Assembly (NCBI RefSeq): GCF_051622035.1
Contig: NC_135361.1
Span: 26,777,205-26,841,204 of the forward strand
Length of the DNA stretch: 64,000 nucleotides
Source of the DNA: Arctopsyche grandis
Taxonomy: Eukaryota; Arthropoda; Insecta; Trichoptera; Hydropsychidae
Reading direction: 5' to 3'
This document shows positions 1-64,000 of the stretch, piece by piece. The notes beneath the pieces were generated by a model. It was not told the DNA's origin and did no database searches. It worked only from the letters and a program-made list of their open reading frames with translations. How positions within the stretch are numbered: position 1 is the first letter of the stretch; every line of letters starts with the position of its first letter. The translations under genes and the position numbers were made by a program.

Positions 1-1160
1 AAACTAGACTGACCCCCCACTTTATAGGAAAATGTTATTCAAGATCTTAATAAGATCTTTTTTTTAATCATTTTATGCCTCCATGCGATCTATTCATTAT
101 CACAATATATTAACTAGGATGTCGTCATTGTTCTAATTAATTCGAATTATTCCTCGTGACTAAAAATGCAATGTGTTACAATTCCGTTCGATTCAGGTGC
201 CTCTTCATCCGATTCTCTCCTCATCATCCTACCCGATAAATTGTCCGATTGACCTCATACTATCCACATCCTCTCCACGTATCCAAATAATTGAATACAT
301 CACCTCGGGCACATTTACATGCATATATGTACCTTATAATATACGGGAGAGAGTCGCTCCTCCATCCGCAGCTCCCCAAGGATAGAGAAGCATTGACTCT
401 TCTATCCGTCCACAGGATCCTCAACATCCGCCTCAAACGCCACATCTCAAAGGAGTCTAATCTCCGTCTATGTTCGTCCAACCGTATTAAATTAAGGCTT
501 CCGCCTAGCAAAAGTCACATATGTATAATAAAGATCTATTAGAAATTATCCCATTCAATATTCAAGCATTGGATTTAAACGCAATTAACTATTATACAAA
601 TTTAATTTAACAGTATTTTAATGAATTTTAGTATGTTATTTCCGGACTTAAATTTGTAATTAAAATCGTCCCCGATGATATTAGGATCGTTTGGGTATTC
701 TCACTATGCTAAAACAATAGAATAAGACCGTGTGCGACAAGAATGGCGATAAATTTACGTTTGAATAATTTTTGACGGTGAGAAATGTGAACGTACGAAG
801 GTAAATTTATATTTCGACGACGTTTGCTCTCGAAATTGTTGTTTCACATAAATTTCTTCCATTTTAGAAAATAAATTATTCTTATTTTGGAGTTTTAGGC
901 GGGCGTAAATATAGGTACAACTTGTACAAATAGTGGACTGCTCTTTTGAAGGAACTTGATACAAGGAAAACAATGAAAAACCGGGGGAAAAAAGTTTCCC
1001 AGAACGCTCTCCTCGTCCAAAGAAAGTATAGCAAACAAAAAAGTAACAACACACACAAATTTAAAACGGCCACGATTTACTGAAAAATATGAATAACAAT
1101 TCTATCGAAACTGTTTCATTAAAGAGAACACTTGCAAAGTATTTTTAATTGAAAACTTTC
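1..1160. other. AT-rich non-coding stretch
   Basis: No gene, RNA gene or recognisable mobile element was found. Open frames here are short, overlap on both strands and lack domain-like composition. Confidence 0.5.
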
Positions 1161-1162
1161 AA

Positions 1163-1490
1163 CGCTTCTTATGTAATGCTTTCAACTGAGTGGTTACGGG
1201 TTCAATCCCTGCCCCTGTGCTGTTGGCCAAACCTTGTATATGTGACTCCAGATCCATCATTTCCTATCAGAGTTTGCCAATTTATCTGATTTAATTGAGA
1301 CAGTTTCAACAAATCGGCAACCTTGTTCTATTTCTGGCATAATTCAAGTTTTCAGCATCTTAAATTTGCTGATTTATAAAATGTTTGTCAAATTTATCAA
1401 TAGATGTTTCTATGACGCTATGTAAAATTGCTCCATATATTGTTTATAATTGACCAAGGCGCATTGGGGTTTACCTTTTACATATGTTTA
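1163..1490 (+). repeat. tRNA-derived SINE, 5'-truncated, decayed
   Basis: The copy starts inside the tRNA-like head, with the B-box-like GGGTTCAATCCC. It continues through the conserved body phrase CCTATCAGAGTTTGCCAATT and reaches the tail phrase GGCGCATTGGGGTTTACC near 1461-1478. The left half of the tail hairpin (GACCAAGGC) is there, but the right half is lost. Confidence 0.6.
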
Positions 1491-1740
1491 AAAATATAAA
1501 TTTTATACATAATACAATATAGACAAACTATTATACTAGCCTAGGAAAAAGGAAAAAAATAGATATCAATTCCTATCGGCAGACAATTTCTGTTATCAAT
1601 ATCAACATATTTAATTTAATATGAGATCGTAACGTATTCTATTTGTTTTTGATTGTTTGTTTTATAATTATGCTAGTTTTGTTTTTTTATTATTTTTTAT
1701 TTTATTTTCATCTAATTGTATGTTTTATTCTTTTTTTGTT

Positions 1741-1803
1741 TAGCCATATTGAAGACTTGGAACTACTCTGTAATGTCACTATTGCAAAATTGTAATAAAT
1801 AAA
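1741..1803 (+). repeat. SINE/LINE 3' stem-loop tail, isolated
   Basis: The loop phrase GACTTGGAACTACTCTGTAA is flanked by imperfect stem arms (GCCATATTGA and CACTATTGC) and followed by an AATAAATAAATA-type tail. It matches the tail architecture of better copies elsewhere in the window, but the body cannot be recognised. Confidence 0.45.
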
Positions 1804-1982
1804 TATGATTTTATAAGTAAATCAATAATTTTATATATGCTCTGCGAAATATACCTATACATACGTAGTGTGTACATTGTGCAGTACATAAATGCTCGCG
1901 CAACAAAGGCTTAGGGGTTATATTACATAATTGTTTTGATACATTTTTCACTTTGAATGCCAAAAAGCTATACCATTTATGT

Positions 1983-2388
1983 CGGTCTCCGTGACGGGCC
2001 GGAATGTGAAATCACCGAAAACGCAAATATCGGAAGGCAAAGATCGAAAATCGAAAGATCTTAAGTCGAAAGATCAAAAAAAAAAGGGTACATGGTAAAC
2101 GGTAGATACTCACGTACATACTCACTTAATTTGCGCGAGCAGGATACAACTGGAACAAGATGAACAGGCATTTCCTCCCGTATTAATGTGCGCGCGCAGA
2201 ATACGGGAGGAAAAGCCTGTTCCTCTTTTTCCTGTTGTATCCTGCTCGCGCAAATTAAGTGAGTATGTACCGTTTACCATTCACCCTTTTTTTTTGATCT
2301 TTCGACTTAAGATCTTTCGATTTTCGATCTTTGCCTTCCGATATTTGCGTTTTATGTAATTTAACATTCTGGCTCGTCACGGAAACCG
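1983..2388. mobile_element. Fold-back DNA transposon, MULE-like family copy 1
   Basis: Two arms of about 190 bases are near-perfect reverse complements around a short spacer (AATGTGCGCGCGCAG). The left end is CGGTCTCCGTGACGGGCC and the right end is its imperfect complement. Each arm carries AAGATCTTTCGAC-type runs and a TTGTATCCTGCTCGCGCA phrase. There is no coding capacity. No target duplication is visible here, unlike the copy at 42298, so a flank has probably changed. The superfamily is inferred from long TIRs plus the 9-base duplication of the second copy. Confidence 0.8.
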
Positions 2389-4179
2389 GTAAAGGAGGTA
2401 TGTAAAAATCGGGATACACAATACATCTGGCACTCGAGTTCTCGTTAGTAATTATAACCAAATTATAACATACAATTCTATAAATATGCACAGAATCTCG
2501 CGTCTTTCAAACAAATTGAGAAATTCAACACCGTAAATAATTACGGCTCGTTGTTTTATTCCATTTTGATGGCACTCGCACGCGCGTAAGAGGGCAGGTA
2601 ATTTGTTAATGTTATTTACACGATACCCCCCCATCTCGAGATTCTCGAGATTGCGCTACGCCCGAGGCGAGAAATATAATACTTTCGGTAAATTAAAGCA
2701 GCGAGCGTTTTTCGTCAACCTGGCCTCGTCGATACCTCCGTATTAAGTAGATATCTGTATACTTACTGCGGGCGATGTTTATCTGAAATATAGCACGGCA
2801 GGAAATTGAGTAATTTTTTTTGACATCCACAACTTCTTGATACGTTTTTGCACAATATAAATACAAAAAATATGTATATGAATGTGTTTAGTAATATTAA
2901 AAAAAGCAACAACAATATATACACCAATTATTGTTGATGTTGCTCAATTCGTGAAAGATTCATGACCTTTGACGAATGTATACCCTACGATGAAGCGAGT
3001 GTATCCTTTTTGTATTGACGAAATTCCACAATGGATGAAACTATTTTAGATTCCGATGAAGATGAGAAAATTGTGTGTTTGGCGATGAATGAAAAATTAA
3101 ATATGGAGTTATCTAAGACAAAACTATAAAATTACGTTAATTAAAATAGCCTCGCTTTGAAAAATAAATGAAAATTTATGTACCTATGCTGACGAGGGAA
3201 AAAAACAGATAATTAAAAAAAAGGGTTTCATCCCTACATATGTACGTATTTAAATACATATGTATATATTTAAATAAAACAAACCTCGACTTGAAACTGA
3301 AGAGTTTTTTCCATTGTTGGAAATATTTGCGCCAAATCTAAAAATAGGCTTTCGGATTTTCATTTAAATATTTTAGTATTCTTAGGAAGCTATTTAAAAT
3401 TAATTTATTTACTTTTAAATTTTTTCCAGGTAATAAATAATGTATATTTTTTACCTAAATTAAATTAAATTGAATTATATCATATGTCCTGGGATCCCAG
3501 GAATCGTGGAAACGATCCCGAGCTCCGTTCCGTGTCCCGGGAATTAAAAAAGGCCGGGAAATCAGAAACCCTAGTTCGACATCGAATTGAAATTTCTCGA
3601 TTGTTCAATCATTCTACTCGTTTCCCCAATCATCTTTTCAATCTACTAAAACCAAAAATTTGCAACCAATATAATGATGTATGGTTGCAATAAAATGAAT
3701 CAATCAGCTCAAGATTCAAATCTTAAATTTTATTTAGCATATGATTTCATATTATTTCTATTGTATTGTATTTTATTTTGTATATAAATATTCAAGATTA
3801 ATGTAAATTAAAATGTATTTTCTTTAAAATTATCGAAATGTTAAAACGGTTTTATACCAAATTTTCACCACATCTTTATTTCATTCCAATTTCATCCTTT
3901 CCAATAGATAAATTTACAAAATACTTACATATTTGATAATAACTACATATGTACATATGTACATACATCCTTAAGGAGGTTTTTAATGTATTTTTTTGAC
4001 AAAATATCACTAAATGGAGAAATAAAACCTTAAATCTCATTAACAGGTATAACTATAATCATATTTAATTTACACACACATACGTCATTCAAACAATTTA
4101 AAAAAATTAATAGTAAAGAATTTAAAAATTAAAACAAGACGTTACTTAAAAAACAAGTATCAATTGCATAGAAAAATAT
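2389..4179. other. AT-rich intergenic stretch
   Basis: No supported gene. It contains homopolymer runs and ACATATGTA-type simple sequence around 3237-3265 and 3945-3965. Confidence 0.4.
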
Positions 4180-5060
4180 TAACAAAATTATTTTTCCGAA
4201 AAGTTGCACTTTGAAACAATTGTTTCCAAACAATCTCCTGCAACCGTAATATAACACCATCGTATATTTGCCTTCGATCGTATCGGACCAGGACATTCGA
4301 CCAAAACGGCCTCCCCTGCATCCCCCCCCACCCCGCAGCATCCCCTCATCCTCGTTAATTCGAAATTCAAGAGGCGCTCTAAACACCGTGAGGGAAAAAC
4401 GAGGTAATAGGAGGGGGGAAGAGAAGAAAATACTAGGAGAGCTTTTGAGAACCGTTCGAGTGCGAAAGAGGAATTAAACGTCGTTTTGTGTGTCACAAAA
4501 GAGTGAACGCGTTCAATGGTGCAAAAAATATATACTTATACATATATACTTGAGCGGGTAGTTAGTGGAGGGGCGAAAACGTCAATCGAAAGATTCGATT
4601 TGCACGATTCAAGTTACGCGACTCTGCTTAGCCGAATTATACAGGCGTGCGAAAAATAAACCGCGCCCTGTTTCGAATAAAGATTTCTCGAGAGTGTGAG
4701 AATTTTTTTTTACATAATTAATGTCAAACGCTCATGCAAATGAATATTAAAAGTCAACCGAGCGGTGAGGTGGGGAGGAAAAAAAGATGTAAATTACGCG
4801 CGCGACAGTAATTGGACAATTATGTCTGAGTGGATACATATTGCTTGGAGATAATCTTAACGATCGACAAAAAGCACTTAATGAGCGTATAATGATCATT
4901 AGGCCGTGTTTAAAAATACGATCAATAAGTGGTAAAATCGAACTCGATTAGAAAACGACGACGGAAACACTTCAATCGCAACCATTTATTTGTCTGCTTC
5001 GACGCACTCTCGTACTGTATATGTATTTGCGGTTAATCGATGCCCGAAATAAATAACATT
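4180..5060. other. Low-repeat, less AT-rich island
   Basis: Unique-looking sequence with CpG-containing words and TAAT-type homeodomain core motifs. A perfect octamer ATGCAAAT is at 4734-4741. No coding frame is persuasive. A regulatory role is inferred only from composition and motif content. Confidence 0.3.
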
Positions 5061-6930
5061 AGAAATGTACATATACTTGTATATATAACCTGACTTGTAT
5101 GTACGTATGTAAACACTTTTAAAATATGTCTATTTTGAATTAACAGGTCACCTTTAAGAAGTCTACTTGAGACATGTACATACATACATATGTATGTATG
5201 TTCATGGTAATTTATTAAGTTTATTTTGAATTCATCTCAGTTGGCCCTCTCTTATACATTCTATATACTATTTAAATCATGGATATGCGTAGAACAAGAA
5301 AATTTCGTGGAAAACGTAAATTTTCCATACAACGAATAAAAAAAATCGGAATTTTTAGTAGACCATTTTCTTTTTTCGTACAACGGTTGGGTCTGAATAA
5401 CTAAAAATTCCGTCCAAATGCCTCATAAATTTTCTACAACTTTTTTAGTTCTGCAGACGATCTGTAACTGTGCATATTCATAAGTACAAATATGTAAATA
5501 AGTATTTTAAATTAAAATTCTCAAAATTAAACTATATTGTTGAATTTTCAAAATAACATGTCCTCTTTTTTTATTAACAAATTTCTTTTGTTCTCTCTTT
5601 TGTCAAATATGCTGACTTTAAATATTTTGAATTTAATAAATAAGCAATTACGATTTTTTTGGAGTGTTTAATTTGGAGCCTTCGAATTACTTGGTTCTAG
5701 GATTATTGAAAATCAACGAGAGCGGTATTTAAATTATTACTATTAAATGTATTATAAAAATATTTTAAATCTGATCTGACCAATATTTATTTCATCAATT
5801 TGGCACTTTTAATTTATGGATGTTTACTATATAATTTACGTTACACTATTTTGAAAAACAAACCTTTTCTTAGTAGATAGCATTTTTCTAATGGTAAAGT
5901 TAAAGTGAATACGCTACGAGATTTCAAGAATTAGTAAAAAAATGTATCATTTGGGGTGCTAACTGTAAAATTCTTTTCTGATTAAACTAGCACTTACTTT
6001 TATTACTACTTCATGTCTGAATTTTCTAATTTTTAAACCATTTCAAATTTTTCGTATAATTTGAAAGTTGCAATACACTCACGATTTCAAGTTACCAGCT
6101 GCTAATATACATATGTAATAATATATATTAATACTTATTTCAATAAACTAATTAAATTATTACTTATTTTCTTAAGTTTTTTAATTGTTTGAATGCATTT
6201 AATTTATTTTTTAATTGGACTATATCCTCAATCTTAATTTCCGTAAGGAGGCTATCAAGGCTCGTTATATTTATATATTTTAATAAAATTAAATAATTTC
6301 CTCTTTTTTACTTCTCAGCTGGCAACCCTATTATATTGTACTTAAATTTACATGTAGAATACATAAAAATAATGCAGGAAGGTATACAAGATACTTAAAA
6401 CTTTAGAGCTGTGCGCAAATTTCTTACATACGTCACTGCAATTAACACTGCAGCCCAAATTATTAATCAATTATTTATGTTAGCTTTAAATTACATACGA
6501 GAATACATATAAGAACACGAATATGAAGCCGGCAATTACCAAATTACCTGTACAAAAGAAAAAAACTACTCTTCTTGACAAATATTTTAAAAATATAATA
6601 CAAAACAAAATTTTGATTATAGATTATAATAAACTGAAACAAAAAGAAAATCTTTTATAGAACGCACAACTCTAATCAATATAAAAAAATGCACAGTTCA
6701 AAAAGCCTTGTAAACCGAATCCAATGCTAATTTCAATACGATACTCATCGAATGAGTCACTTAATTTTATTTCACTGTAATCCACCGATGGTTGTTGAAA
6801 TAAGTCAATCCAAAACTACATAAAAATACAAAAACTTTCAATTACATACAAAATAATTGAATTAGTACAATCGATCCAAAAAAAAAAACGAACACGATAA
6901 ACACACTACTTCGATCGTGGCATAAATAGC
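5060..6930. other. AT-rich filler
   Basis: Very AT-rich sequence with TATGTACATA-type simple repeats near 5045-5210. I see no gene or defined element. Confidence 0.4.
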
Positions 6931-7760
6931 CTTAGCCACCGTGGTGCAAGAGCGTGTGCACGTTTGCCAATTTTGCAATATGGTAATCGTTCATGATCAT
7001 GTTTCAAAGCTCGACGTATGTACGTATATAGGATTTTCGCGTGGGCAAATACAACCGCCACAGACGGACGGACGGACACCGAATCAATAGTACCTAGGAG
7101 GTATAGTTACGACGAACCACATATGTACTCATAACCGTCATCCGATAAATAACCGACATTACACTAGCATAAAATTCGAAACTGGATCGAAACACACATG
7201 AAAACGGCCACGTGACAAAAAATATGAATTTAAAAGAATTTCCTTGCGTGCAAAAGTGGCGCGAGATCGTAAAGCCGAGTGTCCACGCGCCGGGGAAATA
7301 ATTTTATTTACTACCGAGTTTAAAATCGGGTGAGAGCGCGGACGGCCAATCAATCGACCTCAAAAACGAAAAACTTTTTTCATTTCGCACTCGAGCGTCC
7401 ACCTTTCTCGAGAGAACGAAGGGGTTATCGGGGAAAAGTAAGCTAATCTCGAAATTCCTATAGATTTGTAAGTACCCGATGGAATCGCACCGTCGCGTTG
7501 AGTGGATTTTTTCAAACAAGACGAGGTACTGCCGTTCGACTTCAATACGACGACAATCGAATTGTACTTGAAATTTCTTATCTCGAGAACACTATGGAAA
7601 AAGCTCACTCGTGCGAATCGTGGGTAAACTTCAATCGAATTCATTGTGTAAAAAAAATATATATAATACATATGTATTATGTACATATAAAAAATCGGAA
7701 TATTCATCACGAGTCGTCTTTTCGAGCAGTGACTATATTAATATCAAATGTATATTTCTC
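6930..7760. other. Low-repeat, CpG-containing island
   Basis: Mixed-composition unique sequence (for example GTGTCCACGCGCCGG near 7280) without simple repeats until about 7650. Short open frames exist on both strands but overlap one another and look like by-products of composition. Confidence 0.3.
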
Positions 7761-7824
7761 AATATGTAAAATAAAAAATGACTTCACCTTTGTACTAACA
7801 ATTAAATATATGAGTCGTTATATT

Positions 7825-8012
7825 TGAATGTTGTGTTGTGCGTTTAACAATATTTAAAAAAACTGATGACTTGTAACGAGTTTATTCTGCTTTTCCGAGA
7901 TTCTGGACATATCGAATTAAAATAAGTGATAAAAAATGTTGATTTAAGTCAAACAGAAATAGTGTGTTTGAAACTAAAAATTGAACTTCCGCCACTTTCA
8001 AATATAACGGCT
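7825..8012. repeat. Dispersed repeat family R1, copy 1
   Basis: About 180 bases that recur at 43975-44143. Shared phrases include GTTTATTCTGCTTTTC, CAAACAGAAATAGTGT and TCAAATATAACGGCTCATA. It has no coding capacity and no obvious inverted ends. Confidence 0.65.
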
Positions 8013-8626
8013 CATACGTGTTTATTTATTTATTAATGACTAATTTAAAGCTTCGTATACTACATACGGATCAACTATCCAGAATATGATGAGACAACAA
8101 TAAAAATTACACCAACTTTTGCAAATCGACATCGAGAGGAAAGTAGAAAAGAACCAGAAATTCACGGAGTTTCAGTTTAAAAAAACTAAGACAGCACTTT
8201 GGCAAAAGTACCAAATCGTTTTTCGGGGATGCAGTATCAAAAGTATCCAAACTTTCATGATCATGAACCGCGTCACTCGTAAAAGAAGTAAAACATTTAA
8301 CATCCATTTTTTTTATCATTTCATGAAACCTTCTTCAACGTATGAACACTTGTTGCCTGTGTAAGATCCTGAGTAGGTTTAGTACAAACGTATGTGTACA
8401 TAATTCCAAGCCGTTAAAAACTTAAAAACTGAGTCATAAAAATGTTGAATGCCGAAACATAATTAACGTACGTAAATACGTTATTCCGCCGAAAAGATCC
8501 TAGTCAAGTATTAAATATCTTGAAAACCGCAGCTTTGTGAACACATCTTTATAAATCACTAGCTGTATTACCCGGCTTCGCTCAGTGTTTATAATATAAA
8601 CCGCTTAAACATGACTAAGCTAATTT

Positions 8627-8773
8627 AATTAAAAAAAAAAAAAAAATTAAAAAATTAAAAAAAAAAATTTAAAAAAAAATTTAAAAAAAATCAAAAAAAA
8701 AAATCAAAAAAAAAATAAAAAAAAAATCAAAAAAAAAATTTAAAAAAATCAAAAAAAAAATCATTTTTTTTTT
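8627..8773. repeat. A-rich low-complexity tract
   Basis: A-runs interrupted by TT, TTT or TC, ending in a T-run. It lies between the left end of the Helitron-like element and its minisatellite. Confidence 0.9.
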
Positions 8774-9609
8774 TGCCTTCTAGGGCTTCGCCCTCGGCAC
8801 CCCCCTGAGCCTTTGCCTTCTAGGGCTTCGCCCCTCCACGCCCCATGAGCAATTGCCGTTTAGGGCTTCGCCCCCATGATCAGTTGCCTTTTAGGGCTTC
8901 GCCCCTCCGCGCCCCCATGATTCAAAGCCGTCTAGGGCTTCGCCCCCCTTAGTTAATGCCTTTTAGGGCTTCGCCCCCCGCGCCCCCAAGATTAATTGCC
9001 GTTTCGGGCTTCGCCCCCCTTAGTTAATGCCTTTTAGGGCTTCGCCCCTCCGCACCCCCATGATTAAATGCCGTCTAGGGCTTCGCCCCCCCTAGTTAAT
9101 GCCTTTTAGGGCTTCGCCCCCCGCGCCCCCAAGATTAATTGCCGTTTAGGGCTTCGCCCCCCTTAGTTAATGCCTTTTAGGGCTTCGCCCCTCCGCGCCC
9201 CCATGATTAAATGCCGTCTAAGGCTTCGCCCCCATGATCAGTTGCCTTTTAGGGCTTCGCCCCTCCGCGCCCCCATGATTAATTGCCGTCTAGGGCTTCG
9301 CCCCCCTTAGTTAATGCCTTTTAGGGCTTCGCCCCTCCGCGCCCCCATGATTAAATGCCGTCTAAGGCTTCGCCCCCATGATCAGTTGCCTTTTAGGGCT
9401 TCGCCCCCCGCGCCCCCAAGATTAATTGCCGTTTAGGGCTTCGCCCCCCTTAGTTAATGCCTTTTAGGGCTTCGCCCCTCCGCGCCCCCATGATTAAATG
9501 CCGTCTAAGGCTTCGCCCCCATGATCAGTTGCCTTTTAGGGCTTCGCCCCTCCGCGCCCCCATGATTAATTGCCGTCTAGGGCTTCGCCCCCCTTAGTTA
9601 ATGCCTATT
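8774..9609. repeat. GC-rich minisatellite, ~36-base units in ~72-base dimers
   Basis: Each unit centres on TAGGGCTTCGCCCC, itself a small hairpin (GGGC-TTC-GCCC). Units alternate between a TGCCTTTTAGGG type and a TGCCGTCTAGGG or TGCCGTCTAAGG type. The phrase TTAGTTAATGCC recurs at spacings of about 70 bases, then about 143, so dimers and tetramers have both been amplified. The core resembles the GGCTTCGCTCGG of the host element's left end. Confidence 0.9.
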
Positions 9610-10438
9610 AGGGCTTGCGCCCCATGAGGCTGGGCCCCCCGGGCCCCCTTCGGGGCCCCACGGGGCTGCGCCCCTTGTGGCGCCCCCTTTTGAGCCCCAT
9701 GGGGCTGCGCCCCATGAGGCTGGGCCCCCCGCGCCCCCTTCGGGGCTTCACGGGGCTGCGCCCCTTGTGGCACCCCCTTTTGAGCCCCATGGGGCTGCGC
9801 CCCATGAGGCTGGGCCCCCCGGGCCCCCTTCGGGGCCCCACGGGGCTGCGCCCCTTGTGGCGCCCCCTTTTGAGCCCCATGGGGCTGCGCCCCATGAGGC
9901 TGGGCCCCCCGGGCCCCCTTCGGGGCCCCACGGGGCTGCGCCCCTTGTGGCGCCCCCTTTTGAGCCCCATGGGGCTGCGCCCCATGAGGCTGGGCCCCCC
10001 GCGCCCCCTTCGGGGCTTCACGGGGCTGCGCCCCTTGTGGCACCCCCTTTTGAGCCCCATGGGGCTGCGCCCCATGAGGCTGGGCCCCCCGGGCCCCCTT
10101 CGGGGCCCCACGGGGCTGCGCCCCTTGTGGCGCCCCCTTTTGAGCCCCATGGGGCTGCGCCCCATGAGGCTGGGCCCCCCGGGCCCCCTTCGGGGCCCCA
10201 CGGGGCTGCGCCCCTTGTGGCGCCCCCTTTTGAGCCCCATGGGGCTGCGCCCCATGAGGCTGGGCCCCCCGCGCCCCCTTCGGGGCTTCACGGGGCTGCG
10301 CCCCTTGTGGCACCCCCTTTTGAGCCCCATGGGGCTGCGCCCCATGAGGCTGGGCCCCACGGGGCTGCGCCCCTTGTGGCGCCCCCTTTTGAGCCCCACG
10401 GGGCTGCGCCCCTTGTGGCGCCCCTGGCGGGGCCCCAT
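9610..10438. repeat. 90-base tandem satellite with 270-base higher-order repeat
   Basis: CCCATGAGGCTGGGCCCCCC recurs exactly every 90 bases from 9621 to 10251. Two unit types are seen: type A has GGGCCCCCTTCGGGGCCCC, type B has GCGCCCCCTTCGGGGCTTC and a CACCCCC instead of CGCCCCC. The order is A B A A B A A B, followed by truncated units. Ninety is divisible by three, so long open frames appear in most frames; they are not genes. Confidence 0.95.
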
Positions 10439-10556
10439 GAAACTACTCGCTTTGCGCCCCCGCGGGGGTGAATCCATTGAATCGAAAAAAACAAATCGGC
10501 GCCCATGGATCGAAAAAAAAAAAAATCGAATCACGTGTTCGATGACGTCACCGATG

Positions 10557-10610
10557 TACGGACGACGACGACGACGACGAAGGCGACGAAGACGACGACG
10601 ACGACGACCA
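10557..10610. repeat. (GAC)n microsatellite
   Basis: Imperfect GAC/GAA trinucleotide run close to the right end of the Helitron-like element. Confidence 0.9.
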
Positions 10611-10817
10611 AGGATATTTACATACATACAAAGTCTCTTTCCAAATTATAGATTAGATATAAAGATGGAATTACATTTTACAAAAAAAATCACTAATCAC
10701 GAAGAATCACATCTTAATTTTCTAAAGACGATTCCACAATATAAGAAACGCACACCAACAACCATATTGTATATATATTTTTCAAAATGAAACAAAATAA
10801 ATAATAAACAAAACAAA

Positions 10818-11258
10818 GCCAGCAGCATAGCTCGGACGTTAAGCTTCTGCTTACCGTCAAGAAGGTGCCGGGTTCTATCCCTGAATGAAAATGAATTTTT
10901 CAGAGTATGCTGTTGGTCAGACCTGGATTTGTGACTCCAGGTTGATCGTTTCCTATCAGAGTTTGCCAATTTTCTCTGATTTCATTGTTGAAACGGTTCC
11001 CGGAAAAAAATTGGCTAAAAATCCTTCCTACCTACTATGTCACCACTATTTGAAATTTGATGGATGTACAATAAAAATTTATGTACAATTCATAGATGTC
11101 TCGTTAATTTGCGAGTTTTTTCAGTGTCTCGCAATTCAACGACTTATAATAAAAAAAATGCTGCATTTGTATTTGTAATTGGCCAGGAAGGCGCATTGGG
11201 ATTTACCTGTAAGGCCTTCCTGGTATATATGTAAAAATAAAATAAAATAAAATAAAAC
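10818..11258 (+). repeat. tRNA-derived SINE, full length
   Basis: This is one of the two best copies. The head GCCAGCAGCATAGCTCGG (A-box-like TAGCTCGG) leads to a B-box-like GGGTTCTATCCC, then GCTGTTGGTCAGACC and the body phrase CCTATCAGAGTTTGCCAATT. The 3' end is a hairpin (CCAGGAAGGC and GCCTTCCTGG) around GCATTGGGATTTACCTGTAA, followed by AAATAAAATAAAATAAAA. A tRNA-type Pol III promoter and LINE-dependent spread are expected for this class. There is no protein code. Confidence 0.85.
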
Positions 11259-11744
11259 GTCTCGCCATATGTTTCATATTAGCACGAAACTACTTGTGAC
11301 ACATTGAAATACTGACATTATCTTATATAATAAGAACTGAAGCAACAAGTATCAACATTCAAGTTACACAAGCACACATTAATAGAAGCATTCCACAAAT
11401 ACAAAACTTGTTTTTCCGAATATCGAATACTTTGCTGTTTTGCCTTTGCCCATCAATATATTGACATTGTTCAATATAGTGCGTCTCCTGCATGAACTGT
11501 ACTTCAAACAATCATACAAAACACATTATAATCCTACATATACTATCCTAGATACAATATTACAGAATAAATTCTAGTCAATACAAACATTAAGTCCCAA
11601 TAAATCGATTTTAATCGAACCCCAAAGTCTCACAATTTCATACCAGAATTGAAACATTCGCTTATTGAATTCAATCGACAGATTGTATTAGTCACTATTA
11701 GACATTGAAGATATGTACAGTGAAGACGAGAGCTATGGTCTGCG

Positions 11745-11857
<113 letters not shown>

Positions 11858-11879
11858 GTATATATGTACTATGTAAGTT

Positions 11880-12580
11880 TCCCGCTTTCGGCTTAGCAGG
11901 GCGGTTAATAATTTGCGGTTTAATCTCGCAAAAAACGATGATGCCGCAAAACCAAAAGAGATGTATACATCTCGAATAATGGCCGCAGTGTTTACTCTGG
12001 CCGCAAAAGCCCTTTGAGGAAGATTAATTGGTACCTATCGAGGATTTGCCGATAATCTTCCCGTTCGTTCGTTCATATCAGCGCTCGTCGCGGTCCTCTC
12101 GAAAACGTTCTGTGTAAGTAGGGAGAGTCAGTAGTCAGTATCTTCATAGATTTAATTAACTAAAATAAATATTTGATACTTTTCAAGATCACCATTTCAA
12201 ACTTCATATCTTTGAACTTGCATCGACTCGGTATGATTTCGGACAAATTAATCAAATTTCTGTTTAGGAAGTAGGTTCATGTCCACTATAGGAATTCGAA
12301 TGGCAATTCATTGATACAACCAGTTGGGACAATACACTGTTGCAACAAACTAATAGTTGGAAGGTTTTTATAATAATAATAAATATTAATAAACGGTAGT
12401 GCAATATTTTCTTAAATAACATTAGACAAAGAAAAAACTATCCGATAAACATTCTCTGACACCAAATTTAGGCGATTTGTCGTATTAAAATTGCTAGCGA
12501 CGATGAAATATCGCAGGTACAGATCTCTACGACTGAAAAATCGCCAATATGTAGGCCACGCCAACTTCTATATAAATTTA
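11880..12580. other. Unique intergenic stretch
   Basis: No gene found. The part at 12000-12125 is less AT-rich (AGCGCTCGTCGCGGTCC) and ends with a possible plus-strand donor GTAAGT at 12114; no coding frame supports an exon. Confidence 0.3.
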
Positions 12581-12915
12581 GCCAGGAATATAGTTCACTG
12601 GTTGCGTTAATGCTAACCATCGAGAGGTTGCCGGACTTGAGCCCCGAGATCACCTCAATTGAAGAGAGTATTTCTGCAGTGCTGCTGGTCAGACATGGAT
12701 ATTTGTGCTCCAACTTGATCGTTTCCTATCAGAGTTACCAATTCATTTGATTTCATTGTTGAAACGGTTCCTCATCAAATTTTCAAAACCATCCTACCTT
12801 ATATTTGTCACCATTATTTGAATATAATTTAGAATCTATAAAGTTGCATATGTACAAGTTTGAAAAGTTAACCCGTAATAGCATTATGGGAAAATATAAA
12901 TTTAATTGAATTTGA
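12581..12915 (+). repeat. tRNA-derived SINE, second subfamily
   Basis: The head (TAGTTCACTGGTTGCGTTAA, then TGCTAACCATCGAGAGG) resembles the copies at 18386 and 39488. It has GTGCTGCTGGTCAGACATGG and CCTATCAGAGTTACCAATT, and ends in TAATAGCATTATGGGAAAAT without the CCAGGAAGG hairpin. Confidence 0.7.
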
Positions 12916-12959
12916 ATAATGAAAGAGTTTTCCGTTTACAGATCTCGAGTCTACCAATT

Positions 12960-13800
12960 GAATAATAATATTTCCTAATTTAATCTAACAAAAACACAAT
13001 TAATTCATTCAGAACAAGAGCAGCTTCTTCCCACTTCCCATATATTTAAGTCGAATAGAGCCACAAATCCATCACGAATTTGCCCCATATTTACACTGAC
13101 TAACCTCATACCAATTAAACAAACATAATTATTGACTCACCCTGATATGCAAACAAATACACATACATATCCATATTATATAAACGCATACGGTCCGAAT
13201 GATTGAGACGCCGGATATCCGGATCGGCACGGATAACTTCCGGTCCGGTTAACGTCTCAGACCGAAATAAGAAGAAGAAGAATAATAATAATAGCAATGG
13301 TAATAAAAAAAGGAAACGTCTAAACGCATTCCCCTTCGCCGGTGACAAAGTGGAGCGAATATAGAGTAGGACGAGGAGTGGGTCTATCTCGTCCCGGGAA
13401 GATTATGCAAATGTCCACACACGCGTGCACACACCCTTTCGACAAAATATCGCCATTTGTCAACGGCTTATTGGTTTTTGGACACCGAGGCCCGAGGAGA
13501 GAGAGAAGACGCGGAGAGTTTAGGAGACGCACGAGGAGAATAAAAATGAAAAACCCGTTTTTCGCGGTTCATTAGAGCTCGGTCGCTTATTAAAAGCGCG
13601 ATAAATAACGCCGCCGTTTCGCCGACGATCAATTTTATTTCGCAATATGTATGTATGTGTATGCATAAAACTATATATTCGGCGAGTGCGTTAGTAATTG
13701 ACCAATTTGTAATGTGAGCTTCGCCGTAAATTAATGTTAATCGATCGAAAATCGTAAATCTGATGTTCCGAATTAGGGCCACCTTCCGTTCTCTTTTCGG
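12960..13800. other. Low-repeat island with octamer motif
   Basis: Unique sequence with CpG words (GGATATCCGGATCGGCACGG near 13212) and ATGCAAAT at 13405-13412. It includes a GAA/AAT microsatellite at 13268-13295. No coding frame is persuasive. Confidence 0.3.
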
Positions 13801-14135
13801 GGTTCAAAAAGTGTATACACACACACTTTTGTATACATGTACATATGTATAATGCATACATGACTTGGAGTGTATACCAGACCCAATTCTAGTGGCAAAG
13901 TAAAAAAAAAATCAATTAGATTTCTAAATTGGGCTGCTGACCTTTAGAAAGTGACACTATAAACATAAATTATGAAATAAGATAACTAATTGCCATATCT
14001 AAAAGATTTGGTGATTTAAAAATTTCACAGTTTCGCGAAGAATGAAAGAAGCAGTGAATTCTAATTACAAACACAAATGAAAAATTCAAAATTCAAAACA
14101 AAAGTGACAAATTTGTATAAAAGCTGAAATGATTC

Positions 14136-14296
14136 CTATTTTAGTTCCGATTCCCGATTCTAATTTCAGACCCGAATCCCAATTCCTATTTTAGTTCCGG
14201 TTTCGGATACCTATTTCAGTTCCGATTCCTGATTCCTATTCCGGTTACGACTTCGGTTGTGAATTAGATTCCGATTACGATTACGACGACAATTGT
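14136..14296. repeat. Degenerate TTCCGATTCC-type short tandem repeat
   Basis: Variants of TTCCGATTCC, CCTATTTTAG and GATTACGA recur irregularly over about 160 bases. It looks like an old, diverged minisatellite. Confidence 0.6.
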
Positions 14297-14899
14297 TTAT
14301 TATTATACATAGAACTTTATTTTCTCATATACTGTAAGTACGTACGTAATTTTTTATTTCAATCTTATCAATTCTTTTTCCGAACCCACCCGTTAAAATA
14401 TACACAGGCAAACACTAACTATTCAAAAAAAGCTAAAATAAAACAGTAGTTATTTCCCAAATTAAATTTGACAGATTTGGGTAACATAATTTGTTCAATA
14501 AGTAAACTTTCGCCATGCTGCCTTTTCACGAACAAATTAAATTATTTTTCGAATGATACCGCACGCGAATATTTCTTTTTAAATAATATTAAACGCAAAT
14601 TGAATATTCAATTAAAAATATCAAAGCAACACGCATAGAACTTATAAAAATAATTAAAAGCCTCATAAGCCTAATAAGCCTAAAAGCCTCATAAACATAA
14701 TAAGATAATTTACTTCAAAAAGTTACACGACTCGTATCACACTATACATTTTAAAATCAGCAGCTTTAAGACGTCATATATGTATGTAGATTATTCAACC
14801 ATATATGTATAGGTATAATATAAATATATTTTTTCACTCACATTTCAGAATAATAAATTTAATAAAACGTAGCGACGGTGAGTGATAGCAACGGAGACA

Positions 14900-16110
14900 G
14901 GAATACAATATACAAGAGTACCTAATCATCCGATACTGTTTCGCTTTCATTTGTTGATTTCCCAGCGGGAACTACCACGCTCGTAAGTAAATCCTTTAAA
15001 AAGCAAAAAAAAAAATAAACACCGACAGACTTCAAGTTGCAAAACCGTAAAGCAGAATAAGACTCAACACCAAATATTGCAGTCGGTATGGGGAAAAAAA
15101 AAATAAAAACCAAAAAATGTCCATACATTTAAAGCGTGGTCATCAATCGATCAACGAAACGAACGAAAATACGAATCGCCGAATTCGCTTATCGGCACAA
15201 ATTATATTCGCAAAAGACGGATATCGGGAAAATCCCAGGATTAAAAGCCTCAACTCCCCGTTTCTTCGTCTCGCTTTGATGTCGCAGACTCGGCGAAATA
15301 TTATCCTAATTAAGTCCTTATATTTATTTTGCAGAAAACCTCTCCATTCTGGCTGTGCTCTCCCTCTCGAAATACGCAAAAATACATTTAATAATACATC
15401 CATACGAACGTACTATATAATAAGTACATATGTATGTATACAGATTGGCCATAAAAACGAGTCTTATTGATCATATCAATTTCCAACGAGATAAATATTT
15501 TCACGGGTGATGATATACGCAAATCACTCTGATTTATTACAAATATATCCTTCCTACTATAATATATAACTAAATACATACATATATGTATGTATATGGA
15601 ATAGAAAAGCAGGATATAAAGATTATGAAAAGTAAAAAAAATGTCGTATACTATTATGTATGTATATAAATATTTGCATAATATACTACGTATGTACATA
15701 GCATATACTACGTATATTCATAGCATGTACGCTATACTTAATCCGCTCTTATCCATTATATTTATGTATACAAGTTTAAGATTACGATACTTATTATATG
15801 TACATGCGAATGCGAGATATATGTAGGTCTGGAAGAGTGCCACGACCATAATTTACAAGATCGTTATGCAAATTATGCTAATGCGAATTATGAAGACGAC
15901 TTCTCGAAAAACTTTTCGGTTCGACTCATTTATTTATTTATTGCGAAAATCCAGCGAGTGTGACGCCTACACTTATACAACACGCGTAATAAATTTATTT
16001 TTTTAATTTCGTCCTAATTGGCGCGTAATAAGTTGAGGATTTATTGGACTTCTCGGAAGACGAAGAGCTCACTTTGATATCTATATAAATACACACGTGT
16101 GCGTATAATA
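14900..16110. other. Low-repeat islands with homeodomain/octamer-like cluster
   Basis: Two unique segments (14920-15400 and 15830-16110) are separated by ATACATATGTATG simple sequence. At 15866-15888 three octamer-like words follow one another: ATGCAAAT, ATGCTAAT and ATGCGAAT. An enhancer role is an inference; no gene is seen. Confidence 0.3.
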
Positions 16111-18385
16111 ATTCTTTCAAGAGAAAAAAAAATACGCAAAAGCGTCAGGTACAACAAACCAATCAAAATATTTCATTCAACTTGTAGCTCACTAAAATAA
16201 ATCACATTACATATATACATAAAATGTATGAATGTTTGAAACTTACATAGAATACACCATACACATGTATGAACATACATATATTCAAAATTATTCGATT
16301 AAGTTAATGAATCTCAATTTTCGAGAAGGGAAATATGCCATATCGAATTTGTCATATGAATGAAAACGGAATAATAGAAGACGAAAAGCAAAGATGAGAT
16401 CTTCTGAAGTCTGAGTACAATAACGAAAGAATGAAATAAAATATGATGTTTAATGGCGACGAAACGCACACACACACACACACACACATACATACACCCA
16501 AAAGGCAAGACAAAAGGGAAAATCGGAGGACAAAGGACAACAGATTATTTAAGTAGGACGAGATTTTTCATAAGCAAAAATTGTCCATCAAAAATTCACA
16601 AACAAACAAATGAAAAAAAGCAACGACAACGCTTATATTGAACCTTGTTTACCCCAAGATTTTAATTAAAAAATCTCGGGTGACCTGTACGCAGATTTCG
16701 CACTGGAACATTTCATTTTTTAAAACACAGACACGATATTAGAACATCAAAAACTTCTATGGCACATGCTGATACCAATATTAAATAAAAATACGCCATT
16801 CAATATTAATCCCATAATATAAAATAAAAAAGCTATATACCACTTGTATTCAGATGATACACGGAGAGAGAAGAAAAAAACGTTAAATTTAATGTGAAAT
16901 GAAACTCTTCAGACCCGGAACTCGCAGACACAGATCGTGAAACTTTATGCCACTACGAGAAAATCAACAATAGAGACGCAAATACGACTTTAACGATATA
17001 AATTCAAATTTGAATCTCGCAAGTCTCTGCCTTACTTACTTAGAGAGCTGTAAAGAAATAAAGCTTGAAGCGACTACGCCTAAAATAAATTCAAGGAATT
17101 ATGTATTCATATCATATACATGTGTATAATATGAATGTGTATGCAGATAGACGTCAATAAATCTGCCAATCTGTTAACTGAAATAATTTGAATAGACACA
17201 CATACATATGCCTACATAGCACATAACGGACAATCTCGTATCATTGTCCCAAAGATAACCGCTAAGTAGATGAAGAAAGTAAATAATAATGAATCGTTCA
17301 CCCGTACTTTAAGTCGTATAAGAAAAAAAATCCAATGCAAACACAATACTTTTTGACTGACATTTCCTTCAGTACAATTTCGATAACATTATTCTGGTCG
17401 GACCGGTGGGTGCCAAGCAAACTATTGCTTTAACACAACGTCATAGACCTTTTAAGTGTCCACTTAAAACCAATCTTTCCGTTGTATCCATTGTCGGCAT
17501 ATATTATATCAGAATATTTCAATATGGCGTTCCACTAAGTGATCCACGGATTTTCTTCCTCGTCGATATTATGTACATATATACCTATAAATACATTGTA
17601 TGTACATTCGATATTCGATTTCGCCATTGTAAAACGCACACGTCGTTCGACTCGGTCGTTCATAAAAGGAAACTTGTTCCAGATTCGATTCGAAAGGGAG
17701 GGAGGAGAAAAAATGATAAATAAATAAATACGTATTTACATTTACGTACTCGATAAGGAGCATCGCTCATAACAAATTTAGCACTTGTACCGTAATAAAA
17801 TCTAATAAAAAAATACATAAGCTTTGAACAAATTCCTATTAACAAACATACATATATGTATATACCTACTAAAAGAAACCCTTTACGCCTTTTTGGTGAA
17901 AAGGGGGTAGAAGAATACGGTCGCAGATTAGGGGTTAGATTAATTGATAGCGTACGTACGTTCTTTTCAAATGTAACAACTCACCCCACACACTCACACA
18001 GAATGGTGTAAAATCTATCAAAATGTCAAACAAAACATTCGTTTGGATGGATTATCGTACTACATATGTATGTATATGACAGGGAATACAATCAATTATT
18101 TTTATGGGACCGCATAAGTAACATTTAATGTATGTACAAACATACATAACGAGTCTTTCAAAAGCCATATTGAATTACTTAAAGTAATATAAAGTAGAAA
18201 AATCGATGATATTAACAAACCGGCTGTTCTAAATACATACATACATACGTTCCCGAATTCTCGGAACAATTTTCAAAGCTAATTTTAGCAGTTTTATAAG
18301 TAATTTAGCGAACCTTTGGTAAACATATGGCACGTGGTACAAATTGCTTACACATTTAATTAAATTTGAATAATGAAAAAAATCA
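16110..18385. other. AT-rich intergenic stretch with CA microsatellite
   Basis: A CA run is at 16467-16488 and several ACATATGTATGT patches occur. I see no supported gene or defined transposon. Confidence 0.4.
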
Positions 18386-18715
18386 GCCAGCAGTGTAGTT
18401 CGGTGGTTGCGTTAATGCTAACCACCGAGAGGTGGGTTGATCCTGTGGGTTGACCTCGATTGAAAAAAAATTATTCCGAGTATAGTCTTAAGTTCTTTTG
18501 GTCAGACTAAGATATTTGTGACTCCAATTCGATCGTTTCCTATCAGAGTAAGCTAATTAATAGTAATTTAAAGCCAATTTATCTGATTTCATTGTTGAAA
18601 TGGTTCCTTATCAAATTGGCAAAGACCATCCTACTGTGTCACCACTATTTTATTATGATTTAAGTTGAATATGGCAACCAGATAACGGCATTATGGGAAA
18701 AATATAAAATTGGGC
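18386..18715 (+). repeat. tRNA-derived SINE, second subfamily
   Basis: Head GCCAGCAGTGTAGTTCGGTG, then TTGACCTCGATTGAAAAAAA, TTTCCTATCAGAGTAAGC and a terminal GGCATTATGGGAAAAATAT. A local duplication of the TGCCAATT-like segment is present (AAGCTAATTAATAG then AAGCCAATTTATC). Confidence 0.7.
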
Positions 18716-20480
18716 CCATCAGCTATGCTGCATTTCCCAAAGTATAAATAATTTAAAAAAAAACCTACATATATATTTGTTTATAAAATTATTCAATAGA
18801 GTAAGGGAGAGAGACGGGATAGTTGCTAAAATACACACACTTTTTAGAAAAATTATGTGGTACTTGAAAATTTATCAATGTTAGCCAAAAAGGGTCGAGT
18901 ATAATAAAGTATTTTCAAATGCGGCACTTTTCCAAACTATACGGAACATAAAAATTTCAAACAAATGAAAAACTCGGCAACATTTCAAAAGTGGAAAACG
19001 CTTTCAAATTGACAAATCAATAGATACTGAATAAATTAGTTCCTTATAATAACCGAAATTTTCATCATATACTATATATGTATTTATTAATTAATATCAG
19101 TAACATGCAGTATTACAATTTTTTTCAATACATTGACACCAAAAAAGTTTCAACCTATTTCTTTCTTTATTTATTTATTTAACCATTTATATATTATCCG
19201 CGACCATAGGTTGCCCAGGGCGACACCTATGATCAAACTTTTGTACATGCATACATACATACATCGAATTCATCGAATAAAACTAAAGAGTTCAATATTG
19301 CTGCTGCTTCACTCAACTCATCCAGGAAGTCGACTGTCAAATGTGTGCAACACACACAGGCGGTCTAAAGAAATAAGAATCAAAAAAATTATATCCCTTA
19401 AAAAATACGAAACAAGACATTGTACCTTTTAAAATGTATTTAGGTTGTCTTGTTGTATCCTACTTGTGGATTGCTTTTGCAAGTTACAACTTGTAACACA
19501 CCCGAACTATAATTTGAGGAAATAACGGGATAGCAGGTATATGTATAGGTATATGCAGGTTCAAATGTATTTTTTTTATGTATAATTGATGAGTATATTA
19601 TTTTCGTTATGTATTAATTTATGTTTAATTGTTATTTTGTTTTTTTTTGTGTTATATTTTTTGACCATTGTGGCGCTTTAGGAATTCCTGTTATGCCACA
19701 ATGGTCTGTTTAGAATAAAATAAATAAATAAATAAATGTTCGGTCCGCATAGAGCTAGGTATTTTATGTTCTATTATCTTTTTATTTTTATTTATTTATC
19801 TTTACAGATGTATAGGTATATGTATATTTCTTCAAGGATGTTGAGTATTGGTTGGTCCTAGTCCAATCCTAAGTCCTAGATGTGGGATTGGAGGTAAAAA
19901 CACTACATATACATATATTCATGAATTAACCTGAAAACATTCAGTCTCTCTTGTCATTTGGTCCCGTTCAGAACTAAAACTTTTTGTTTTCCTTCTGTTT
20001 TTCTGATAAGATGTTTTTATTACTCGCATGCACTTCCTTTATTTATTATTAACACGATTCATACAAATGCTGATGAAATTAAAGAACGGCCGATTTAAGT
20101 TTGCACACAGGCGGCTAAACTCCTAGTTTGCTAATATTCCATCAATGACAGCCAAACTGAACTGTGCAGACCTTCTTGCAAAAACGTTGAGATTACTGAA
20201 TACGTAGCAATGTACTCAATGACAGAATAGTACGTACACAATGATATATTTTCCTTTTAGACAGCTGACATGCATATTTGTATTTAAATACGCGACACGA
20301 AAAAACATTTGTTTTTCTTTTATTTGAAAAATTATTTATTTTTTGTTTTCACAAAACAATTTTACACTGCTCGCAACTTTCTTAAAAATTCTTAAAATTA
20401 CAATCCGGACATACCAGACGTGCAGTATTTGAACAACTGCATACATATGTATAGGTACATATGTACATACATATACATAT
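18716..20480. other. AT-rich intergenic stretch
   Basis: Apart from the tail at 19663-19736, nothing recognisable. It includes (TTTA)n near 19160-19190 and 19780-19800. Confidence 0.4.
19663..19736 (+). repeat. SINE/LINE 3' stem-loop tail
   Basis: The hairpin ACCATTGTGGC and GCCACAATGGT (11 bp, perfect) encloses GCTTTAGGAATTCCTGTTAT and is followed by AATAAAATAAATAAATAAA. The stem differs completely from the CCAGGAAGGC stem of the SINE at 10818, but size, loop position and tail are the same. Confidence 0.65.
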
Positions 20481-21240
20481 AATACGAGATGAACGATTTC
20501 CGTCGAGCGTTCGAACGACCTTCCAAATTCGACAGGTGACAAATCGCGGTTCGCGGAAATAAGACGCCACTCGACGGCCATACATATGTACATGCATACA
20601 CCGCTCGCGAATAAAATCGAATTAATCCACCATTAACGAGTTCATAAATTCGGCAAACAATCCGAATTTAATTCGATTTATTCGGAACGAAGCGGGCCAG
20701 AGAGCGTGCTCGCGCGTGCGCGCGCGCGTTATTTAACACGAAGACACTAACAAGATTTCGCATACTAATTTCGCAACGGTGAAATTTCACAAGAGAAAAT
20801 GAAAATTATTTAAATATGTTTACGCGCGTCGCACAGGAAAACAAAATAATTTCATAATGAAATACGCCATTTAAACTAATAATCACTCGACAATGAAAAC
20901 GTACACAAGAAATCCAATTTGAGCAATTAAGCCTCAAAAACGAACGAAAATCACGGAGGACCGAGAGGGGAAAATTCATCGGAAACGCCGCCGTTGTCTC
21001 CAAATTAATTCCCGGAGCGCAAAGGGTCAACATCAACAAAACGGTGAAATAATACAAACCCCTACCCCCTCCCCCCCATAATAAAAACTTTCTCCCATTT
21101 GAATTTCGATATTGGAATTTCATAGACATATTTCGCATAATTAACATTATTATTATATTATTAATTAGCTCAACAAATTATTCTCCCTTTATCGGGATCA
21201 AACAAAATTAATTTAACGAGGTTTCCTCATCAAACAACGT
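20480..21240. other. Low-repeat, CpG-containing island
   Basis: Unique sequence with GCGCGTGCGCGCGCGC at 20732-20748 and TTCG/TAATTCG words. Overlapping short frames on the minus strand are not domain-like. Possible regulatory DNA, with no direct evidence. Confidence 0.3.
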
Positions 21241-21511
21241 TTAAAAAAATAATGAATAGCAATATAAAATATATGTACCTTGGTTACTACATATTTGCTT
21301 GGGGCGTGAATTGTATAACAATATACATACATACAAACATTTGTATGCGAATTAGTCGTGCATACATATATTCCGAATTTTCCTCTCAAAATAAATTTAC
21401 ACTTAAACATTTCCAACGACATCTAAATAAATAAATGATATAATAAACAAACCGAATTTGTCGGGCAAGCTAAAGTAAAAAAAAAAGATTTAAGTTAGAG
21501 CACTTTGTATA

Positions 21512-21725
21512 TTTGATTTTTAAATGCTTTTTATTATTACTAAATTATATTCACAATACATCGTGTATCTATTTTAATAGCTACTGATCTACTGATCATT
21601 TTCTATTTTGCAATTAACCATTTTATTTTTGTTAGCAATTTAAGTATTATATTATTCTAATGTCAATGTACAGTATGTATAATCAATGCTTTCTTAAAAA
21701 CCTATTTACAACTCTTATCACTTTA
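21512..21725 (+). repeat. Dispersed repeat family R2, copy 1
   Basis: About 200 bases shared with 39263-39450 and, inverted, 44562-44762. Shared phrases are TGATTTTTAAATGCTTTTTA, TAGCTACTGATCTACTGAT and AAAAACCTATTT. Confidence 0.7.
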
Positions 21726-21886
21726 GATACGATCCTTACAAATTTAGAGGTCCTAAATTGATAACCGTAGATTTTGAATGTCGGACAAACAAACTGCATA
21801 AGCAAAGACATTGAAAAATTGAATAAAAACTCCTACTTAGGACTCCAAGCCCTTTAAAAACCAAGGTCTTAGATATACATAAGTGC

Positions 21887-21920
21887 CATAAGATAGTATC
21901 CACCAAATAATAGTGGTCAA
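21887..21920 (+). repeat. Short repeat shared with 23291-23324
   Basis: ATAAGATAGTATCCACCAAA followed by TAATAGTGGTCA is identical at both sites. An upstream CTCCAA-CCTTT phrase is also partly shared, so both are probably pieces of one element. Confidence 0.6.
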
Positions 21921-22029
21921 ATAAAACTGTATAATTTTACATATCGGACATTTATGTATGTACATACATATGTACATACAAATTAACATTTTTGAAATTC
22001 ATTTTTATATTTCATTATAATTCATACGA

Positions 22030-22700
22030 CTTCCGACCTGTTCAAGAACGAACGTAAAAGGATTTTTGATTCTTATTACTTTTATTCCTTTTTCGTGTTG
22101 AAAATTATTAATTCCGAAAGTTAATTAAACCTCCCGATATTGGATTTTCGTCTCCGAATACTTTTATTTTAACTTTTACAACTTTCGATTCGGTCCCCGT
22201 TCCCCCATACCGTCGCGAAATTTTTCGTGCGCGAAAAATTTAACTAAGACGCATAACCGAATTCGAAAAGTTTCCAAAAATAAAATAAAATGAAATAACT
22301 CCGTCGAAGGCGAACAGGCAACATAAATAAACGTCCTCGCCAATTATTTGTTTTCGGGGTCCAAATCCGGACAAACTTTACGTATAATGGGGTCGATGAG
22401 CGTCACTATTGTCCCTTCGTTGATAATAATAATGAACTTTTCAACCCTTACGCATCGGCCGAATTGATATTTCCGCGAATATTGCCGAGAGTTTTGTTCA
22501 ATTTTCGCAACGGGCGAAATTCCAGGGCATCTCGAAGATCCCCTCATTTAAATATATGCAATTAAACCCTTTCGCCCTCCCCCCCCCCCCCCCGAACTCG
22601 GTGCGCCATATGGCACGCCGAATTTATACACGCGTTTTTCATTACGCGGTCTCGCCGTACGTAAGATGCGAATATATTTTAATAATAATATAATATGCAA
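22030..22700. other. Low-repeat island with C homopolymer
   Basis: Unique, less AT-rich sequence (TCCCCCATACCGTCGCGAAA near 22200) with a run of about 15 C near 22578. No convincing gene. Confidence 0.3.
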
Positions 22701-24360
22701 AAATATCCAATACTACGTATATACACATGTATACCACAATATTGTAAAACATGAATGAATTAATGCCAAAGGGGACGGCGAGACTATTCTTAATTCAGCC
22801 GTGCATATTTTATTATTTATGTATACGAGCATATTCAAATAAGCCGACTTTTTAAACAGATTTCAACTTAATTTAAAAATTAATTATACGATTGATTATT
22901 TTAAACATCGATTTTTATCAAAATAAGATTGATTCGTGGCCATTTCATTATTTAAATACACATTTTAAAAATACAACTGATGATATAATAAAGTTTATTT
23001 GCATATTGTACAATTTTTATCAATAGTAGACGCAACAGTATTGTTTCATAGTATTTGGCTTAGTATGAGTTTATTAAATATTATATACAATTTTTATCTA
23101 CATATACAGTCGATGCAACAGGATATGTTTTCATAGTATTTGACTTAAAATGTGTCTATTTTTAATTATTAATCTTATTATGAACATAGCATATGTATAA
23201 TTACGGCCGGCGTTGCTCGGATGATGAAAATTAAGGAAAAAATCATATCAAGAGCTCCAAATCCTTTCATAGCCCGTCTACGGTTTAAGTTATAAGATAG
23301 TATCCACCAAATAATAGTGGTCATAAGTCTGTGATTTGGATAAAAAAAACTGTGGATTTGCAAAGCGGACATATATAACATTTGTATCATCATAATCGTC
23401 ATTTACAGCCATTTACCATCCAATACTGGATGAAAGCCTCTTCGAAACGCTTACAATTGTCTCTATTTTGCGCAACTCTCATCCATCTAGCTGCAAACAT
23501 TTTTCTAATTTTTCAATTTGTATGTAAATGAGATAAAATGAATGGTAGTTAATCTCTAATATTATTTATGAGTTTTAAACTCTCTTTACTGTTCATAATT
23601 AATCTTAGTTTATCTAATCATATTAGAGATCAAATACTATAAACAAAAATATTTTAAATCAAGCACTTTATGTACTTAAATTATATTATTTAATTTATCA
23701 ATTCAAATAGTTTTCAATATCTATTTCACACATTCTTGTTAGTATTAGTATAGTATTTTCTCATTTTAATGTAATTGGATACAGCAAATTAAGAAAAAAG
23801 CTTAAAAACCTATTTAAACCGATCTCTATTATCTATGATTTTAGCGAAAATTTTATTCATTATGTATGTCCTTTTAAAAATGTTGCGTTTCAAAAATTAA
23901 ATAAAAAAATTTATATTATACTAATTATGATGAAAAAAAAACAATAGAATTCAACGCTTATTGAACGAACTATTTTAAAAAGTTAATGAATAATTTAATA
24001 CATATAAATACATAATATATAAGTTTTTGTATAATGTATAATATTATCAATTTCTGTTGCATCTTTCAATCATCGTATTTGATTCAAACAATATTTCAAA
24101 CATGCATAGAAAACTTTAAATTAATTTGAATAAAAAATAAATAAAAACAAACGAAACGTCATCGATGTAAAAATTACAGGAAATGAATATATGTATGTGT
24201 GTACTTGTGTAGATCTATAATAATCAACACATCACCAAAAAGTGCAAGATGCACGTGACAGATGGTGCAACGAAATATATATTTTACAGATAGCATATTT
24301 TGGTTTGTACAATATTATAAGAAGAGGTTAGTAAAGAGAAAACGGTTCACCTTCCCGTTG
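22700..24360. other. AT-rich stretch with LINE scrap
   Basis: Mostly AT-rich filler. At 23385-23520 the minus strand holds a decayed copy of the LINE 3' end also seen at 34108 (CATTTACAGCCATTTACCAT and GCAACTCTCATCCATCT). Confidence 0.4.
23291..23324 (+). repeat. Short repeat shared with 21887-21920
   Basis: Second copy of the 30-odd-base phrase described at 21887. Confidence 0.6.
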
Positions 24361-24432
24361 CATCGTATGCACTGATCAGAGCATAAACAACAATAATAAC
24401 AAAACGCGAAAGGGTTGACGCGGATTGTTTAC

Positions 24433-24720
24433 CTTTTGCGGGGAGATGCACGCGGAAGCTGCGACCGGCGGATGCGGAAGTGGGAGAAGAAACCGGAAGC
24501 CGGGAACGAAACCCGGTCCTGGTAGAGTCGCTGTCGCGAAAGATGGCGCGCGTTGACAGAGTGCACGATCACGGACGAAACCACTTTGGCAGTAGAGCAC
24601 GAAGGAGTGAGAGCACGCGTCTTTCGTGCGCGGAGCACGAGTCGAGACTGAAGCTGCGGTGTGTGCGAGTGCAGTGGTAGCGCGTGTGTGCGCGCGCCAG
24701 CTCATACACACCACTGCCAT
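24433..24720 (-). other. Possible CpG-rich 5' exon (untranslated or orphan)
   Basis: This is one of the few clearly CpG-rich stretches outside repeats. Reading the minus strand, it ends in CGCAAAAG followed by a good splice donor GTAAAC at 24432-24427. Frames of 69 and 114 codons exist but look compositional, so a transcribed 5' leader is more likely than protein code. Its downstream exons would lie to the left and were not recognised. It could also be only a GC-rich regulatory island. Confidence 0.3.
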
Positions 24721-25205
24721 GCTCCAGGGGTTACCAACTCTGGCCTCTATCGGCTCACCTGTGTCTCGGCTCGGTTTGTAGTTCCGGTTCGGATGTAAAT
24801 GTGTCCTGGTCGAACTAATTGTATCACTTCCGGTTGGTTAAAAAATCACAATTAGCTTTAGACCGGTGGGGTGCCGTGAAATTCTCCATGTTTTTGTCGC
24901 GCAGCCTGACTTGGGTTTTAGGGATAGATGGCACTCGGACTCGGGTACTTTGGGACTGGGTTTTAGGGATATGTAGATGGATTTTCGGATATACATATGG
25001 GACTCGGAGTCAAAAAGCATTTCGGCTTGTCCAAAATAGAACAAAATTTGCGCAGTGTGTTAATAATGATAATCGGATTATTGCGCAAATTGCGATCGCG
25101 CGCACGATAATCGTTGCATTCGAATAATTGGCACTCTATTTCCAATTCATTAGATGACGCCACGAAAGAGTATCAACTTTAAGATTTAGAAAAAAGCATG
25201 ATTTA
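24720..25205. other. Unique low-repeat stretch
   Basis: Contains a local direct repeat (GACTTGGGTTTTAGGGATA at 24909 and GGGACTGGGTTTTAGGGATA at 24951) with alternating ACTCGGACTCGG words. No gene recognised. Confidence 0.35.
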
Positions 25206-25209
25206 AATT

Positions 25210-25652
25210 AAAAGCAGTTTGGCTTAGTGATAGCGTATATATTTAGCATCACTGAGGTCATAGGTTCGTGTCCTCGCCACTGCTGGTTAGATTTGGGGGT
25301 TTTGTGACTCCAAATCGATCGTTTCTCTATCAGAGTTTGCCAATTTTATCTGATCATTGCTGAAACGGTTCCTGAAAATTGGTATTAAAAAATCTAATCC
25401 TGTTGTCACAAAAATCTGCCTGTGTATAATTTGTATTAATTATACACAGTAATCTGAAATCCATAGATGTCACTATGATTATTATTTCTGATTAATTGTT
25501 ATATTCTATATATTCTGATTGTATATGTATGTATTACTGTATTTCTGATTTCTGATTGTTTATGTATTTCATTAACGTACACCCGTCGCATTGGAGCAAA
25601 TCTGTAATGGCGAGTGTGTATTGATTTGTGACAATAAAAAAAAAAAAAAAGC
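25210..25652 (+). repeat. tRNA-derived SINE, third subfamily
   Basis: Head AGCAGTTTGGCTTAGTGATA (A-box-like), B-box-like GGTTCGTGTCC, then CACTGCTGGTTAGATTTGGG and CTATCAGAGTTTGCCAATTT. The 3' hairpin ACACCCGTCGC / GGCGAGTGTGT encloses ATTGGAGCAAATCTGTAAT, followed by TTGTGACAATAAAA and a poly-A run. Confidence 0.8.
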
Positions 25653-25876
25653 TGTAAAATAAAGCTCTGTAACATTAGCCTATGAAAGAAGGAGCGTGTC
25701 CCGAACCGGGGTCGAGTAAGACCCCAGTATTTTTTAATCAAAATACAGCTTTTCTCAATACAAATGGGTTCAATATACATATATCGTATTAATCATTTTA
25801 TACATCAGCATAAAAAGTTTTAGTCCTATAGCATGTTTTTGACTATTTTTGTATTAAAAAATAACGACAATCATCA

Positions 25877-26018
25877 ATAGTCACCGGACCCAGAAGGTGC
25901 CGCGTATTGTTCAAAGGTTGTAAATGCATTGTTAAAGGTTTGCCGAACCTTTTTTACAAAGGATTTACAACAATGGAACAATGGATAGCAATGTGACTAT
26001 CCTACCTCTAATCAACGC
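25877..26018. mobile_element. Short hairpin MITE, copy A
   Basis: Almost the whole element folds on itself: TTGTTC...GTTGTAAATGCATTGTTAA...GGTT, loop TGCCG, then the imperfect complement. Ends are ATAGTCACCGGACC and GTGACTATCCTACCTCTAAT. Copies recur at 28031, 30455 and 55987. Confidence 0.7.
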
Positions 26019-26279
26019 ACATATGTAAGGCCAACAGGCGACTGCATGACTAAATAGCCAGGTGCCAAAAGCTACGAAAACAATAGCCTACGAAAATAAA
26101 GCTGTCTCTTTCTCTCGCATTGATTCATCGATCAACAAGAATATGCAAGCCAATAGTCAAAAACATGACTTATCGATACCGCCTTTAAATCATACTTTGG
26201 ACCGTAGAAATGTATAAATGTTTTTTTTACGATGTACCCCTTTTCTAAATCGTACAAAATGTATTAAAATAAATTTCTT

Positions 26280-26965
26280 GTAGTTCATTCTAGGAATGCA
26301 TGAAATATAGGGTGTATGGCTTTGAAAACCACATAGTTATTACGAAAAACGTAAAAATTGGGGCACTTGCATACCCCACTTCGATGAGGGGGGGTTAAAC
26401 ATATGGAAAAAATGTGGCGTTCGTGGGATGTGTACGTGGTATAGTCCTTTGAAAACGATATATTCGACTGTTCGTCGTTGAAATTGTATGGTAGTATTTA
26501 TCCTTGGTTGACAGTGATCTATAAGAAAACGACCCTTCGGACCTTTTTCGGTAAAATTTGGTCCGAGGGGTCGTTCGTCAAAACGGTCCGAAGGGTCGTT
26601 TTTAAACCCACGTCCCACTTTCACCGCTGTCTGATTTCGACCAGGATAGAGGGGGAACGGTTCCCGGAAAAATGCACTAAATTTTACTGAATAGTGGCGC
26701 AGTTTCGAGGAGTTCTAATTTCCTTTAATAAAGCGCTCAAAAAGAACTTACGCAATAGAATTCCACAAAAAAGGTCAGCACCCTCGAATAACATAGAAGT
26801 ACCCCTTGACGCTATTTTGTGGAATGCTATTGACATCTTTGACAGTTTGGATGTCTCGCGAATGCAACTATCTCCAGTGCATTTTTCCGGTCACGAAGGG
26901 GAACAAGTGACGTCATACCCCTTGTATCCTGCTCGCGCACACGTAAGTAAGGCTGTGTGAAAAAA
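26280..26965. other. Unclassified repeat-like segment with strong hairpin
   Basis: Less AT-rich sequence containing an 18-base hairpin (26526-26543 AAAACGACCCTTCGGACC with its exact complement at 26585-26602) and a third, inverted near-copy at 26560-26577. Near its right end is CTTGTATCCTGCTCGCGCA (26926-26944), identical in its core to the inner arm of the MULE-like fold-back family. It could be a related larger element. No transposase frame is recognisable. Confidence 0.4.
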
Positions 26966-27030
26966 ACAGAAAGAACTTCACCGCCCGCCACTGCTTTAGA
27001 CTTATCGAAAGGTTTGATTGATTTGACGGT

Positions 27031-27230
27031 GATGCAATTGCCTGCATAATAAGCAGGTGCATATTTTCAAACAATGATAGCATCAGAGTTAGATTCTGAA
27101 TATAAATCAGTAAAAAAATCTCTTGGACTTAATTGAAAGCAGGGGCGGTTTGTGACTTTACCCCCTGCATTTTTTTTCAATAAAAATGAACTTTTTTGAA
27201 TATTTTTGAACGAAGTTATCGACTTCGTTC
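27031..27230. other. Pair of small perfect hairpins
   Basis: ATGCA..CCTGC-ATAATAA-GCAGG.TGCAT lies at 27031-27061, and GAACGAAGT-TATCG-ACTTCGTTC at 27208-27230. No associated gene was found. Confidence 0.5.
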
Positions 27231-27375
27231 TTAATGTGCTAAAAAGGCAAAATAAAAAGTATTTAATGATAAAAATTAAAAATTCACGGTATTTAAGCAT
27301 ACTTTGCAAAACATGTCTAAAAAGGTTATAGGTTTCATCTACTTTTCGAATTGTATAGAGAATATTAACGACCGG

Positions 27376-27685
27376 GGCTAATAAGGCCAATTGCAAACAT
27401 CGTTTTAACAATCATAGAGACATGCATGTATGAACAAATTTGCGACATTTTATAAATCATTAAATTCGACATGCTGTAAACTCGAATTTTGCGAGAAATA
27501 GAACAGGATTGCCAATTTGTTGGAACCATTTCAATGAAATCAGATAAATTGGCCAACTCTGATAGGAAACGATCATCCTTGGAGTCACATATCCAAGATC
27601 TGACCAGCAGCACAGCGAGGGATCGAACCCGTGACCACACAATTGAAAGCATTACACGCTAACCATTGATCTATGCTGCTGGTTA
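27376..27685 (-). repeat. tRNA-derived SINE
   Basis: On the minus strand: head CAGCAGCATAGATCAATGG, B-box-like GGGTTCGATCCC, GCTGCTGGTCAGATC and GAGTTGGCCAATTTATCTG. The 3' portion lacks the CCAGGAAGG hairpin. Confidence 0.75.
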
Positions 27686-27971
27686 TGCTGATGTAGTGAT
27701 CTTTATCTTTGTATGTATATATTTTTAATAATTACTAAAAAAGCTCAAAAACCTATTTACAATACTTAGTACAATACCTATTTACAATACTTAATAAATG
27801 TTAGTAAAATATTGTATACATAATACAATACATACGTTACAATGAAAGCATATTTCAAGTGAAAATATATTTTCACTAGTGAAAATATATTATAAAATAT
27901 ATATACCAATTCAAGCAGTGAAAATTGTTTGACACAAACAATTAATTTACAACGTTTAACTCTATAAATTT

Positions 27972-28015
27972 AACCCTAACAACCCAATCTTAAATGAATA
28001 GGGCCAACCCTGAAA
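27972..28015. repeat. Solitary arm of the inverted-repeat element at 60405
   Basis: CCCTAACAACCCAATCTTAA then ATGAATAGGGCCAACCCTGA matches the internal arm at 60590-60630, with one or two differences. Confidence 0.6.
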
Positions 28016-28030
28016 ATGTAACTGGTTATG

Positions 28031-28133
28031 ATTAGAGGTAGGATAGTCACAGTGCTATCCATTGTTCGGCAAACCTTTAACAATGCATTTACAACCTTTG
28101 AACAATACACGGCCCCCTCAGGCTCCGGTGACT
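28031..28133. mobile_element. Short hairpin MITE, copy B (internal deletion)
   Basis: Inverse orientation to copy A: ATTAGAGGTAGGATAGTCAC ... CCGGTGACTAG. One half of the central hairpin is deleted. Confidence 0.65.
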
Positions 28134-28439
28134 AGTTATGATTTCACTGAAACATTACTTAAACTATATTTTCACTTGTAATATAATTTCACTGTGACAT
28201 ATACATAAATAAAACAAATATATAAAAATAAAAATTCAAACGTGAGGTGTCTCAAAGGAAACAAGAAGATGAATCAGATCTTTATGCTGGACCGTTCTGT
28301 ATCTAACCAATACAATATGTACGTGTAGAAAAAGATAACGAACCTCTGAATAAGACCAGTCCGCCCTTTAGGGGTGTGTTTTTTTATTTTGTTCATATTA
28401 CGTACGACGCTACATAGAAAAGTGCAGACGCTTCGAATG

Positions 28440-28850
28440 CACCGGAACATTGCAACTGTGAAATTGGATCATTATTACTCGGGACTGGTTGAGAGCACCT
28501 GCCAATGGTTGTTTACCCCAGGCGAACATGCCAGTACTGTAAATCCGAGTGTAGGGAAGTTGCAGGGGTAGCGACACCTCGGCACGCGAATAAATCGACG
28601 TGCATCCAGGTGCATTTTAATGCAACTAATTAACCGAAACTTTTCTCGGCTCACCTTAACGAGCCGATGATGTGCGAACGAACTGTACACACTTCCTCGC
28701 TCCCGAGACGAATGAACTTTGCACAAAGCTTAGGAACCAATTAAATAACTTCGCTTCCATACTTGCACTTGCACAATGCAATGTTAGAAACTTGGCCGAC
28801 ATGACAGGGGCGGACGGAGACGGCAGGATGCCGGGATTAACACCGTAAGG
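28440..28850. other. Low-repeat island
   Basis: Unique sequence with CpG words, a TAATTAAC homeodomain-like site near 28628 and a hairpin CGGCTC-ACCTTAAC-GAGCCG at 28648-28667. No gene supported. Confidence 0.3.
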
Positions 28851-29162
28851 ACATTCGATTAAAAAAAAAATAGTAGTAGTAATAAAAAAGTAGCTTGTCG
28901 TTTATTGCAAGTTTGATTTGGGCCATAAGAAAATCAGTTAGTTGAAAGTTTAAGTGAAATAATTATTGCTAGTCGAAAGCTCTTAAGATACAAAGTAAAC
29001 GAAAAAAAATATAAAACTTTTATGCCCGATTGATTTTTAAGGTGGATTTAAATCATCATTAAAAGCACATCAATGATTTTTTCAATTGTAAATTATAGAA
29101 TAAAGCCACACAAATACGAAGTAGATTTTAACCATTTCTTCATTTACATGTACATATAATAC

Positions 29163-29565
29163 TGTTGCGTAGGGGTGGGTGGAGGATCCAAGTAAAAGGC
29201 CAACAGTCGTTTCACAGCATTTATTGATGATTAAGGAGATACACGCAGTGTCACTGCTAAGTCCAGAATGACATGATATCGCCTACGTACCGCCTTATAA
29301 AGGGTAGATCTCTCAGGACGCCTAATCTGTTTACTTGTTGTATAGTCACGTATTCGGATATGTATTTCCACGACATTGGGTCTTCCCGTACTGATTCTGA
29401 GAAATAACTAATAACGGTCATTGTTTAGCCTAAATGCACTTAGAGTCCAGATATAATCCTGGAAGTAAGTGCAAGCACTTACAAAGTTAATCCGATAACA
29501 GATAACCCATGAACGGTCACATAGTCTCTGGAATTCTATTCGCTTAATCCGCGGCGTACGTAACA
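29163..29565. mobile_element. Solo LTR, family L1, 403 bases
   Basis: Starts TGTTGCGTAGGGGTGGGTGG and ends CGTACGTAACA (TG...CA). It is flanked by the 4-base target duplication ATAC (29159-29162 and 29566-29569), typical of Ty3/Gypsy-type integration. The first ~85 bases match the inverse-orientation LTR at 32762. No internal gag-pol is present, so recombination between LTRs probably removed it. Confidence 0.8.
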
Positions 29566-29999
29566 ATACATATCTTATTAAAAAATTACATTTACAAGTT
29601 GAAGATTTAGGACAAGCGGCACGTTTTTTTTTATTGTTTTGATAGTTTTCACATATAAAAAAAATGCTAGCACGAATAATCTATGCTATGGCACCCATGC
29701 CTAAAATCCTTATACTGACATATGTTTGGAAGTGATCGATAACGGTGATTCCTATATTTGTGGAAATATACATAGGAGAAACTTGACGAAACTTTTCGAA
29801 ATAAAATAAATGAATAAAAAACACTTTTTTTTTGTTTTTTTCGCGGCAGGCCAAGAATGCGTTCGTGCCGTTCGATTCGGTGAGTTTGCACCTTTATGTG
29901 GCAAATTCACTGGCGAAAATGTAATAATAATCTCAATAGTAATAAAATCCCTACTCGGGTTTTTTCTCATCTGTCTGAAAAACTCGAAATTTGTGAAAC

Positions 30000-30264
30000 A
30001 TCTGTGGGCTAAATTTTTGAAATCATATTCACAAATAGTGGTGACATAGTGGGTAGGATGGTTTTTGACAATTCAATGGTAGAACCGTTTCAACGAAGAA
30101 ATCAGATAATTGGCAAACTTTGATGGGAAACGATCGACTTGGAGGTACAAATATCCAAGTCACCAGCAGCAGTAAAGATTATACTCAGAATAAATTCTTG
30201 AGATCGAACCCGGTGACTTGTCGGTGCTTAACAATAATACAACCACCGATCCATGCTGCTGGAT
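30000..30264 (-). repeat. tRNA-derived SINE, 3'-truncated
   Basis: Minus strand: head CCAGCAGCATGGATCGGTGG, B-box-like GGGTTCGATC, GACTTGGATATTTG and CTTTGTCACCACTATTTGTG-like body; no tail hairpin. Confidence 0.75.
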
Positions 30265-30454
30265 ATTTTGATATATTTACTGACAATTTTTTTAAACAAT
30301 CCCTGTTCATGCTTTTTGTATTTCAATTTCTTTTTTACATACATATATACATATATTTATTTGTGTATTTATGTGTTAATGTATATTTTAAGTTTTTGGT
30401 CATAACGACTGATTGGTGAATATATGTACATACCTGCTATGTCGCTATGATCCA

Positions 30455-30560
30455 ATATAATAACTAGAATGCGGACCCAAAGCGCGCCGTTCATTGTTAA
30501 ATTGTTGTAAATGCTTTGTTAAAGGTTTGCCGAACCTTTTTTTGCACTCTAGCTTTGTAA
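30455..30560. mobile_element. Short hairpin MITE, copy D (partial)
   Basis: Holds CCGTTCATTGTTAAATTGTT and GTTAAAGGTTTGCCGAACC. The ends differ from the other copies. Confidence 0.5.
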
Positions 30561-30660
30561 ATAGAGACCCGATTCCTGGAAAAAGCACGCTCTCTCTCCG
30601 CAGTCTAATAATAACTAGATATCGGCGGTCGAGTTGCCACCATAAAATAACAATTAATTT

Positions 30661-31112
30661 TTATTTTATTTCATACCAGGAAGGCATTACAGGTAAACCC
30701 CAATGCGCCTTCCTGGCCAAATTACAAACAATACAGCATTGTTTTATTATATAAGTCGCTAAATTACGAGACACTGACTTAAACTCGACAATTAACGAGA
30801 CATCTATGAATTGTACATACATTTTTATTGTAATATTTACATTAATCATACTCAAATAGTGGTGACATAGTGGGTAGGAAGGATTTTTAGCCAATTTTTA
30901 ATCGGGAATCGTTTCAACAATGAAATCAGAGAAAATTGGCAAACTCTGATAGGAAACGATCAACCAGGAGTCACAAATCCTGGTCTGACCAGCAGCATTA
31001 CAGATATATTCAGAAAAATTCTTTTCAATCGAGGTCAGCTCAAGGGATCGAACTCGGCGCCTCTCAGTGTTAAGCAGAAGCTTAACGACCGAGCCACGCT
31101 GCTGGCTTACAA
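30661..31112 (-). repeat. tRNA-derived SINE, full length
   Basis: Closest to the copy at 10818 and better preserved. Minus strand: GCCAGCAGCGTGGCTCGGTC, TAAGCTTCTGCTTAACACTG, GGCGCCGAGTTCGATCCC, GCTGCTGGTCAGACCAGG, then the tail hairpin CCAGGAAGGC / GCCTTCCTGG around GCATTGGGGTTTACCTGTAA and an AAATAAAATAAA tail. Confidence 0.85.
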
Positions 31113-31299
31113 TAGACCTCTCCATTGTCTGAGAAAGCAGTAGAGCGAAAAAAATAGTTGACAATAAAAATTGACAATACTGAACCATTTTTTAGCCATC
31201 GAGCATCTTGTCCGCCATTTGTAAGACTAAAAAACACATACATATTTCGGTTGAGGTGCATTTTTTTGTTTCGACTAATTAATTAATCATCAATTCCTT

Positions 31300-32050
31300 A
31301 CCGAGAATGGATTGCAAATTCAGTCATAAAATTACATTACATGTTAATTATCGGTGCTTCGATTCGGTCCGTTGGACCTAAAATTTCCACCAAGTCACAA
31401 TTCCACCCCTGCATACCTCCCCGCTTGTCTATTGTCTCGACGACCCTCACCCAAAAGCGTGGGTATGTCTGGGTATTGGGCAAAAAAGGAAAATGTTGTC
31501 GTTTTATGGATCAAAGCGCTTTACATAACTGGGTATAAGTGAACGTGCAACCTTTTGAGAGAGAGAGAGTGAGTTTGCAGTCGGAGTACATACCATGGGT
31601 ACCTCCCAGTGAGGCTGGGAGGGTCGAGAGTGGAGGTAAGCAGTAATCGCCCGATCAAAATAATATCACAGCAACGCCCTCTGCACGACCGACACGACCA
31701 GATCAATCCGAGGACGAAGATGGGGGGGAGGGGGAGGATGGATGCAGCTCGACCCCAACTTCGTAACCCAATTAATCAGTTGCACCGCTGTTGGCTGCTG
31801 TCGTGAACTAATTAAACGTTTCCGAGCGGTTGCGTCTTTGAACGAACGCCTGTGTAAACGTACAGCATGTTAAAATCCACCTCGCTTTGTACTGAAGACT
31901 TTCAGCTAGCAATGACTCGTTCTATGAACTCTCAACTCTAATCAAGAACTTTTATGAAACCTTTAAAATTTACTTCTCAGCTGATCCCTATATGTATACA
32001 GGGCTGATGAGAGGGGGGTACAGAGTATGCAAATAACCTGGGCCTAAGTT
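31300..32050. other. Low-repeat island with octamer and GA tract
   Basis: Contains GAGAGAGAGAG at 31558-31570, a GGGGGGGAGGGGGAGG run near 31721, TAATTAATCAG and TAATTAAACG homeodomain-like sites (31768-31815), and ATGCAAAT at 32027-32034. No coding frame is convincing. Confidence 0.3.
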
Positions 32051-32101
32051 CCAGAAGGGCCCGGTCGATTGATAGAATTTTAATTTATTTATTTATATAT
32101 A

Positions 32102-32692
32102 TTACACCGAATCCATGAAATTGTCTATTACAAGCATTCGGCAAGAGAATTGCCAAATGCATGAAAAATGCAAGCACGTTGCCCAGTTCACGGATTCCGT
32201 AAATTCTTTGCCGAATGCGTGAACTGGACAGCGTGTTATATGTATTATAACCAAGTGTCAAAGTGACAGCTGAATAAGGATGTTTAATTTAGTTCAATTT
32301 ACATATTATTATGTATAATATGACTACATACATATGTTTCACTGTTAAAATATTGATCAAAATGTATAAAAATGACATTAATTTATGTATAAGTCATATG
32401 AGATGATCGAAACATATGTATGCAGTCATATTATACATAATAATATGTAAATTAAACATCCTCATTCAGCTGTCACTTTGACACTTGTCCACGTGTCACT
32501 AAAAAACAACACCGGAGAGCTGCTGTCTATTTGCCGACTCCATGCTTTTAGCAGACAAATTCTTGGCGAATACACGCATTCGCCAAAGAATTTACGGAAT
32601 CCGTGAACTGGGCAACATGTTTGCACTTTTCACGCATTCGGCAATTTTCTTGCCGAATGCGTGTAAAAGACAATTTCACGGATTCGGTGTAA
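32102..32692. mobile_element. Long-TIR fold-back element, ~590 bases
   Basis: Arms beginning TTACACCGAATCC are reverse complements over well over 100 bases and share GCATTCGGCAAGA, GGATTCCGTAAATTCTTTG and TGTCAAAGTGACAGCTGAAT words. The inner part (TTTACATATTATTATGTATA) is also inverted. Flanks are TA-rich, so the target duplication cannot be called. No coding capacity. Confidence 0.8.
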
Positions 32693-32761
32693 CATATATA
32701 TAAAGTTCACTTTTTATCGAGTGCACAAATTTGTGCACCCAGGCTACTAGTTAGCATATAT

Positions 32762-33124
32762 TGTTGTAGCGTATGCAAAAAGGAACCGTCGTTTTAATTG
32801 GTGTCGAGTATTATATCTCCAGGCTTAAGTGCAGTCGGCTAACAATGGAGACTTAGTGGTCGGTAACGGCAGTTCTCAAAACTGACAGCGCGAAAGCGTG
32901 GGACTGCATGCCGAGACCGTGGGACTGCGTATCTAGTACGTGATTATAACAATAGGCAAAGAAAGATGCAGTGAGCGACCTACCTTTTATACGCAGGCAC
33001 TTAGGCCATATGAAGGCATTCTGGACGGAGCACTGGCTGTGCGTGGATCTCCTTAATCACCCAATAAATGCTGTGAAGCGACCTTGGCCTTTTACTTGGA
33101 TCCTCCACCCACCCCTACGCAACA
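32762..33124 (-). mobile_element. Solo LTR, family L1, 363 bases, inverted
   Basis: Read on the minus strand it starts TGTTGCGTAGGGGTGGGTGG and ends CGCTACAACA. The 4-base duplication ATAT flanks it (32758-32761 and 33125-33128). Its 5' portion matches the LTR at 29163; the 3' half is diverged. Confidence 0.8.
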
Positions 33125-33545
33125 ATATTATAAGATTCTAAATATCACTCTAATTTGAATTTGTAAGTTGGGTCAAATTTTTTTCTGGGAGTCCACTGCA
33201 ACAAAATTGCACTGGGGCCCGGATTTTCTCTCGGCGTCCATGTACATACCAATGGTGACCCGTCAAAGCCGCGCACGACAAAACCTCCATACAACAAAGC
33301 CGCGCAGAACAACTTCGTCAATGCCGCACTAAATAACTCGTGGTGACAATTCCGCGCATAATGAAACTACAGAATTAAATAAAAATAAGTTCTTTTTGGT
33401 TTTATTCGATTTTGCAGGACGGCTAATCGATAGAAATCTACTAGAGTTTGTTGGTTTTTGAAAACCAAGATTTTCGCTATATTTTCAAATTTCAAATACA
33501 GGTTTTAAAATTTGGTAAGCCGGTTTTCAATACTTAAATTAATAT

Positions 33546-33817
33546 TGTTGCGTGGACGTGGATCGAAGAGAAATACGCAGCTAGTGTTGTAGAAGTTGTT
33601 TATTTGTCTGCACTCGGCGCCCAATATTTATGCTCATCGGGCGCACTCCGTACATAGATATTCGCGAGATTCTATTGGTCGATGAGTCGCGCGATCCTAT
33701 TGGCCGTTATACACGGCTTTTCTATACGTCGAGGCCATTTTGGCGCGAGATCAGGTGATCAGCGCTAGTAAAACATCGGTCCATTAGCGCCACTCACCTA
33801 CATATCTCTACGTTACA
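33546..33817. mobile_element. Solo LTR, family L2, 272 bases
   Basis: Starts TGTTGCGTGGACGTGGATCG and ends CTCTACGTTACA, flanked by ATAT (33542-33545 and 33818-33821). The termini resemble family L1 but the interior is unrelated (CGGGCGCACTCCGTAC, CTATTGGCCGTTATACACGG). Confidence 0.75.
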
Positions 33818-34107
33818 ATATGTTATATTTTTTTGTGAAAAGAGACTAAAAATTATTTTTTTCAAAATTTATTTCTCATATTTGGAAATTGAAAAATCGT
33901 AATACTACTTTTGAGTTGGCAATACTCACATTTGAAATAATTCACGTTATTGTGGCATTGCAACGCATGGCGGGTTCAGCTAGTTAAAAATAAATATTAT
34001 ATTTAATCCCACCGCTGTTCATCATTAGAACAACATAAGTCTTGTAATAACCTAATTCGACTTGACTTTCAATGCAATGAATTTGTTGTTATGTGTATGT
34101 ATTATCA

Positions 34108-34560
34108 TCATCATCATCATCATCATTCACAGCCATTCACCATCCTTTGCTGGATGAAGGCCTCTCCAACACACTTCTGTTCGTATCTGTTGTGAGCAAC
34201 TCTCATCCATCTCACTCTACACATTTTTCTGATTTTACCGACCCATCTCATCTGTGGCCTTTCTTACACCCTTTCACATTCTCTCGGGTATCATTCGAGC
34301 ACTTATTTCGTCCATCTATCGTTCGTGATCTTCTAGCTACGTGACCTGCCTATTCTTATTTCAATTTCTTTACTCTTACCATTACACCAACTACCTTTTT
34401 CATACTTCTTACCCACACATTCCGTTTTCTATATCTCCTCGTTATGCCAATCATACAGCATTCCATACTTTTTTGAGTGCACTAGACCTTATTCAATGTC
34501 TAAGTTTTGCATCCATACTTCATCACTAGCAAGACACATTGATCGAAGGTCTTTTTCTTC
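34108..34560 (-). pseudogene. LINE 3' end, endonuclease-reverse transcriptase C-terminus, decayed
   Basis: On the minus strand the translation near 34127-34270 contains RPQMRWVGKIRKMC, RWMRVAHNRYEQ and GEAFIQQRMVNG. These match the C-terminal end of insect RTE-type endonuclease-reverse transcriptases. Upstream stops and frame breaks mark it as dead. It ends in a (GAT)n simple tail at 34108-34130, typical of RTE-like 3' ends. Scraps of the same end are seen at 23385-23520 and possibly 48040-48065. Confidence 0.65.
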
Positions 34561-35587
34561 AGGCACAGTAACATTTTAAATTTGAATATGGCAATCATTC
34601 GCCCAAATGCACTACGCAGATAAAGAAAATACTACAACGATAAAAACAATCACCTCTATAGAAATCAATAAAAAAATTTACATATTCCGAAAGTCGACAC
34701 AAAAATGAATATTTTAAAAGTTCCCTTTGTCCGACATTCGGAGTAGTTGACGCAAATTTTTCGGATAAAAAGTGAATACACAAGTCCGAATAGCACCGTC
34801 GACGTCGCATCATTGAAAAGCCGCTCAACTTCTAGGAAAATTGCGAAAACTTGCTTTTATTACTTCGCCGAGGTTCAAATAAAGGGTCAACTTCGATTTG
34901 TCCCAAAACTTTCAAAGGCGAAGAAAAAAAATACCTACCGCTCTTTCGTCGTCGTACCCGGCAAACTTTCAAAATGTGTCCAAACGCTAAGAAACGTCTA
35001 AGAACTTTGAATTACGAACGACGAAATAAAATTGCACATTTAAAATTAAAATTCCCAAGTAATAGCAGCTGTGATCTTCAGAAAAGATCATGCAAATTGC
35101 AAAGTGACTTTATTCGTTACTTATCGATCATTCAACATGTACGCTTTATTTATATGGAAACCAACCTGACATTAGCCATTATTCTACTAGTTTATTTACT
35201 TTCTCGTCATAGTGAAAATCTTCATCATTTTATGTATATACATAGTTGTTTTTCAATTATCGCTTGATTGTCTTAAGCAGGTGACCTTCTTGTAACATGT
35301 GGAAGCTCACTTGCATCCTTGCTTTTTCTTGAAATTTATGGATTTGAAATGCAGTAGAAAATTTGAAGACTTCCGGTACAAACTTAGAAATATGACAATC
35401 TTTTTGATTTTTTTTTTAATAAAATTCAAATCATTTTCTTTCCCATACTTGAATATCCGTAGCATGGATTTCATAATTTTTCCAAACACGTGTTTATTTT
35501 CAACGCGCAATAAATATACTAGTAAATAAAGTAATACAACAATATCTCAGTGAGTTGGATCCTGCTATTCAGAATCCTTTCTTGTCT

Positions 35588-36250
35588 TAAGTGGAGTTCC
35601 TCAAAGCCCTGTTTTGGGTCCTTTTCTATTTATAATTTATATTAACTATATAGTTAAAGATCTTACATCTAAATATTATATTTTTGTGATGATATTTAGC
35701 TGAATCAACCTGCCAATGTAGGCGGTAAAACTTTTCTGTATAAAGATTTGGAAATTTGGACAAAAACTTAGCTTAAATGTTCTGTATTGCACCTACATAT
35801 ATTAAAAAAATCCAACTTTTATACATTATATAAAATAGCTAACAATTTAATCAACCGTGTACGACATCAATTCGGTATCATCATTACTTGTGATCTCAAA
35901 TGGGATTTTCATATTAATCATAATTATATGTATTGAAAAAGTACAAAGGAGAATTACTAAAACACCTTCCGAACTTATATCACTTTCTTATAATGAGAGA
36001 TTAAAAATAATGAATCTCACCACACTGGAGACGTAAAGAATAAGAGGCGATTTAATTGAATTCTTTAAAATACGAAATAATCATTACAAATTTACAACCT
36101 CTTTATGTTCAATGACAACACTTATCTTAAAGGTCACTCTCTCAGATTCCTAAAAGAAAAATGGAATAAATTGAATAGATATTCCTTTTATTCCAGATTG
36201 GTTGAAGTTTGGAACAGTCTTCCTAACAATGTAGTAAATTTTGAAAACTT
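35588..36250 (+). pseudogene. LINE reverse transcriptase fragment (CR1/Jockey-like), decayed
   Basis: At 35588-35660 the plus strand reads SGVPQSPVLGPFLFIIYIN, the conserved RT motif before the catalytic YxDD block. Downstream, 35936-36060 reads EKVQRRITKTPSELISLSYN with ERLKIMNLTTLET, and 36145-36240 reads SLRFLKEKWNKLNRYSFYSR followed by LVEVWNSLPNNVV. This is the usual C-terminal pattern of such LINE proteins. Frameshifts and stops interrupt it and the YxDD block is lost. Confidence 0.7.
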
Positions 36251-36299
36251 AATATATCACATTTAATACATGAGCCTGATATTTTGAAAAAGCATTAAT

Positions 36300-37470
36300 T
36301 TGACCAAATATAATTGACTTCACCCAAGAAAGAATGAATCTGACCAGTGCAAAAGTGCTCAAATCTCGTACCATACACTAAGCCAAACAATGGAATGTAT
36401 GTATGTTTTATTTATATTTTTTTACAGCAAAAGAAAGCACTCGAAACAAAAACAAAACTGATTTTAGAAATAGTGCGATTATTTTTGAATACACATACAT
36501 ATTCAAATTAGCTTAATAAAATCCTTGTTCCCAACAATAGATGGAATATTTCAAATTGAAAGTACGATCACGACACTTTTCGAATACTTGTACTTTCTGC
36601 ACACTTTCCACAGCAATTTATTATTCTTTCAGCTAACCCTCCGATGAATGGGTTTGACTGAAATCAAATTGTATTCTTCTTATTCTTGCAAATACACACA
36701 CCTTTCTTCCATTCCGAAAGTTGGGGTTGCGCCCGCATAGACACGAAGCACTGTTTTTATTGGGTTTACGTGCTCCCATTGTGTTCACTTGGCGAAACTT
36801 GGACGCCGAGGGACTGAAGAATGGAGATGTAGGAGGAGGTGGGAGGGTCTCCTCTCCTCATGACGATAATTGATTTATTGTTTAACAATTCCATCTTCAT
36901 CCGTCTTCCATCCGTGCTCGGATACAATAACACCAATACTAAATAATAATAACGAAGGAGGGACACTTTGGGAAAGATAACCCAATTACAGCTACCCTAG
37001 CGCAATTCGTCTTCTTCTCGCAACTTTCAGTGTCACCATTAATTGATTTCACGTTGCGAATAAAGGAATTCCTCGGTTGACATTCAAAAAAATGTTTTTT
37101 TTTAATGCGAACCGAACGAAAATGAGTTTAAGTGTTCCTACCCAATCCAGAACATTTGAATTTTCTAAAGAAACTTTCACAAATGTATTCAGCATTGAGA
37201 GATGGGAAAATTTAATGCAATAGTTATAAATCACTTTTCTTATGAGCAATAATAGCCATTGCACTTGTATAATTTGGGGTACGATGAAAATAGAGACTGG
37301 CCTTCGACGATAACCTATACAATTAAGTGCTCAAGGAAGAAAACCTTGTTGTGATAAATTGAAAAATAAGTGAAACAACATTATTGAAACATTTCAGGGA
37401 TTTCATTTTAGTACCAATATTTTTAAATAAATTTTATCTGATCTTTCAGATTAATATTTTTTTTTATTAT
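36300..37470. other. Intergenic stretch with a low-repeat island
   Basis: The part at 36600-37060 is unique and less AT-rich (ACAGCTACCCTAGCGCAATT near 36990). No gene was recognised. Confidence 0.3.
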
Positions 37471-37474
37471 TATT

Positions 37475-37871
37475 CAATCAAATCATGCACACTCGTCTAA
37501 CAGATTGCTTCAACGCGACGATACAGATTAAAAATGATTTTTTTTATTACTAATTTAAACAGGTATACACCCATTTATTAAACACAACATCTATGATCAA
37601 ACAGTTAACAGACAAATAGCCATCTATGAAAACTTTTGCAGCATTTTAATAATCGGCGAATATCGAGATACTGAATAACTCGAAATTCGCCGAATTTTTC
37701 GAAATGGATAGGATAGGGTTGCCAATTTGCTGGAACCGTTTCAATTAAATCAGATTAATTGCCAAACTTTTATAGATAATGATTGACCTTGCAGTCACCA
37801 TATGGGATAGAACCCGTGACCACACAATTGAAAGCACTACATGCAAGCCTATTGTTCTATACTACTGGTTT
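37475..37871 (-). repeat. tRNA-derived SINE, uninterrupted copy
   Basis: Minus strand: head CCAGTAGTATAGAACAATAG, GGGTTCTATCCC, then CAATTTGCTGG-complement body, AAACACAACATCTATGATC region, and a tail with CGTCGCGTTGAAGCAATCTG. It is useful as an intact reference for the split copy at 41633-42226. Confidence 0.65.
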
Positions 37872-39260
37872 TGTTTTGTACTTCAAACATTACTTCCTCA
37901 ATAACTTCCCCACAAAGTTCTCCGAAACTTATTATTTGGTAATATCGATATTTTCTTGTCGTAATTCTCCAAAAAATACAAATCACTGCAAAAAATGCTG
38001 TTTTAACCATTAGGTTGACACCACTGGGTGACCATAAAACCATTAGGGTGACACCACTGACTGTACAAGTGTTCACTCTGGTTCGTTCATAAACATACTA
38101 GTTTTTTCATAAACGAACCATTGACTTTAGTTTTAAGTTCTAACAGTCAAAAGCTATCTTCAAATATAGACACCGAGTACATATATCATGACACTTTTAG
38201 CTGTCAAAAATTTTGAGCTGTCCAAAGCTTTAAGATGTCAAAACACCAAATATTTGCAGTGGGAATTCGAATGGAAATCATATTACAACGTTGTATAATT
38301 ACCGTTTTCGCTAATATTAAAAATATTGCAAACCAGGGTAAAGATATATGTACCTACGTATATATGTATATAGAAGATGGGAAAATCGATTCAGAATATT
38401 ATACTTTAACTAATCATTCGTTGTCAATTTGATCTTTTGTGAACACTACATATATAACTGACCAGATTGATTCGTGTATGAACAAATTAGTATGTTCATG
38501 AAAGAACGAAATATACACTTTTTTTTACCTGTGTATACAAATATGTATATGTATAGTTACTAATAGAGAAGGATCAAGACCGTAAAAAATAATACTAATA
38601 TTATTATTTGTGTTTATATATTGTAAAGTAACGGAACGAATTGATGTTGTGTAACTTTCCCCAGGGTTTATAACCTGTCGACTGCTATTCTTCTTTTTCT
38701 GGTTCTACCGGTTGTTCGGTCGGGAAGAAGTCCTGATCGTATCCATAACACGAGGCACACTTCCAAACATCCAAATCCATTGATCAAAATATATGTATGT
38801 ACATATAGGCAAGTACTATAAAAAAAACCTACATGTGTGTGTATGCTGTGTTCCTTTTGGCGGGTGACTTCACAAGAGTGTATTGTAATGAGATTTCTCG
38901 CAAATTTCTCGAAACTTTATTCAACTGCCGAGTACACACACAAAAACCCTAAACTCCCCATAGGATAAACCGTATTATGAAGGGTTTGCATGCGAAAAAA
39001 AGCGAGCTCTTTTCGAACGATCAAATGCTTCCCTTTATAGAAAACTACACACAACAAATTTAGAATTTATCAACAGTACATAATACACATATAACATACA
39101 GTATAAGTATACACATAATATAAAATATTTTAAAAATAATTATAAAAAAATGTTCTACGTATTATATGTACTTGTCTACTTTTATTAAAAAAAAATCACG
39201 ATCGGGCCTTTTTTGTAGAATTACGTCCGAATAAAATCACATCAGTAAAATATATTTTTT
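37872..39260. other. AT-rich intergenic stretch with small duplications
   Basis: ACCATTAGG(G)TTGACACCACTG is duplicated in tandem at 38007-38058. A hairpin GGTTCGTT / AACGAACC is at 38079-38120. No gene supported. Confidence 0.4.
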
Positions 39261-39262
39261 TG

Positions 39263-39450
39263 ATTTTTAAATGCTTTTTATTATTACGAAATTATGTTCA
39301 CAAGACATCTTATATATATTTTAATAGCTACTGATCTACTGATAATTTTATATTTTACAATTTAATTTAATTTGGTTAGTAATCATAGTATTATATTATT
39401 CTAATGTTAATCTACAGCATAATAGGAAAAAGAGCTCAAAAACCTATTTA
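39263..39450 (+). repeat. Dispersed repeat family R2, copy 2
   Basis: Matches 21512-21725 and the complement of 44562-44762. It ends in AGAGCTCAAAAACCTATTTA. Confidence 0.7.
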
Positions 39451-39487
39451 ATCAGTAAAATATGATAACATATGTATGTATGTAGAT

Positions 39488-39740
39488 GTAGGCAGCAGTA
39501 TAGGTCGGTGGTTGCGTTAATGCCAAACACCGAGAGGTTCTCGTATTCAAGCCCTGGGTTGACGAAAATTGAAGAGAATTTATTCGATGTATTTCGGCAG
39601 TGTTGCGAGACTTGGATATTTGTGACTCCAAGTCGATCGTTTCCTATCAGAGTTTGCCAATTTATCTAATTTAATTAAAACGTTTCCAACAAATTGGCAA
39701 CCCTATTCAATCCCTTTCGCGCAAATTCAAACTACTGTTA
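39488..39740 (+). repeat. tRNA-derived SINE, second subfamily
   Basis: Head GCAGCAGTATAGGTCGGTGG, TTGCGTTAATGCCAAACACC, GAGTTTGCCAATTTATC, then TTGGCAACCCTATTCAAT. No tail hairpin. Confidence 0.75.
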
Positions 39741-40520
39741 AGATGAGTGTGTATGATTGATTGAATACAAATGAAATAAAAGAAATTTTACCATGCTGCC
39801 ATTACGGGTTTTACCCCTTAGCGACACATGGTTTTAAACTTGTACATACATACATGTGTATATAGTTGGTGCGCTGTAGGAAGAGACTTAGGAAAAACGT
39901 ACATGCTGTCTCTTTCACCGCCTCTCGACCAATAACATTTCATGCAGGCAGTAGAACATTGTACGCGCGCAATAGCGTCACTAGGCCCGTGTGAGGAGTG
40001 CGGTCTGCACCAAGTGACACCATTTTTGGTGGGACACCAAATTGTTCAAACTGAAAAACGCTAATTTGACATATTCGTTGTATGGCGGTCCTCGAGTGGC
40101 TACACTCCTCATTGCGATTTCTGTATATATATATATATATACAGCTTTCTGTATTTATACAGCTACCGTGAAATCCGTCTGGTGCAGCTATAAATAGCAT
40201 CAAATATGAGCCATAATTGGCTTTAGTTCGAATTCTAGAGAAATCCGTGTATGTACCTTAAGTTAAAAAGGTTAACTAATCCAGTCAGACAGAGCAGCAA
40301 TCCAGAAACAAGGTGTGAACTAAGCTTCTCTTTTGGCGCTTCTCTCGTAAGTCATAACAATTAACAAATATTATAACATAATAATTAATAAAAAATAATT
40401 TTTAGGTAACACCATCACGCCACTGCGCGCGAATGCTATTGGTCCAAATGGGGTGTAAAGGACCGCATGTTATTTTTTCCTACAGCGGATTGACTAAACA
40501 AATGTATAGATTATAAATTT

Positions 40521-40742
40521 GAAATCATATTCAAATATTAGTGATAAATAGTAAATAGGATGGTTTTACCAATTTGCTGGAACCGTTTCAATTAAATCAG
40601 ATAAATTGGCAAACTCTGAAAGGAAACAGACGATCTTGAAATCACATATCCATGGTCTGGCCAGCAGCACAACCAGGGACAACCCGTGACCACATAAGTG
40701 AAAGTATTACACGCTAACCATTGATCTTTAGTGTAGTGTATA
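40521..40742 (-). repeat. tRNA-derived SINE, 3'-truncated
   Basis: Minus strand: GGTTAGCGTGTAATACTTTC, GTGGTCACGGGTTGTCCC, GTGCTGCTGGCCAGACCATG and GAGTTTGCCAATTTATCTG. Confidence 0.7.
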
Positions 40743-41620
40743 TTTATTGGCCATTTGAACTAGAGCAACGCACTAACGCCAATTTGTTGCAAAATAAGGC
40801 ATTTCTATCAGTCAAGCTGGACATGACAAAGTAACTAAGTCATCTTAGTACGATTTAGTATTACGGAAACGGCTCAAGTCAAGCAACGTTGAGCGAGGCC
40901 ATTCACCGAACGTGTTATGATGACATGTCATACGACTACAGTGCGATCGATAAGTGTGACATGAGAAATAGGGGATGAAACGTGTAAATTGCGTTCCCGC
41001 GTATGAAATCCGTGAAAACGTCTCGTGACAGGACAACGAGACGAAGGTAGAGCTGCCTGTTACGTTCTCGGACTTGGGAATATTATTACTATTTTTGAGT
41101 GACAACCCGTTTATTTCGGGAGAACGTCACGAATCTGAGACGCGTGCTTGTGTGTACCTATTCACGATCGAGAAAGCACGGTCGCCCTAGTTTAAATTCT
41201 AAAAGTCAACGCGATACTTCGGCAATGAGAATTTTCCGGATTTTTCACCGAATCAACTATCGGATTTTTTTTCAACATTCATCTTACCTTAGTAAACATA
41301 TTATATATATATATAAGATGTTTACTAAGGAAACAATCATATGTTCCGTGATGTGTATGTGACGTGCTGAAACAGTAGCAACCGACATGATCTATTCATA
41401 TTATACAGCAGTACACGTCACTAAAACGTCATATTGTGACAATATTGATACGACACAAGAAATATTGCGTCGTATCATCTTACTCTGCAATATATGTATG
41501 TATATATAAACCAATTTTGCCTTGTGCTGAACACGAGCAGTGCTGTAGCATGAATAGAACTAGTTTTTTCCGTGTAGTGTTGTGCCGAGCTATTGTCATG
41601 CAATGCTGAATAATATTTTA
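40743..41620. other. Intergenic stretch, no gene seen
   Basis: Moderately mixed composition between 40850 and 41260. Both strands carry short open frames that overlap and lack domain signatures. A TA-rich hairpin lies at 41299-41326. Confidence 0.35.
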
Positions 41621-41632
41621 TTTTATTCAATA

Positions 41633-42226
41633 AATCATGCATATTTGTCTTACATATCGCTCCAATGCGACGAGTGTACTATACAGATCAATACATAATT
41701 ATTATATATTAGTGGTTTTACCCGGCTTCGCTCGGTACTTGTAATATAAACCACTTAACATGGCTAATCTAATAGTAAACATTTTATTTAAATTTATTTG
41801 AATATTCATTTGTTATTTTATTAAATTTAACGTCACGGATTCTACGAACCAAAACTTCCATACATACAAAGTCTATCGAAATTATATATTAGATTTTACA
41901 TTAAACACGACATCTACGAGTAAACATTGTAAGCAGTATATATAAAACATCAACAATGACATCTATGGAGCACTTATGCAAACCAGCGAAAAATTGAGAT
42001 GCTGAATAGCTCAAATATTTACGAGAGAGATAGGACAGGGATGCCAATTTGAAGGAACCATTTCAATGAAAATCAGATAAATTAGCAAACTCTGATAGGA
42101 AATCGACCTGGAGTGACATATCCAATTTCTGGCCAGCAGCAACCAGTGGAAATCGAACGCGTGACCACTTTCTTCGAAAGAATTTTACCTATATTCTAAC
42201 CACAGGTCCATGCCATAAACAGACCT
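41633..42226 (-). repeat. tRNA-derived SINE split by a later insertion
   Basis: The 3' tail (minus strand CGTCGCATTGGAGCGATATG) lies at 41633-41700, and the body and head continue at 41895-42226 (AAACACGACATCTACGAG, GGTCACGCGTTCGATTTCC). The Helitron-like element at 41706-41893 separates them. The uninterrupted relative at 37475-37871 has these parts adjacent. Confidence 0.65.
41706..41893 (+). mobile_element. Helitron-like short element, copy 2
   Basis: TAGTGGTTTTACCCGGCTTC, GCTCGGTACTTGTAATATAA at the left; CATACATACAAAGTCTATCG and AAATTATATATTAGAT at the right. It sits inside a SINE. It lacks the satellite interior of the copy at 8558. Confidence 0.65.
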
Positions 42227-42297
42227 TTAACCGTGCAAATCAAGTACTTCATATACATTTGTACATATGTACATACATATATTAGTATATAAATAAT

Positions 42298-42686
42298 CGG
42301 TCTCCGTGACGGGCCCGAATGTGAAACGCCCGAAAACGCAAATATCGGAAGGCAAAGATCAAAAATCGAAAGATCTTAAGTCGGAAGATCAAAAAAAAGG
42401 GTGCATGGTAAACGGTACATACTCACTTAATTTGCGCGAGCAGGATACAACAGGAACAAGAGGAACAGGCTTTTCCTCCCGTATTAATGTGTGCGCGCAG
42501 AATACGGGAGGAAAAGCCTGTTCCTCTTGTTCCTGTTGTATCCTGCTCGCGCAAATTAAGTGAGTATGTACCGTTTACCGTGCACCCTTTTTTTATCTTT
42601 CGACTTAAGATCTTTCGATTTTCGATCTTTGCCTTCCGATATTTGTGTTTTCTGTAATTTAACATTCTGGCCCGTGAGGTAGACCC
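42298..42686. mobile_element. Fold-back DNA transposon, MULE-like family copy 2 (best)
   Basis: Arms of about 187 bases are almost perfect reverse complements separated by a 15-base loop (AATGTGTGCGCGCAG). Ends are CGGTCTCCGTGACGGGCC and the complement of GGGTCTACCTCACGGGCC. A perfect 9-base target duplication ATAAATAAT lies at 42289-42297 and 42687-42695. Long TIRs with 9-base duplications are characteristic of Mutator-like elements; there is no transposase, so this is a non-autonomous derivative. Confidence 0.9.
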
Positions 42687-42699
42687 ATAAATAATATAT

Positions 42700-43970
42700 A
42701 CATAGTTCATGTTGTAGATATCTTTCTGCAGACAAATCGGAAAATAAATTGTCTTGTTTTTTCAAAGGCCAGCAGCTTGTCTGTTTTTGTTCACAGGACA
42801 ATGATTCTTTCAAGGACACAAAATTGATCGAGCAATATAATGTGAATTATATAGTCAATGAATATGTAATGTTAAATCAAGTCGAGTGAAATTTCAATTC
42901 CTGGAAATTTCCGTTATTATCAATTATTAATGAACAAGTTTCTATTTAATTATTCAGTATTTTTAATAAATTATGATTAGGGTAGGGTGAATATTTAAGA
43001 ATGCCAATTTTACATAAGAATCGTTTCAAAAATGAAGGCAATCGATAAAATCTGACAGGAAAATGTTCATTATTCATTATCGAATCCTGCTAGAATGTAT
43101 GCATGATATATAATTACTAGTGTTGTACCCAATGACATATCATCACATGGGTGTTGGCATATTAAGTTGTTAAATAAAAAAAAATTAAAAGAAATGTGAA
43201 ATCGTCTGTCATGTGTTCGATCCCCGCGCGGTCGAATTTTTTTCAAATACCTTTTAAATATATTTCATTTAATATTTATATTTCAACATGAAAAATATGG
43301 TAAACACTACCTACCTACCTACATATAAACGATATAAAACACCGATAGAAAAATTAATTAATTAAATAAATTTTCAATAGATGGCGGTAAATTCTCTGCC
43401 AAGCGGATACATTGGTAGCAAAGAGTATAAAATAGTTTTTTTCTTTTTTTTATTGTATTCGTATATATGTATGTACGTTTTGGCAAAGGTTTACCTGTAA
43501 CGCACATATTTTATTTTATTTTTAAAAATCAATACCACAGATACTTAACAGGTAGCCCCAAAGCGTCACTGTGGTTATAATAAAAATGTAAGTAAACATA
43601 AATCAAGAATAACAAAAATCATAAAAAAATAAAAAGCAAGGAAGAAGTACATATGTATAATAAAAAAAAAACAAATAAATAAGATTGAAAATTATATCGT
43701 GCCATGTATAATCTGTTCGATCCACTCAACATAACTGGCATCGAAGAGGTCCAAGTAATGTGCCAGTAAGCTAAGGAGTCGAACAGCGAGAGGGGGGAGT
43801 TCATGAGCACGTTTGTTTTAGCCCTAATTGGCAAAAAGATATCATGCTTTCGCAAAACCCTATGATTTTCATATGTACATATGTATGTATGTCGAATGGA
43901 AACAACTATTATAGTACGACAAACAGACACACAGATATAATATCGAAAATCTACATATGTATATGATATG
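42700..43970. other. AT-rich intergenic stretch with SINE scraps
   Basis: Decayed SINE-like phrases occur near 42975-43070, and a B-box-like GTTCGATCCCCGCGCGG at 43208. Otherwise nothing recognisable apart from the tail hairpin at 43540. Confidence 0.35.
43540..43580 (-). repeat. SINE/LINE 3' stem-loop tail, isolated
   Basis: Minus strand: CCACAGTGACG, loop CTTTGGGGCTACCTGTTAAG, then TATCTGTGG, giving another stem sequence around the same loop type. Confidence 0.55.
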
Positions 43971-43974
43971 ATGA

Positions 43975-44143
43975 TACTTTGCGCGTAACAATATTTAAAA
44001 ATACTAGTGACATGTAATACGTTTATTCTGCTTTTCGAGTCGAATTAAAAGAAATGATAACAATTTGTGACTTAAATCAAACAGAAATAGTGTTTTGGAA
44101 CGGAAAATTTGACTTCTGCCACTGTCAAATATAACGGCTCATA
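43975..44143. repeat. Dispersed repeat family R1, copy 2
   Basis: Aligns throughout with 7825-8012, with small gaps. Confidence 0.65.
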
Positions 44144-44224
44144 TATTAATACAATAGAGATATATGTACATATACTGTGCAATCAAAATGTTTTGATATA
44201 CGGCAAATTTACGAGAAATACACG

Positions 44225-44470
44225 ATTAAAAAGTATGTAGGTAGCATATTTTACAAGAATCAAGAAATTCAAGATGCTAAAAACTCAAATTTTCGAGAAA
44301 CTGAGGGTAGGACACCAATATACATGGATCCATCATAACAATTAAGCTAGATAAATTGAAAAAATTCAGCAGGAGATGGTAGATCTGTGTTTTAATAATC
44401 ACCAAGACCTCGCCAGACTTACTCGCCAGGACTTGAACCCACGACCTCTCTAATAGTAATAAATAATAAT
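44225..44470 (-). repeat. Probable diverged tRNA-derived SINE
   Basis: Minus strand: GTAGCTCACTGGAATTATTA, GAGGTCGTGGGTTCAAGTCC (clear B-box), CTGGCGAGTAAGTCTGGCGA. The body phrase GAGTTTGCCAATT is no longer recognisable. Confidence 0.5.
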
Positions 44471-44561
44471 TCCAGTGAGCTACTATTACTAAGAGATATC
44501 GAAAAAATATAATAAACTTCCGTCTTTTACTAATATTTTAACCCCGTCCTGATAAGAATAG

Positions 44562-44762
44562 TAAATAGGTTTTTGAGCTATTTTTTCTATTACGCTGTAC
44601 ATATTAACACCATAATAATATAATACTATGATTACTAACAAAATTAATCTAAAATTGTAAAATAGAAAATGATCAGTAGATCAGTAGCTATTAAAATAGA
44701 TATAAGATGTTTTGTGAACATAATTTAGTAATAATTAAAAGCATTTAAAAATCAAAATCAAA
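44562..44762 (-). repeat. Dispersed repeat family R2, copy 3
   Basis: Complement of the copies at 21512 and 39263, including ATCAGTAGATCAGTAGCTAT. Confidence 0.7.
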
Positions 44763-46870
44763 ACCCCGTCCTGTCAATTTATTATATAATACCTATGTAC
44801 ATATATGTACATATATTTTGATCTGCTCGAGCGGCTAAAAGTTGTAATAAAAAGTAAAAAATTGAAGCTCTCTACATTAAAATCCAGAGTATTTGACCAA
44901 ATTTGGTATGCTGAAAACTGTAGATTTGTATAGTAGAAAAACAAACTAACTAAAAAACATGCAAAAACAAATTTTAATTTTTGTACAGATCAGCGTCAAT
45001 GAATTGATGTGTGAAACAAAAAAGGGTGTTGAATGGTTTGAGAGTCTCTGGACATGTCACCGGTTTAAAACTAACAACGGGTCCGATCGGTGACAGTCTC
45101 AATAGACTTATTCAATTTGTCTGTCAAGCTTTTGAGACTTTATTGCGAACCGTCGGCGAACGTGCCAAAAGAATGGCATAAAAATGAATATATTATTATA
45201 TTATTACGATAGTCTTTAGAAAGGCACACGTGTGTGTACAAATGCAATCTATTTATAATGCCTTCATATTGAAATCTACGGATGAAAGTGAAACTTTGAA
45301 CTGATTGATTAAAATTTACTTTTAACATACAAATTATTTACGATGCTAGCAACACTACTAATTTTAAACTCATTCGTTACATACCGTTATGTAAATAATC
45401 AAAAACCATTGGGGAAAAATCGATCAATTTTCATCAGGAAGTTGACTGAACAGCCTGCTGTTTTTTGACAAGCCACATATGAATAATATGTAACACGTGA
45501 TATAATATTCCATAGTCACTTACACAAGCTATAAAATATGTTATATGTAGGTACATATGTACATGGAAATCATTAAAGTCGTTTCATGATGGGGCTAGCC
45601 CTTTGCATGCGAATTTCCCTTCCCTGAGGACAAATTCAATAAGTGCACAGGAAAGAAGAAAGTCGAGTCGCCAATATGCGATAGTCTAGGGGTGGAAAGG
45701 GGGTGGCTATTGAACCTTGTCTTTAGGTGCAATTTCACCTTTGGGGAAGACGACAGTCTGAAGCGCTTCGAATAATATGACGTTCGTTTTTATTCGAATG
45801 ATTCAGCAGCTGAAAGGGACATTCGCCAAATAAAAAAAATAAAAAATATTCGAGTACATATGTATGTATGTATGTATGTAAGTGTGCTAAATATATAACG
45901 GAAATATCTTACTTCCGTTTAACATTAAGAATAATAACTCGCGGACGGCAAAAGTGATGGCTACAGCTGAAATTAAAACGTTGCGAATTGATTGCGAAGC
46001 TCTTCGTTTGCTGCGAAAACTGCGAACGTATTAATAAGAAAGTGTGTGCTGAAATTCTAATTGTAACGAGCCGAGAGCGTTAACACTGTGAAGGCTGGAC
46101 TGTGCGTGAAAGCGTAAAAGGATTGTTGCCGGGTGTCCGAAATTGAGTGGTTTATTATTCTTCTTCTTAGGGTAACGCACAGATCCACCTTTATAAGTAT
46201 ACATATATCTGAGAGAAGCGGCAAAATTTTGAAGAAGATATTTTCCTTTTCCAAGCACATCACAGACGCTGTCACACCAGTGATTCTCAAAAAAGTTACT
46301 TTATAAATATATATTTATATACCGATTGCGATGTTCAAAAGAAGTGTTGACATATAGGTTTAATATTATATTATTAAAATAAACGAGCTTTCAAATGTCA
46401 AAAGTCCAATTTTTGACATAGAACAACATCTATTTACAGTAGCCATGACATGAAAAAGCATCACCTATAAAATCACTATAAATCCGTTGGTATTTTTCGC
46501 AAAGTATAACTTGGAATTTCATATTTTTTACAAGCCTCTTCTATGTTTGCCTTCGCTCGTTCATCTGACAACATTTGGATTTGAAATCATACATTCTTCC
46601 GACAGTTTTGAACTTTTCCACTTTGCGCGGATTGATCCACAATATACATATATTGAAATCAAATCCGCCATTACGATGGTGAAAAATAATCGTAATAGAC
46701 AAGTTTAAAAAATGCTATAATTTTGACTATTTTGACGTCTAATGGTAAGTTACCCTCTCGCTTTTTCAGATTTTAATTGTTTAAACGCCTATAATTTTTT
46801 CTTTTTAACACTATATCTTATAAAATTTGCATTATAGGTTCTAATTATCTCTCATATATTTTTACTTCAC
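44763..46870. other. Intergenic stretch with one low-repeat island
   Basis: 45570-46270 is unique and less AT-rich. The remainder is AT-rich filler with (TATG)n near 45855-45885. No gene recognised. Confidence 0.35.
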
Positions 46871-46873
46871 TTC

Positions 46874-47058
46874 GTTTCAACAATGAAATCAGAGAAAATA
46901 GGCAAACTCAGACAGGAAACAATCAATCTGGAGTCACAAATATCCAGGTCTGACCAGCAGCACTACAGATATACTCAATCGAGGTCAGCTCATGGGATCG
47001 AACCCGGCGCCTCTCGACGCTAAGCAGAAGCTTAACGACCGAGCTATGCTGCTGGCTA
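46874..47058 (-). repeat. tRNA-derived SINE, 5' half
   Basis: Minus strand: GCCAGCAGCATAGCTCGGTC, TAAGCTTCTGCTTAGCGTCG, GGCGCCGGGTTCGATCCC, GTGCTGCTGGTCAGACCTGG. It belongs to the subfamily of 10818 and 30661, truncated before the tail. Confidence 0.8.
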
Positions 47059-47335
47059 AATCACTTTTTTTTCAATATTGTATGTGTATGAATATTGAAT
47101 TACTAAATAAAATTAACTAACCAATATCCAAATGTATGCAGATCTGAGACACGGTGTTTCTATCTTTAAATTTTTCTCGTGCTTAAATCAAATTGAGTAG
47201 AGGCCTGACATTTGACAAATTCGTTGCGCCAAATGCGTACAGCCTGCAACTTAACTAAAAATTAGTTCTACGGGTGAATTCACCTATTTAATATACATAT
47301 GTATAGATATTTATGTATAATATATGTATTATATA

Positions 47336-47578
47336 CTAGTGTTTTTACCCGGCTTCGCTCGGTATTTGTAATATAAACCGCTTAAACATGGCCAATCTAA
47401 TGGTAAACATTTTATTACATTTATTTGAATAGTTTTATTTTATTTAAATTATTTGAATATTCATTTGTTTTTTTATTAAATTGAACTCACGGATTTTACA
47501 AACCAAACAAACAAACATACATGCATACATACATACAAAGTATCTTTCGAAATTATACATATATTAGATATAAATATA
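47336..47578 (+). mobile_element. Helitron-like short element, copy 3
   Basis: TAGTGTTTTTACCCGGCTTC, TATAAACCGCTTAAACATGG at the left; TACATACAAAGTATCTTTCG and ATATTAGAT at the right. An internal AAATTATTTGAAT-type duplication is visible. Confidence 0.65.
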
Positions 47579-48316
47579 TAATATAATAAATAAGGAATAA
47601 TCATGTTTGTTGGCGGCGTCTGGTGTCAACGGTGACGTTTCGGCCGCCCGCCGCGCCCCTCGTCAGGATTCTAATGAGGTTAAGAGTGATTGACAGCGGT
47701 CAGACCGTGGGTAAACATTCACACTGACGCCACTGGATACTCTCTGGTACGTGTATCGGTTATTCTATATATTTATATATATCATCAAAATATATTTGCG
47801 ATATAAGAATCTACATTTACCGCACGTAGTTCGGCAAATGTGCAGATTTCCCATGAAAATGATCCGTAAATGTGGAAAGATTTTACAGTGTACACTATTT
47901 TTATTTCATAACTAAATATATACATATATATTTTAATTTCAATGATCTTAAAAATTGACGAATTAGGACAAAAATACACAGAGAGGCACGCGGCACGTGT
48001 TTTGCGCGTATAATCTTTCCTGTGGCACCCAGTTCAAAAGTCCACTATTGGATGAAGGCCTCTTTAAGGGAAAAAACACACTGAGTGGTATGGGATGTCA
48101 CGTATCCTTGGCCTCCCGCTGTGAACGTTCAGAATGCATATGTTTAGGAGATCACACGTATATGCATATACATACATATGCAATCGATAAGTTTCTCATA
48201 TATTTCTTCAAATATGAGATTCACCGTTATCGATCACTGTCAAGCAAGGATAAAATATCACCGAAAACACTCCAGGGGGTGGTTTTTGGGATTGTTTACC
48301 ATATATGTACATATAT
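47579..48316. other. Intergenic stretch, no gene seen
   Basis: A short CpG-rich patch at 47608-47670 (TTTCGGCCGCCCGCCGCGCC) interrupts AT-rich sequence. A CTATTGGATGAAGGCCTCT phrase at 48045-48063 recalls the LINE end at 34141. Confidence 0.35.
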
Positions 48317-48545
48317 CCAGCAGTTTGGCTTAATGGTAGCGTATATGTTTAGCATCATGCGATCACTGGTTCGATCCGCCAAAACTGCTGGTTAGATTTG
48401 GGGGTTTTGTGACTCCAAATCGATCGTTTCTCTATCAGAGTTTGCCAATTTTATCTGATCTTTTTTTATTTTTTATTTTATTCTTGTTGTCACAAAAAAT
48501 CTTATGTATTATTGTGTATAATGGATTAATTATGTACTTAATTAA
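48317..48545 (+). repeat. tRNA-derived SINE, third subfamily
   Basis: CCAGCAGTTTGGCTTAATGG, GGTTCGATCCGCC, AACTGCTGGTTAGATTTGGG and CAGAGTTTGCCAATTTTATC. The central body is partly replaced by a T-rich run, and the 3' tail is absent. Confidence 0.75.
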
Positions 48546-49084
48546 TTGTTAAAATTAATTAAATGGTCCTTGCGGCCGTATATATGTATGTAAAATAAAA
48601 AGTGTCTGGCCGTATATTTCATGTATGGTTTCGAATTAAGTAATGATTGTGTATGGAAAGAAATATTTTTTGCGGAACTCAGTTGAGAAACCCTGAATAC
48701 GTAGGATTTTAAAACATAATGTTTGGGGAAAAAATCGAAAACCAAAGATTCTCCCATTTTTTATCAAAAGCAAAGTTCATAATGACGATTTGCGAACATT
48801 AGTTTAGAAACCCTGCATACGTTAAAGTTTGGATATCTAAAAAACTATTTGAAAAAAAAATATTGCTGCCTTAGTTGAGAAACCCCGCTTGCGTAATATC
48901 TCAAGGCACAAAGAGTATCAAATAAATTTATTCGCATTTATGAAATTATCATGTAGATATGGCCGACAATTTCAATACAGTAATTATTTTCGAAAACGCA
49001 TTTAAAACTTATTGAAAAAATTGATTTTGCGCTGAATTGTCATTGCGCTGAATAGTCCATGCGCTGAGTTTTCGTTTCGATTAT

Positions 49085-49612
49085 GTTTATTTATTTATTT
49101 TTATTGTTACAATCAATTACAGATCGCTCCAATGCGACGGGTGTACGATAACGAAATACAGAATACATAAACAGTCAGAAATCAGAAATCAGAAATACAA
49201 TAATACATATACAATCAGAATATATAGCATATAACAATTAATCATAGAGATATCTATGGATTATTTTTAGATTTTTGTGTACAATTTTTATATGTACATA
49301 TAATAAATACGAAATTAAAGAGATGTCTATAGATTTCAAAATATAGAGATATCTATAGATTTCAGATTACTGTGCATAATTATTACAAATTATACACAGA
49401 CAGATTTTTGTGACGACAGGAAATGTTTTAATACCAATTTTTCAGGAACCGTTTCAGCAATGTTCAGATAAAATTGGCAAACTCTAATATAGAAACGATT
49501 GATTTGGAGTCACAAAACCCCCAAACCTAACCAGCAGTTTTGACGATTCGAACCTTCGGTCTCAGTGGTGCTAATTGTATACGCTACCATTAAGCCAAAC
49601 TGCTGGCTATAA
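49085..49612 (-). repeat. tRNA-derived SINE, third subfamily, full length with internal duplication
   Basis: Minus strand: GCCAGCAGTTTGGCTTAATG to the tail TACACCCGTCGCATTGGAGC. A segment carrying ATAGATATCTCTATAT-like sequence is repeated (49245-49360), which makes this copy longer than the one at 25210. TCAGAAA is repeated in tandem at 49171-49195. Confidence 0.75.
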
Positions 49613-50490
49613 ATGTTATAAAACAAGATTTATTAAATCGATTTCAATCGATTTTATTGAATTATAAATTGAGTTGTCGAAAACCGTATTAACTTGCAAA
49701 TAAAATTATGACATTTTTATCTTATTTAATTACATTAAATACATTACGGAAAACTCTTCTGAATTAAGAGTCCATTTTCTTCTGAATTAAAATTTTTAAG
49801 TGAAAATGATTATAAATTAAGTTTTGATAGTTTATTGCACAAAGTAAGTATATATGTAATGTTCTAATTAATAAATACTGCTTGAAATAACCAAAAGATC
49901 CACAATTTTGAGTAGCCTACATGATTCTTCATCATGTATTTGAGGCATTAGCAGCTTTAATTGAATGAAAAGTATAAAACTGGTTGTGTTGAAACGTTAA
50001 ATGATATATGTATGTATGTACATAGGTATGTATGTATGTATGTGAGCCCTAAAAGACGAAGAATTCAAACAACTATCGGTTTTTTACGATATTTGTGGAA
50101 CCTTTCAAGCAACAAGTGCCAATTGTGAACTTGGGATTTTGTTTGATGAATTTTATCGATTATGAACAGTAAAAATACAAAATTTTATAATTGATTATTT
50201 TTTAATGATTCATATAAAACATTTATATATTGACAAATTGAAATTTGAATAGGGGTATAAAAAAATCCGCACATTTGTTGATTTGGCAAGCTCAACCATT
50301 TGGTTATGCCTTGTTTTCTTTCTTTCTACGAGGGGTATCTGTTTGGATGGAAGAATGATTACTCTTGTCTATAATCGCTCGCCTAACATGGACCATACAC
50401 TCTTCACACAAAAGACAGAACATCAAGACGTCGTCGACTATAAACTGAAAATACAACACATTAGAATGATTTTTTTCAACACACTATAAC
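49613..50490. other. AT-rich intergenic stretch
   Basis: (TATG)n patch at 50009-50043. Nothing else recognised. Confidence 0.4.
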
Positions 50491-50510
50491 ATTTAATAAA
50501 CCTCAAATAC

Positions 50511-51108
50511 CTCCAACGAAAGCAAGGATAACCTCACGGAACTCATCAACTGTGCCAATTCATTTCTTCGCTTCTTTTCATCATGATTTACCCATAATTT
50601 CACAGAATTGAATACGTCTTCTTCGGAAGGCGTTATCAAGTCGTTCGATTTCAAGATTTCGATCACGTTGGAGACTGGTAGTTTGAGAAAATCTCGTGTT
50701 TTGTGCAACTGAAACAAAAGTGGAATTGAAAAATATTAAAGTGGCATATCTTTTTATATATGTATGTATGTATGTATAATCAACACTCACCGTTTCAAAA
50801 TTTTCCAGAATCAAATCCATTGCCTTCTTCTTCGATTTGGGATCAGCCGTTTGTTTCAAAATTTTCAGACAGTTAGCAAGATTTACTAGCCCCATTATTT
50901 TTTGGCGATGTTTGTCTCCAATAAGATAAATTTAATTAGACATCATACATAAATACGTAGAAAGAGCTCAGCATAATAAAGTTAGACTTACCAGTTAGGC
51001 AGAAAAGCAATGAATGATATCGAGCCCTGCCATTCTGCGGTTTTATTACGATAGTTAAAGATATCTCAACCCATATGCTGTTGTATCGAAATCCACATTC
51101 ATTATTTA
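50511..51108 (-). CDS. BACK-domain protein (BTB/Kelch type), partial, three exons
   Basis: Three exons join in a consistent phase on the minus strand: 51108-50992, 50915-50791 and 50708-50511, with donors GTAAGT and GTGAGT and acceptors TTGGTTTCAG, TTATTGGAG and TTTTGTTTCAG. The last two exons encode a clear BACK domain: NLANCLKILKQTADPKSKKK, then AMDLILENFE, then FLKLPVSNVIEILKSNDLI and SEEDVFNSVKLWVNHDEKK. BACK domains link BTB and Kelch parts of Cullin-3 substrate adaptors. Neither a BTB nor Kelch repeats were found in the window. The third exon can end at a donor GTATTTG (50510) or read on to a stop at 50493. The first exon (SIWVEISLTIVIKPQN region) I do not recognise. It may be part of a larger gene or a decayed duplicate. 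Confidence 0.6.
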
Positions 51109-51242
51109 CTGAAACCAAACATTGAAGTCAACCTAAATCGAGACTACGATCATCTGTTTCCATATGGGGAAAATAAAATTGAACTTTAGTTCAGAAAAAC
51201 GTACTCGTAATCATTGAGAAGATTGAATTAATTTTTCAATTA

Positions 51243-51298
51243 TGACCGAGATTTGAACCCACGACGATTGGTAAACCGTTGAGCTACGTTGTGGATAA
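51243..51298 (-). repeat. tRNA-like SINE head
   Basis: Minus strand: ACGTAGCTCAACGGTTTACC and GTGGGTTCAAATCTCGG supply A- and B-box-like words, but the body differs from the main family. Confidence 0.4.
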
Positions 51299-51404
51299 AT
51301 CATATGTGATTTTGTATAATTAACGTATTTTTTAAACAAATAATCAGAAATATTTAAGAGGTCTGTATACCCGAAACCTTAATTTTGTTGCCGTTCTTTT
51401 CTTC

Positions 51405-51472
51405 GATATATATATTGAGTGAATGCGACAATATATATAAATATATATATTGAGTGAATGCGACAGTTGCGC
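51405..51472. repeat. Short tandem duplication
   Basis: TATATATATTGAGTGAATGC then GACA occurs twice, about 36 bases apart. Confidence 0.7.
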
Positions 51473-51914
51473 TTCGACCAGATAATACGTATTTTAAATC
51501 GACAAAATCGAGGTTTTGTATTCTCCAGTTTTCTCCTCCGAAACCGGACTAATTTAAAAAAAAATTCATCATCGGTATAAGAAAGATATTTCTATGTTTG
51601 TTTGCTCGTATTTTTTTAAAAATCAACCGTAAGCACGCTGGACTCTTTTCGTGGGTGTAAAAAAGAGGCGTTTTTATAGATGTTTGGCGGCTCCTAGCCC
51701 CTATAAAAAATAACTAATCAAAAAAATAAAACCACAGAAACATGCCAATGGTAGATATCCATAGCATATTAAAAAATAATTTCTCTAGTGCCATAATTGA
51801 GGAAGGGAGAAGTGTAATACGTTTGTATGGACAAGGCGCTGGTGTCCAGCCCTCTTAAGAGTGATGGCTAAAATTAATAATCTTTGTTATTTTATTTTTT
51901 ATTTTTTACATAGA

Positions 51915-52346
51915 TATATACCAGGAAGGCTTGACAGGAAGACCCCAATGCGCCTTCCTGGACAATTAATTACAAACAATGCAGCATTTAATTATAACAT
52001 AAATCACTGTATTTCCAGAAGCTGAAGAAAGCGAAATAACAATTAATTAATTAATTAATTACAGAATTAATCCATAGAGACATCTATGGATTTTAGATTT
52101 GTACATATTTTTTACAAATTGTACACACAATCAATACAGAAGATTTGTGACAGCAGGAAATATGATTTTTTGCCAATTTTCAGGAACCGTTTCAACAACG
52201 ATCAGATAAAATTGGCAAACTCTGATAAGAAACGATCGATTTGGAGTCACAAATACCCCCAAATCAAACCAGCAGTATAGCGGATCGAACCCACTGATCA
52301 CTTGGTGCTCAACATATACGCTACCATTAAGCCACACTGCTCTATG
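51915..52346 (-). repeat. tRNA-derived SINE, chimeric subfamily
   Basis: The minus-strand head is of the third subfamily (AGCAGTGTGGCTTAATGGTA, ATTTGGGGGTATTTGTGACT) but the tail is the CCAGGAAGGC hairpin of the first (CCAGGAAGGCGCATTGGGGT). It therefore joins parts otherwise seen in different subfamilies. Confidence 0.8.
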
Positions 52347-53441
52347 TAATCTTTGTTCAATATTGTATGTGGATTGATATTGAAAATTTGACTAATGAAA
52401 TTTCAAATGATAAATACGATATTCGATATGATACGATATGAATTTTTGCAGTAAAAAATTAAAGTGCAAAAAGTAACTTTGACCACTGTCCAAGTGAGTT
52501 GTGAAGGGGTGGTATAAATCCGCGTTTATGTAGCTAGCTGTCATTTCTCCGATCTGATACAATATTCCGTTGTAGATTCTAATGATTAAATTCATTGATG
52601 ATTAAACTCCTCTAGCTTCATGTCGGAGACATTAGCTTACTTCAATGTTAGCTATCCCCCATATGTCGGTAATATATGTATATCAAAGCGAACTGAAGAG
52701 TGGAATTGGTTCAAAATCAGATCACAAATGTTTGACGGGCAAGAATGTCAATGAACTAACGGAGAAAAGTTAATAAAAAGATCGTAAAAAACAGATTTTT
52801 CTAACGAACTAAGGGCTAAAGGGTTAGCGTTAGATTATTTACACGGATAAACATACATATCATTATACCACAGAAAAATATGTTTTTACAATATTATATA
52901 AAAACCACATAAAATACCCACACATCCGATGATAAAATTATCTCTAGTCTGCTCACAGATTACACACATGTTAAAATTAAAATAAGATCAACAATGATTG
53001 ATTGAATTTGACAAACTACTTAAATTATCCATGCATTTTTGCACTCGAGAGCAATAAATTCGTATTAAACAAAATTGAAGTTTATTAATTCATAAAAAAT
53101 TATTCGCTTGTTTATTAATAGCCACAAAAATGTTTTGTCTTCAAGATAATTTTCTTGAACGACATTGAAAAACCACATAAAAAACAACTGACTATTAAAA
53201 ATAGAAGCAGAATTGTTTTTAATGATTTCAACGCTATCTATTATATAATATTATACTAAATTCAATGCTTGGTCATATTATTGGCGTTCACTATTTTTAT
53301 TATATTTATATTAAACACGAGTAAAATGCAACGAACAATCCTTAAAATGATATGCCAAACAATTAATTTACAAAACTTGGCGGAGATGAATTGAGAGGAT
53401 TTTTCAACTTTAGTGAATGTTTTTTGTACACATATATAAAC
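52347..53441. other. AT-rich intergenic stretch
   Basis: No supported gene or element. Confidence 0.4.
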
Positions 53442-53755
53442 GGTAAACGGACTACTAGTCATATGTGAACCAGTCACAGGACAACCGGTCACAGGACAAC
53501 CGGTCACAGGACAACCGGTCACTCTAGATCAGTCACACGTGATCACCCGTCACACTAAAACTGGTCACAACCTAAAACTGGTCACGAGAAAACTGGTCAC
53601 ACCCTAAAGTCGGTCACGAGAAAACTGGTTGATTTTAGTACTATCCAAACCATTTGGTGTGACCAGTTTTAGTGTGACGGGTGATCATTTGTGACCGATC
53701 TAGAGCGACCGGTTGTCCTGTGACCGGTTCACATTTGACTAGTTATCACCGAACC
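53442..53755. mobile_element. Fold-back element built of GGTCAC words, 314 bases
   Basis: The left arm contains three tandem copies of a 15-base unit (GGTCACAGGACAACC). The right arm is its reverse complement with only one copy. Both arms share AAATGTGAACC-like ends, CTAGATC and GTGATCACCCGTCACAC. Flanks are ATATAAAC (53434-53441) and ATATAAAT (53756-53763), a 7-of-8 target duplication. No coding capacity; the superfamily is undetermined. Confidence 0.75.
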
Positions 53756-53774
53756 ATATAAATAAAACATAGCT

Positions 53775-54078
53775 GTATCATAAGAATGTACAATGCTTTC
53801 AACTGAAGGGTCGTGGGTTCAATTCCTGGCCTGTTGTTACGGGCAAGACCTTGGATATATGACTCCAGGTCAATCGTTACCTATCTGAGTTTGCCAATGT
53901 ATCTGATTTTATTGTTGAAACGATTCCAAAACAAATTGGCAACCTATCCCCATTTGTCACATTATTTAGATATAATTTCAAATTATAATAATATAAGCTT
54001 ATACAAATGGCATATGTACAAATTTGACCATAGGTGTTGTCTTGGGGCAAAACCTGTAATAGCACCATATAATTAAAA
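53775..54078 (+). repeat. tRNA-derived SINE, head-truncated
   Basis: TGCTTTCAACTGAAGGGTCG, GGGTTCAATTCC, TTGTTACGGGCAAGACCTTG, CTGAGTTTGCCAATGTATC, and a terminal CTGTAATAGCACCATAT. It is closest to the copy at 1163. Confidence 0.7.
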
Positions 54079-55620
54079 AATATATATATACATATATATA
54101 TTTATACTATCCGAAAAATTTTCCTTTTATATGTATAATACATAAATTGAAACGATTTTGATATAAAAAATGCGCCACAGGCGAAATTAGTTCCATAAAA
54201 TAGTGTTTTGTTTGCGAATCCATATTTATTTCCACATTGACCAAACCAGACTAGTAAATGTGAGCCAAAATTTAAAATTCAAAGGACATTTAAAAAATTT
54301 ATGCGACGTACATAAAAATTACAACATCCCGCATAAGCGAATTTTCCGATGAAAAGCGTGAAAATCCGCGTTATCTGCCAACGGCGTTATTAGGCAAACC
54401 CATATCCACCCCTTTTCTTTCCGAGTTTATCCACCCCTTCCTCTCTTCCACGTACACCCTTATCTAGGGTAGAGGGGAGGAGCAAAATGTCTCTTTTTTT
54501 ATTGTGACTGTATGACGTTATCGGAGAGGCATTGTTATATTATCAAAACCTCTGCCTGTCTGTATGCGAAAAATATACATGTTTTCCGAACGAAGTGTAG
54601 CGATTTCGAATGCGTATTTGTGATTGGTGTAATTGTGTCAATTTGTCGAAAGCCACGACAAATGTCTGCTCGAAATCGTTCAAGTTTTTTTTAATATACG
54701 TATGTACATATGTACATACATGTGTATGTATATCTCGTGACGTCATAGTCGTTTATATACGGTACGGAAAAAAAGCAATCTTCGCCAATTAATCAGTGTT
54801 TCCGCTATAAATAATCCGGGCAATGAATTAAAAGGTCTTTTGTTCGAGAACTCCATTTTCGGACAAAATGGAGATGGGGAAAAAAAGCACCTGAAAATAT
54901 TAACGCATTTTTCACGTTAGTCTCTCGCAAACAAAAAGAGCTCGTTTCAATTATTATGGCAGACGCGAAATTCAAAAGAAATAGATGAGTATATCCGGAA
55001 TTGTATTTTTGCGAAACGAAATGACCAAATCTAAATAGAGAGAGAGAGAGAGAGACAGAAAGGCAGATAGAGAACTCATTTACAAGTTTTATCTCTCATT
55101 AATGTTTTTGAACATTTTTCCATATAGCAATATAATAATTTATTTTTCATTTTAATATAATGGCCATCAAACGTATTATCATCGACCATCGTATAAATAT
55201 AATATAAAATACTTATGTTATAGTTTTAACTCGCCTCAAAATGCGACCATAAAAGTCACGGGAAAATCTCATTGTAATCAAATATAGTATTGAACATTAT
55301 ACATACAATAAAATTTTGGTAAATTCCAGTAAAAACAAAGAAAAAAAAATCAGCTATTGTTACTACGTACATAGATAAAATTAAAAGTGTAATCAGAAAG
55401 CCTTGAAAAATCACATAATTCCAGTATTGCGCCCCTACTATGTATATCTCCCCCCCCCCCCTTTTTAAATATATTTAATCATCAGAGAAACACCAATCGG
55501 TCAGTAATTCCTGGCAAAATATAACCACGTCTATACATATGGGTATTATTACTAACTTATTGTTTTATAATTTTACCAACTCGACTGTCGTAACGGTTTC
55601 TCAGAGACCAGAAACTCGTC
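54079..55620. other. Intergenic stretch with low-repeat island
   Basis: 54180-55035 is unique and mixed in composition. A GA run is at 55038-55056 and a C run near 55450. No gene was recognised. Confidence 0.35.
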
Positions 55621-55667
55621 TGCTAACAGATAAGGCTTTGTTAAAAGCAAATAAAAACGATCAGGCA

Positions 55668-55962
55668 ACATTGAAAAGAATTTATTCTGAGTATATCTGT
55701 AATGCTGCTGGTCAGACTTGGATATTTGTGACTGTGAAACGGTTTCTCGTTTAAATTGGCTAAAAATCTTCCTACCTACTATGTCACCACTATTTGAGTA
55801 TGATTAATGTACAAGTCAAAATTCCTAGATGTCTCGTAATTCAACGACTTATGTAATAAAAATGCTGCATTGTTTATATGTAATTGGCCACGAAGGCGCA
55901 TTTCGGTTTACCTGTTAGGCCTTCCTGGTATACATATATGTATATAATAAAATAAAAAAAAT
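55668..55962 (+). repeat. tRNA-derived SINE, first subfamily, internally deleted
   Basis: CTGTAATGCTGCTGGTCAGA, TGTCACCACTATTTGAGTAT, and the tail hairpin CACGAAGGCGCATTTCGG / GGCCTTCCTGG. The segment GATCGTTTCCTATCAGAG is deleted. Confidence 0.75.
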
Positions 55963-55986
55963 GTCTGTATGTAAGTTTGATTCGTC

Positions 55987-56103
55987 ATTAGAGGTAGGAT
56001 AGCCAAGGGGCCGTTCATTGTTCCATTGTTGTAAATCCTTTGTAAAAAAGGTTCGGCAAACCTTTAACAATGCATTTACAACATTTGAACAATACGCGGC
56101 CCT
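55987..56103. mobile_element. Short hairpin MITE, copy C
   Basis: ATTAGAGGTAGGATAG at the left, hairpin core AAAGGTT-CGGCA-AACCTTT, and GGGTCCGGTGACTATT at the right. Confidence 0.65.
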
Positions 56104-56346
56104 TTCTGGGTCCGGTGACTATTCATCATAATGTTTTGCCAAATTTGTTTTATTTAACGACAAAGCTATCACGATCATTTTTATTAAATCAGTAGAGGGG
56201 AGTCAAAATGGAGGGAGAACAAAATTATTCTCCACGTAACAACGTTACTATAAATATAGAAAATGTTCTGCTTGCGATATGGATATAAATGTTAAATTCA
56301 TTTGCAGTTGAAATTTCATTATTGTACAATGATTTACATTCATTCA

Positions 56347-56475
56347 TGCGGCTCGTCTATATGGGCTGCAGGGCTACAGCCTCCCAGTATAGTACAAATG
56401 CATGCTATATTTGTCGTCCATATGGGCTGCAGGCTGCAGACCTCCCAGTATAGTACATAAGCATGCTATTTTTGT
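56347..56475. repeat. Two-copy tandem duplication (~62 bases)
   Basis: ATATGGGCTGCAGG ... CCTCCCAGTATAGTACA ... GCATGCTAT is present twice with small differences. It sits about 0.5 kb upstream of the PARS2 start codon. Confidence 0.8.
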
Positions 56476-56564
56476 CTTCATTTGATCACCTATGCAGCTA
56501 TTATATCCCGATTAATCTCTGCGCCCCCCCCCCCCCCCTCTATGAATTCTCACGAGCCGCCACT

Positions 56565-56760
56565 GGTATTTATTTATTTATTCACACATTTTCCATAGTG
56601 ACTTTACAGATCAACTCCAAGTCGTCACTATGGCTAACATATACGTATGGCTACATATTATATATGCCAGGAAAGCCTAACAGGTTAACCCCAGTGCCCT
56701 TTCCTGACCAATTAATTACAAACAATTATATTACATATTGTACTTATAACATTTTGTGAT
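56565..56760 (-). repeat. Two SINE/LINE 3' stem-loop tails back to back
   Basis: At 56592-56633 a perfect 10-bp stem CCATAGTGAC / GTCACTATGG encloses (minus strand) GACTTGGAGTTGATCTGTAA and is followed by AATAAATAAATA. At 56668-56709 a CCAGGAAAGC-type stem encloses GCACTGGGGTTAACCTGTTA. The stems are unrelated; loop pattern and size agree. Confidence 0.65.
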
Positions 56761-56935
56761 ATTATAATATTTTTCTATTGCAATAACATCTTCAGTTCCG
56801 TTATTTCTCTATTTTTGACATGATTATTATTAAATCATGGAGAATATTTAAATTCAACTGACAACATTTTAGCGTGTTAAATTATTCGATCTTGCAACAC
56901 TAGCTAAACTGTCACTGTCAAACATCAATACCGGC

Positions 56936-59900
56936 ATGAAGTACATTTCGAAAATTTTTCAACCGTTAATCGTATCTCCTAGAAATGTCGCTTCTAAATC
57001 TCACGAAATTTCTTCGAATAGCCAACGGGTATCTATAAATTTACTATAAGTTTCATAAAACCTTACTTAAAAAAGTTAACCTAAAAATTTTAAAACCTCA
57101 CCAAATTATACATAACAAAGTACTGTTTAAACACTTAATCATATTCAATTCTTCAGCTGATGGTGGACCTAGGTATAGTAAGATCGACCAGTAGTACGGG
57201 ACTATTTGCTCTACTACCCCTCGGAGTGAGATCATTGGACAAACTCACCGCTATAGTGCATGCCAAACTAAATTCTTTAGATGCTTTACAAATTTCCCTT
57301 CCAACACTCGTCTCGGAAGATTTGTGGATCAAATCGCAAAGACTACAAGTCGCCGGTCCGGAAGTTATGAGAATGAAAGATAGACAAGACAGACGGTATA
57401 TTCTATCTCCAGTTAGTAATGCTAAATACAACTCTTGTATCATATATGTATGTAATGACTTAATAACTTAAAGATTATATAAACGTTTTAGACTCATGAA
57501 GAGTCCATTACAGATCTCATTGCCTCGGTTTCACCACTTTCTGCCAGGCAGTTGCCGTTAAGATTATATCAAGTAAGTTGTAATTCATAATATAGACGAA
57601 CACATTGATTGATATTTTAATCACGTTTTTATTGTAGATAGGCAATAAATATCGCGATGAGATGAGACCTCGATACGGTATAATAAGATCTAGAGAATTT
57701 TTGATGAAGGACATGTATACTTTTGATGTGGATAAAAATTTATCTATGAAAACTTATGAAGCAGTCAACGAAGCCTATGAACAGATATTTTCTGCTATAG
57801 GAATTGATTATATGAAAGGTTACTATCAAAATTACAATCACCGTTTATGTAAGTTCGTTATCAATTAACACTGTTATTGTAGAAAAATATTTAATTTTAG
57901 TTGAAGGCTGTACTGGTACCATAGGCGGCACAATATCTCATGAATATCACTACCCAGCATCGATCGGCGAAGATCAACTGCTCGAATGCAGCTCCTGTAA
58001 TCACCGAGTCTCCCAAGAACAATTGTTAAGTTTGAACGAAATCACCGAAGATAATTTATCTTGCTCCAAATGTGGAGATAAAAACTTAAAAAAGACTTCA
58101 GGAATAGAAGTAATGATTTCTATATATCATACATATGTATATATGTTACAGTTGAAGTATATCTTCCAGTTGTAATATATTTTGACAAGTCCGAATATAT
58201 TCCATCTAACCTGGTACCAATTACCGTTATAGTTACAATGTATTTTCAGTTGTAATATATTTAGACTAGTTTGAATATATTCCGTCTAACCCACGTAAGT
58301 TGACTCAAATGGTGAAGATATATTACAACTGAAAATACTTTTCAACCATAAGTTGGTACCAGGTTAGATGGAGACGTTAGGTTTTCGTGAAAATGTCACT
58401 CGACTAGTAAAGTCGTATTTTGTTTTGAACACATTCTTAAAGTACTCACTACCTTTATTTGTAATACCTAGCAAATATTAACACATCATGGAATTCTAAA
58501 GCATTCATAAAAGCATCAGAGGTGTCAAAACTCAACTGTTATATTACAACTGGCGCACATTGTCGAAAGTATATTTGATCTTGTAGAGATATAATTTACT
58601 AGTTGAATTGTATTCTAATAAGAATGACCTAAAACGCCGGTTGGAATATATTACAAGCATAGATATAGAATACCATAGATACGCCCTGAAGCTCTAAGCC
58701 GGTCACCCTGTTGGACCATGCACACACAAAAAAAAGTACAGATCATGCATACTCTCTCTCAGTAGCTAGTTACCTGCTAAGTAGGAAGGTCGATTGACAT
58801 TTTTCGAAAATGCCAACGTGTGCAGTGAAATTGTGTTACAATTACTCAAGAAAACATAAAAAGGCGGATGGCATCATAAGTAAGAATTAATATATAATGT
58901 CTTCAATTATAGTAGTATTTTAACATATAATGAAATATCGGCGCGATGTATGTACTGATGGAACAGCGGTCGACAACCTGGGTGTCACTAAATGCACGCG
59001 TATATCTTGTTGGCACTGAAGGAAATTCAGAAATCGACATTAAGTTTAAAACTACAAACAATGAACTAAATATTAAAGTGTCAACTTTAAAATTGATCCT
59101 TGTGGAAGTTACTAATGTTTAAATATTGTAATAGTTAATGATGGTTTTATTACAATAACATACATTTGTAGTTTAATATAGTGTGTATAGCTAAATATTT
59201 TTTTCTTAATATGGCTTTATTAGTTTGGTTTACTGTCACGCGGAGTGTCCAATAAAATAAAGTTATAAATATAATAAAACTTCAGAGCATGTACATATGT
59301 ACATAAACTGGTTGCTGACCACTGCCGACCGCTGCGTCCTTCCTTTTTTTTCACCACTTCCCCGCTAGTTAAACCCCCCGCACCCCTCAGTTAGTGGCGA
59401 CAAGAACATACAACGAAATTTGTATGTAATGGCATATCTAGGTTGTTCTATATCTATGATTATAAGTGAAAAAACACTTCGACTGTAACATACACACATG
59501 TGCATTATTTTTGTATGAGATTACGACAACTTCTGAAATATTCCAGGTGGGTCACACGTTTCTTTTAGGTACAAAATATTCCACAGCTCTCCAAGCGTTT
59601 ACAATCGGCTCTACTCCATTGCACATGGGTTGTTACGGTTTGGGTCTTTCTCGGCTTTTGGGAGCCGCTTTAGAAAACCTATCCACTGAAACTGAACTAA
59701 GATGGCCGACATCTATTGTGCCGTTCACCGTCTGCATCATCGGACCAAAAGTGTGTAAACACGTTTCTCATACATCACATTATACATTATGTTATCCGAT
59801 TTAACTTATCGGCCCTAAAAACAGAATGGATCTAAAGAGGACAAAACGGCGACACCTCTCATCGAAGACTTGTATTCAACGCTCACTAAATCGTTACCTG

Positions 59901-60276
59901 TATTACATGATGACATAATTATAGATGACAGATCTCATTTGACTATAGGAAAGAGAGTACTAGAAGCTAGACGGTGATGATATAATATTTACTATTTTAT
60001 TAAATTTTCTTTTTAAACATAAAATAGTTTATTTAACTGTGCAATTCTTTCAGGTTTGGTTATCCATATATAGTAGTCGTCGGTCAAAAAGCTTGTCAAG
60101 AAATTCCACAGTATGAATTATTAGATTTAAAGGCAGAAACTTCGTATTTAGATAAATCTGAATTGATTAGTAAAATTCATGATTTGACGAAGACGCTAAG
60201 AACTTTCCCAAATCAAAACTATATGGACACGTATAGCGTGTCGAGTGATGTCTTGACAGAAAATAGTTTGAAATAA
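56936..60276 (+). CDS. PARS2: Mitochondrial prolyl-tRNA synthetase, complete, 8 exons
   Basis: Class II aminoacyl-tRNA synthetase charging mitochondrial tRNA-Pro. Exons: 56936-57028, 57157-57411, 57492-57572, 57638-57848, 57901-58109, 59547-59750, 59825-59973 and 60054-60276. All introns are GT-AG and phases agree. The spliced frame is 1425 bases, 474 aa, close to the ~475 aa of the human enzyme. The start ATG opens a basic presequence-like [17 protein letters not shown], followed by [18 protein letters not shown] (from residue 117) is the TxE loop. [11 protein letters not shown] (from ~147) is motif 2. A CxxC...CxxC pair lies in exon 5. GCYGLGLSR (311-319) is motif 3. The anticodon-binding domain runs from ~341 to the end ([10 protein letters not shown]). 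Only intron 5 is long (1437 bases), because of transposon insertions. AATAAA overlaps the stop. Confidence 0.95.
58141..58657. repeat. Older fold-back repeat in PARS2 intron 5
   Basis: GTTGTAATATATT occurs at 58168 and 58244 in direct orientation and inverted near 58316, 58541 and 58645. GGTACCA-containing arms (CTAACCTGGTACCA and TGGTACCAGGTTAG) are reverse complements. The P-like element inserted at its right edge. Confidence 0.6.
58658..59458. mobile_element. P-element-like non-autonomous transposon in PARS2 intron 5
   Basis: Terminal inverted repeats of about 28 bases: CATAGATATAGAATACCATA on the left and, on the complement of the right end, CATAGATATAGAACAACCTA; both start with CA. The 8-base target duplication is ATTACAAG (58650-58657) and ATTATAAG (59459-59466), 7 of 8 matching. 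It carries a THAP-type first exon at 58810, fitting P-superfamily transposases, whose DNA-binding domain is a THAP finger. The rest of the transposase is missing. hAT elements also make 8-base duplications, but the THAP exon favours P. Confidence 0.8.
58810..58879 (+). pseudogene. THAP-domain first exon, transposase relic
   Basis: ATG opens [12 protein letters not shown] followed by [11 protein letters not shown], the canonical start of a THAP zinc finger (M-P-x-C-x-V-x-x-C-x-N). A donor GTAAGA follows at 58880. The second half of the finger (Cys, His) and the catalytic domain were not found before the right TIR, so it cannot encode a working transposase. Confidence 0.75.
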
Positions 60277-60404
60277 ATAATGCATTTTAGATTACCTGAT
60301 ATTTTAGTATTATACTTATTTCAATGCTGATCCACAATTCTCAATTAATTTTAATTATAGCAATGGCTCTTTGAATCAAATTTTCAGCCTTGTTAAATAA
60401 TATG

Positions 60405-60938
60405 GGTGCTACTTTAGTATGCGGTCTACCTTAGCTTGCGATCTACCTTTGAATCGCAGTGGACTATTTTTTTTTATTTTTAACGTAGCAACGACCTGTT
60501 TATTATAATTTTTGATTTTTTCTTGCCACCCCATAATGTTGTCGAAGCATTTCTATCAAAATATCGTCAGCAGCGAAGAAAATACTGGCCCTAACAACCT
60601 AATCTTTAATGAATAGGGCCAACCCTAACTTAACTTAACCTAACCTGACCCTTAAATAAATAGGTGTTGACTGCTAAGATGTTTTATTTCATCAATATTT
60701 TCACAAAAAAAACATATCTTAGCAGCCAACACCTATTTATTTAAGGGTCAGGTTAGGTTAGGTTAAGTTAGGGTTGGCCCTATTCATTTAAGATTAGGTT
60801 GTTAAGGTCGGTATTATTCAGTCTCACTGTCACACGCGAGAACTGAGACAGTGAGACCGCATATTAAAGTAAAAACGTGAAGGTAGATCGCATACTAAAG
60901 TAGGTATGTGAAGGTAGACCGCATACTAAAGTGGCACC
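60405..60938. mobile_element. TIR element with nested inverted repeat, 534 bases
   Basis: Ends GGTGCTACTTTAGTATGCGG and, on the complement, GGTGCCACTTTAGTATGCGG followed by TCTACCTT. An exact 8-base target duplication ATAATATG lies at 60397-60404 and 60939-60946. The interior holds a second inverted repeat (about 60590-60800) with AACCTAACCTGACCCTTAAA and TAGGTGTTG words. It lies ~130 bases past the PARS2 stop and may contribute to its 3' UTR. No coding capacity. Confidence 0.85.
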
Positions 60939-60946
60939 ATAATATG

Positions 60947-61390
60947 TATGTACATAATTGGTTTATTTCATTCCTCTCAACTTTGTTTAGAATATTAAAA
61001 AAATATCAACAAATGAAAAACTTAATTAGTTTTTTTAGAATAAAAATAAACATTTATCAAATGATACGTTGTATTTTATTTTTTTTTTTTAATCATCAAT
61101 CCACTACCGACTATACAAGATAGTTTGTCAACTTCAACTTATACAGAATACATTTCAAAAGGTTGACCTATATATTACACAAGTTTTGCACTTTCTATGA
61201 GTGCAAAACAATCCCCCCCCTAGTATTTATAATAATACTACAATATATTTTTATCTTGACTGTATTATCTTTATCTTTGTGTATTATCTATAATTCATTT
61301 GATCAATGTGACTCATTAGGGTTACCTGTAATGCCGCAATGGTATCAACTTTTTCAAAACAAATCATTTTTTCTAATTCGCATAGCAAAT
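60947..61390. other. AT-rich gap with tail scrap
   Basis: 61313-61345 contains TTAGGGTTACCTGTAATGCC, a decayed SINE-type 3' tail. Otherwise T-rich filler. Confidence 0.4.
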
Positions 61391-61391
61391 A

Positions 61392-61750
61392 GGAGTCTAC
61401 CTCACGGGACCGAAAGTGAAAAGGTCGAAAAAGCAAATATCGGAAGGCAAAGATCGAAAAATCAAAAATAGGGTGCATGGTAAACGGTACTATGTATATA
61501 TAATATATATTAGTGGCATGCGGTGAAATTATCTCTCTTTTTGTCATACAGCCTTATTTAATGTGCGCGCGCAGAAAAGCCTGTTCCTCTTCTTCGTGTT
61601 GTATCCTGCTCGCGCAAATTAAGTCAGTATGTACCGTTTACCATGCACCCTTTTTTTTATCTTTCGACTTAAGATCTTTCGATTTTCGATCTTTGCCTTC
61701 CGATATTTGCGTTTTCGGGCGTTTCACTTTCGGGCCCGTGAGGGAGACCG
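61392..61750. mobile_element. Fold-back DNA transposon, MULE-like family copy 3 (deleted)
   Basis: The right arm is intact (TTGTATCCTGCTCGCGCA to TTTCGGGCCCGTGAGGGAGA). The left arm keeps its outer part (CGGAAGGCAAAGATCGAAAA) and TGGTAAACGGTAC, but the inner part is replaced by unrelated TA-rich sequence. No clean target duplication. Confidence 0.75.
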
Positions 61751-61829
61751 AATATATACATATGTACATACGTATAATTTGAAAAATGGTAAATAACTAA
61801 ACTAATCCAGAAAATTTTATGGTCTACAG

Positions 61830-62759
61830 CAGTGGTTCTCAGGCAAAACTTTACCGTGGCCGCACAGGTGATAATAGTGGTCCCATGGAAATGTCTTGTG
61901 GCCGCACCAAATTTAATCAAATAAATTAAAGTTACAAAAAAAGTGAATCAATTTATTCATAAAATAAAAGAAATTTTAACATTTTGGTATCTATTTATTT
62001 AATAATAATGCAAATGGAAATTGCTCAATACTCCTTTCTTCCAATGCAAGCCGCATTGCTGCTTCTAAGTTTGCGTCTGTTGGCTGGTTTCTAAATTTGT
62101 TTTTAATAAAGTGCATTACACTGAATGATCTTTCGCAATATACGGTAGTGGGAAAAATAGACAATATTAATAAAGCAATTGTTGCCAAATCTTTATATTG
62201 GTTTGTTTCATTGTCAACGTATATTTCCGACCAAAATTTTTGAACTGAAATATTATTAAAATGGTTATTAAGTACTTGATCATGACTAATTTCTAATAAT
62301 GCATATTTTACGTTAGCCCAGTTAATTAATATCAATACTGAAAATGATTTTAATCTATTTTGTAGTAGTATGAAATTTTCATCTGTCATAATAAAAGTGG
62401 AAGATACAAAAGAAACAGTTTTAAAAAAATTCAATTCTTCGAACCTTTTATCAAGTTCCAGATTCAGAGATTTAAGATACTCTATTATTATAAGTTTTAA
62501 TTTTAATTTTGAAGTTGTGTCTGTCATCTTATCTATCAAATCACTAACAGAAGATAAAATTGAAAAATTGTCATTTTAAACTTCCGTCACAAGTCTTTTT
62601 TTAGTTTGTCAATGATGAGCATGGTTTTTATTATTGTTGAGTTACTTTTTTGTAGTTTTGAAAAAATATATTAAATTTTTTTAAATATTAGTATTATTTT
62701 CTATTAAGTCGCTGGTGGCCGCAGTAAAATCCACTAGTGGCCGCACTTGAGAACCACTG
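61830..62759 (-). mobile_element. hAT transposon, non-autonomous, 930 bases
   Basis: Both ends start CAGTGGTTCTCA (right end on the complement), the hAT-Charlie-type terminus, followed by GTGGCCGCAC subterminal repeats. The 8-base target duplication GTCTACAG (61822-61829 and 62760-62767) is exact, so insertion is recent or well preserved. Confidence 0.92.
61991..62539 (-). pseudogene. hAT transposase C-terminal remnant (dimerisation domain)
   Basis: The frame of 182 codons contains KDLATIALLILSIFPTTVYC, ERSFSVMHFIKNKFRNQ and LEAAMRLAL, the hAT C-terminal dimerisation motif (CERSFS). The BED finger and catalytic acidic residues upstream are absent, so it is not an active enzyme. The frame itself is unbroken. 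Confidence 0.85.
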
Positions 62760-62767
62760 GTCTACAG

Positions 62768-63186
62768 TCAAAGCAACATAAAATGGTGCAGTGAATTTGA
62801 TGATTCTTAATTTGAAACTAGATTTGTATAGCAAACATACACTCATCTATATTAAACTTTGTACTTATTGTAAATAATTCCATAGCAGAAAAACATTAAC
62901 GAATTTGTAGACATAACCATCACTATCAATTGATTTTAAATCCGATTTCGAAAAAATCTCTAAACGCCTTACAATCGTATATTAAAAGATAACTCTACTA
63001 ACAAAATTAGATCTGTATCATATAACAAGAACAACTTAATTCTGGATTCTATAATCTTCAAATTGATAGCAAGTGCGTCAAACAAAAGATAAGCCAATAA
63101 TTCAGCGATAACTACATAAGTTTCCACATAATTAAACTTACGTTTTATCGTTCGAAGCGAGTACACATCCTATACAAGCCACAAAA
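62768..63186. other. Gap before SIAH-like gene
   Basis: AT-rich with no repeats recognised; probably includes the promoter and 5' leader of the following gene. Confidence 0.4.
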
Positions 63187-63688
63187 ATGAACAAATGTAA
63201 GTATTCGTACAAAATAAGAACATGCAAATCTCAATTGATTGTAACGGATTTCCAATTGTATTTTATTTCGAAAGCACTGAAAGATCTTTTACTTTCGGAC
63301 CACTATGCCAGCCTGACCGGAGAGTTGCAGTGCGCATGCAAAGCCTATTTGCAACCTCCCATATTATTGTGTACCCAAGGACATGGTTCGTGCAGTAAAT
63401 GTCGCAGAAGATACCAACGGTGTTCCACTTGCAAAGTATTGAAAAAAATGTACTTACATATATAATGGTATCTTGTTTTGATGATTTATATCCATAATAG
63501 TATGTTTCATCAGGAAGAGTTTACCGAGACCAGAAGCGTGGCATTGGAAGCATTGGCAGACAAGTTGCAGTTCCCCTGTCCCCATAAAGGATGCAAGGCT
63601 CGCGTGCAACTGAGCATGCTCAATGAGCACGAAGCGTCATGTTTGTTCAGACCTACTCCGTGCTTCATGAACAAAGTTTACGGTGATT
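63187..63688 (+). CDS. SIAH-like RING / zinc-finger E3 ubiquitin ligase, 5' part
   Basis: Proposed exons are 63187-63196, 63275-63435 and 63514 to about 63675-63688 (three candidate donors). The RING sits at residues ~23-56: CACKAYLQPPILLC, TQGHGSCSKC, then CSTC, with PPI and GH as in SIAH/Sina. A SIAH-type finger follows (FPCPHKGC ... HEASC, C79, C84, H96, C100). The usual CxxC at the start of the RING is CxC here (C23-A-C25), so the first zinc ligand is displaced. The first intron acceptor (TTATTTCGAAAG) is weak, and reading straight through it also stays in frame. The substrate-binding domain should lie beyond the window. Whether it is an active ligase is unclear. Confidence 0.75.
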
Positions 63689-64000
63689 GTAAAGAGTTTA
63701 TTTTACATATATTCTATTCCACGTTGCTGTTTCGACGTAATTTTTCAGCTAGTTTAGTTTTTCTTAGACAACCGATTCTTTTACCTACCTATCAAACTGC
63801 GTCAACTTGCTTGATCCTGCAAGATATGAAGTGCTTAGGTATTTTAGGATTAGTATGGTGAAAAAGGTACAATTTTCAACACTCTTGCCAATGTATGTAA
63901 AGCATTATAAACACAAGTTCATTTTAACTTTTAATCAGTGTAAGATTGAGATTGTAAATGTTTATACTCTGTTTTGAGGAAGTCCACATTACTCTGGTGA

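Follow-up and report, generated by a model that had tools for sequence, protein, structure and literature searches.

Hairpins and other features of the window

Eleven strong copies of one tail hairpin were found in the window, by which is meant the whole 64-kb stretch of DNA analysed, each matching the covariance model R1 at E 4e-8 or better. R1 was built from ten of these copies, which match by construction, and only the one at 55886 was new; a further 11 listed R1 matches in the window, with E values from 0.019 to 4.2, were left out of the count. A preliminary description had placed tails at 1741, 11181, 19663, 25577, 43540, 56592 and 56668, and the hairpin is indeed present at all seven as an R1 match, the last three being on the minus strand. 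Four others had been overlooked (30674-30718 and 51919-51963 on the minus strand, 55886-55930 and 61301-61344 on the plus strand). At gathering scores, Rfam returned no family in the window. The hairpins, with one weak relative, are listed below with their R1 scores; L numbers denote fetched loci.

1742..1786, plus strand: type II tail hairpin, decayed; 45.4 bits; L096 match of 78.5% over 200 columns; by sequence, probably from a 5'-truncated LINE-II copy
11181..11225, plus strand: type I tail hairpin of SINE 10817-11246; 62.7 bits; SINE match of 82% over 460 columns
19663..19706, plus strand: type III tail hairpin, stem CCATTGTGGC/GCCACAATGG; 49.8 bits; LINE 3' end of L014, 93.8% over 130 columns; probably, from this similarity, a strongly 5'-truncated LINE-III copy
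25576..25620, plus strand: type IV tail hairpin, stem ACACCCGTC/GGCGAGTGT; 46.9 bits; close copy in L031
30674..30718, minus strand: type I tail hairpin of the young SINE 31107-30660; 65.3 bits; SINE match of 99.6% over 448 columns
43533..43576, minus strand: type V tail hairpin, stem CCACAGTGAC/GTATCTGTGG with two mismatches; 50.6 bits
51919..51963, minus strand: type I tail hairpin of SINE 52254-51918; 55.5 bits; SINE match of 69% over 350 columns
54033..54066, plus strand: weak hairpin relative, probably decayed; 18.6 bits, E 0.019; SINE match
55886..55930, plus strand: type I tail hairpin, partly decayed, of SINE 55670-55931; 39.2 bits; SINE matches
56591..56635, minus strand: type II tail hairpin, stem CCATAGTGAC/GTCACTATGG; 55.2 bits
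56665..56709, minus strand: type I tail hairpin; 52.1 bits
61301..61344, plus strand: tail hairpin, type III-like stem with mismatches; 48.5 bits

The surroundings of these copies differ. An (AATA)n tail comes after the hairpin at 56591..56635, and similarity to LINE-II 3' ends (blastn, L016, L086 and others) starts only at the hairpin itself; at 56665..56709, SINE similarity is confined to the tail part, 56726-56655. The type I and type II tails within 56591-56709 have the same orientation and are separated by 29 nt. A SINE central domain lies upstream of 25576..25620 (SINE match at 25298-25382) and of the weak relative at 54033..54066 (53853-53940). No LINE C-terminal match was found in the window for the hairpin at 19663..19706; the one at 43533..43576 has a better paired relative in L110, after a LINE C-terminus. 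For 61301..61344 there was no blastn match among the fetched loci, and no element body was recognised.

Other features of the window are as follows.

9521-10450: GC-rich tandem array, unit 90 bp, with long open frames on both strands
8742-9688: GC-rich tandem array, unit about 72 bp
59466-59801, plus strand: weak class II tRNA-synthetase core match (E 0.0065, below cut-off), perhaps a prolyl-tRNA synthetase exon, the name being a guess
61994-62575, minus strand: hAT dimerisation domain fragment
63136-63858, plus strand: Sina-type RING match with a below-cut-off Sina zinc-finger match

Core motif and paired stems

Each strong copy has an outer stem of 10-11 bp, an internal loop and a 4-bp inner helix (U.G, G.U, G-C and R-Y), and the core motif can be written TTGGR-N4/5-Y-CTGT-WA. 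In the genome searched (475.7 Mb, 189 contigs), the spacing TTGGR-N5-Y-CTGTAA has 5745 matches against 46 for its reversed control, TTGGR-N4-Y-CTGTTA has 3162 against 51, and a stricter form of the core has 1139 against 1 reversed; genome-wide, the core is 60-125 times commoner than reversed controls. This genome has 148 matches to the cuticle-protein family Chitin_bind_4, of which 14 control genomes have none; as the family is an arthropod one, the host is an arthropod and probably an insect. The literal pattern given at first, TTGG-G---CTGTAA, is not enriched, with 99 genome matches against 495 for its reverse. A window scan for core plus stem, in which the core was written after copies had been seen, gave 6 matches and none in 20 Markov sequences; in 82 fetched records, 30 of them fetched because they bear the core, it gave 47 matches, with 0 in reversed sequence and 1, 1 and 0 in Markov sequences. 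When the common stems were barred by way of the last flank letter, 164 matches were obtained against 43 in the control, and by eye these comprised many damaged copies of known types together with likely chance matches.

The loop had been described as constant, a claim that the apical loop contradicts, as 16 different apical 4-nt sequences occur among 100 listed TTGGR-N4-Y-CTGTTA matches. Since the conserved letters form the internal loop and the 4-bp inner helix, it is these that make up the constant part, all of which had gone under the name of loop in the earlier description. In the same 100 listed matches, the inner R-Y pair is G-C in 56, A-T in 33, A-C in 6 and G-T in 5. RNAalifold, run on a plain MAFFT alignment of 12 hairpins of our own choice, returned an 11-bp outer stem and the 4-bp inner helix, whose successive pairs were U.G in 12 of 12, G.U in 10 and A-U in 2, G-C in 12 of 12, and G-C in 7 and A-U in 5. 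The LINE-IV row of that alignment is one position off on the 3' arm and so loses pairs. Single folds contained the inner helix in seven of nine cases, the exceptions being 56665 and SINE IV.

Covariation was tested with a pair counter and with RNAalifold, and the claim that the stems change with compensation was backed by window shuffles, 12 representative stems, a set of 37 rows and RNAalifold. Among the window copies, 90.7% of 150 cells are paired against 72.5% when shuffled (0 of 500 shuffles), double changes occur in 9 of 15 pairs, and the covariation value is 0.564 against 0.198 shuffled. The 12 representative stems, chosen by us with their arms set by hand, have 113 of 120 cells paired, as compared with a mean of 79.7 and a maximum of 94 in 2000 shuffles. 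In 37 distinct rows from 23 sources, double changes are found in 10 of 10 outer pairs, and there are 118 doubly changed cells over 15 pairs (0 of 500 shuffles). Pairing in these rows reaches 91.0% against 70.9%, and covariation 0.573 against 0.181 (0.06-0.19 with slid partners; 0 of 500 shuffles, or 2 of 500 for further pair types), figures that lean towards structure, since we fitted the alignment to the model and picked its rows ourselves from related sequences. RNAalifold recovered the same two helices when given the 12 hairpins aligned by MAFFT, and double changes occur in 9 of the 15 pairs.

That each stem pairs with its partner was confirmed as to the compensated changes and not as to full pairing everywhere, for several copies are mismatched: the stem at 61301 has two mismatches and two wobbles, that at 25576 one mismatch and two wobbles, and that at 56665 one mismatch and one wobble. 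Uncompensated changes are also common within stem types. Counts within types were made on the first 100 listed of the 3162 TTGGR-N4-Y-CTGTTA matches, all on contig 1, where 51 rows are perfect over the six visible pairs and 71 have at least 5.5 of the six. One type IV stem pair is T-A in 18, C-G in 8 and T-G in 2 of 31 listed rows, with three others, and the inner pair of stem type I is C-G in 39, T-G in 15, T-A in 3, C-A in 2 and A-G in 1 of 60. The type IV stem also has an internal double change, CTCGTC/GACGAG against CTCGCC/GGCGAG. The SINE IV stem carries a C.A mismatch and wobbles, and by our own count its 35-nt form makes up 23 of 100 listed TTGGR-N5-Y-CTGTAA rows; with a mismatched form so frequent, a perfect stem is not required. 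In all there are about six stem types, some of them related (GTG occurs in II, III, V and VI alike), and independent replacements are therefore few.

LINEs and SINEs that carry the tail

The preliminary description had called these hairpins SINE/LINE 3' tails, an identity supported by the A-rich ends that follow them and the LINE C-termini upstream, and the search it proposed for LINEs with the same 3' motif was successful for several types. At least five LINE types, with a reverse transcriptase (RT) or ORF2 C-terminus upstream, carry the hairpin on different stems, and two stem types were found in both a LINE and a SINE. In LINE types I, II, III, IV and VI, the hairpin is on the sense strand some 70-540 nt past the matched ORF2 C-terminus, and in type V it abuts; an A-rich repeat comes just after the hairpin. 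In types I, II, III, V and VI the coding part recognised is the C-terminal region.

LINE IV has a recognisable RT domain (RVT_1, E 7.1e-31 in L069 and 1.1e-13 in L070), with PDB matches to LINE-1 ORF2 and R2. A loose first look gave 8133 candidates for this type, of which 150 were scored. Thirteen loci were fetched, and 11 of them have the hairpin after the C-terminus at E<=1 (8 of 13 at E<0.01), 121-142 nt past the C-terminal match where the end of the match is clear; the other two flanks had no hairpin match at E<=1. For LINE II/III, where 150 of 2425 loose candidates were scored and 20 3' flanks were picked by us down the identity range, 14 of the 20 have the hairpin at E<0.01 (15 matches, all on the sense strand) and six have no hairpin match at E<=1. 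A looser regular expression found fewer hairpins in these flanks than R1 did. No hairpin was present within the 450 nt read in the C-terminal flanks of L016, L033 and L066 or of the LINE-IV locus L080.

The LINE-I tail was found by fetching upstream of listed TTGGR-N4-Y-CTGTTA rows. Five loci (L102-L106) have a common 3' end, which bears a type I stem, and two of them (L102 and L104) have C-terminal homology about 540 nt upstream, at modest E values of 2e-6 and 3e-5. In L110 the type V hairpin abuts the C-terminal match, and in L081 a type VI hairpin comes just after a second LINE, which is 34% identical to LINE IV over 96 residues. The two LINE families that topped the RT search, exemplified by L041 (906-aa open frame, poly-A end) and L058 (1052-aa, GAA repeats), were rejected as carriers; these were the two loci in which their 3' ends were read. 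Across 30 RT loci of two LINE families other than the tail-bearing types (28 and 2), there was one hairpin match, in L050, inside a SINE match.

These placements bear on the suggestion that the hairpins are palindromic ends of DNA transposons or MITEs with no tie to retroposition. Perfect inverted repeats of 10-12 bp would suit such ends, yet the core is strand-specific (1139 against 1 and 5745 against 46 reversed), A-rich repeats follow the hairpin, and RT-coding LINE sequence lies upstream on the sense strand. For the LINE-linked copies this origin is refuted; at most it could apply to individual copies that are unplaced, 61301 among them, and as a general account it is scarcely credible. 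Convergence of similar tails in independent families, in place of inheritance with rewriting of the stem, draws on the distance between the LINE types, whose compared ORF2 C-termini are 28-40% identical (54-119 residues). Against this stand the homology of the C-terminal domains compared, a stem length and flanks (TTGGR and YCTGTWA) that are common to the families, and stems of intermediate form (II, III and V), so that convergence appears quite improbable.

On the SINE side, type I tails end an element of 430-450 bp whose head is tRNA-like and whose 3' end is A-rich, as aligned from 14 loci and four window copies. Identity to the majority sequence reaches 98-99% in several copies, which are thus recent. 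By eye, the head contains a B-box-like GTTCGATCC and an A-box-like stretch, and ARAGORN made no tRNA calls in the window. Similarity to the type I SINE was detected at 18 places in the window (20 blast rows), six of which end in a strong hairpin. Among fetched loci, L107, L108, L109, L116 and L117 have the SINE body and a type I tail, L113 (CTCGCC) has a SINE stretch about 580 nt upstream, and L115 is SINE IV. No body match was obtained for L112, which has a type I tail, for L111 (type V-like) or for L114 (type IV, CTCGCC).

Tails of the SINEs and LINEs correspond. The type I SINE tail is 85-89% identical to the LINE-I tails of L102-L106 over 62 columns, and for type IV the LINE of L070 and the SINE at 25576 have the motif and most of the stem in common. 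Two features of a stringent-type pair are found here: a tail shared by SINE and LINE, and a 3' stem-loop followed by short repeats.

A central stretch of about 100 bp (SINE positions ~111-217) is common to 16 of the 18 SINE places in the window, which diverge elsewhere, the tails differing or being unrecognisable, and could represent a separate SINE central domain.

SINE central stretch in the window: 1218-1297, 12666-12829, 18385-18660, 25298-25382, 39490-39687, 40669-40523, 53853-53940 and others

Positions 97-112 of the SINE majority sequence are identical over 16 nt to part of a LINE tail hairpin (L093 354-369, E 0.005); this may be what is left of a second tail in a composite SINE, or it may be chance. 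In L018, a stretch resembling the SINE 3' body (~1581-1542, minus strand) lies between the LINE C-terminus and a type II hairpin, and could be either a LINE-derived SINE body or a nested insertion.

Reading of the hairpin and known systems

Very probably, the hairpin serves a group of related LINEs, together with the SINEs that exploit their machinery, as a 3' recognition tail; that the LINE RT does the recognising is what we infer from the analogy of stringent LINEs. The inner motif would be the part of the RNA that the RT binds, and target-primed reverse transcription would start at the A-rich tail. The outer stem would serve chiefly as a helix holding out the inner motif and so would drift in matched pairs while the LINE families separate, each SINE family retaining the stem of the LINE that supplied its tail. 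The stem types track different LINE and SINE families, so the term 'alleles', used for them earlier, does not apply. The position of the hairpin, with A-rich ends after it, also suits 3' end formation, and a role in RNA metabolism, be it 3' end formation, stability or export, might be what has kept it in both LINEs and SINEs. This seems improbable: should the SINE head be the pol III promoter that it resembles, differently transcribed elements share the tail; two other LINE families of this genome, sampled at 30 RT loci, manage without the hairpin; and known stringent LINE/SINE pairs share tails for RT recognition, as stated in the available text of two papers (PMC4176376, PMC3747384).

Recognition tails of this kind have precedents. 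Passages of a review by Ohshima (PMC3747384) describe monocot L1s and SINEs in which stem letters vary with compensatory mutations and the loop and flank letters are conserved, and add that stem-loops of this sort occur widely among stringent LINEs and SINEs. Compensated stems are thus already in print for plant tails, and the kind of structure is known. The plant L1-clade LINEs and monocot SINEs resemble the present elements in the compensated stem with its variable letters, the conserved loop and flank letters and the tail common to LINE and SINE; they differ, in the text available, in having a UCU loop and a CGAG flank where a UUGGR/YCUGUWA inner helix is found here, and in belonging to the L1 clade, whereas the present motif is common to at least five LINE types within a single arthropod genome.

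Zebrafish and eel elements of the L2 clade (ZfL2-1, ZfL2-2 and UnaL2) likewise have a 3' stem-loop before a short repeat, and are likened to the present ones by tail features, not by clade. In the portions of the report at hand (PMC4176376), swapping the stem of ZfL2-1 with the loop kept left about half of the mobility, and a swapped loop cut mobility strongly; mobility of the zebrafish LINEs remained after a stem swap that kept the loop. Mobility of ZfL2-2 was abolished by a mutated loop or an unpaired stem, and that of UnaL2 is said there to be lost when stem letters change. The pattern seen here is what the ZfL2 rule, with a swappable stem and a needed loop, would be expected to leave in evolution. 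The earlier statement that the stem is free to vary stands as regards compensated variation; as an idea it is not new, being in print for plant tails and tested in zebrafish L2. A further comparison is with HaSE1 and HaSE2 of Helicoverpa, insect tRNA-derived SINEs with a conserved central domain, of which HaSE1 has a LINE-derived tail resembling HaRTE1.1, which ends in TGA repeats (PMC3272025, as far as its text was available); the word stem-loop is absent from that available text, and the likeness of the central domains is one of description.

A search of titles and opening abstracts found no description of this motif, which is no proof of absence; as far as that literature search shows, what is new is the motif, its presence in an arthropod and how many stem versions coexist across the LINE families. 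A single genome that has one tail in about six stem versions and thousands of copies, among LINEs as well as SINEs, offers a natural mutagenesis series that addresses what a LINE RT reads in its template. The series points to the internal loop and the U.G/G.U inner helix, not to the apical loop or the stem letters, and stem-swap and motif-swap tests are easy to design from it.

A more speculative and on balance unlikely extension is that the inner motif is a docking code common to coexisting LINEs and the outer stem a fast-changing, family-specific lock, with LINEs rewriting their stems by compensated changes under pressure from tail-copying SINEs, and the SINEs following. On that reading, the half-matched stem of SINE IV could be that of a SINE in transit, and the CTCGCC/GGCGAG copies could be another.
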